Virus record (IMG/VR): IMGVR_UViG_3300025110_000066
Location: 1 to 32,476 of that record
Direction: 5' to 3' (one strand)
Length of the DNA stretch: 32,476 nucleotides
Source of the DNA: a virus
Position numbers and translations under genes: made by a program. Positions 1-32,476 of the stretch are shown here, in pieces (position 1 is the stretch's first letter; the number at the start of each line of letters is the position of its first letter). Under the pieces are notes generated by a model that was not told the origin of the DNA, ran no database searches, and saw only the letters and a list, made by a program, of their open reading frames with translations.

Positions 1-231
1 AGTCGCAGTCCTAGTTGCTTTTTGAGCTTTATTTAAAGGCGTTATTATTTTCTTAATAAGACTTACAAGCGCACCACCTGCATAACCTTCTCTTTCAGGA
101 GGAGACATTATTCCACCACCCATTTTTTTTTCTTTAGGTTCAGCAACTGCTACAGTTATAGCAACATCAGGAGCCAGTAAAGATTTTTTCTTTGCTTTTC
201 TACGCTTATTTCTTCTGGATTTATTAGCCAT
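1..231 (-). CDS. Small basic phage protein, 3' part outside window
   Basis: An open frame begins with ATG at 231 and runs off the left edge, leaving 77 codons. A good ribosome site (AAGGGG, 8 nt before the ATG) lies in the end of the gene before it. The first 18 residues are almost all Lys, Arg and Asn (MANKSRRNKRRKAKKK). An Ala/Val-rich stretch, a KKMGGG segment and YAGGALVSLIKKI follow. I do not recognise a family. Its place after the portal, in a string of tiny basic genes, suggests a virion or head-assembly component, possibly nucleic-acid binding; this is inference. The GG-containing segment resembles similar segments in neighbouring late proteins. Confidence 0.6.
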   Translation of the reverse strand, partial: MANKSRRNKRRKAKKKSLLAPDVAITVAVAEPKEKKMGGGIMSPPEREGYAGGALVSLIKKIITPLNKAQKATRTAT

Positions 232-236
232 CTATA

Positions 237-383
237 CTACCCCTTATGTTCTTTCTGTACAGGAAAGGTTGCTTTTAAAGTAGCTCCTTTATGTGGTTTA
301 AACTTACCAGTATGTTTCATAAGTTTATAACCGCCATTTTTTTGTTTCATCCAATGGAAACCTTTTGGAGCTTCTACTCTCAT
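237..383 (-). CDS. Tiny basic protein, 48 aa, function unknown
   Basis: ATG at 383 to TAG at 237, 48 aa, starting MRVEAPKGFHWMKQKNGGYK. A strong ribosome site (GGAAGG) overlaps the end of the upstream 81-aa gene, so the two are probably translationally coupled. The protein is rich in Lys, His and Gly and has no membrane segment. Short Lys-rich proteins with a GG-Y-K segment are, to my knowledge, common in the late operons of marine phages, but no function is established. The compact spacing (5 nt to the next start) supports a real gene. Confidence 0.65.
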   Translation of the reverse strand: MRVEAPKGFHWMKQKNGGYKLMKHTGKFKPHKGATLKATFPVQKEHKG

Positions 384-384
384 A

Positions 385-630
385 TCATACCTTCCTATAC
401 TGTTTAGTTTTACTAGCTATTTTTTTAGGCTGCTTAGAATGTTGTTTACCTTTTTTAGTATCTTCTCTTTTCTTTTTAGTTGTAGCTGCATATTCTTTAC
501 TAGATAAAGAGGATATTGCTTTTGATGGTAAATACCTTTCTCCTGTTTTAGCACTTGGTTTACCAGACTTAGTACGCCACTTTTGCTTTGTCCAAGATTT
601 AAGACTTTTTTGTGGTTTTTTTAAAGCCAT
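385..630 (-). CDS. Small basic phage protein, 81 aa
   Basis: 81 aa, about a third Lys and Arg, starting MALKKPQKSLKSWTKQKWRT with a GERYLPSKAI segment, a SSKEYAATT segment and a Lys-rich C-terminus. From memory the pattern (a W-x-KW-RTKSGKPS segment, then the LP-x-KAI and EYAATT-x-KK segments) recurs in conserved hypothetical proteins of marine phages; I cannot confirm a domain name. It sits between the 50-aa and 48-aa genes with nearly no gap. No clear ribosome site precedes the ATG, so translation may depend on coupling to the gene before it. A virion-associated or DNA-compaction role is possible but unproven. Confidence 0.7.
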   Translation of the reverse strand: MALKKPQKSLKSWTKQKWRTKSGKPSAKTGERYLPSKAISSLSSKEYAATTKKKREDTKKGKQHSKQPKKIASKTKQYRKV

Positions 631-632
631 AA

Positions 633-785
633 TTAATTAGGTTTAGTAACCTTACCGCCTTGCATATATTTTGTTTTACCACCATACATCATTTTTTTCT
701 TAGGCATTTTACCGCCCATCATTTTTTTCTTTTTTTCTTCTGGTCTTCCAACTTTTGATCCGTATGTACCTTTACCCATTGGCAT
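633..785 (-). CDS. Tiny Gly-Gly-Lys repeat protein, 50 aa
   Basis: ATG at 785 with the ribosome site AGGAGA 7-8 nt upstream; stop at 633. The 50-aa product is almost only Met, Lys and Gly in its middle and carries three GGK units (MMGGKM, MYGGKT, MQGGKV). No known domain. The strong ribosome site and tight packing between neighbours support a real gene despite the low complexity. Similar GGK units appear in the 1014-aa late protein near the right side of the window. Confidence 0.65.
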   Translation of the reverse strand: MPMGKGTYGSKVGRPEEKKKKMMGGKMPKKKMMYGGKTKYMQGGKVTKPN

Positions 786-796
786 AATAAGTTCTC

Positions 797-997
797 CTAT
801 TTATATCCACCACCTTTGGCTTTATATTCTTTAGCTAACATTTGAGCTTTACGTGCAGACCACTGGCCTGAATTACCGCCTTTACTACCACTTTTTATTT
901 TATTAAAAAGATTTTTACGCATAGTAGGCTTAGTATAATTACCTGCCTCATTTACTCTTGACGTTTTCTTTTTCGTTGTCTTTGCTTTGACTACCAC
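797..997 (-). CDS. Small basic protein with GQWSARKAQ core, 66 aa
   Basis: Starts with GTG at 997, with AAAGGAGAC placed 8 nt upstream. The N-terminal 25 residues are Lys/Thr-rich. The C-terminal 35 residues (KSGSKGGNSGQWSARKAQ, then LAKEY and KGGGYK) look like a compact conserved core that I recall from many phage and environmental proteins, possibly the DUF5872 family; that name is from memory. The first 50 nt overlap the end of the 53-aa frame at 948-1109. Function unknown; its place in the late operon suggests a virion or assembly role. Confidence 0.7.
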   Translation of the reverse strand: MVVKAKTTKKKTSRVNEAGNYTKPTMRKNLFNKIKSGSKGGNSGQWSARKAQMLAKEYKAKGGGYK

Positions 998-1109
998 AAC
1001 AATTTGTCTCCTTTATCCACTCATCATAAGCTACAAATTTTCTTTTAGCATAAGACCAGAATTTTCCCTCATACTTCGGAGTTTCTTCCCTTAGCTTCTT
1101 CAACTTCAT
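948..1109 (-). CDS. Overlapping small protein after portal, 53 aa
   Basis: A frame opens with ATG at 1107-1109, overlapping the portal stop in an ATGA arrangement, and ends at 948. The product starts MKLKKLREETPKYEGKFWSY and continues KRKFVAYDEWIKE, a well-mixed sequence with aromatic residues, unlike random out-of-frame translation. It overlaps the 77-aa gene by 41 nt at its start and the 66-aa gene by 50 nt at its end. Two adjacent Cys residues occur near residue 37. No family recognised. The ATGA overlap supports translational coupling to the portal gene. Confidence 0.55.
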   Translation of the reverse strand: MKLKKLREETPKYEGKFWSYAKRKFVAYDEWIKETNCCGSQSKDNEKENVKSK

Positions 1110-1302
1110 CCTTCAACCGCTCTAGGAGTTCCAGAGAATTGATCTTCCCCTGACTGCGGTACATTTCCTGTTCCGATGTTGCCCCCACCAGTACCCGTAA
1201 CTCCAAGTGGCGTAGGTTCTGTAGGTGCTCCTTCAAGCCCTCCCATGCCTCCTTGTTGCTCGTTAGGAGTGAGAGGCGTTTCGCCAGTTGCTTGTCCAAC
1301 AT
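1069..1302 (-). CDS. Portal-adjacent helical protein overlapping portal gene, 77 aa
   Basis: ATG at 1302, stop at 1069; the first 197 nt lie inside the 3' end of the portal gene in another frame. The product looks like a genuine helical protein: LSLLTSNKEAWEGLKEHL, then LELRVLVGATSEQEMYRSQG, then LLERLKDEVEEAKG. This layout (a short helical protein with a QGK-x3-L-x-LLERL-DEV ending just after the portal) resembles small portal-adjacent proteins I remember from other phages. In the same stretch the portal frame is low-complexity Gly, Pro and Thr, as expected if this frame carries the stronger constraint. Weak ribosome site (AGGG, about 10 nt upstream). Role unknown, probably head assembly. 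Confidence 0.65.
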   Translation of the reverse strand: MLDKQLAKRLSLLTSNKEAWEGLKEHLQNLRHLELRVLVGATSEQEMYRSQGKINSLELLERLKDEVEEAKGRNSEV

Positions 1303-3292
1303 TATTTTGCATCCCTATAATTTGAGCCATGATAGCTGCTTCTTCTGGATCATTGAGTATTTCATCAGGATCAAGATCAAGCGAGTACGCAAGCTCTCCA
1401 ATGAGTTTATTAATTTTAACAAACGGAGCAATAGCAGGATTTTGAATACTTTGAAGAAAAGTAGTTAGCCTTTGGCTTCTTACTTCTTTCTGCATAAGAC
1501 TTGCTGTACCAGTAGCCTTAACTTCTAAATCTCCTTCTACTCCCAGTTTACTTTCTAAAAACTGCATATTCCACTGGAAGTATGCTTCGCCTAAAGGTTT
1601 TAAAAGAAAGTCATCAAGATTTTTAATTACTGTCTTTATGTTTAGTGAAGCTGCTCCAAGTAGCATTGACATCCCTGACGCTGTTCTTGTCATACTTTGA
1701 ACACCAGTTTGACCATGCGAGTAGCTTGGTATGCCTGTTTGTTCATCTGCAAGCTGTCTGAACTTATCAAACATCATCATGTTTTCATTTGATGTATTAG
1801 GAAACTTTAAACCATTAATGGCTGTACCCGGAACTCCTGCTTGTCTGCGAAAGACTTTACCCGGATATATGTCCATGCTTTGACCACCTACAAGAGCAGT
1901 CTCGTCTACATCAAATATTACTGAACCTGATAGAGCTAGGTTATCTATTGCCATACGTGCATGACCGTTCATAATCTTTTGAGAGTCATCCATGTTTTCA
2001 GCTACGCCTATACCAAAGAAACTATAAGGATTCTTTTCATACGAAAAAGAATGATAAGGAATCCTGTGTGGCGTAAATGGATTAACTACTGCACGTAATA
2101 CTTTACCGTTTGAAACCCAAGCATTTATTTGAACTTCATCTAAGTCATCTACATCATCATCAAGTTCCATTCCAATTTCTCTAGCATACTCAGCATCCAT
2201 AATGCCCCAGTATTCTAGTACTTCGTACTTGGCTGAACTAGCATCAGACATTCGGTTATCGTCTTTTAGTTCATACTCATAATCTTTTTCTTCGTAGTTT
2301 GGACCCATTTCTAAACAGGCCCGTATTTGATCTTTATTAAAATACGGAAGTTTAGCTAGACTTCTAAATTGTGAACGATTTAGTTTATGCCTGTGTACAA
2401 CATATTCACATTCATTCATTGAAGTAGCATTCGGGTCTGGGAAAAAATCCCAAATACTTACAAATTCAATTCTTGGTACACGTACTTGTAATGGGTTATA
2501 TGTACGTTCACCGTCTTCATTTGACCACCTGTTAAGAGTTTTATTAAAATTAAATGGCCCTTTAACAATACCTGTGCCAAATAAAGATGCTTCAAATAAA
2601 GCATTTCTTATTTCACTAGAACCGTTAGATTCTTCTATTTGATCATGTATAAGCTTTTCCATTCTCCTTGCTGCTTTTTGAGCAGGTTTCATTTCAGGAA
2701 TTTGTGGATTAGAAGAAGCTCCTTCGACTAAAGAATCTTCTGCTTGCTTATCTAAATGTCCTTTAAACTTTCCTGTTCCGTAAGTAGCTCCGGGTTTTAA
2801 TGTCCTGCCGTCACCTTCGTAGCCTACGTCATAAGGATTTTCTAATTCTTCTTCCTGTTCTCCTATACTTGTTTCAATGCCGGGAACAGGATTAGCTGTA
2901 TCTAAATGAGCAATTTCTGAAATACCTTCTGGTACTTTTGTTTCAGATACGCCAATAGGAAACTTATTGCCTCCAAAAATAACATCTACTAACTGACCAA
3001 AAGCCGCTAGTACTTTTGTTTTAGTTACTTTTACAAAGACTCTAGACTTTTCTGATTCTCTGAACTTAACATTCTTTGGATACAAGCCACGATAGTTATG
3101 GTAGGCTGTCATCCATCTGCCTTCATCAGCGTCCCTAGCCATCTCAGCAGATGAGAATCTATCTTCAATAAGTCCTGCAAGACGGTTATTTAAATCCTCT
3201 TCAAGATTTAAACTCATACCTTCTTCATTTTCTACTGCTTCAAAATAAATACCGTCAGCATTTTGTATTAAACTATTTTCTTCTTCAGCCAT
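1106..3292 (-). CDS. Portal protein (podovirus type), 728 aa
   Basis: A protein of this length just downstream of the terminase, rich in acidic residues, matches P22-type phage portals, which form the dodecameric ring at the capsid vertex through which DNA is packaged and ejected. Visible features are an N-terminal acidic region, an RWMTAYHNYRGLYP segment, a middle part with FVSIWDFFPDPNA typical of portal proteins, ENPYSFFGIGVAENMDD, and the helical QTGVQSMTRTASGMSML region. The last 60 residues are Gly/Pro/Thr-rich and overlap the 77-aa gene. ATG at 3292 with AAGG about 9 nt upstream. Confident from context and motifs; no structure-level check was possible. Confidence 0.9.
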   Translation of the reverse strand: MAEEENSLIQNADGIYFEAVENEEGMSLNLEEDLNNRLAGLIEDRFSSAEMARDADEGRWMTAYHNYRGLYPKNVKFRESEKSRVFVKVTKTKVLAAFGQLVDVIFGGNKFPIGVSETKVPEGISEIAHLDTANPVPGIETSIGEQEEELENPYDVGYEGDGRTLKPGATYGTGKFKGHLDKQAEDSLVEGASSNPQIPEMKPAQKAARRMEKLIHDQIEESNGSSEIRNALFEASLFGTGIVKGPFNFNKTLNRWSNEDGERTYNPLQVRVPRIEFVSIWDFFPDPNATSMNECEYVVHRHKLNRSQFRSLAKLPYFNKDQIRACLEMGPNYEEKDYEYELKDDNRMSDASSAKYEVLEYWGIMDAEYAREIGMELDDDVDDLDEVQINAWVSNGKVLRAVVNPFTPHRIPYHSFSYEKNPYSFFGIGVAENMDDSQKIMNGHARMAIDNLALSGSVIFDVDETALVGGQSMDIYPGKVFRRQAGVPGTAINGLKFPNTSNENMMMFDKFRQLADEQTGIPSYSHGQTGVQSMTRTASGMSMLLGAASLNIKTVIKNLDDFLLKPLGEAYFQWNMQFLESKLGVEGDLEVKATGTASLMQKEVRSQRLTTFLQSIQNPAIAPFVKINKLIGELAYSLDLDPDEILNDPEEAAIMAQIIGMQNNVGQATGETPLTPNEQQGGMGGLEGAPTEPTPLGVTGTGGGNIGTGNVPQSGEDQFSGTPRAVEG

Positions 3293-3301
3293 ATAAAAAC
3301 C

Positions 3302-3364
3302 TTAATTTGTTAAAACAACAAGCGTTACTATGATTGCATATACTAAATATAGTTCTGGAAACAT
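3302..3364 (-). CDS. Possible 20-aa membrane peptide
   Basis: In the 100-nt gap between the 196-aa gene and the portal, ATG at 3364 opens 20 codons (MFPELYLVYAIIVTLVVLTN). The product is one continuous hydrophobic segment, with weak ribosome-site complementarity (ACAGGCG). It is too short for statistics; the main support is that the frame fills most of the gap and ends 9 nt before the portal start. It could equally be chance in AT-rich sequence. Confidence 0.25.
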   Translation of the reverse strand: MFPELYLVYAIIVTLVVLTN

Positions 3365-3392
3365 AATAACGCCTGTAGAAAATAGCTACGAT

Positions 3393-3983
3393 CTATTGAT
3401 CAGGTGTAGCACCCAAATGTAAAAACTGAATTAAAAAAGTTACAGTTGTTGCTGCTGTAGCTAAATCAGCCCCTATTGGAGTTAATCGCATATGTAATGT
3501 TCGTGCAGCGGCAGAATACAAAGTAGCTGCTATTACAATAGCTTCACTAGTTGCAGGGCCACCCACAACACCCGCAGTTGTTGATGTGCTAACAAACTGA
3601 TTAGCTGCGTGACCATGTGAGTTTTGAACAAGATATAGTGGAGCATTTGCTGCCCAAGTTACTGCTGAACCGCCATCATCTAAAATAGCTTCTGTTGCAA
3701 TAAGTTGACCACCACCTGCTGCTGTACCTAAACTAAAATCAACATCATTACCACTACCACCTGCTGTAACAATGTTTCCTGCGGGAACAGCAATAATATC
3801 ACGAATTATTGTGTCAGCAGGTTGTGTAAAACTAACGTCAGTATTTGTATCATCTGTTACTGCGATAGTTCCTGTAGTTACAGAAGTCCATGAACTAATC
3901 ATGTTATCTGCCATTTCTCTTACATCAGAAGTCCTAGCGGAATTTCTTCCGGTGTCTCTGACATTATATACTGGATTTGCCAT
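3393..3983 (-). CDS. Putative capsid decoration or other structural protein, 196 aa
   Basis: Rich in Ala, Thr, Val and Gly, with alternating hydrophobic stretches predicted as beta strands, no Cys and no membrane segment. This composition is typical of abundant virion proteins such as head decoration proteins, and the gene has a strong ribosome site (GAGGAAATAACC before ATG at 3983). It lies between terminase large subunit and portal. It is too short for a usual major capsid protein, which I expect outside the window. I recognise no specific family, so 'decoration protein' is inference from composition and place. Confidence 0.5.
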   Translation of the reverse strand: MANPVYNVRDTGRNSARTSDVREMADNMISSWTSVTTGTIAVTDDTNTDVSFTQPADTIIRDIIAVPAGNIVTAGGSGNDVDFSLGTAAGGGQLIATEAILDDGGSAVTWAANAPLYLVQNSHGHAANQFVSTSTTAGVVGGPATSEAIVIAATLYSAAARTLHMRLTPIGADLATAATTVTFLIQFLHLGATPDQ

Positions 3984-4019
3984 TGGTTATTTCCTCGTTT
4001 GAGTTATAAAATTATTTTA

Positions 4020-5696
4020 CTAATAGCCAAAATCACTATCAGCCGGGGTATAAGCCTGTTCCAAATGCAGATTTCTTATTCTACTAAATGAATCCTGTAT
4101 TCTTGGTCTAGACATTATTAAATAGCGCAGAGCATCATAAGCGTGATCTGGCGCGTGTGTGTCCACATCTTCTGGGTTAGAACGATCCAGAGGAATACTT
4201 TGAAGTTCACGTATCAGGTTAGGGCAGTTATTAAATATTTGCAATCGTGGCCTACCGCTTTGTTGTATCCTCAAGTATTCGTGGATTTGTATTTTACCCT
4301 GTATCCGATTCTTATCAGCCCTTCGTAGTTTATGACCTGCACGAATTAGGGACTCACCTACTGTTGGGCCTGTTGTTCCTGTCCTAGCCCACGCTGCCGT
4401 GTCTAAAACTCCTTGAACCGAATATGGGTCTTGTAATTCCATTTGGGTTATTAGTTGTCCTAAATCAACACCCGTCAACCCTTTTCTATATAATTCTCTA
4501 TAAATAATTAATGTGCCGTCTGAAGGATCTACTGCTCCCCAGATACAAGCACTTTCAGATGCGTAACCATAGTCAATACCCTTGACACGCTCCCAAGAGA
4601 TAGGTATCTCAAAAGGAGTAATTACATGAACATCTTGTTCAAATTCCGTAAAGGCTGCGCCTTCATTAACATCCCAGTTACCTTCTAGTAACTGTTTACG
4701 CTGAGTAGGCGGTAAAGCCATCAGCATTTCTTCGTATCTTCCATCTTCAGCTAGATATGGATTATCATCTAGTCTAGCCGGAATAAACTTTCTTGTTAGG
4801 TTATCTTCTCCTTTAAACGATTCATTAGGAGGATATGGATCAACATATCTTTTCTTAACCCAATTAGCTCCAACACCACCCGGATTAGCTGTACATCTCA
4901 TGTATGTACTTATCTCAGGGTCGGTCGTTCTTAGGCGAGAAGCGAGATAGTTCCATCCAAACTCAGTAGGTAAGTGAGTTATCTCGTCAAAACCAATCCA
5001 AGAATAGGCTTGGCCCTGATACCGATAAACATCGGCATCTCGCTCTAAGAAGCCGAACTCTACTTTAGCTCCGCTAGGGAAGTTCCAAAGTTTTTCAACC
5101 TCTTTATACTTAGAACCCGGAAAGGCTTTAGGGTAAAGTTCTCTACTTTTATCTATAAGCTCTCTTAACTCCGGCATAGATCGTCTAAGTATTAACGCTC
5201 TATGTGCTGCTCTGTGTGCAAACCGTAGTGGGTCTATTAACATTGCATAAGACTTACCACCACCTGCTGCACCTCCATAAAGAACATCTCGTTCTGGTGC
5301 TGCTAAGAAGTCTGTCTGTGGCCCATCGTTAGGCTTAAATATAACATTGTCACCGACTTCTTTCTTTAAAGATGTAGGTACTTTATTTAATACATCTTCT
5401 GTTACAACTTTACTAGAGTTTGGTTTTTCTAGTTTATTTAAAGTTTCTTTAGATGCGTTTAATGAATTTCTCTTAGCATCTAGTCTTTGTTTTAATCTTT
5501 CTGCACCCTTCTCTTTAGTTCGTACTGCTCGTCTTGCTTTTATCTTGGCCTTTGTTTCTGAGTGGAAGTTATATCCTCTACTCTTTGAACCTTTAGGTCT
5601 TCCTGTTCTTTTACGTGGTGTACCGTCTTTCTTGAGAACAAAGTCACCGTTCTCATCTGTCAGGTAGTTCTCTGGGTTCTGTTTCCAATCTTCCAT
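4020..5696 (-). CDS. terL: Terminase large subunit (packaging ATPase-nuclease)
   Basis: The motor that pumps phage DNA into the prohead and cuts it. Visible motifs: Walker A GGAAGGGKS near residue 145, Walker B WIGFDEITHL, coupling motif CTANPGGVGANW, and the RNase H-like nuclease with DYG in VKGIDYGYAS, LDTAAW and the C-terminal DHAYDALRYL acidic site. The first 100 residues are an added basic region with an AT-hook-like GRPKGSKSRG at about 35-44, followed by a Lys/Arg-rich helix. The start is placed at ATG 5696 (558 aa); a TTG two codons earlier is possible. The start overlaps the 87-aa gene, and the ribosome site is weak, so coupling is likely. Confidence 0.95.
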   Translation of the reverse strand: MEDWKQNPENYLTDENGDFVLKKDGTPRKRTGRPKGSKSRGYNFHSETKAKIKARRAVRTKEKGAERLKQRLDAKRNSLNASKETLNKLEKPNSSKVVTEDVLNKVPTSLKKEVGDNVIFKPNDGPQTDFLAAPERDVLYGGAAGGGKSYAMLIDPLRFAHRAAHRALILRRSMPELRELIDKSRELYPKAFPGSKYKEVEKLWNFPSGAKVEFGFLERDADVYRYQGQAYSWIGFDEITHLPTEFGWNYLASRLRTTDPEISTYMRCTANPGGVGANWVKKRYVDPYPPNESFKGEDNLTRKFIPARLDDNPYLAEDGRYEEMLMALPPTQRKQLLEGNWDVNEGAAFTEFEQDVHVITPFEIPISWERVKGIDYGYASESACIWGAVDPSDGTLIIYRELYRKGLTGVDLGQLITQMELQDPYSVQGVLDTAAWARTGTTGPTVGESLIRAGHKLRRADKNRIQGKIQIHEYLRIQQSGRPRLQIFNNCPNLIRELQSIPLDRSNPEDVDTHAPDHAYDALRYLIMSRPRIQDSFSRIRNLHLEQAYTPADSDFGY

Positions 5697-5916
5697 TTTC
5701 AATTATGTTCTTTAGTCCAACGTGACTAAGATTCCTCCCTGTCTTCTCTGTAACCCAAAGACTTCCTTCCCTTAGAGACAATGATTGATTCTTTACCATT
5801 CCTGCAACAGCTTTAAGAGTTTCTAGCTGCTCTGGTATAGGGTTTAAAGTTTTATTGTCCTCGTCTAGTTCATACCCAAATGGTATTGTGCTACTAGTCC
5901 GTTGTAGTGTCTCCAT
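5653..5916 (-). CDS. Serine-recombinase 'Recombinase'-domain-like small protein, 87 aa
   Basis: The stretch IPFGYELDEDNKTLNPIPEQ, followed by LSLREGSLWVTEKTGRNLSHVGLKNII, resembles the DNA-binding 'Recombinase' domain (Pfam PF07508 as I recall it) of large serine recombinases: a PxGY-x-LDED-x-KTL-x-P start and a helix-turn-helix ending in W/G-x3-I. The catalytic resolvase domain is absent, so it cannot recombine DNA by itself. It overlaps both terminase genes (23 nt with the small subunit, 44 nt with terL from its chosen start), which points to a packaging-related DNA-binding role; that is inference. It could be a decayed recombinase, but the compact coupling argues against decay. Confidence 0.6.
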   Translation of the reverse strand: METLQRTSSTIPFGYELDEDNKTLNPIPEQLETLKAVAGMVKNQSLSLREGSLWVTEKTGRNLSHVGLKNIIENGRLETEPRELPDR

Positions 5917-6286
5917 TAATAACTATCTCTTCTTTGGCCGGAAGTATAAACAAACCTCCCTCTACCTTATGATTAACATCTAAACTATCTTTTTTGCCCA
6001 GACCTGTCCGGTCTAGAATTGTTTGTGCTGCTTGAATCCTTACACTGGCTTGCGGTATAGGCGCGTCAGAGTCCATAATGTTTACAAGCTTCATAGCAGC
6101 TTTAGGAGCAGACTGTGCTAAGATACTGGAGGCCATCTCAATGATCTCATGCTTCAATGCTTTAGCTACTTGCCAATGCCCATTCTTAGCATAACCAGAA
6201 AGCTCCGCAGCTTTCCTTAGATCACCTCCCGTAGTCATAAGATTGTCTAGAAAGTCTTGTTGTTTAACTGTCAATTCTTTTTTCAT
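5894..6286 (-). CDS. terS: Terminase small subunit
   Basis: Starts MKKELTVKQQDFLDNLMTTG, followed by DLRKAAELSGYAKNGHWQVAKAL, a helix-turn-helix typical of small terminase subunits that recognise the packaging site, then a helical oligomerisation region (AAMKLVNIMDSDAPIPQASVRIQAAQTILDRTGLG) often seen in this family. Its place directly before terL supports this. I chose ATG 6286 rather than the upstream in-frame TTG at 6322, because TTG at 6322 is the first part of a perfect -35 element. With ATG 6286 there is no Shine-Dalgarno sequence, and the predicted transcription start falls on or next to the ATG. Confidence 0.85.
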   Translation of the reverse strand: MKKELTVKQQDFLDNLMTTGGDLRKAAELSGYAKNGHWQVAKALKHEIIEMASSILAQSAPKAAMKLVNIMDSDAPIPQASVRIQAAQTILDRTGLGKKDSLDVNHKVEGGLFILPAKEEIVINGDTTTD

Positions 6287-6293
6287 TCTATCT

Positions 6294-6322
6294 ATTATAC
6301 CCCAAAATCTCAGGTTTGTCAA
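6294..6322 (-). promoter_or_regulatory. Perfect consensus sigma70 promoter for terminase operon
   Basis: On the minus strand, TTGACA (6322-6317), a 17-nt spacer, then TATAAT (6299-6294). Transcription would start at about 6287-6286, which is the A of the terS start codon or one base before it. Confidence 0.8.
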
Positions 6323-6327
6323 GTAGT

Positions 6328-6341
6328 TTTTAATTTATTTT
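6328..6341 (+). repeat. AT-rich UP-like element, copy 1
   Basis: The 14-mer TTTTAATTTATTTT occurs here and again at 6918-6931. In both places it lies 9-10 nt upstream of a TTGACA box, the position of RNA polymerase alpha-subunit UP elements. Confidence 0.5.
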
Positions 6342-6350
6342 CGAAATAAC

Positions 6351-6379
6351 TTGACAAAAGTCGAATTAGGGTGTATAAT
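6351..6379 (+). promoter_or_regulatory. Perfect consensus sigma70 promoter, rightward
   Basis: TTGACA (6351-6356), 17-nt spacer, TATAAT (6374-6379). It stands back to back with the terminase promoter (28 bp between the two -35 boxes) and reads into the repeat-rich non-coding region. The first start codon of a likely gene is 700 nt away, so the first product may be an untranslated RNA or a long leader. Confidence 0.75.
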
Positions 6380-6392
6380 ATAACTATTAAGA

Positions 6393-6424
6393 CCCCCCCG
6401 TGTACCCCTATATAACCCCTCCCC
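6393..6424 (-). other. G-quadruplex motif on minus strand
   Basis: Four C-runs of 7, 4, 4 and 4 (6393-6399, 6405-6408, 6416-6419, 6421-6424) give, on the minus strand, four G-runs separated by loops of 1, 7 and 5 nt, which satisfies the usual G-quadruplex pattern. It would be in the RNA of the leftward promoter at 6835-6862. Confidence 0.55.
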
Positions 6425-6510
6425 TAATACTATAGAGAACTCTGAAGAACTTTGGAGTTGCGCCCCTAACTGCTTAACAAACCTTTCTAGTAAAAATGTA
6501 TATGATTTAG

Positions 6511-6535
6511 TATATATATAGGGGGTGGGGGGTGG
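6511..6535 (+). other. TA tract followed by G-run cluster on plus strand
   Basis: An alternating TA tract (6511-6520) is followed by runs of 5, 6 and 2 G separated by single T residues (6521-6525, 6527-6532, 6534-6535). It could form an intermolecular or two-layer quadruplex. The strand bias is opposite to the cluster at 6393-6424. Confidence 0.4.
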
Positions 6536-6559
6536 CCTCCTGCCTACCCATGCTCTATG

Positions 6560-6780
6560 GAGTCTCTCTGTAGCTTTCCAGAGCATCCTTAGCTCAAAGC
6601 GTAGGAATTCTAAAAGTCTCCATAGCTTTCTGTAGTTTTCTCTGTAGCTTCTCTGAAACTCTCTGTAGTTTTCTAAAGTCTCTGAAGTTTTCTGTAGATT
6701 TTGAAGCATTGCCTTCTAGTTTACAGAGAATTCCAGAGACTTTTAAGTTTATATAGTAAACTTCAGAGACTTTGGAAAGC
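6560..6780. repeat. Array of short direct and inverted repeats
   Basis: At least six imperfect copies of CTCTGTAG-YTTTC occur between 6563 and 6707 (variants include TCTCTGTAGCTTTC, TCTGTAGTTTTC and TCTCTGAAGTTTTC). Inverted copies such as ACAGAGAATTCC, CCAGAGACTTTT and CTTCAGAGACTTTGG follow between 6722 and 6776. A perfect 16-nt inverted repeat, AAAGTCTCTGAAGTTT at 6675-6690 with its complement at 6758-6773, bounds a 67-nt loop. The arrangement looks like iterons or a multi-site operator. A minus-strand open frame crossing it (6335-6709) is a by-product of the repeats. Confidence 0.6.
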
Positions 6781-6834
6781 TTTATAAATCAGTCTATTCT
6801 ATAGTATTCTCCCTTCTTTATTTGATTAACTACT

Positions 6835-6862
6835 AGTATACAGGAATCTGTATGGTTGTCAA
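6835..6862 (-). promoter_or_regulatory. Leftward sigma70-like promoter
   Basis: On the minus strand, TTGACA (6862-6857), 16-nt spacer, TATACT (6840-6835). It would transcribe leftward through the repeat array and the G-run cluster toward the terminase operon, facing the rightward promoter at 6351-6379. Confidence 0.6.
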
Positions 6863-6917
6863 GTATTATCTTGTTTGATGGCCGTTTTAAATTTGCTATA
6901 AAGGAAGAAGGAATTTA

Positions 6918-6931
6918 TTTTAATTTATTTT
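6918..6931 (+). repeat. AT-rich UP-like element, copy 2
   Basis: Second exact copy of the 14-mer at 6328-6341, 10 nt upstream of the -35 box of the promoter at 6942-6969. Confidence 0.5.
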
Positions 6932-6941
6932 GAATTAATAC

Positions 6942-6969
6942 TTGACATTCCTTTTTAAGTCTGTATACT
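6942..6969 (+). promoter_or_regulatory. Rightward early promoter A
   Basis: TTGACA (6942-6947), 16-nt spacer, TATACT (6964-6969), with the AT-rich 14-mer just upstream. The sequence GACACTTAAA starts 4 nt after the -10 box, as it does in promoter B. Confidence 0.65.
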
Positions 6970-7030
6970 TGTGGACACTTAAAACTTAAAGGGGCGAACA
7001 AAAGAAACTGAAAAATAATTACGAAAGTGC

Positions 7031-7059
7031 TTGACAATGATTATTGATTAGTTTAATAT
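7031..7059 (+). promoter_or_regulatory. Rightward early promoter B
   Basis: TTGACA (7031-7036), 17-nt spacer, TAATAT (7054-7059). The sequence GACACTTAAA again starts 4 nt after the -10 box (7064-7073), followed by the ribosome site and start of the first early gene at 7086. Confidence 0.65.
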
Positions 7060-7085
7060 GTTTGACACTTAAAGAGGAAAACAAA

Positions 7086-7238
7086 ATGTATAATTTGAAA
7101 TTAAAAAACATACATAAAAAACCACAGAATAGCAGCATTAAGAAGGATTGGATTAAAAAAGATAATTGGTCTACAGGTCTGTACTACAGCTTGCTAGATG
7201 AAAAGAATCTACCTAATCGTATAAAAATAGGGGCGTGA
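7086..7238 (+). CDS. Early basic small protein, 50 aa
   Basis: ATG at 7086 with AGAGG 8 nt upstream, directly after promoter B, so the earliest gene of the rightward operon. The product is Lys/Asn-rich (MYNLKLKNIHKKPQNSSIKK), with a DNWSTGLYYSLLDEKNLPNR middle part, and has no recognised domain. First-expressed small phage proteins often act on host functions, but nothing in the sequence says which. Confidence 0.55.
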   Translation: MYNLKLKNIHKKPQNSSIKKDWIKKDNWSTGLYYSLLDEKNLPNRIKIGA

Positions 7239-7241
7239 GAT

Positions 7242-7439
7242 ATGTTTTATCTAAAGATATTAGGGCTGCAATTAAACTGGCATTGGACTCTAGTTAGTCA
7301 GACTGAGAATATGTATCTAGGATCAGTCGATAGAGAGAGAGAGATAAAAGGATTCGTAGGTGACAGCTATGGAATCATAGGATACAAAAGGGAAATTAGA
7401 CACGGACAATTCATTAGAACATGGGAGAGAAGCGCATGA
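7242..7439 (+). CDS. Early small protein, 65 aa, unknown
   Basis: ATG at 7242, three nt after the previous stop. The product begins with a hydrophobic, aromatic stretch (MFYLKILGLQLNWHWTLV) and continues with charged residues and Gly/Tyr. Ends in an ATGA overlap with the next gene. No family recognised. Confidence 0.5.
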   Translation: MFYLKILGLQLNWHWTLVSQTENMYLGSVDREREIKGFVGDSYGIIGYKREIRHGQFIRTWERSA

Positions 7440-7678
7440 ATGATGAATTATTTGAACACTGGCGAGAATTAGAATCAGAAGTGAGTGACGCTATAGGATT
7501 AACTATTCAACTCAATACAGACAGTAGTCTAGCTAAAGATTGGATAGAGGATTTTAATAATGATGGCTCTTTTGCTTCTTATAATTTAAAATGGCTGTTG
7601 GTCTATCACTTTCAAGAGCATGGTATTGATGGACTGTTAAAAGATTACCCAGAGATTGAGACAATAGGAGTTAAATAA
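7436..7678 (+). CDS. Early acidic protein, 80 aa, unknown
   Basis: Start chosen at ATG 7436, which overlaps the previous stop (ATGA) and has GGGAGAG about 8 nt upstream. The sequence MNDELFEHWRELESEVSDAI, followed by DWIEDFNNDGSF and LKWLLVYHFQEHGIDGLL, is acidic and helical. No domain recognised. Last gene before promoter C. Confidence 0.6.
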   Translation: MNDELFEHWRELESEVSDAIGLTIQLNTDSSLAKDWIEDFNNDGSFASYNLKWLLVYHFQEHGIDGLLKDYPEIETIGVK

Positions 7679-7681
7679 TAC

Positions 7682-7710
7682 TTGACAATCTGATTTGATG
7701 GTGTTAAGAT
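7682..7710 (+). promoter_or_regulatory. Early promoter C
   Basis: TTGACA (7682-7687), 17-nt spacer, TAAGAT (7705-7710), in the 65-nt gap between the 80-aa and 78-aa genes; it drives the GP88-like gene pair. Confidence 0.6.
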
Positions 7711-7743
7711 ACTTACAACTTCAAACAATAAAGGGTTAAGAAA

Positions 7744-7980
7744 ATGAGCGGATGGAATTTTGATAAGTGGACTCCAGTAAAAGAATATAGGGTATGGGCT
7801 ACCTATAGGGATTTTGAAACTACAATTCATAAAGGTAAGCAGCACAGAGCGGCAATAGAATCACGGTTCCCTAACGCTGATCATATTAGTTATCAGTCTA
7901 CAGATCGGGATCATATGGAATTTTTCATAAAAGATTCTAAAGAAGGCTCTTTAACTGTGACAGTATCGGAGGTATCATGA
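7744..7980 (+). CDS. Small protein upstream of GP88-like gene, 78 aa
   Basis: ATG at 7744 with AAGGGTTAAGAAA upstream as ribosome site. Product MSGWNFDKWTPVKEYRVWATYRDFE and following (shown here by position: residues 1-25 aromatic-rich, 26-78 mixed alpha/beta) has no domain I know. It ends in an ATGA overlap with the GP88-like gene, so the two are probably made together. Confidence 0.6.
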   Translation: MSGWNFDKWTPVKEYRVWATYRDFETTIHKGKQHRAAIESRFPNADHISYQSTDRDHMEFFIKDSKEGSLTVTVSEVS

Positions 7981-8684
7981 TTAAAATATCCAAAACAAGC
8001 AAGCTAGGCTGTCATAGTTGGAGTCTAGAAGCTTTGAATACCTGTCCTGCTGCTAGGAAACAAGACGGTAGTCTAGTAGACGCTTGCAAGGGATGTTACG
8101 CCAGAGGTGGTAACTATAGATTCCCTAACGTCAAGGCTCCTAGAATCCATAATAAAGAGGATTGGAAACGGGATGATTGGGTAGATGATATGGTAGCAGA
8201 GTTGGACAATCATAGATATTTTAGATGGTTCGACAGTGGCGATATGTATCATATCAAACTAGCAGAGAAAATCTATCAAGTTATGGAGCGTACGCAATGG
8301 GTTAAGCATTGGCTACCGACTAGACAGTATAAGTTTTCAAAATTTGCGGATGTAATAGAGCGAATGAATAAACTTGATAACGTTGTTGTAAGATTATCAA
8401 GTGATAGTGTGCAAGGTAAAAAGGTAAACTTTAGCACATTCAGATTGAATAGTATTAAGACTAGCAGCACAATACTACCGAAAGATATTGACGCTGTATT
8501 TTCTAGCGATCATGATGGAGTTAGGCAGGATAAAAATGCTGTAATCTGTAGAGCCTATGAGAATGATGGCAAGTGCGGATCATGTAGAGAATGTTGGAAT
8601 AAGTCAGCAGAAACAATCGCTTACGTGGCGCATGGTCGATCAATGGCTAAAGTAATTAACGATAACCTAATAGCAGTCGGTTAA
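7977..8684 (+). CDS. GP88-like phage protein with two Cys clusters, 235 aa
   Basis: Resembles the phage 'gene product 88' family as I recall it: SWSLEALNTCPAA near residues 18-26, ACKGCYARGGNYRFPNV at about 36-52, RWFDSGDMY in the middle, WLPTRQYKF, and a C-terminal CGSCRECWNKSAETIAYVAHG. The first cluster contains C-x2-CY, and the C-terminal one C-x2-C-x2-C, so the protein may bind zinc or an iron-sulfur cluster. A link to radical-SAM-like chemistry has been suggested to me by the Cys pattern only and is not shown. Function unknown. Coupled (ATGA) to the 78-aa gene, in the early region. Confidence 0.65.
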   Translation: MIKISKTSKLGCHSWSLEALNTCPAARKQDGSLVDACKGCYARGGNYRFPNVKAPRIHNKEDWKRDDWVDDMVAELDNHRYFRWFDSGDMYHIKLAEKIYQVMERTQWVKHWLPTRQYKFSKFADVIERMNKLDNVVVRLSSDSVQGKKVNFSTFRLNSIKTSSTILPKDIDAVFSSDHDGVRQDKNAVICRAYENDGKCGSCRECWNKSAETIAYVAHGRSMAKVINDNLIAVG

Positions 8685-8685
8685 T

Positions 8686-8706
8686 AATTGAAACAAATTG
8701 TAACAA
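8686..8706 (+). repeat. Tandem operator-like element, copy 1
   Basis: A 21-nt sequence made of TTGAAACAA and TTGTAACAA with start-to-start spacing of 10 nt, each with TTG..CAA dyad symmetry. It lies 4 nt upstream of the -35 box of promoter D. An identical 21-nt copy occurs at 9289-9309. Confidence 0.65.
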
Positions 8707-8710
8707 AGTA

Positions 8711-8739
8711 TTGACATAGCATACTACATACTATATACT
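8711..8739 (+). promoter_or_regulatory. Early promoter D with upstream operator
   Basis: TTGACA (8711-8716), 17-nt spacer, TATACT (8734-8739). The tandem element at 8686-8706 ends 4 nt before the -35 box. Confidence 0.7.
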
Positions 8740-8766
8740 GGTTACCAAGTTAAAGGATAAATACTA

Positions 8767-8931
8767 ATGAATACTAATGATTTTTTAGACGGCCTGTATA
8801 CACTGGCCTTTGGATTAAAAGAAGATAAAGATTATTATAGTCTTAAAGAGCTTCATGATGAGCTTTGGAAAAGATCAGACGCATATTTTAAATTACTCTG
8901 GGAGCTAGAGGAAAAAGAAAATGACAATTAA
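8767..8931 (+). CDS. Small acidic helical protein, 54 aa
   Basis: ATG at 8767 with AAAGGA about 9 nt upstream; ends at 8931, overlapping the next gene by 11 nt. Product: MNTNDFLDGLYTLAFGLKED, then LKELHDELWKRSDAYFKLLW and an acidic tail. Amphipathic helices, no known domain. First gene after promoter D. Confidence 0.6.
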   Translation: MNTNDFLDGLYTLAFGLKEDKDYYSLKELHDELWKRSDAYFKLLWELEEKENDN

Positions 8932-9097
8932 CGAAGCACTACAGATACTACTAGACAATTCAGATTACGCGCAGTATAATAACTCTGATGACGTAGGATA
9001 TGCCGAAGCATTTAAAGAAATAACAGATAGGCTAGGTGTATTCTATGATAAGAACACAGATCAATTTATAACGACAGATACAGGTGATGTGATATGA
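8921..9097 (+). CDS. Small acidic protein, 58 aa
   Basis: ATG at 8921, stop 9095-9097 in an ATGA overlap with the next gene. Product MTINEALQILLDNSDYAQYN, followed by DDVGYAEAFKEITDRLGVFY, acidic with no known domain. The overlaps on both sides (11 nt and 4 nt) support a real gene in a tightly packed operon. Confidence 0.55.
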   Translation: MTINEALQILLDNSDYAQYNNSDDVGYAEAFKEITDRLGVFYDKNTDQFITTDTGDVI

Positions 9098-9294
9098 GAA
9101 TTTATACGCTGATAGCTACAGATAGAACGGAGATAGAGGTAGATATGGAGAAGTCTAGTCAGGATAGCAAGATATTCTACCTCCACAAAGGTCATGCGGA
9201 AGAGGTCAGGAATACAATAGAAGAAGACTACGGCACTACTATGAAGGTTGTCTCGTTTAGGATTGCAGATTATAACTGGCCTATTGTTAATTGA
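9094..9294 (+). CDS. Small protein, 66 aa, unknown
   Basis: Starts in an ATGA overlap at 9094. Sequence MRIYTLIATDRTEIEVDMEK, later HKGHAEEVRNTIEEDYG and VVSFRIADYNWPIVN, consistent with a small alpha/beta protein. Its last two codons (Asn, stop) are also the first bases of the second operator-like element. No family recognised. Confidence 0.6.
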   Translation: MRIYTLIATDRTEIEVDMEKSSQDSKIFYLHKGHAEEVRNTIEEDYGTTMKVVSFRIADYNWPIVN

Positions 9295-9309
9295 AACAAA
9301 TTGTAACAA
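9289..9309 (+). repeat. Tandem operator-like element, copy 2
   Basis: Exact second copy of the 21-nt element at 8686-8706 (TTGAAACAA plus TTGTAACAA), again ending 4 nt before a -35 box. Its first six bases double as the last two codons of the preceding gene. Confidence 0.65.
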
Positions 9310-9313
9310 TCAC

Positions 9314-9342
9314 TTGACTTTAGTTTAAAAATATGTTACTAT
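9314..9342 (+). promoter_or_regulatory. Early promoter E with upstream operator
   Basis: TTGACT (9314-9319), 17-nt spacer, TACTAT (9337-9342), with the tandem element 4 nt upstream. It would drive the genes from 9379 through the tRNA. Confidence 0.6.
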
Positions 9343-9378
9343 CTATATAGTTTTTTAAAGACGCAATGGGAAATGATA

Positions 9379-9567
9379 ATGAATATTAATCAAGAATTAA
9401 CAGTAGAAATTAAAAAGGTTTATGGAGTTGATAGAATCTATCCGGCTTGTAGTAAGTCACTTGCACTATCAAAGTTGATAGGTAAGAAAACTTTTAGTAG
9501 GCAGGAAGTGAATCTAATTAAGGATGATCTAGGGTATACATTTAAACATAAAACTTATGAGGTGTAA
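9379..9567 (+). CDS. Small basic protein, 62 aa
   Basis: Start chosen at ATG 9379 (GGGA about 7-8 nt upstream) rather than ATG 9373, whose spacing to the same site is too short. Product MNINQELTVEIKKVYGVDRI, with YPACSKSLALSKLIGKKTF, no known domain. First gene after promoter E. Confidence 0.55.
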   Translation: MNINQELTVEIKKVYGVDRIYPACSKSLALSKLIGKKTFSRQEVNLIKDDLGYTFKHKTYEV

Positions 9568-9571
9568 TAAG

Positions 9572-9769
9572 ATGCAAACTATTTATAGAGTTAGATCAGT
9601 CAAGAACCGTACAGGTATTAGCAATGGCCCAGTATTTATAGGGTTTCATTTTCTCAAGCGTAGCTTTTATATTGAGAAGCCTAATGCCCTTAAAGAAATC
9701 AAAGTATCTGTTAGAGACACTCAAGGTAATGAGGAAATCAACGAAGGTTGGCATAAAGTAAATGCCTAA
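9572..9769 (+). CDS. Small protein, 65 aa, unknown
   Basis: Start chosen at ATG 9572 because GAGG lies 9 nt upstream. Sequence MQTIYRVRSVKNRTGISNGP, then VFIGFHFLKRSFYIEKPNAL, basic and probably beta-rich; no recognised family. Overlaps the zinc-ribbon-like frame that follows. Confidence 0.55.
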   Translation: MQTIYRVRSVKNRTGISNGPVFIGFHFLKRSFYIEKPNALKEIKVSVRDTQGNEEINEGWHKVNA

Positions 9770-9929
9770 TACTATATGCAATGTTAAGGGGTGTACTACT
9801 AAAGGTGTAGTAAGGATCAGCGGTGATAAGATTTATTGCGCTAACTGCTACACCTTTGTAATCTCTACCGTATTTAATCGAGGCAAGAAACATGAGTTAC
9901 CGAAAAGAATTTTACACAATAATAGATGA
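9762..9929 (+). CDS. Possible zinc-ribbon protein, 55 aa
   Basis: ATG at 9762 overlaps the previous stop by 8 nt; the frame ends at 9929, inside the next gene. Product MPNTICNVKGCTTKGVVRIS, then KIYCANCYTF, giving a C-x4-C ... C-x2-C arrangement (residues 6, 11, 26, 29) typical of a small zinc ribbon. The C-terminal 20 residues are basic. The Cys spacing is the main support; the 38-nt overlap with the following gene weakens it. Confidence 0.5.
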   Translation: MPNTICNVKGCTTKGVVRISGDKIYCANCYTFVISTVFNRGKKHELPKRILHNNR

Positions 9930-10194
9930 TGAGTGGGCACAATTCTGGGCCAGTAATCACGTTACTGCTCCAACAATTAAGGCACACTTTGTAGACTATA
10001 TTGACGGGGCGTTAGGGATAGTTGATAAGACTAGTGAGGATAGGTTTGAGAAAATGATACACAAGATGTACCCGCATGAGGATTACTACTATCACTTTGG
10101 AGATATGATAAGACATATCATTGTCATGTTCTTAGAGAATAAGATATATGGCATGACAAAATATGGGGTAGATGATAATGTTATTGAGCACTAA
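9892..10194 (+). CDS. Protein of 100 aa, unknown
   Basis: ATG at 9892, GAGG in the upstream sequence. A globular protein with many aromatics (DDEWAQFWASNHVTAPTIKA, HKMYPHEDYYYHFGDM) and a hydrophobic MIRHIIVMFLENKIYGM segment that is probably a buried helix rather than a membrane span. No family recognised. Confidence 0.65.
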   Translation: MSYRKEFYTIIDDEWAQFWASNHVTAPTIKAHFVDYIDGALGIVDKTSEDRFEKMIHKMYPHEDYYYHFGDMIRHIIVMFLENKIYGMTKYGVDDNVIEH

Positions 10195-10354
10195 ACCATA
10201 CAAGTATGATACACTGAAGTCGGCATACGATTCTATGAAGGCTCAGTATGACTCAGAGTTTACCTTTGATGTTACTACTGATGAGGACAATGACGTAGTT
10301 GTGAGAGTGTCTGACAACTATAACAATGACATAGGATATTTAGAGGACTATTAA
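10178..10354 (+). CDS. Small acidic protein, 58 aa
   Basis: Start chosen at ATG 10178 (GGGG 9 nt upstream); ATG 10172 is in frame but too close to that site. Product MLLSTKPYKYDTLKSAYDSM, then an acidic, beta-like DVTTDEDNDVVVRVSDNYNN segment. Its stop is 5 nt before the tRNA. Unknown function. Confidence 0.55.
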   Translation: MLLSTKPYKYDTLKSAYDSMKAQYDSEFTFDVTTDEDNDVVVRVSDNYNNDIGYLEDY

Positions 10355-10359
10355 TTACA

Positions 10360-10433
10360 GGCTGCGTGGCAGAAGGGTGATGCAGTGGATTGCAAATCCA
10401 TATATGCAGGTTCAATTCCTGCCGTAGTCTCCA
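10360..10433 (+). tRNA. tRNA-Cys (GCA), CCA encoded
   Basis: 74 nt folding as a cloverleaf: acceptor stem GGCTGCG with CGTAGTC (two G-T pairs), 3-bp D stem GCA/TGC with a GG-containing loop, anticodon stem GTGGA/TCCAT around TTGCAAA (anticodon GCA, reads UGC and UGU), 4-nt variable loop, T arm GCAGG-TTCAATT-CCTGC, discriminator T and encoded CCA. Weak points are the 3-bp D stem and the wobbles. It sits inside the early operon, transcribed with it. Confidence 0.9.
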
Positions 10434-10440
10434 CATTTAT

Positions 10441-10515
10441 TATGGGTATGGCTTGCAGAAATGCGTAGCCTAAACCGGATGCTTGGAATAGGCAATCCCT
10501 ATTATCCTACCCATA
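10441..10515 (+). ncRNA. Unidentified 75-nt structured element
   Basis: Closed by a perfect 8-bp stem (TATGGGTA at 10441-10448 with TACCCATA at 10508-10515). Inside is a hairpin GGCT-T-GCA-GAAA-TGC-GT-AGCC with a GNRA-type GAAA loop, then two competing hairpins: GGATGC with GGC-A-ATCC, or GGA-ATAGG with CCTAT-TA-TCC. It begins 7 nt after the tRNA-Cys and ends 25 nt before the next start codon. It is tRNA-sized but lacks a T-loop sequence and a usable anticodon arm. Could be an RNA switch, a processing signal or a degenerate tRNA. Confidence 0.4.
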
Positions 10516-10540
10516 TTTAATTTTAATTAGGGGAAATAAA

Positions 10541-10702
10541 ATGGCAAGGGTTTACACAGATTGGAGGACATTACCGGATGATCCTAACAGAGTAGGTGAT
10601 GAGGACTACGAACCTATGCGTAGGTATAGGCTAGGTAGTTACGAAGAAGATTACGAAGATGTAGAGTGGACTAAGGATGACCCTGTAGTTTACCTCATGT
10701 AA
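10541..10702 (+). CDS. Small acidic protein, 53 aa
   Basis: ATG at 10541 with AGGGGA 7 nt upstream, just after the structured element. Product MARVYTDWRTLPDDPNRVGD, followed by YEPMRRYRLGSYEEDYED and VEWTKDDPVVYLM, rich in Asp, Glu, Tyr and Arg. No family recognised. If the upstream element is a switch, this gene and the DUF932-like gene are its likely targets. Confidence 0.6.
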   Translation: MARVYTDWRTLPDDPNRVGDEDYEPMRRYRLGSYEEDYEDVEWTKDDPVVYLM

Positions 10703-10728
10703 AATAAATTATAACTTGGAGATAAAGA

Positions 10729-11619
10729 ATGATAGAAGCAATGTATAAAAATACAATACATATCAATAACTTACGGGCAGCAGGGTATGGATTGGCTGAC
10801 TTTCCAATTGACGTAAGGCCAGTACACTACGAAGATACTTACGGTAACAGCGTAGAGATAACGGGTCGGGTTGTATCTATTAGACCTGACACTGGTGATG
10901 TGCTAGGATACCATAGCAGAAACTACAACATCACTGAACATATACCAGTGATAGAGGCTATACGTTCATCAGTCGAACGAGCTACGGTAGATGCTACTGG
11001 TGTTAAGGAATCTATTAAGATTGCTAACAAGGGTGCTAGGATGATCTATAACCTAGAGCTACCTGCTCATAAGATTATTACACCGGACGGCGATAGTGCT
11101 ACGCTAAGTTTCTTAGGAGTGAATAGCTTTGATGGTTCTTCACCACTGGTACTTAGTGTAGGTGCTAGGCAGTGGATGTGCGACAACGGCCAGATATTTA
11201 CTGATAATGCTACTGCTATGTATAAGTCTAGGCATACAAGAGGACTGAGCATAGATCAGGGTGCTAGAATTATTAGCAGGGGTGTAGAGGTTCTTGAGAA
11301 AGAGGCAGAGCTATGGCATCACTGGGCTAAACTAAGGTGCTCTACTCCTGCAACACTAACATCGAATCTGTTAGGTCTATCCAACACAGGGGTAGCGGAA
11401 AGGGGAACCAGAAGCACAGGCTACCACTACATTATGGAGAAGTATAAGAACCATTATTCTAAGGCAATGGGTAGAAATTACTGGGCATTGTATAATGCTT
11501 TCACAGATTGGGCTACTCATGCACCAACTAAGGGTAGCAAAGCTAATGTTTCACTCATGAGACAGAAGAAAGTACAGGATATATTGAATAGCTTTCCTAA
11601 ATTGGAGAAGGCTGCATGA
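10729..11619 (+). CDS. DUF932-like phage/plasmid protein, 296 aa
   Basis: Matches in pattern the DUF932 (phage/plasmid-like) family: LGYHSRNYNITEHIPVIEAI, then FLGVNSFDGSSPLVLSVGAR, CDNGQIF, and a KSRHTRGL segment, the usual conserved core in which an NS-x-DGSS motif is followed by a Cys-x-NG motif and an R/K-H element. The family is frequent on phages and plasmids; its molecular function is not established, though roles linked to replication or recombination have been proposed. ATG at 10729 with GGAG 7-8 nt upstream. Ends in an ATGA overlap with the 48-aa gene. Confidence 0.8.
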   Translation: MIEAMYKNTIHINNLRAAGYGLADFPIDVRPVHYEDTYGNSVEITGRVVSIRPDTGDVLGYHSRNYNITEHIPVIEAIRSSVERATVDATGVKESIKIANKGARMIYNLELPAHKIITPDGDSATLSFLGVNSFDGSSPLVLSVGARQWMCDNGQIFTDNATAMYKSRHTRGLSIDQGARIISRGVEVLEKEAELWHHWAKLRCSTPATLTSNLLGLSNTGVAERGTRSTGYHYIMEKYKNHYSKAMGRNYWALYNAFTDWATHAPTKGSKANVSLMRQKKVQDILNSFPKLEKAA

Positions 11620-11762
11620 TATTAGAAAGCACCTACCAAGATTTGAGGCTGCTTCTGGATACACTTGAGGGATTACCTCTTGACAACAGGAAAGATATAG
11701 AGTATCGTGAAGCAGTTAAATTGTTAGTGGATACTGCTGAGTCTGATAAGGAGATTGATTAA
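11616..11762 (+). CDS. Small acidic helical protein, 48 aa
   Basis: ATGA overlap with the DUF932-like gene at 11616. Product MILESTYQDLRLLLDTLEGL, then EYREAVKLLVDTAESDKEID, acidic with amphipathic helices; no family. The stop is next to the start of the following gene. Overlaps on both sides support expression. Confidence 0.55.
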   Translation: MILESTYQDLRLLLDTLEGLPLDNRKDIEYREAVKLLVDTAESDKEID

Positions 11763-11897
11763 ATGATAGTAGGCTATATATTATTTTTGCTTGTATTAGT
11801 AGTTGACTTTTTTTTATATGCGATTATAATGGCATACTTTGACGGAGACTTTAAGAGATTAGATGAAAGATACAGGAAAGATAAAGATTTAAAGTAG
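11763..11897 (+). CDS. Small single-span membrane protein, 44 aa
   Basis: ATG at 11763, directly after the previous stop. A hydrophobic stretch of about 22 residues (IVGYILFLLVLVVDFFLYAI) is followed by a charged cytoplasm-type tail (DFKRLDERYRKDKDLK). Role unknown; small early membrane proteins often modify host membranes or serve as superinfection factors. The gene also contains a near-consensus promoter (11803-11830). Confidence 0.5.
   Translation: MIVGYILFLLVLVVDFFLYAIIMAYFDGDFKRLDERYRKDKDLK
11803..11830 (+). promoter_or_regulatory. Promoter inside the 44-aa gene
   Basis: TTGACT (11803-11808), 16-nt spacer, TATAAT (11825-11830). A transcript would start near 11837 and carry the structured non-coding region 11898-12108. 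Confidence 0.6.
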
Positions 11898-12108
11898 ACC
11901 TACAACATAATTAATTTTATGTTTGCTCCTAAGTTCCAGAAGCAAAAAGGGGGAGGCTACAAAGTTGTATGAAATAGGATGCTCAATAAAGTCCTATGAC
12001 TAGAAACTAACAGTCGGATATCCGAGAAAACAATTAGTTCGCTGTTAGCAGAAAGCAACGTGAGTAGTGGGTATTGTGGCAGTGGGGTGCGGCTGCTTCT
12101 ACTTTTTT
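11837..12108 (+). ncRNA. Candidate structured RNA ending in a terminator
   Basis: Between the stop at 11897 and the ATG at 12121 no frame is convincing, but many helices can form: CATAA/TTATG near 11908-11923, ATAGGA/TCCTAT near 11974-11997, GACT/AGTC, the palindrome CGGATATCCG near 12016-12025, and CTAACAG/CTGTTAG bracketing it. AACTAA can instead pair with TTAGTT, excluding the CTAACAG helix. It ends in a terminator-like hairpin with six T. A strong promoter 60 nt upstream makes an independent RNA of about 270 nt possible. I match it to no known RNA family. Confidence 0.5.
12063..12108 (+). terminator. Intrinsic terminator or attenuator
   Basis: Outer pairing AGTAG (12063-12067) with CTACT (12099-12103), inner GCAG (12079-12082) with CTGC (12093-12096), followed by six T (12103-12108). 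It lies just before the 70-aa gene and the replication operon, so it could end the upstream RNA or attenuate downstream expression. The stem has an internal loop, so strength is uncertain. Confidence 0.45.
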
Positions 12109-12120
12109 AAGGGGGTTAAA

Positions 12121-12333
12121 ATGAGAAGAGCACCACCAAGCCAGTTAAAAAATAGGAACCTAGTTGCTAAACACGCACACAAATTCAATAAGAATCAGGT
12201 GCATAAGGATAAGCATAGGGAAACTAAGAGGGGCTATGTCAAGCATAAGGGTATAGTCCACAACCACCCAACACAACATGATGAGTCAGACGAATTAGAA
12301 TTAATTAAAAAAGTGCTTGACAAAAAAGAATAA
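12121..12333 (+). CDS. Small His/Lys-rich basic protein, 70 aa
   Basis: Start chosen at ATG 12121, with AAGGGGG 6 nt upstream; a longer in-frame version starting at 12067 would translate the terminator and is less likely. Product MRRAPPSQLKNRNLVAKHAH, with NQVHKDKHRETKRGYVKHKG and a His-rich VHNHPTQHD, then an acidic tail. Probably binds nucleic acid; no family recognised. The last codons overlap the promoter of the replication module. Confidence 0.6.
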   Translation: MRRAPPSQLKNRNLVAKHAHKFNKNQVHKDKHRETKRGYVKHKGIVHNHPTQHDESDELELIKKVLDKKE

Positions 12334-12345
12334 CTGTGTTACCAT
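12317..12345 (+). promoter_or_regulatory. Promoter of the replication module
   Basis: TTGACA (12317-12322), 17-nt spacer, TACCAT (12340-12345), upstream of the single-strand DNA-binding protein gene. The preceding bases AAGTGC are shared with promoter B. Confidence 0.6.
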
Positions 12346-12376
12346 ACACATATAAACTAAACAGAGGAGATATAGT

Positions 12377-12820
12377 ATGGCTGTACTAGAAGGCAAAGCG
12401 TATTGGGCGAGTGTTCTTTCACCCAACACTAAGTTTGAGCCTGTCTTTTCCGTGAACCTTGTAGTAGATCAAGAGGTAGCAGAAGAGTACAAGCGTAAGG
12501 GATTTGCAAAGCAAGTCAAAGAGATGGAAGACGTAGGCACTGCGCTAGTTATAAAGCGTAAGGTAAACTGGACAGACAGGAAGTCAGGTCAGGTGCATAC
12601 ACGACCTGCCCCCAAGCTGTTCGACAAATCCAAGCAGCCCTTAGATTGTCAGGTAGGTAATGGCTCTAGGGTTAAGGTTCAATTCCGTGAGTGGGAGAGC
12701 GGTGATTGGAGTGGGTTAGACTTCCAAGCCATGCAGGTTCTTGACCTTGTGGAATATAATGCTCCGGCAGGTGCGGAGTTTGACGTAGAAGAATCTTTAG
12801 GGGAGGAGGATGAACTATGA
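12377..12820 (+). CDS. Single-strand DNA-binding protein, T7 gp2.5-like, 147 aa
   Basis: Length, position before the primase-helicase, and the acidic C-terminal tail (EFDVEESLGEEDEL) fit the T7 gp2.5 type of ssDNA-binding protein, which coats single strands and uses its acidic tail to contact polymerase and helicase. The body has beta-rich segments (KAYWASVLSPNTKFEPVFSV, VKVQFREWESGDWSGLDFQA) consistent with an OB fold. Ribosome site AGAGGAGA before ATG 12377. ATGA overlap with the next gene. Assignment is by tail, size and context; similarity to gp2.5 itself is low by eye. Confidence 0.75.
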   Translation: MAVLEGKAYWASVLSPNTKFEPVFSVNLVVDQEVAEEYKRKGFAKQVKEMEDVGTALVIKRKVNWTDRKSGQVHTRPAPKLFDKSKQPLDCQVGNGSRVKVQFREWESGDWSGLDFQAMQVLDLVEYNAPAGAEFDVEESLGEEDEL

Positions 12821-13137
12821 ATATAGACCCTGATGCTCCATCAACAACGGCAGTATTCAGGACTGAGGAGGGAGATTATAATGTCTCCCTTTTTAGTGTT
12901 GAGGGTAAGCTGAAATTTAAGTTAGCCCAGAAAGCTTTGAAAGAATTAAGTGAGCTAAGTGATAAGGTAATGATACTTAGAGAAGCACTTCAGTCTTTGA
13001 GAGCTGACATAATGGACACGGAATGTCATGAAGAAACTTTAATAGAACGTGAACGGGCTAGAGATGAGAAGGGCCAGTATGTAGGTGACGATCCCTCAAC
13101 CCCTAATGTTAATGAGGCATACAAGCAAGAGGATTAG
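12817..13137 (+). CDS. Coiled-coil replication-module protein, 106 aa
   Basis: ATGA overlap with the ssDNA-binding protein gene. The N-terminus is beta-like (TTAVFRTEEGDYNVSLFSVE); residues about 30-85 form a long amphipathic helix (KLAQKALKELSELSDKVMIL and onward), and the tail is acidic. No family recognised. Its place between ssDNA-binding protein and primase-helicase suggests an accessory role in replication. Confidence 0.65.
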   Translation: MNIDPDAPSTTAVFRTEEGDYNVSLFSVEGKLKFKLAQKALKELSELSDKVMILREALQSLRADIMDTECHEETLIERERARDEKGQYVGDDPSTPNVNEAYKQED

Positions 13138-13139
13138 GT

Positions 13140-14795
13140 ATGACATTCGCAAAGTATCACTTACCCTGCCCTAGTTGTGGAGGCGGTGATCCTGTCTCTG
13201 TCAACGAAGATGGTTCCGGTTACTGCTTTAGTTGTGAGACTAGGTTTCCTGACTATGAGAAGGCCACAGGCGGGGAGACAATCACAACCAATGAGATACA
13301 AACATATCGGAACAACGCAATGAATCAGGCAGAGGGTAGCTTTGTTGCCCTTACTGACAGAGGTATATCAGTAGAGACAGCTAAGAAGTATGGAGTTAAG
13401 GCTGTTAAAAATGAATCTTCTAACCAGATCATGCGTCACCTATACCCTTACTATGTAGCCAATGAGATAACAGGTTACAAGGTACGGGAACCTAACAAGA
13501 TGTTTTCTTGGAGAGGGAATCCACAAGGAAGTGGGCTTTTTGGGGAGCAGTTATTCAAGGCAGGAGGTAAGTACATAACACTAGTAGAGGGTGAGTGTGA
13601 TGCGATGGCAGCATACGAACTGCTTGGCTCTAAGTGGCCTGTCGTTTCCATTAAGAATGGTGCGTCTGGTGCAGTCAAGGATGTGAAGAACTCACTAGAA
13701 TTTATAGAGTCTTTTGATAACGTCATCATTAACTTTGATAATGACAAGCAGGGTAGAGAGGCTGCGATCAAGGTAGCCAGATTACTAAGCCCCGCTAAAG
13801 CAAAGATACTTACACTGCCTACAGATTTTAAAGACGCTAATGATATGTTACGTCAGGGCCGACACCATAGCTACGTTAGTGAGTGGTGGTCAGCAAAGAC
13901 TTACACACCTTCTGGTGTACTAAACGTAAGCGAGAACAAGGAGAAGTTTGACAACAGACAACGCAAAGAATCTGTGCCTTATCCGTGGGAAGGACTCAAC
14001 GAAAAGCTATACGGACTAAGACAGGGAGAGCTTGTAACCCTGACGGGAGGCACAGGTCTAGGTAAATCTTCTGTAACCAGAGAGCTAGAGCACTGGCTCA
14101 TCTCTCAAACTAAGGACAACGTGGGTGTCATAGCATTGGAGGAGGATTGGAGAAGGACAGTTGATGGTATCATGTCTATCGAATCTAATGCTAGGCTCTA
14201 CGTTGATCAGGTGAGAGAGGAGTTTACTAAAGACCAACTAGACAATACATTCAATAAGATGTTTGAGGGTGACAACAAAGACAGGGTGTGGATTCATGCT
14301 CACTTTGGAGCCACTGATCTTGATGAGATATTTTCTAAGATAAGGTTTATGATCGTAGGATGTGGGTGTAAGTGGGTGATAGTTGATCACCTTCATATGC
14401 TTGTATCTTCTGCTGCTGAAGGGGATGAGAGGCGTACCATAGACAGCATCATGACTAAGCTACGCTCCATAGTAGAGGAGACAGGTGCAGGGATGGTGCT
14501 AGTGTCTCACCTGCGTAGAGTAGAGGGCAATAGAGGCCATGAGAATGGTGTCACTGTTGGTCTGAATCACCTTAGAGGATCACAATCTATAGCACAATTA
14601 TCCGACTGTGTTATAGCACTTGAGAGGAATCAACAGGCAGATGATCAGGTTGAATCTAACACAACTCACTTGCGGATATTGAAGTCTCGCTACACAGGAG
14701 ATGTTGGCATGGCTACACATTTACTGTATGATAGAGAAACAGGCAGACTTTCTGAGGTTGATGCGGAGGAACCAGATGAGTTCACTAGTCTTTGA
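13140..14795 (+). CDS. Primase-helicase, T7 gp4-like, 551 aa
   Basis: Bifunctional replication enzyme that unwinds DNA and makes RNA primers. N-terminal zinc ribbon with Cys 10, 13, 29 and 32 (CPSC, CFSC). TOPRIM primase core: LVEGECDAMAAYEL (Glu near 150) and INFDNDKQGREAA (Asp near 200-202). Hexameric helicase: Walker A GGTGLGKSS (303-311), catalytic Glu in VIALEEDWRR, Walker B WVIVDHLHML, then SHLRR and the LRGSQSIAQLSDCVIALER segment. Length is close to T7 gp4 (566 aa). The stop overlaps the DNA polymerase start by 20 nt. Confidence 0.95.
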   Translation: MTFAKYHLPCPSCGGGDPVSVNEDGSGYCFSCETRFPDYEKATGGETITTNEIQTYRNNAMNQAEGSFVALTDRGISVETAKKYGVKAVKNESSNQIMRHLYPYYVANEITGYKVREPNKMFSWRGNPQGSGLFGEQLFKAGGKYITLVEGECDAMAAYELLGSKWPVVSIKNGASGAVKDVKNSLEFIESFDNVIINFDNDKQGREAAIKVARLLSPAKAKILTLPTDFKDANDMLRQGRHHSYVSEWWSAKTYTPSGVLNVSENKEKFDNRQRKESVPYPWEGLNEKLYGLRQGELVTLTGGTGLGKSSVTRELEHWLISQTKDNVGVIALEEDWRRTVDGIMSIESNARLYVDQVREEFTKDQLDNTFNKMFEGDNKDRVWIHAHFGATDLDEIFSKIRFMIVGCGCKWVIVDHLHMLVSSAAEGDERRTIDSIMTKLRSIVEETGAGMVLVSHLRRVEGNRGHENGVTVGLNHLRGSQSIAQLSDCVIALERNQQADDQVESNTTHLRILKSRYTGDVGMATHLLYDRETGRLSEVDAEEPDEFTSL

Positions 14796-16545
14796 TATTG
14801 AGACAGATGATTTAGATGCTACTAAGATATGGTGTGTCACTACGGTAGACACAGAAACAGAGGAGGTTAATTCATACTACAAGGATACACTAGCTACAGG
14901 ACTAGATCGTTTATCAAAAGCAGATAAGCTTATAGGCCACAACATACTAGGCTTTGATATGCCAGTGATTAAGAAGCTACATAATTTAAATTTGTTTAAT
15001 AAAAAAATAGTAGACACACTGGTAATATCAAGACTCTTGAATCCTGTACGTGATGGAGGGCATAGCCTTAAATCGTGGGGGTTCCGGTTAGGTTTGCCTA
15101 AGATAGAGTACGAAGACTTCCAACACTTCTCTATGGACATGGTGAAGTATTGTGAAAGAGATACTGTTCTTAACAAGAGGGTGTACGACAGGCTAAGGAT
15201 GGAAACAAAAGGCTTTAGCAGGGAGTCAATAGATTTAGAGCAAGCCACTGCTAAGATTCTAAGTGATCAGAGAGATCATGGTTTTCTTTTTGATCAGCAG
15301 ACAGCATCACTATTAATAGCAGAGTTAAACGAAAAGTTAAACGGGGTTGTTACTGAGGTGCATAAGGAGTTTAAACCTCACACTACCTATCATACACTGC
15401 GCCCATCCTATAACAAGGACGGTTCTATATCTAGGATGGGAGAGTTACGTCAAGAGAAGAACGCCTCTGGCAATATAAAGAGGTCACGCCTTTCTTGTTT
15501 TGAGTTTGAAGTTATGAAGACCGAAGGGGAAGTTGTACGCAAAGAAGTCATCCCCTTTAACTTAGGCTCACGTAAACAAATAGGTGAGTACCTACAGGAG
15601 TTTGGGTGGAAGCCTACTAAGTTTACTCCTACTGGTCAGCCTATTGTAGATGAGGGTACACTTAAAAAGATTGACAACATACCACAGGCAAAGCTTATAG
15701 CTGACTACCTGATGTATCAAAAAAGAATAGCACAGATAAATTCTTGGTTTGATTCTTTAGGAGATGACAGCAGAGTGCGTGGGTTTGTTAATCACAACGG
15801 CACAATCACTGGGCGAATGACGCACCGTAGCCCTAACATGGCACAGTGTCCTAGCATAAACTCACCCTATGGAAAAGAGTGTCGATCCTGTTGGACTGTG
15901 CCTGAAGGGTACGATCTTGTAGGCATAGACGCTTCTGGACTAGAGTTGAGAATGCTTGCACACTATATGGATGACAAGGACTATATAAATGAGATCATCA
16001 ACGGAGATATACACACCACTAATCAAAAACTTGCAGGACTTGAATCAAGAAATCAGGCTAAAACTTTCATCTATGCCCTCATATACGGAGCAGGAGATGC
16101 AAAGCTTGGCAGTGTGGTTGGAGGAAATAAGCGGGATGGTAGTCAACTTAAACAACGCTTCCTTACTAATCTCCCATCACTTAAAAATCTTAGAGACAGA
16201 GTATCTAGAGCATCTGCAAAGGGTTTCATCAAGGCACTAGATGGACGCAAGCTATTTATTAGATCGCCTCACAGCGCACTCAACACTCTGCTACAGGGTG
16301 GTGGTGCTGTTGTTATGAAGAGAGCATTGATTAAGTTAGATGAGGAGATAAATAGGTTACATCTTCCTGCACATTTTGTAGCTAACATACATGATGAGTG
16401 GCAAATAGAGGTTGACAAGAGATCATCAAGTGTGGTAGGATCATTGGGTGTAGAGTGCATAAAGCAAACAGCAGACTACTACAATTTAAACTGTCCGTTA
16501 GATGGGGAGTTTAAGATCGGAGGAAACTGGAGTGAAACGCATTAA
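14776..16545 (+). CDS. DNA polymerase, family A, with 3'-5' exonuclease, 589 aa
   Basis: Replicative polymerase. Exonuclease motifs: Exo I FDIETD (Asp 7, Glu 9), Exo II GHNILGFDMPV, Exo III YCERDTVLNKRVY. Polymerase motifs: A LVGIDASGLELRMLAHYMDD, B RNQAKTFIYALIYGAG, C VANIHDEWQIEV (HDE). Start set at ATG 14776, with GGAGGA 8 nt upstream and the exonuclease motif at the very N-terminus; an upstream in-frame start would add 25 residues of primase-helicase coding sequence. Size is well below T7 gp5 (704 aa). No intein is seen. A free-standing HNH gene follows immediately. Confidence 0.95.
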   Translation: MSSLVFDIETDDLDATKIWCVTTVDTETEEVNSYYKDTLATGLDRLSKADKLIGHNILGFDMPVIKKLHNLNLFNKKIVDTLVISRLLNPVRDGGHSLKSWGFRLGLPKIEYEDFQHFSMDMVKYCERDTVLNKRVYDRLRMETKGFSRESIDLEQATAKILSDQRDHGFLFDQQTASLLIAELNEKLNGVVTEVHKEFKPHTTYHTLRPSYNKDGSISRMGELRQEKNASGNIKRSRLSCFEFEVMKTEGEVVRKEVIPFNLGSRKQIGEYLQEFGWKPTKFTPTGQPIVDEGTLKKIDNIPQAKLIADYLMYQKRIAQINSWFDSLGDDSRVRGFVNHNGTITGRMTHRSPNMAQCPSINSPYGKECRSCWTVPEGYDLVGIDASGLELRMLAHYMDDKDYINEIINGDIHTTNQKLAGLESRNQAKTFIYALIYGAGDAKLGSVVGGNKRDGSQLKQRFLTNLPSLKNLRDRVSRASAKGFIKALDGRKLFIRSPHSALNTLLQGGGAVVMKRALIKLDEEINRLHLPAHFVANIHDEWQIEVDKRSSSVVGSLGVECIKQTADYYNLNCPLDGEFKIGGNWSETH

Positions 16546-16954
16546 CTGTAGTACACCAGATTACATTAAGTACGTCCGTGACAGAAGGTATCATAAGTTA
16601 AATCAAATTAAAATGGAAAGGGGTTGTAAAGATTGTGGCTATAAGAAACATCCTAAAGCTTTACACTTTGATCACATTGTCAGAGAAAACAAACACCTTA
16701 TACTAGACGCTGCCGCATCGGGAGGTGGTGGGAAAATGTCTAGGATGGTAAAAAGAATAAACCTAACCGACAAAAAAAAGAATAGGGAATACATAAAAGA
16801 ATTATTTAATGAAGTAAAAAAGTGTGAGGTTAGGTGCGCTAACTGTCACAGCATAAGAACATGGGAAGAATTACATTATATGCCTAACGTCCGTAAGGGC
16901 AAGAAAATTATACAGGAAGAACCGTATGTCAAACAACAGAAATTTAACTTCTGA
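16532..16954 (+). CDS. Free-standing HNH endonuclease, 140 aa
   Basis: Start chosen at GTG 16532 (GGAGG 8 nt upstream), overlapping the polymerase stop. HNH signature: CKDCGYKKHPKALHFDHIVR (C-x2-C, then the FDHI histidine) and a C-terminal CEVRCANCHSIRTWEE that supplies the second Cys pair and the catalytic His. Lys-rich otherwise. HNH genes beside phage DNA polymerase genes usually act as homing endonucleases that cut the polymerase gene of competing phages. No intron is evident: polymerase and nuclease frames are intact. The last 29 nt overlap the next gene. Confidence 0.85.
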   Translation: MKRINCSTPDYIKYVRDRRYHKLNQIKMERGCKDCGYKKHPKALHFDHIVRENKHLILDAAASGGGGKMSRMVKRINLTDKKKNREYIKELFNEVKKCEVRCANCHSIRTWEELHYMPNVRKGKKIIQEEPYVKQQKFNF

Positions 16955-17801
16955 TATAGCTAAAGATATTTATGAGGCGTTAGCCCCCCTTACCAAAGGC
17001 AAGCACCTTGATATATCAGATGAGGATATAGAAAACTTTGGCGAGAGAATGAAGTCTGCTCTTGAGTCATGGGCTAGACCACCTAAAAGAGATTCTTCTT
17101 TTACATTGAGGATGTCTAACATAGGCAAGCCTGTCAGGAGACTTTGGTTTGATAAACATGGGGAAGTAAAACAAGAAGGACACTCACCTCAGACATTCAT
17201 TAAGTTTCTTTATGGACACCTACTTGAAGAGGTAGTCCTCATGCTTGCTAGACTTACGGATCACGATGTAGGCTCTGAGCAAAAAGAAGTTATGGTAGAT
17301 GGTGTCTCTGGTCACATGGATTGTAAGATAGATGATGAGGTAGTAGATATAAAGACTGCTTCGGGGTATGCGTTTAGAAAATTCAGCGGTGGTTCACTGG
17401 GCGATGATGATCCCTTTGGTTACATACCACAGCTAACAGGCTACGAAGAGGCCGAAGGGACAGAGAAGGGAGGCTTTCTAGTTATCAATAAAGAAAGTGG
17501 AGAGCTTTGTTTCTATGCGCCAGAGGAACTAGACAAGCCTGTGATTAGAGACAGGATAAGCCACGCAGTCAAGGCGCTAAACAAATCCAAGCCCCCTTCA
17601 AAGTTATGCTATGAGCCTGTCTCTGAAGGAAAGAAAGGCAACAAGAAGATACATAAGAATTGTTCTTATTGCCCACACAAACATGAATGTTTTAAAGATG
17701 CTAATGATGGGCAGGGCTTGAGAACATTTAGATATAACAAAGGGTTAGCTCACTTCACTAAAGTATTATCTGAGCCTAGAGTGGAGGAAGTTTTAGTATG
17801 A
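16926..17801 (+). CDS. PD-(D/E)XK nuclease (Cas4/RecB-like), 291 aa
   Basis: Catalytic core: GHLLEE (residues 97-102), SGHMDCKIDDEVVDIKTAS (Asp 132; Asp 141 and Lys 143 as D-x-K), then QLTGYEEAEG as the Q-x3-Y motif. Late Cys residues (NCSYCPHKHECF, near 245-256) may bind a metal cluster, as in Cas4 and AddB-type nucleases. Likely exonuclease for host-DNA breakdown or recombination, the place T7 gp6 takes in T7; this role is inferred from position. AGGAAG upstream of ATG 16926. ATGA overlap with the 91-aa gene. Confidence 0.85.
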   Translation: MSNNRNLTSDIAKDIYEALAPLTKGKHLDISDEDIENFGERMKSALESWARPPKRDSSFTLRMSNIGKPVRRLWFDKHGEVKQEGHSPQTFIKFLYGHLLEEVVLMLARLTDHDVGSEQKEVMVDGVSGHMDCKIDDEVVDIKTASGYAFRKFSGGSLGDDDPFGYIPQLTGYEEAEGTEKGGFLVINKESGELCFYAPEELDKPVIRDRISHAVKALNKSKPPSKLCYEPVSEGKKGNKKIHKNCSYCPHKHECFKDANDGQGLRTFRYNKGLAHFTKVLSEPRVEEVLV

Positions 17802-18073
17802 ACTCCAAGAAAATGAAGTTGATTAGGCGCAGAGCTAAGGAGCTTTTAGTAGAGTGGATGCAATCTCTTGTTGACAAGGAGTCTGGAAAGGTGTATAATG
17901 TAAACAACGTCTTAGACTTTACACCTAAACAAACTCATTTATATTACAACGATGGTACTTTCCACTTGAGTTCGTTTACTTATAAGTGGTTTGTTAAACG
18001 ATTGAAAAAGTTATGCTACACTAAAGACTTATCTTTAATAACAGTACAGGACTGTAAGGAAATGAACAAGTGA
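17798..18073 (+). CDS. Basic replication-module protein, 91 aa
   Basis: ATGA overlap with the nuclease gene, GGAGGA 9 nt upstream. Basic protein with RRRAKELLVEWMQSLVDKES near the start and a TFHLSSFTYKWFVKRLKKLC segment. I do not recognise a family. The gene contains a perfect consensus promoter (17871-17899) and ends in a GTGA overlap with the endonuclease gene. Confidence 0.65.
   Translation: MNSKKMKLIRRRAKELLVEWMQSLVDKESGKVYNVNNVLDFTPKQTHLYYNDGTFHLSSFTYKWFVKRLKKLCYTKDLSLITVQDCKEMNK
17871..17899 (+). promoter_or_regulatory. Perfect consensus promoter inside the 91-aa gene
   Basis: TTGACA (17871-17876), 17-nt spacer, TATAAT (17894-17899), in-frame with LVDKESGKVYNV codons. It would start RNA near 17906 and give extra transcription of the endonuclease I, DUF3310 and ribonucleotide reductase genes. 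Confidence 0.55.
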
Positions 18074-18513
18074 AGATAAGAAAAGGATACAGGAAACAAA
18101 GGGTAGCTAGGCCCAAAGAAAAGGATGTTCCTGCAACATATGATTCTAAGTGGGAGCATACTTTACATCAAGGAGTTCTTAAAAACTGGCAACACCATAG
18201 CGACACGGTTGACTATACAGTAGAACATAAATATCATCCAGACTTTATAAAGGTTATTGGAAATAAAACAATTTTGTTAGAAGCTAAAGGAAGGTTCTGG
18301 GACTATCAGGAATACAACAAGTACACATGGGTTAGGAAAGCACTACCTAAAAATGTTGAGCTTGTGTTTTTATTTTCTGCTCCTTATGCCGCTATGCCCC
18401 AAGCAAAGAAGCGTAAGGACGGGACAAAACGTAGCCATGCAGAATGGGCAGAGGCTAACAACTTTAAGTGGTACGATGAAGATACACTACCTAAAAAATG
18501 GAGAGATGATTAA
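18070..18513 (+). CDS. T7 endonuclease I homologue (Holliday-junction resolvase), 147 aa
   Basis: GTG start in a GTGA overlap. Catalytic layout of T7 gp3: YDSKWEHTL (Glu 29), HKYHPDFI (Asp 58), LLEAKG (Glu 71, Lys 73), followed by GRFW, in the same order as E20, D55, E65, K67 of T7 endonuclease I. Size matches (149 aa in T7). It resolves branched DNA before packaging and helps degrade host DNA. The C-terminal half is basic and ends EDTLPKKWRDD. Confidence 0.9.
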   Translation: MKIRKGYRKQRVARPKEKDVPATYDSKWEHTLHQGVLKNWQHHSDTVDYTVEHKYHPDFIKVIGNKTILLEAKGRFWDYQEYNKYTWVRKALPKNVELVFLFSAPYAAMPQAKKRKDGTKRSHAEWAEANNFKWYDEDTLPKKWRDD

Positions 18514-18857
18514 TGAGTATTGATGACGCAACGCCTGATGAATGGAACGAAGTCAATAAAAAATTAAGGGAAGGCAACTACTATTCAGATGAGGTTATTG
18601 GTGAAGCAAGAACAGTCAAAAGAAAAACAGTTGTGCCTATTGAGAAAGATGATATAGATCATCCATCACATTATAATAATGGTGACATAGAATGTATTGA
18701 GGCTATTGAAGCGGCCTCTACCAAAGAAGAGTTTGAAGGGTATCTCAGAGGAAATGTTATAAAGTATATATGGCGGTTTAGATACAAGGACAATGTAAAA
18801 GATTTGCGTAAAGCCAGATGGTATCTAGATAAACTTACAGCAGAGGTATGCAAATGA
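18513..18857 (+). CDS. DUF3310 protein (nucleotide-kinase-like), 114 aa
   Basis: Contains the DUF3310 signature: DHPSHYNNGDIECIEAIEAA, followed by FEGYLRGNVIKYIWRFRYKD and DLRKARWYLDKL. The family is common in phages and has been called nucleotide kinase-like, without firm biochemistry. TAATG overlap with the endonuclease gene, GGAGAG ribosome site. Placement beside ribonucleotide reductase fits a nucleotide-metabolism role. Confidence 0.85.
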   Translation: MSIDDATPDEWNEVNKKLREGNYYSDEVIGEARTVKRKTVVPIEKDDIDHPSHYNNGDIECIEAIEAASTKEEFEGYLRGNVIKYIWRFRYKDNVKDLRKARWYLDKLTAEVCK

Positions 18858-19075
18858 TGCTTGCAAACACTAAAGGCGAGATGTTTTTTAGAGATATAGA
18901 TGGGGATGTTTGGCAGTACGAATTAAAAACAAATCCACCTGAAGCTGTTTACTGGGAAACTTATAAATTAAAACCAACAGATATTAAAGTTATATCTGAA
19001 GCAGACACAGAGGTTAAGAAAAGAATACGTCAAGAAATATATAAGGACATTACAAATGTGGGATCGCAAAGCTGA
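18854..19075 (+). CDS. Protein of 73 aa, unknown
   Basis: Start chosen at ATG 18854 (ATGA overlap with the DUF3310 gene, AGAGG 7 nt upstream), not the earlier in-frame ATG at 18848. Product MMLANTKGEMFFRDIDGDVW, then YELKTNPPEAVYWETYKLKP, probably a small beta protein; no family recognised. Confidence 0.6.
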   Translation: MMLANTKGEMFFRDIDGDVWQYELKTNPPEAVYWETYKLKPTDIKVISEADTEVKKRIRQEIYKDITNVGSQS

Positions 19076-19217
19076 ACGAACAGCTAAGTACAATAAAAAG
19101 AAAGAAGCTGTAGACAAGAAGCATAGAACACACAACCATAAAAGGACTAAAAAAATAACCCATGACACAGAGCAAAATAGGCAAGCAAGATTACTTAGGA
19201 ATCAAAATAAATTATGA
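19056..19217 (+). CDS. Small basic protein overlapping nrdA start, 53 aa
   Basis: ATG at 19056 with AAGGA 9 nt upstream, ending 19217, so 56 nt overlap the ribonucleotide reductase start. Product MWDRKAERTAKYNKKKEAVD, then a Lys/Arg/His-rich stretch. It fills an 86-nt stretch otherwise without a gene. No family; it could be spurious in Lys-rich sequence. Confidence 0.45.
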   Translation: MWDRKAERTAKYNKKKEAVDKKHRTHNHKRTKKITHDTEQNRQARLLRNQNKL

Positions 19218-20994
19218 TGCAGAAGAACGTCTAGATTCTTTTGCTCTCTCTACATTAAAGGACAGGTATCTTTGGGAGAATGAAACTCATGCTCAAGAAG
19301 CTTTTGCTCGCGCCAGTATATTTGGTGCTACTTATAACGGACACACTGATTATGATCTTGCACAGCGACTCTACACGTATGCTAGTAGTTTCTGGTTCAT
19401 GTTTAGCACTCCTGTCCTTAGCAACGGGGGAACTAGCCGTGGCTTACCTATCAGTTGTTTTCTTAATTTTGTTCCTGATTCCCGCAATGGTTTATCTGCT
19501 CACTATGATGAGAATATATGGCTCGCTAGTGGAGGTGGAGGCATCGGTGGATGTTGGAGTAATGTTCGGAGCAATGGTGTGGACACTGCTAACGGTTCTA
19601 AGTCTACTGGTTCTATCCCATTCATGCACGTAGTTGATAGTCAGATGCTTGCCTTTAATCAAGGCGTTACAAGAAGAGGGAGTTACGCAGCATACATGGA
19701 CATATCTCATCCAGAGATTGAAGAGTTTATTAATATGCGTAAGACTACAGGAGGAGATTTAAATAGAAAGTGTTTGAATCTTCACAATGCTGTGAGCATA
19801 TCCAATGAGTTCTTAGATTGTGTGAAGACTGACAAAGAGTGGAGACTGATAGACCCAAAAACTAACACGGCAGTTAAGACAGTTTCAGCGCGTGACCTGT
19901 GGTTCCAAATGATTCAGACAAGAATGGAAACAGGAGAACCGTACATTGTTAATCTAGATATATGCAACGATGCTTTACCAGAAGAACAAAAGAAACTAGG
20001 TCTAGAGATTAAACAGAGCAACCTTTGTTCTGAGATTATGTTACCAACCAATGAAGAAAGGACGGCAGTCTGTTGTTTGTCTAGTGTTAATCTTGAGTAC
20101 TTTGATGAGTGGTCAAAAGAAGATAGCTTTATTTCTGACCTTATTACTATGCTCGATAACGTGTTACAAAACTTTATTGATGCGGTCAAAGAACAAGGAG
20201 GCTACGCTAAAGCAGCTTACTCTGCTATGCGTGAGAGGTCTATAGGTCTAGGAGCTATGGGATTCCATACCTATTTACAAAAGAACAACACGCCTTTTGA
20301 AAGTATGTGGGCATCTTCTTTTAATAACAAAGCCTTTTCTTTTATAAAGGACAGGGCTTCTGCTGCAACAAGACAACTAGCAGAGGAAAGGGGTGAGTGT
20401 CCTGACATGAAAGGGAGCGGCAAGCGCAACGCACATTTACTGGCGGTAGCCCCTAACGCTTCTAGCTCTATAATATGTGACGGCACTAGCCCATCTATAG
20501 AGCCTAACAGAGCTAACGTGTACACACACAAGACCTTAACGGGTAGCTTTAAAGTTAAGAATAAATACTTAGATGATTTGTTGTTTGAGCTTGTACCCAA
20601 CAACAAAAAGCGCAATGAAATTTGGAAAGATATTGCAGCACATGAAGGGTCTGTTCAGCACCTAGACATTTTAACTGATGAGATGAAAGAGGTATTTAAA
20701 ACTGCTCCTGAATTAAATCAAATATGGATTATAGAACACGCTTGCATGAGACAAAAATATGTTTGTCAAGGACAGAGTGTAAACCTATTCTTTAAACCAC
20801 CACACCACAATGCAACACAAGAAACTCACGATGAGTTCTTGCAGTACGTTAATGACGTACACTGGGCAGGTGCTAATAAACTAAAGTCTATGTACTATTT
20901 ACGATCTGACTCTGCCAGAGGAACAGAGAATGTAAATATAAAAATACCTAGAATAAAACTAGATGAAGAGGGGTGTATAAGTTGTGAAGGATAA
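19162..20994 (+). CDS. nrdA: Ribonucleotide reductase alpha subunit, class I, 610 aa
   Basis: Reduces ribonucleotides to deoxyribonucleotides with the nrdB radical subunit. Key residues present: Cys 99 (ISCFLN), the radical site N287-L-C289-S-E291 (NLCSEI), Cys 304/305, Tyr 578-579 (MYYLRSD) of the radical path, and C-terminal thiols Cys 605 and Cys 608 (CISC). The sequence begins directly with the catalytic domain, about 150 residues shorter than E. coli NrdA (761 aa), so the N-terminal ATP-cone that lets dATP switch the enzyme off is missing. Phage enzymes often lack it. No intein or intron. Weak ribosome site. Confidence 0.95.
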   Translation: MTQSKIGKQDYLGIKINYDAEERLDSFALSTLKDRYLWENETHAQEAFARASIFGATYNGHTDYDLAQRLYTYASSFWFMFSTPVLSNGGTSRGLPISCFLNFVPDSRNGLSAHYDENIWLASGGGGIGGCWSNVRSNGVDTANGSKSTGSIPFMHVVDSQMLAFNQGVTRRGSYAAYMDISHPEIEEFINMRKTTGGDLNRKCLNLHNAVSISNEFLDCVKTDKEWRLIDPKTNTAVKTVSARDLWFQMIQTRMETGEPYIVNLDICNDALPEEQKKLGLEIKQSNLCSEIMLPTNEERTAVCCLSSVNLEYFDEWSKEDSFISDLITMLDNVLQNFIDAVKEQGGYAKAAYSAMRERSIGLGAMGFHTYLQKNNTPFESMWASSFNNKAFSFIKDRASAATRQLAEERGECPDMKGSGKRNAHLLAVAPNASSSIICDGTSPSIEPNRANVYTHKTLTGSFKVKNKYLDDLLFELVPNNKKRNEIWKDIAAHEGSVQHLDILTDEMKEVFKTAPELNQIWIIEHACMRQKYVCQGQSVNLFFKPPHHNATQETHDEFLQYVNDVHWAGANKLKSMYYLRSDSARGTENVNIKIPRIKLDEEGCISCEG

Positions 20995-21304
20995 ACCAAA
21001 TAATCCGCACCATGATGCACTATTAGGTTGTATCATGCAGGTTGAGTGGGAAGATGCTTGGATAGATACTGAGGATCATCTCATCGCTGACGCTAGAAAA
21101 CTAAAGCCTGTGCTTAGGTCAAGCGTAGGTTATCTAGTAGCGGATAACGACAATGAAATTATATTATGTACTGATCGCTATCACAGCAAAAAGGATGAAG
21201 AGTATGTTAATGCTGTGATGGTAATTCCAAAAGGAATGGTTACAAGATACTGGGAAATTATAGCAGAGATAGGAGCAGAGTTTGAAGTTCAAAGTAACAG
21301 TTGA
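20984..21304 (+). CDS. Protein of 106 aa between nrdA and nrdB
   Basis: GTG start at 20984 overlapping the end of nrdA, GAGGGG about 10 nt upstream. Product MKDKPNNPHHDALLGCIMQV, then VGYLVADNDNEIILCTDRYH and VNAVMVIPKGMVTRYWEI, a small alpha/beta protein. From memory, similar short proteins with a 'GYL..DND..I.L' core recur in phages, but I cannot name a family. Confidence 0.6.
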   Translation: MKDKPNNPHHDALLGCIMQVEWEDAWIDTEDHLIADARKLKPVLRSSVGYLVADNDNEIILCTDRYHSKKDEEYVNAVMVIPKGMVTRYWEIIAEIGAEFEVQSNS

Positions 21305-21410
21305 AATACATGGTGATGAGGAGGAGGGGGCAGAACTTCTAGAGATTGTCCGTGAAATAAAAGACTCACTAGAAACCAGAGAAGAAGCCAATGAACTTGA
21401 TATTAGCTAG
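21282..21410 (+). CDS. Small acidic protein, TTG start, 42 aa
   Basis: TTG at 21282 with GGAG 6-7 nt upstream; stop 21408-21410. Product LKFKVTVEIHGDEEEGAELL, then EIVREIKDSLETREEANEL, acidic and helical. It overlaps the gene before (23 nt) and the membrane protein after (20 nt). Support is the ribosome site, composition and the filled gap; it is easily missed because of its TTG start. Confidence 0.45.
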   Translation: MKFKVTVEIHGDEEEGAELLEIVREIKDSLETREEANELDIS

Positions 21411-21678
21411 TTACATTTCTGTATTTGTCAAAGCTTTTCAACAACGTAATGTTGCATTTAACAACTATTTATTTGTGCCTGTGTTCAGCATTGCTATGGC
21501 TTTTACAGAAGTCTATATTATTATTAACATCGTACAAATGGGAGCAAGCTTAGAATTAGTTTGGAAGCTTGCAACCGGAGCAGTCTTAGGATGTTGGTCT
21601 GCTATGTACTTACACAACAAACTAACCAAATCAAAAAAAGATTTTCAATCTATATCTAATTTAATGAAGGAGAGTTAA
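21391..21678 (+). CDS. Membrane protein of 95 aa upstream of nrdB
   Basis: Three hydrophobic segments: about residues 2-14, 25-50 (YLFVPVFSIAMAFTEVYIII) and 55-75 (LVWKLATGAVLGCWSAMYLH), followed by a basic tail. An inner-membrane protein, found in an otherwise soluble nucleotide operon. I recall similar short phage membrane proteins but no function. It could be a holin in topology, but position among early genes argues against that. TAATG overlap with nrdB. Confidence 0.65.
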   Translation: MNLILASYISVFVKAFQQRNVAFNNYLFVPVFSIAMAFTEVYIIINIVQMGASLELVWKLATGAVLGCWSAMYLHNKLTKSKKDFQSISNLMKES

Positions 21679-22646
21679 TGAGTTTACTAGGGACAAGGGA
21701 CTACTATAAACCTTTTGATCATCCGTGGATGTTTGATTACTATGTACAACAGAATCAAATGATATGGTTGCCCGAAGATGTACCCCTACACAATGATGTT
21801 AAAGATTGGCAGGACATGGATGAGTCTGAAAAGAATTTGTTGAGCCAGATATTTAGATTGTTTACACAGTCAGATGTAGACGTTGCGTCTGGTTATATAG
21901 ATAAGTATATGCGTGTGTTCAAGAAACCAGAAGCAAGAATGATGATGTCATCCTTTGCTAACATGGAATCAATACACCAACACGCCTATAGTTTATTGTT
22001 GGATACAGTGGGGATGCCTGAGAAAGAGTACAGAGCATTCGCTGAGTATGAAGCAATGGCAGACAAACATGAGTACATAAGTAGCTCTCCTTTAAAACTA
22101 AACAACAAGGAGTCTATAGCTAAAAACTTAGCAGTCTATTCTGCTTTTACGGAGGGGCTACAATTATTCAGTAGCTTTGTAATCCTTTTAAACTTTCCTA
22201 GATTTGGAAAGATGAAGGGGATGGGACAGATTGTTACTTACAGTATACGTGATGAGTCTCTACACGTTGAGGCCATGACAACTTTATTCAAAGAGTTTAT
22301 AAAGGAGAACGTAGACATATGGACAGACGATTTTAAAAAGGAAATCTATCAGGTATGCAGGGAAATGGTTAAGCTAGAAGACAAGTTTTTAGATTTAGTA
22401 TTTGAACTGGGTGATATTCAGGGGCTTACTAAAGATGAAATGAAGGAGTACATTAGATACATAGCAGACAGAAGACTTCTTCAACTTGGATTAAAACCTA
22501 ATTATAAAGTCAGTGACAATCCTTTACTATGGTTAGATGATGTGCTAGGAGTAGAACATCAGAACTTTTTTGAAGGCAGGGCAACTACTTATATGAAGGC
22601 GGGGCTTAAAGGGAATGTAGAAAATATAAATTTTATAAGTGTGTAG
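21678..22646 (+). CDS. nrdB: Ribonucleotide reductase beta subunit, class Ia-type, 322 aa
   Basis: Diiron-tyrosyl radical subunit. All metal ligands can be aligned with E. coli NrdB: Asp 66, Glu 97, His 100, Glu 159, Glu 193 and His 196, and the radical Tyr 104 (ESIHQHAY). Spacing between ligands matches E. coli (31, 3, 34 and 3 residues), so the protein should be an active Ia-type enzyme. Strong ribosome site (AAGGAGAG). Length is shorter than E. coli (376 aa), common in phages. Confidence 0.95.
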   Translation: MSLLGTRDYYKPFDHPWMFDYYVQQNQMIWLPEDVPLHNDVKDWQDMDESEKNLLSQIFRLFTQSDVDVASGYIDKYMRVFKKPEARMMMSSFANMESIHQHAYSLLLDTVGMPEKEYRAFAEYEAMADKHEYISSSPLKLNNKESIAKNLAVYSAFTEGLQLFSSFVILLNFPRFGKMKGMGQIVTYSIRDESLHVEAMTTLFKEFIKENVDIWTDDFKKEIYQVCREMVKLEDKFLDLVFELGDIQGLTKDEMKEYIRYIADRRLLQLGLKPNYKVSDNPLLWLDDVLGVEHQNFFEGRATTYMKAGLKGNVENINFISV

Positions 22647-22650
22647 TCTT

Positions 22651-22869
22651 ATGAATCAAATAAAAGAAGCCAATATAGTATCTTTCAAAGTTCTATTAAC
22701 TCCAGAGGGAGACATAGTTAGCGAGCTAAGCTATCTACCAGTTGGAAAAGCTAAACAAATCTTTATGGAAGGAGATATAGATGTGATACAAAAGATAATT
22801 GAAGAGGGGCGTAGGAAGCTAGAACCTTTACATGAATTTATACAGGAAGAAATTAAAGCTATTCCTTAA
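22651..22869 (+). CDS. Small acidic protein after nrdB, 72 aa
   Basis: ATG at 22651, four nt after nrdB. Product MNQIKEANIVSFKVLLTPEG, then VGKAKQIFMEGDIDVIQKII and EEGRRKLEPLHEFIQEEI; mixed alpha/beta, no family recognised. It is the last rightward gene; its stop is only 5 nt from the stop of the convergent leftward operon, with no terminator between. Confidence 0.6.
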   Translation: MNQIKEANIVSFKVLLTPEGDIVSELSYLPVGKAKQIFMEGDIDVIQKIIEEGRRKLEPLHEFIQEEIKAIP

Positions 22870-22874
22870 TTTGT

Positions 22875-23057
22875 TTAGTGTACTGCGTCATCTTCACCGT
22901 CAAAAATTTCATCCGCTTTAGTCATAGCCATATACTGAGACTCAAAAATAATTCTATAAGTTTCAAAGTCTACAATGTCTACTTCTTTAGCGGCATGAAT
23001 ACGGGCGTATACTTGATACGCTGCGCCTAGTTGTTCTTCTGTATATAAAGCTAACAT
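22875..23057 (-). CDS. Last gene of late operon, 60 aa, unknown
   Basis: Start chosen at ATG 23057 (AGGTGA upstream) rather than ATG 23072. Product MLALYTEEQLGAAYQVYARI, then EVDIVDFETYRIIFESQYMA and an acidic tail. No membrane span and no family recognised; composition is typical of a small helical cytoplasmic protein. Confidence 0.6.
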   Translation of the reverse strand: MLALYTEEQLGAAYQVYARIHAAKEVDIVDFETYRIIFESQYMAMTKADEIFDGEDDAVH

Positions 23058-23073
23058 AAATTCACCTTTCATA

Positions 23074-23259
23074 TTAATTAAATAGTTGTTCAGCAGCGCA
23101 GTGGTCTAGACTCCTACAAGTTCTTACATTCAACATAAAAATATCTTGATCAATCCAGTTAAATTGAGGGTACTCTTGTAAGTGTAAGGACATTCCACTA
23201 GGCGCTCCGAAGTTACTACAGCCTGTCAGTAGTAAAGCCGTAAGTATTAAATATTTCAT
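23074..23259 (-). CDS. Small lipoprotein, 61 aa
   Basis: The N-terminus MKYLILTALLLTGCSNFG is a type II signal peptide with lipobox LTGC, so Cys 14 should be acylated and the mature 48 residues sit in the outer or inner membrane facing the periplasm. Two Cys residues in the mature part could form a disulfide. Overlaps the cytochrome/monooxygenase gene (ATGA). It could be an outer-membrane spanin component, a partner of the exported oxidase, or a superinfection factor; it lacks the Pro-rich region of typical Rz1 proteins and I see no inner-membrane spanin partner. Confidence 0.7.
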   Translation of the reverse strand: MKYLILTALLLTGCSNFGAPSGMSLHLQEYPQFNWIDQDIFMLNVRTCRSLDHCAAEQLFN

Positions 23260-24554
23260 TGGGCTATCAACCTCTTGTTGTTTCTTTCAGTTATAAGTTC
23301 TTGGTACTTCTCTTCATCAAGATGTGTTACTGCTATCCAAGCGTGAGTCATCTCATCGCCTGTCCTACTACCCCCTACAACCCACATATCAGGGTCAGGA
23401 TTGTTAGGGTTGTTTGCTGTGTTGTCATACCACTGTTTTAAAACTAACACCGCTCCCGTTGGTAGTAGTGGGGCATAGTCTGGGTCATACAAATGACTGT
23501 GATGCCACGTTGCACTCCAGTTAGATACCTGACTAATCTGCTCTGTTCTCCCAGTGTCAGGGTAGAATATCTCAAAGCTTGCTGCATTCATTCTTAAATG
23601 TCCGTGTGGTTGCCATGAGTCTATACGAACCGGATGATCAAAGGAGTGAAAGCCTTGTGTCATATGATAACCATTGGGTGGGATAACAATATCAGCTTGA
23701 TCACTAATCCTATATAGCTTCAGGTCTTGTTCGTAAGCAAGTTCTTGGGATTCCTCTGGAGAATACAACCACAGCCCTATCTCTACTACATTATCTTTAA
23801 TAATAGTTCCGGGGGCGATAGCTCCAAGACCTCCGGGGAACATATGAATGTCCCAAGCTATCTCTGCGTTAGCAGGTATGGTTCTACACACCCCCTCTGG
23901 TACTATTTCTCCCCACTTACCCATAGCATATTCAGTAAGCATACCGTACCTCTCGCCTTCTAAGGTAACAGTGCTGTTAGCGTGGTGAACCACACTCTTA
24001 GCCTCTCCTCTTGGCTTAACTTGGATGGCCTTAATGCACCTGTCCTCAGTTAGTCCACTGGCTACGTTGTGTTTGTGCCACAGATCGTTCCCTGTAGCCG
24101 GAATATCTATTGGAGTAGACGGTATAACCAACGTAGGTTCTCCAAAGGTTTCGTAGAAGTTCCACTGATCAGGGTCAGAGAGGCGAGGAGACTGCACTAC
24201 AACGTCAGTATCACCATACTCTGATCCCGTATTGACCCACTCTACTATCGTGTCTACATCGGCCTGAGAGAGCCTCCAATCACCATGTAATTCTTGTATG
24301 CCAATTCCCGCATCGTAAGCGTAGGGCGGCATCTCTCTGTTAGCCACTTTCATTTGAATTAATGGACTCCACGGGCGAACCTCCTCATAAGATTCAAACG
24401 TCATAGGCCCAATACCACCTTCACGATGGCACACTACACAGTTATTGTTTATAATGGCAGCTACATCATCTACATAAGTAGGCTCATTTGGATATAGTTT
24501 ACTGGCTGATACCAGTAGTGTAGTAGCTATTATTAAACCAAGTAATGTTTTCAT
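23256..24554 (-). CDS. Exported cytochrome c / PHM-like copper monooxygenase fusion, 432 aa
   Basis: A Sec signal peptide (MKTLLGLIIATTLLVSA, cleavage near 17-18) is followed by a short c-type heme domain: CVVCH at 39-43 for covalent heme and Met 75 (EMPPY) as probable axial ligand. The rest resembles ascorbate-dependent type II copper monooxygenases (peptidylglycine hydroxylase fold): VVHHAN (His 190-191) and WDIHMF (His 237) as one copper site, PHGH (His 317, 319) and TGDEM (Met 402) as the other. Similar heme-plus-monooxygenase fusions are encoded by marine bacteria. The substrate is unknown. ATGA overlaps with both neighbours place it in the late virion operon. I know of no phage example from memory. 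Confidence 0.8.
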   Translation of the reverse strand: MKTLLGLIIATTLLVSASKLYPNEPTYVDDVAAIINNNCVVCHREGGIGPMTFESYEEVRPWSPLIQMKVANREMPPYAYDAGIGIQELHGDWRLSQADVDTIVEWVNTGSEYGDTDVVVQSPRLSDPDQWNFYETFGEPTLVIPSTPIDIPATGNDLWHKHNVASGLTEDRCIKAIQVKPRGEAKSVVHHANSTVTLEGERYGMLTEYAMGKWGEIVPEGVCRTIPANAEIAWDIHMFPGGLGAIAPGTIIKDNVVEIGLWLYSPEESQELAYEQDLKLYRISDQADIVIPPNGYHMTQGFHSFDHPVRIDSWQPHGHLRMNAASFEIFYPDTGRTEQISQVSNWSATWHHSHLYDPDYAPLLPTGAVLVLKQWYDNTANNPNNPDPDMWVVGGSRTGDEMTHAWIAVTHLDEEKYQELITERNNKRLIAQ

Positions 24555-27500
24555 TTATACATACTCCTATGTAAGCTTCCTAATATTTTACCGCCTGTGT
24601 TTCTTTTAACCCTTCCAAGACTTCCTAGTACCTTGCCTCCAGTGTTGTAGGTTGTGGATACTGGAGGAAGTTTACCAACTACATCATCTCCTTTGTTAAT
24701 GTAACCAAATCCACCTTCCTTACTCGCTTTTTTAAATTCTTTAGAATTAAAAATATCTTCAGCGGCTTCTAATACACTTCCATATGTAGTTAATATATCT
24801 TTAGCTAGAACTCCATTAGGAGTCATTGCATTTTCAGCAATTACTATGTCTCCTGATTGAGCAGCTTGCCTTGCCCTAATAAGAGGAAGACCAGTTTTAG
24901 CATCCATAAACCAAGAGTGTATATCAGGATTCATTCTTACTTGTGTCCAATTAGGATATTTAAGAGGATTCTCTATTACATCTTTCATAAAAGCATATAG
25001 CTCATCATAATTTGTATTTAACCAATTACCATTTATTCTAGCTATTGTACTTTTAACCTCTACTTGCCTAGCTATTTTTTGAGCTGCTATAGGTGAAGTT
25101 ATAAACTCAACATCTTCTAGTAATCCTCCTCGTCCATATGCTATCGGACTTCCACCGCTTGTCCTACCATCATGGAGGGTTACTGCCTTCTTTCCCTTAT
25201 AATTCCATACAGGAATATCTATTCTTTGAGAAGTTCTAGTCCCATTTTGAATAAAAACATTTCTATCTAAAATACCTGTTCCTACTAACTTCCTATCATC
25301 TATTGACCTAGCTACATCAAGATCATAAATTTTTTCAGGCATAACTTTTACTGGTTTGACAGGTAATATTTCACCAGATATTTTAAATTGATCTAGTTGG
25401 CTGATTTCTCCTCTGCCCCTTTTAAAATTAACTTCCTGTAATCTTTTTCTAGTTTCTTCAGGTAATAGTTCTAATCTTCTTGGAATACCTTTACCCTTTC
25501 TTGATATTAAAAAATCTTCTAAATCTTTTGCGGCTTTATACACTGTAGAAAATTTTTCTGGAAAAAGCTTTGCTAAAGTTTCTACTTGTTGACCTTCAGC
25601 TACCTTTTCTGACTTTGGTAAAACTGGAACATCTTTAGTAAAAACACCCGGAATTTCTTTACCTGAACCAGATAAAACTTTAGTAGTAGCACCTTCCGGT
25701 ATCACAGCATCAAATGTTTGTAAGTCATCAACTGCCTGTTTAATAGGGGGTTGTTCAGCAAAGTCAGTTTTAGTGGACTGTCCAACAAGACCTTGTTTTT
25801 GTGAGTTACCAAAATAATTTATTTCTACAGGAACTTCTTTTAATCCTAAAGCTATTGCTGCGTCTATCCTGTTATTACCTTCTGAAATTTTAGGCATAGA
25901 ACCATAATCTTTTGTTATAAAAATAGGTTCTTTTATTCCATTTTCAGATATATCCTTTTTTAATTTTTCAAAGCTTTCATCACTTCTAGTAGTATGTTGA
26001 CCACGAATTTCTCCTGATACACCACTATAATCTTTTAGTTTATTAGGATCAATACTTCCTAATTCTCTTCTTGTCAAATGGTCTTTATTTCCAGTTGTAC
26101 CATCAAACTCTTTTATAAATTTACTATTAATAAAATATGGATTTTTTAATTGTTCAACAAAGTCAGTAACAAACTGATCATCTCTGAACAATATATAAGA
26201 GTTGCCTCCTGCCTTCTTCTCTGAAACCCTTGCAAGTTCTCCTAGATTCTTGTACTTAATACTGTCGAATCCCAAGTCCTCTAGCATTGTCTTGGTTAGT
26301 TGATTAATGTGGTGATCGTAAACAGAGTTCAAAAGCTTTCCTGAGTTCTTATCTTTCTTACGAAGAATAGTATTTATTTGTTTAGCAGCATCATCTACTA
26401 TCTTAGTAAACTGTGCAGGACGTAGTTTTACTTGAGCATTCAAAGCGTCCACAAAAGACTGAGCTTGTTCAGCTAGTTTAATTTTTCCTTTAGGATCAAA
26501 GCCTCCTAAAAACTTAGAAGGATTCCAGTTAATCATATCAGTATCTAAAATTAAAGGATTCTTTACGTTTATAAATCCTTTCTGCAACGAAGGCTCTACG
26601 CCTGTTGGTACTGATAAGTTTAATTCTTTAATAAGATCATCATAGATACTATCAGGAACCCCCTTTTCTAAAACGGCTACTTGTGCTGCTGCTTCTGACA
26701 TCCCCTGCCCCATGTAATACTGTGTTGCTATACGTTCTATCATATTCTCAGCAGTGGGGTGTGTTCCTCTTAGTAATATATTTTCTGCCTGTCCTTTAGT
26801 ACCAATGTGCATACCAAGTTCTCTTGGAATACGGGTAGACAAAGGATTATCATATCTAATTCCAGAAAAAAAACTACCATTAAACTGAGGACTTTTCTCT
26901 ACAGAATCTTTTAAAAATTCTTCCTTGGTTAAAGTAGATGGTTCAACAGGTTTGTCAGATACTTTAGGAATATCGTCAGTATATTTCTGAACTAAACTAA
27001 CATCATCTACAGGTATATTATTAAACTCATCTTCAACTTCTGCATTTAATTTAGTTTCTGTTTCTTGTTTAGCCTTCCAATATCTTTGATCCGGTTCTCT
27101 ATAAACTTTAATGTCCATAGCTTTATTACTAGGGTTGGCCGAATAAAATCTGTTTATAATATTATCTTGTTCTTCAATATCTGCATTTTTAAACATTCCT
27201 AAATCTAAATTTTCTTCTTCATCTAAATGTTTAAGAAATTTTCCTTCATTATCTATTTTTACTTTGCTTGTAGAATAATAAAAAGAGTTGGGGTCTATGA
27301 AAGACTGTGGTTCTTGTTCTCTAAAATTTCTAATAGTATCTTTACTTCCTTGATCTGCCTCAAATCTTGTAACAGGTCTGGTGTCTGCAACAACTTCATC
27401 TACACCCCTTGTTAGTCTCTTAATAAAAGTAACTAGTCCTGCTGCTGAAAAACCTAAACGATCTTCTTCATCTATAAAAGCTCCCCCCGCTTGCAAGTCG

Positions 27501-27595
27501 TAAGGTAGCCCTGTCATTTTGTCAATGCGCTCATCCGGTTCTTCTGGAGCCTGTGGTACTATTACTGAGCCTCCCTTTTCATAAAACTTTTTCAC
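24551..27595 (-). CDS. Large polyvalent virion protein with ART-like and ParB-like domains, 1014 aa
   Basis: Probably an internal protein ejected with DNA. Starts MKKFYEKGGSVIVPQAPEEP. About residues 260-480 resemble polyvalent ADP-ribosyltransferase domains (GMHIGTKGQAENIL, then PLILDTDMINW, LGFDSIKYKN and SYILFRDDQFV). About 520-600 form a ParB-like fold: KKDISENGIKEPIFITKDYG, then EGNNRIDAAIALGLKEVPVE. A later segment (TQVRMNPDIHSWFMDAKTG, residues near 905-925) recurs in large phage virion proteins. The C-terminus carries two NTGGK-(V/I)-LGSL units. Multi-domain 'polyvalent' proteins are thought to act on host targets after entry. Domain calls are by eye. Confidence 0.65.
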   Translation of the reverse strand: MKKFYEKGGSVIVPQAPEEPDERIDKMTGLPYDLQAGGAFIDEEDRLGFSAAGLVTFIKRLTRGVDEVVADTRPVTRFEADQGSKDTIRNFREQEPQSFIDPNSFYYSTSKVKIDNEGKFLKHLDEEENLDLGMFKNADIEEQDNIINRFYSANPSNKAMDIKVYREPDQRYWKAKQETETKLNAEVEDEFNNIPVDDVSLVQKYTDDIPKVSDKPVEPSTLTKEEFLKDSVEKSPQFNGSFFSGIRYDNPLSTRIPRELGMHIGTKGQAENILLRGTHPTAENMIERIATQYYMGQGMSEAAAQVAVLEKGVPDSIYDDLIKELNLSVPTGVEPSLQKGFINVKNPLILDTDMINWNPSKFLGGFDPKGKIKLAEQAQSFVDALNAQVKLRPAQFTKIVDDAAKQINTILRKKDKNSGKLLNSVYDHHINQLTKTMLEDLGFDSIKYKNLGELARVSEKKAGGNSYILFRDDQFVTDFVEQLKNPYFINSKFIKEFDGTTGNKDHLTRRELGSIDPNKLKDYSGVSGEIRGQHTTRSDESFEKLKKDISENGIKEPIFITKDYGSMPKISEGNNRIDAAIALGLKEVPVEINYFGNSQKQGLVGQSTKTDFAEQPPIKQAVDDLQTFDAVIPEGATTKVLSGSGKEIPGVFTKDVPVLPKSEKVAEGQQVETLAKLFPEKFSTVYKAAKDLEDFLISRKGKGIPRRLELLPEETRKRLQEVNFKRGRGEISQLDQFKISGEILPVKPVKVMPEKIYDLDVARSIDDRKLVGTGILDRNVFIQNGTRTSQRIDIPVWNYKGKKAVTLHDGRTSGGSPIAYGRGGLLEDVEFITSPIAAQKIARQVEVKSTIARINGNWLNTNYDELYAFMKDVIENPLKYPNWTQVRMNPDIHSWFMDAKTGLPLIRARQAAQSGDIVIAENAMTPNGVLAKDILTTYGSVLEAAEDIFNSKEFKKASKEGGFGYINKGDDVVGKLPPVSTTYNTGGKVLGSLGRVKRNTGGKILGSLHRSMYK

Positions 27596-30500
27596 TCTTC
27601 TTCCTCTTCAGGGGTGTTTAATAACGTCCTGTTCATAGATGAATATACTTCAGATAATTTACTTCTTATTTCTACAAAACTTCTAGGACTATCTCCTACC
27701 TTGTCGTATAAATCTTCTATAAAATCTAACGAAATTGTTTGTGGTATAAATCTTCCATTTCTTAATTCAAAAGAATCTGCTCTAGAAATACCGCTTTCCA
27801 TAAGTAAACTATTTATGTCTGTTTCATTTTCAAAATACTGTGTTGCTTGAATTTTTCTATAAAGTTCTTGTTGGAGCTTATATCTTTCTCTTTGTCTTGA
27901 TCTATATTGATCTACTATATCTCCCATGCTATCAGAATAATTACCATAAACACCTCTTAAATTATTGTTTGCTTTTCTATAATCATTGATAGCAAAATTT
28001 AACTGTTGTTTAGGATCAAACTCTGTTAAACGAACACCCATAGTTAGGGCAAGCCATTCATTACCTGAATCAAAACGGGCATCACCAGTGTAAGGATTTC
28101 TTTCATCATCATATGCACCGATTAATCTATCAATACTATCTACTGTTCCGGGGATAAGATTAGAAAGTACATGATAAGAAGAGTTAGCTATTCTTTCGCT
28201 TATATTACTTTCAGGAGGATATAAAGATTTTCCTTCTGAAGTTTTTCCTTCAGGGTCTCTAACCGCATAGTACACATCTGTTATGGCTTTAGTAAAAATA
28301 GCCTCTGTTGTAAACGGAGCAGTCAAAGTTCGCAGCCCCTTTATTGTAGCGTCTATATATCTTTCAGACAAATCTGCTTGTTCTAATTCTCCCCTTTCTA
28401 GTTCGTTTATAATTGCTGTAAACGGTTCTTTAACAGTATTGTAAGCATCTAAAAATTTAGTATCAGCCGAATATATTTTTCCAGTTTCTTCATCTCTAGT
28501 AAATAATCTAGTACTATCTTTTGACCACGGAGTTTCTGCTAGGACTTCAGCCATTCGTTTTTCTTTATCTGACCACCCGATATTATCTGATAGCATTTCA
28601 CCTAAAGTATGAAATCCTGTAACACCTGCATACATACCTGCTGACCTAGCAGCACCCCTTGTAGCTAATACTCCATTACCTGATAACAATTCGCTTGCTG
28701 CTTGTTTTGTAATACCGTAAGAAGTTCTTATTATTTCAGCAGGAAAAGAAACAAAGGTTCCTAAAGGCCAGTTTCTTAGTGCTTTAATTCCGGGCGGCAC
28801 TCTATCATAATTAGGAAAAGTGTTCTTTATTATATCGGCAGCTTGTTGTTCTAAAACTTCTACTGGTACTGTGTTTCCTTTGTTAGCCCTTTTCAAAATA
28901 TTTAATTCAGAAGAAAAAGCATTCATTTTAAAAAAATCATCTGTGCCTAAATAAAAACTTTCTGCTCCTCTAGAAAGTTTATTAGAAGCCCTTTTCATAA
29001 TATCATCTACAGAAGAAGCTTCTAATCCTTCATTTATTAAAGCTCTAAAATCTCCTATTCTTACATTAGTATTAATAACTCCTAAACCTACATATCTTTC
29101 ATACAATTCATTTAAATCTTTATCTCCCTTTAACAAAGCGTTATTTTTTATAGAAGCCAGATTTGTTCTAGCACTATTTTCCGATAACACCCCCAAAGGA
29201 AATGAATTTAAACCGTTAACAACTCCAAACTGAATACCGCCTAATATATTTCTTAGGATAGTAGTCCAACTAAACACAGTAGCAGATTTATTTGCAAAAC
29301 CTTTTAGAGATAAAAAGTTTTTATATAAAGGATTATTAATTTTATCTTCTCCAAAAATACTTATCTCTTTATTATTAATTACTTTAGCCATCTTTGGAGT
29401 GGTGTACATACCATTGAGTTCTTTTCTTCCTGTGTTCTGTAATTTAACAAGACCTTCTAAACCTTCTGGTTCTGAAGTAAAAAGCCATTTTTGTTTTGTT
29501 CCTATGTCTTGCATATTTTTTAAAAATCTTGATCTCTCATAAAAATCAGCCATCTTAGAAGTAGTTAAAAGCAGGGCATCTACAGGGTTAGTTACCTCCC
29601 CCATTAGTTCTCTTATTTCTTCTGGCATATTCTGTCTTCTTTCAAAAACTTTTCTGCCCACTTTCCTATCTGTTAAAATATCTCCTACCGCATTTGCAGC
29701 CTCTTCTGTAAGCTGTGCCTCTGTCTTTGGTACGTGCGTTTTACCTTTTGATAAAAGAGTTTTTCCTTCTAGTAAATCTTCTTCTCTAAATTTATTTATA
29801 AAATAAGTTTGTGCTCTAGCCATAGAAGGCTGACTAGCTTTATAATTTTTATTTTCAAAAAGTTCATAAGACCTACGCATATAATTATTTAAATTTTTAT
29901 TTATTATTCTTTGTATTCTTTTATTAGGAGCAAAGTCATTAATTGCAACAGACATTTCATCTACTAGTTTTCTAACGTCTATTACATTTTCAGCTATGTC
30001 TGTAGTTAAATTGTACTCTTGTTTTAGAAAATCAATTAACTCAGGTCTTTCTTTATCTCTAAAAGCTTTCACTCTTTTTTTCTTTCTTTCAGTTAAAGCA
30101 CGATAAACATTATCTAAAGTTTCTTCATCTACTCCACCTTTTAACAGTTTATTAATGCTAGTGTTAAGCATACCTGCTAAATGCTCTCCTCTATTTCTAA
30201 ATTTACGTGCTGCCTGTTGCGCTTGCTCAAAAGCATCTTGACCCGCTAAAACATTATAACCTCTAGATTGAGTAAACTTTTGCCACAGTCCTTTAAAAAG
30301 ACCTTCTTGTGAAAAAACCTGTCTGTTTTCAGAAAGGTCATCAACCTCTTTCCACACTGCATTTTTTCCTGTATCTGGGTCTATAGCGTCTACAGTAAGT
30401 TCTGTTTTTGTAGGCGGCATTGCTTCCCTTCTACTTTTTTTCAACCCTTGCATTGCTGCCTCACCTACTTCTTCGGGAGTCAAGTCTTGTAATTTTTTAT

Positions 30501-31356
30501 TACCTGATAAAACGCTACCACTTCCAAGCGTACCCGCAAGCACACCAAAAGCTAAATCAAAAGGAAGATTTCCTAATAACATTTTAGTTCTTTTTTCTAA
30601 AGCACTATCGTCTTCTTCTCCTCTTAAAAATTCTCCTACTCCTAATAAATCAGAATCAGAAATTTCAAGAGCATCTAATATTGCAGTACCCGCTGTAGCT
30701 TCGTTTGGATTACTAATCCACTGATCTATAGCCGCACCACTAGCCACAGCCTCAGTCATTGCTGCTGTCATATTATGATTTTTAGCAAACTCTCTAAAAG
30801 CTTTAGGAGCTTTAGTAGCTGATCTACCCAGAGCTTTTAGTATCCCTATTCCTCCACCTACATAAGTTCCTAATTCTAACACTGTTCCTTTTAAAGTTTC
30901 AGGAGAAGTAACATACCCATCTTCATCAAACACTTGATCAAGTTGTTCTAGGTTTGGATTTAATAAAGATTTTCCTGTTTCAGAGTCAGACACAGACTTT
31001 GCTGTAGCCTGTTGTACTCTCTGCGCCCTATCACTTAGGTTTAATTCGTAAAAATCTTCACCATATAAATCTCTAGCAGATTCTCCTATATTAAAAAAAG
31101 CACCTAGCGGTACAATAGATTCTAAATAAGCAGCAGGTCTTCCTACTAAACCTTGATAAGCTCTTTGTATATCTCTGTCAAAAGCTCCATATTCTTCAGG
31201 GTCTTTTACGTGTACAGGTTGAGGAGCATTCATTCCTAATCGAGTTCTTAGTTCTTTATTTTTTTGATATTCTTCCCACGTATCCACACCGAAAGGAACA
31301 TCATTACGTGTTTCTCCGTTTTCAAAAGTTACTGTTTTTTTAGTTGGCAAAGGCAT
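27592..31356 (-). CDS. Very large internal virion (ejection) protein, 1254 aa
   Basis: Size and position between a virion lysozyme and the polyvalent protein match internal ejection proteins of podoviruses (T7 gp16 is 1318 aa). Visible features: LELGTYVGGGIGILKAL (Gly-rich hydrophobic, near 160), LPFDLAFGVLAGTLGSGSVL near 265, SWTTILRNILGGIQFGVVNG in the middle, and NTFPNYDRVPPGIKALRNWP followed by LGTFVSFPAEIIRTSYGIT, a segment I recall from large marine phage virion proteins. The hydrophobic helices suit membrane insertion during DNA delivery. C-terminal acidic tail. ATGA-type overlap with the 1014-aa gene. Confidence 0.7.
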   Translation of the reverse strand: MPLPTKKTVTFENGETRNDVPFGVDTWEEYQKNKELRTRLGMNAPQPVHVKDPEEYGAFDRDIQRAYQGLVGRPAAYLESIVPLGAFFNIGESARDLYGEDFYELNLSDRAQRVQQATAKSVSDSETGKSLLNPNLEQLDQVFDEDGYVTSPETLKGTVLELGTYVGGGIGILKALGRSATKAPKAFREFAKNHNMTAAMTEAVASGAAIDQWISNPNEATAGTAILDALEISDSDLLGVGEFLRGEEDDSALEKRTKMLLGNLPFDLAFGVLAGTLGSGSVLSGNKKLQDLTPEEVGEAAMQGLKKSRREAMPPTKTELTVDAIDPDTGKNAVWKEVDDLSENRQVFSQEGLFKGLWQKFTQSRGYNVLAGQDAFEQAQQAARKFRNRGEHLAGMLNTSINKLLKGGVDEETLDNVYRALTERKKKRVKAFRDKERPELIDFLKQEYNLTTDIAENVIDVRKLVDEMSVAINDFAPNKRIQRIINKNLNNYMRRSYELFENKNYKASQPSMARAQTYFINKFREEDLLEGKTLLSKGKTHVPKTEAQLTEEAANAVGDILTDRKVGRKVFERRQNMPEEIRELMGEVTNPVDALLLTTSKMADFYERSRFLKNMQDIGTKQKWLFTSEPEGLEGLVKLQNTGRKELNGMYTTPKMAKVINNKEISIFGEDKINNPLYKNFLSLKGFANKSATVFSWTTILRNILGGIQFGVVNGLNSFPLGVLSENSARTNLASIKNNALLKGDKDLNELYERYVGLGVINTNVRIGDFRALINEGLEASSVDDIMKRASNKLSRGAESFYLGTDDFFKMNAFSSELNILKRANKGNTVPVEVLEQQAADIIKNTFPNYDRVPPGIKALRNWPLGTFVSFPAEIIRTSYGITKQAASELLSGNGVLATRGAARSAGMYAGVTGFHTLGEMLSDNIGWSDKEKRMAEVLAETPWSKDSTRLFTRDEETGKIYSADTKFLDAYNTVKEPFTAIINELERGELEQADLSERYIDATIKGLRTLTAPFTTEAIFTKAITDVYYAVRDPEGKTSEGKSLYPPESNISERIANSSYHVLSNLIPGTVDSIDRLIGAYDDERNPYTGDARFDSGNEWLALTMGVRLTEFDPKQQLNFAINDYRKANNNLRGVYGNYSDSMGDIVDQYRSRQRERYKLQQELYRKIQATQYFENETDINSLLMESGISRADSFELRNGRFIPQTISLDFIEDLYDKVGDSPRSFVEIRSKLSEVYSSMNRTLLNTPEEEEE

Positions 31357-31359
31357 TTA

Positions 31360-31860
31360 CTATCCCCCTCCTACAAATATGTTGTGTTCTTCTTGTCTAC
31401 GTTTTATTAGCCCTTGTGATGGCTGACCTGCTGAATTAATATACTCTAACATTTTATTAGCTATTTCTTCTTTAGAGCGTGTACCATTAGCAGTGACTTG
31501 ATTTAAAGAACCCGGACCTAGATTAAACATAAAAGAAGTTAAGGCCGCTATTTCGGAGTCTGTAAAATTGTAGCCGTGTTCCTCATCAAAAGGTTTTAGT
31601 CTATCAAATACTTCTTTCTGCATATAAGCAAGAAGTTCTCCTTGAGCCTCTGTTCTAGTTATTGTTAAATCTGATGGAGGAGGTTCGTCTGGTCCTCCGC
31701 TATGAGGTGCTGTTGTTCCGTAACCCCATGTCCAATGATTATTATCCCAATAAGGAGTCTCTCTAAAGCCCTCTTTACTTTTTATAAAAGTACTAGCTAG
31801 AGTATCATTAGGAAATATATCTTCATCTGCTAGAGTAATGTCCAATCCACTGGGGGTCAT
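31360..31860 (-). CDS. T4-type lysozyme (GH24), also reachable by -1 frameshift, 166 aa
   Basis: Muramidase cutting the peptidoglycan sugar backbone. Catalytic triad layout of T4 lysozyme: Glu 30 (KSKEGFRE), Asp 39 (YWDNNH), Thr 44 (HWTWGYGTT). C-terminal NLGPGSLNQVTANG and GLIKRRQEE segments are typical of GH24. No signal peptide. ATG at 31860 with AGGAAG upstream, but the frame stays open for 24 more codons upstream to the frameshift site at 31932-31938, so it can also be made as a C-terminal extension of the preceding virion protein. Late position before the ejection proteins suggests a role in cell-wall penetration at entry; whether it also serves lysis is unknown. Confidence 0.9.
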   Translation of the reverse strand: MTPSGLDITLADEDIFPNDTLASTFIKSKEGFRETPYWDNNHWTWGYGTTAPHSGGPDEPPPSDLTITRTEAQGELLAYMQKEVFDRLKPFDEEHGYNFTDSEIAALTSFMFNLGPGSLNQVTANGTRSKEEIANKMLEYINSAGQPSQGLIKRRQEEHNIFVGGG

Positions 31861-31890
31861 ATCTTCTTCCTGTTGTACATATGGTTGTTC

Positions 31891-31938
31891 GGAAACCTCT
31901 GCAACTGGAGGCTCAGAGATTTCCGTTGTTACTTTGGG
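31891..31938 (-). promoter_or_regulatory. Programmed -1 ribosomal frameshift signal
   Basis: On the minus strand: slippery heptamer C-CCA-AAG (31938-31932), then the zero-frame stop TAA inside a 7-nt spacer TAACAAC (31931-31925), then a stem GGAAATCTCTG (31924-31914) with CAGAGGTTTCC (31901-31891): 11 bp with one G-T pair and a 12-nt loop. The -1 frame has TGA just before the heptamer and is open afterwards into the lysozyme, so this is the only place the two frames can join. Confidence 0.8.
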
Positions 31939-32476
31939 TCAGTAGATGCCAACAAAGAAGGTGTGGGTTCAACAAGATTGTTAGTATCTGTTTCAGACTG
32001 ATTAAATTTTCTAAACTGCTCTAGTTCGTCTTTTAAACTTTGAATATATTTTTTGTAATTTGGTACTGTGTTTGGCCCCGGTACGTCCATTCCAAAATAA
32101 ACTCCACTGCCCCAACCAAATACACGCCCGTCTTCTTCTGATACTCTAACTTTTTCCTCTAGCTTTTCTATTAAGTCCACTTGGTATTCTTCCCAATTAT
32201 TAATTTTATCTTCTAATTCTGATTTCTTTTCTCTGAGGTTTTCTTCTTTTTGTCTAACTGGAGGCGACAGAACACTTAGTTCTCTGTTAAAAGGTTCGGG
32301 CAAAGCTTCAAGTTCTTCTCTTAGGGCTATCAAACTAGCAGGTTCTCCTGCCTCATCAGAAATTTCACCACGGGAGGTAGCAAGCACAGCAGGATCGTTA
32401 GGGCTACCGGGAATAAAAGTTGTCTCTTGGACTTCACTAGAATCAACAGATGCGTCAGGACTAACTGTTGGTTGTT
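31929..32476 (-). CDS. 3' part of a virion protein with coiled coil (fused to lysozyme by -1 shift)
   Basis: The frame is open to the right edge of the window, so only the last 182 codons are visible; a GTG at 32387 is not a necessary start. The visible part is Pro/Glu/Ser/Thr-rich, with a coiled coil (EENLREKKSELEDKINNWEE and onward, EKLEEKV), a VFGWGSGVYFGMDVPGPN turn-rich segment, another helix (KKYIQSLKDELEQFRKF) and a Thr/Ser-rich tail ending STDPK before TAA. No family recognised. The frameshift adds 24 linker residues and the lysozyme. Probably a tail or internal virion protein; that is inferred from its place. Confidence 0.65.
   Translation of the reverse strand, partial: QPTVSPDASVDSSEVQETTFIPGSPNDPAVLATSRGEISDEAGEPASLIALREELEALPEPFNRELSVLSPPVRQKEENLREKKSELEDKINNWEEYQVDLIEKLEEKVRVSEEDGRVFGWGSGVYFGMDVPGPNTVPNYKKYIQSLKDELEQFRKFNQSETDTNNLVEPTPSLLASTDPK

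Follow-up and report, generated by a model that had tools for sequence, protein, structure and literature searches.

The origin of the lactococcal phages c2 and bIL67 (Ceduovirus) lies in a noncoding region between divergent arms and is flanked by the first two early promoters, and a noncoding transcript from the first of these, PE1, is thought to start replication; c2 origins replicate without phage proteins (PMC7150918). By analogy of layout, this origin appears to be the closest known counterpart of a region in a 32,476-bp virus record (the window, by which the whole stretch analysed is meant). As in c2, a noncoding region lies in the window between divergently read early and late arms, two promoters of the same direction bound it (6351+ and 6942+), a noncoding transcript is predicted from the first promoter, and the sequence varies strongly between groups. 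Unlike in c2, a short core is conserved here across groups and a clade-specific leftward promoter faces inward; the host phylum and the phage lineage also differ, and the likeness is known from layout, not from sequence.

Three other systems share part of this arrangement. In the ColE1 origin a strong promoter yields the folded RNA II of about 500 nt, and RNA I comes from a facing promoter on the opposite strand. Here as well a strong promoter, predicted to yield a folded RNA of about that length, is faced by another, but the latter sits at the other (3') end of the module and is not conserved, and a fixed G-rich hybrid as in ColE1 is not expected, because the GC run consists mainly of G or mainly of C depending on the relative. 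The primary origin of T7 consists of tandem phage promoters and an AT-rich block; here too a promoter is followed by AT-rich DNA beside T7-like replication proteins, but the promoters are of host type and a phage single-subunit RNA polymerase was not found. The pac sites of headful phages such as SPP1 and P22 are conserved DNA boxes near the terminase genes of permuted genomes, to which the boxes near terS and the seemingly permuted genomes described below may be likened; the present element, in contrast, stands outside terS, several kb off in HMO-2011 and the CRP phages, and inside a predicted transcribed, hairpin-rich unit.

The window phage and its gene layout

By protein comparison, the window phage is a marine podovirus of the HTVC103P/HMO-2011 type. 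Its TerL shares 65-67% identity with those of the Pelagibacter phages HTVC103P, HTVC104P and HTVC115P, and about 45-50% with those of HMO-2011, HTVC033P and the Roseobacter CRP phages. Structural and packaging genes form the left arm, read leftward up to a terS-like gene (start 6289), and replication genes form the right arm, read rightward from about 7086. The terS-like gene, whose product had no match in Pfam or PHROG, was named for its position beside terL and its synteny with annotated HTVC103P and HTVC115P. The replication proteins are T7-like (Toprim-DnaB helicase-primase, PolA, a gp2.5-like protein and endonuclease I), but the phage is not simply T7-like: the packaging and structural genes are of HMO-2011/HTVC103P type, and a T7-type RNA polymerase was not detected with PF00940 in 22 related records, with T7 as the working positive control and full-length relatives as the basis, the window's own record being a fragment. 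Eighty relatives were gathered by a TerS search; a noncoding region of several hundred bp is present in them and was also found in cultured HTVC115P, HTVC103P, HMO-2011 and CRP-1. The features of the window are as follows.

5894-6289, minus strand: terS-like gene
6294-6322, minus strand: leftward promoter, TTGACA-17-TATAAT, 12/12, toward the terS-like gene and the left arm, kept in relatives
6351-6379, plus strand: rightward promoter, TTGACA-17-TATAAT, 12/12, reading through the module, kept in relatives
6386-6890, plus strand: predicted untranslated RNA, both ends being predictions, folding z -5.4
6461-6549, plus strand: core, with TTAACA at 6474-6479, AT block at 6493-6518, GC-rich spacer at 6519-6532 and TGGCCTCCTGCC at 6533-6544
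6564-6701, plus strand: direct-repeat array of TCTCTGTAGTTTTC-like units (repeat families D1 and D2)
6667-6781, no strand: inverted repeat with arms 6667-6696 and 6752-6781 (87%), enclosing arms 6675-6696 and 6722-6743
6716-6725, plus strand: box 2, CTAGTTTACA, 242 bp past the core box
6835-6862, minus strand: facing leftward promoter, TTGACA-16-TATACT, 11/12, clade-specific
6942-6969, plus strand: second rightward promoter, TTGACA-16-TATACT, 11/12, toward the right-arm genes

Several observations were made elsewhere in the window. Genes of the left arm have a third-position GC of 0.22-0.25 and those of the right arm 0.37, which would fit separate origins of the arms. A tRNA-Cys gene lies at 10360-10433 (plus). 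A 432-aa protein at 23256-24554 (minus), with a signal-like start, a CVVCH motif and a weak match to cytochrome c (PF13442) under the cut-off, is possibly a secreted haem or copper protein, which would be unusual in a phage, and a 1014-aa late protein at 24551-27595 (minus) has a ParB_N stretch below threshold.

Promoters, repeats and folding of the module

Four strong sigma-70-type promoters are arranged as two divergent pairs (6322-/6351+ and 6862-/6942+), so that the convergent pair of the preliminary description (6351+ and 6862-) is their inner half. Both of its members are in place, the rightward one perfect as claimed (12/12) and the facing leftward one good (11/12), but the two outer promoters had been missed. 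A scan of positions 1-32000 gave 12/12 sites only at 6322-, 6351+ and 17871+. A divergent pair of 12/12 (or 11/12) stands just upstream of terS in nearly all 80 relatives. Leftward sites of at least 11/12 within 600 nt past the rightward promoter were found in 5 of 43 non-redundant modules, the window included, with 0.5 expected by chance; they are present in the nearest relatives of the window and rare in the rest. Since the left pair is near-universal and the 6862-type promoter is confined to these few modules, the facing arrangement is regarded as a clade-specific by-product, and the leftward promoter is genuine in the window's clade but not a general feature. It may simply be an extra promoter for the left arm. 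Conservation, which had been proposed as a check, thus holds for the rightward promoter and not for the one that faces it.

The second rightward promoter reaches at least 11/12 in only 2 of the 43 modules, and in several relatives the first rightward ORF comes without a strong second promoter. In HTVC033P the far side of the module also carries a leftward gene, annotated as gp84, unlike the divergent arms of the window, yet the rightward promoter (11/12) is kept; in three further loci (L008-L010) the next ORFs past the module run leftward and the promoter is still present. Because it is maintained where the next genes face it, its RNA would not be merely a gene leader. A search of the regions from HMO-2011 and CRP-1, covering their first 130 nt, gave no promoter of at least 10/12.

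The absence of a gene between the facing promoters holds good in that no conserved gene occupies this repeat-rich stretch of about 455 bp. Where a c2-type origin should have neither an RBS nor an ORF of at least 100 bp between its promoters, the stretch between the two rightward promoters has frames of 36 aa and 28 aa on the plus strand and of 124 aa on the minus strand, with no sign of conservation; the last, which is the longest in the module (6335-6709), had no Pfam match and no counterpart in the ORF lists of relatives, and a protein-coding module was rejected on these grounds. L066, L073 and L074 have a longer module, in which an ORF of 90-99 aa, about 138-438 nt upstream of terS, separates the core from the 5' hairpin.

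Direct and inverted repeats and strong folding of both RNAs had also been proposed; the repeats are real, and the window module indeed folds better than shuffles on either strand, with z of -5.4 (plus) and -3.1 (minus). Across relatives the mean z is -5.4 (plus) and -4.3 (minus) vs -2.7 for downstream controls, some relatives having hairpins further into the right arm too. Perfect hairpins numbered 237 in the modules and 56 in shuffles, an approximately fourfold excess. The mismatches inside hairpins were five GU and five AC, so RNA is not favoured over DNA, and this comparison was set aside as uninformative on RNA-level selection, GU counts in predicted folds being confounded by composition. 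Right after the 6351-type promoter, a hairpin of -5 kcal/mol or lower is found in 26 of 33 relatives vs 9 of 33 control stretches, and its stem varies by compensated substitutions, a single position having as many as five pair types. The window itself lacks this hairpin, which most relatives carry at the predicted start of the RNA. No covariance model of Rfam 15 matched the module above its gathering score, and sub-threshold microRNA-like matches on the long hairpin were taken as chance.

The conserved core and box 2

All fully sequenced relatives contain a core of about 75 bp, composed of TTNACA, 15-19 nt, AAAATGTATATGATTTAGTATATATA, 12-14 GC-rich bases and TGGCCTCCTGCC. In 50 sequences, 15 of its columns are invariant and 17 more are at least 90% conserved, which is stricter than its surroundings. 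An exact search of IMG/VR with the AT block returned 41 contigs, each with a single copy, and in the newly fetched loci this copy stands beside terS in all but one, whose stored DNA stops before terS. The profile of the window's group matched HTVC115P (E = 3e-4) and, more weakly but at the expected spot, HMO-2011, CRP-1, CRP-2, CRP-345, HTVC103P, HTVC104P and ctYwJ313; a profile built from the core of CRP-1, CRP-345 and HMO-2011 matched ctYwJ313 (5e-8), CRP-2 (3e-7), CRP-9 (2e-4) and CRP-13 (1e-3). From the exact and profile searches together, the core is present throughout the abundant HMO-2011 phage supergroup, with one copy in each genome. It was not found in the TerL-related phages outside the supergroup (Slicky01, CHOED and part of phiM6), blastn of module or core against phages gave no meaningful match, and one-per-species bacterial and archaeal genomes contained no exact match to the core pattern. 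RNAalifold predicted no consensus RNA pairs in the core.

The GC-rich spacer keeps its length and changes rapidly in sequence even between close relatives, with G runs, C runs and GGGGTACCCC-like palindromes among its variants. Inspected by eye, the first box of the CRP and HMO-2011 phages reads as an inverted repeat (GTAAACCAC..GTGGTTAAC). In CRP-3 (L139, 6300-7260) a GC-rich noncoding gap between leftward genes holds a possible, much diverged core, GTATACGCTACCGGGTACCCCCCCGGTGGCACTCGC, which was seen by eye only and gave no match to the core profile. In 28 of 44 modules box 2 is present with no more than one mismatch, 130-310 bp downstream of the core, and it is often followed by a hairpin of varying sequence.

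Replication, packaging or regulation

The region is tentatively read as a host-RNA-polymerase-dependent replication origin of the transcription-started type. Because the replication proteins are T7-like and a T7-type RNA polymerase was found in none of the 22 records, the host RNA polymerase would have to prime, and it is this need, together with the Ceduovirus-like layout, for which an origin is preferred. Host RNA polymerase would start at the strong rightward promoter 6351 and make an untranslated RNA, perhaps of 450-500 nt, running through the core; at or past the AT block the RNA would remain hybridised or open the duplex, and its 3' end would prime the T7-like DNA polymerase and helicase-primase of the phage, while the early genes would be read from the 6942 promoter and the left arm from the one at 6322. 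The divergent pair kept in nearly all relatives, the rightward promoter kept in HTVC033P and L008-L010, the single-copy core at a constant location and the covariation in the 5'-terminal hairpin are consistent with such an origin. Against it stand the HMO-2011 and CRP-1 regions, in whose first 130 nt no promoter of at least 10/12 was seen, the absence of the hairpin from the window itself and mismatch types that do not favour RNA. DnaA boxes are not in excess (3 vs 3.4 in shuffles), and replication-type skew was not seen: total GC skew flips with coding direction and was rejected as a coding effect, and four-fold sites are near zero on both flanks of the module, so that the GC-skew check proposed for an origin was of no help. 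Of the two ideas in the preliminary description, a primer-RNA origin is the better fit to the layout, though not proven.

The distribution of the core counts against an origin and in favour of a pac site, at which core and box 2 would be bound as DNA by the small terminase and headful packaging would begin at the GC-rich spacer; a site of this kind is possible but unlikely. CRP-9 and CRP-13 have HMO-2011-type packaging and structural genes with another replication module, and HTVC103P-type phages do likewise (PMC8528129). The core, present in all of these and in HMO-2011-type phages, thus travels with packaging and structural genes although the replication modules are of at least three kinds, and an element recognised by a phage protein would therefore be tied to a packaging protein; an origin would still be compatible with a core for which host factors suffice, since c2 origins replicate without phage proteins. 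The core, for which no RNA pairs were predicted, may act as DNA, its first box appears by eye to be an inverted repeat in the CRP and HMO-2011 phages, and in the window's group the core immediately precedes the terS-like gene. In 11 contigs of 48-53 kb the core is at 0.21-0.82 of the length, and such near-full-length contigs are cut at scattered sites relative to it, as for permuted genomes; these scattered positions, and contig breaks that are not clustered at the GC spacer, make a cos site unlikely. A pac site leaves unexplained the strong promoter kept without downstream genes and the covarying hairpin, and is weakened by terS lying several kb away in HMO-2011 and the CRP phages and by the TerL-related phages in which the core was not found.

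A phage noncoding RNA from 6351 with a non-priming role, in control of translation, transcription or host RNA, is doubtful to the same degree. Its working part would be a single-stranded core, whose CCUCCU could pair with Shine-Dalgarno sequences in most relatives, but this motif is not universal (CACCTG, CTTCTG and others occur). The strong promoter, maintained without a gene behind it, the covarying 5' hairpin, the excess of perfect hairpins and the folding z argue for such an RNA; the want of an Rfam family and of a defined 3' end, and G-U mismatches no more frequent than A-C, argue against it.

An ordinary control region, in which two divergent promoter pairs serve the two arms through long hairpin-rich leaders and nothing more, is improbable. 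It would account for four promoters where the arms meet, for the hairpins deeper in the right arm of some relatives and for first rightward ORFs without a strong second promoter of their own, but it leaves unexplained a core that is more tightly conserved than the flanking sequence in 50 relatives and can still be recognised in other groups. Plasmid-style antisense control by complementary RNAs, the other idea of the preliminary description, is highly improbable, because, although both promoters score well in the window and its closest kin, the facing one is absent at that strength from most relatives, in contrast to the general occurrence of the rightward promoter, the core and box 2; L008, L009 and HTVC033P have a leftward-facing terminator at the module end instead, and the 6862 promoter, perhaps just another left-arm promoter, starts at the 3' end of its putative target, unlike RNA I. 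It is scarcely to be expected that the RNA made rightward is a conserved phage RNA for packaging, acting together with the HMO-2011-type terminase and therefore accompanying the packaging genes regardless of which replication module is present; such an RNA would be comparable to phi29 pRNA in role and not in kinship.

These gradings follow from the distribution of the core, the c2 analogy and the unlikelihood of a cos site. In conclusion, the region most resembles a transcription-started origin, with a packaging site or a regulatory RNA as the alternatives. HMO-2011-type phages are described as dominant and broadly distributed in the ocean, yet an intergenic, noncoding, promoter or origin element goes unmentioned in the text that describes them (PMC9038755). 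A conserved noncoding element that occurs once, at a constant location, offers a concrete target for how these phages begin replication or packaging. If the element is an origin for which host RNA polymerase alone suffices, this would explain how replication genes could have been exchanged between lineages while the element stayed.
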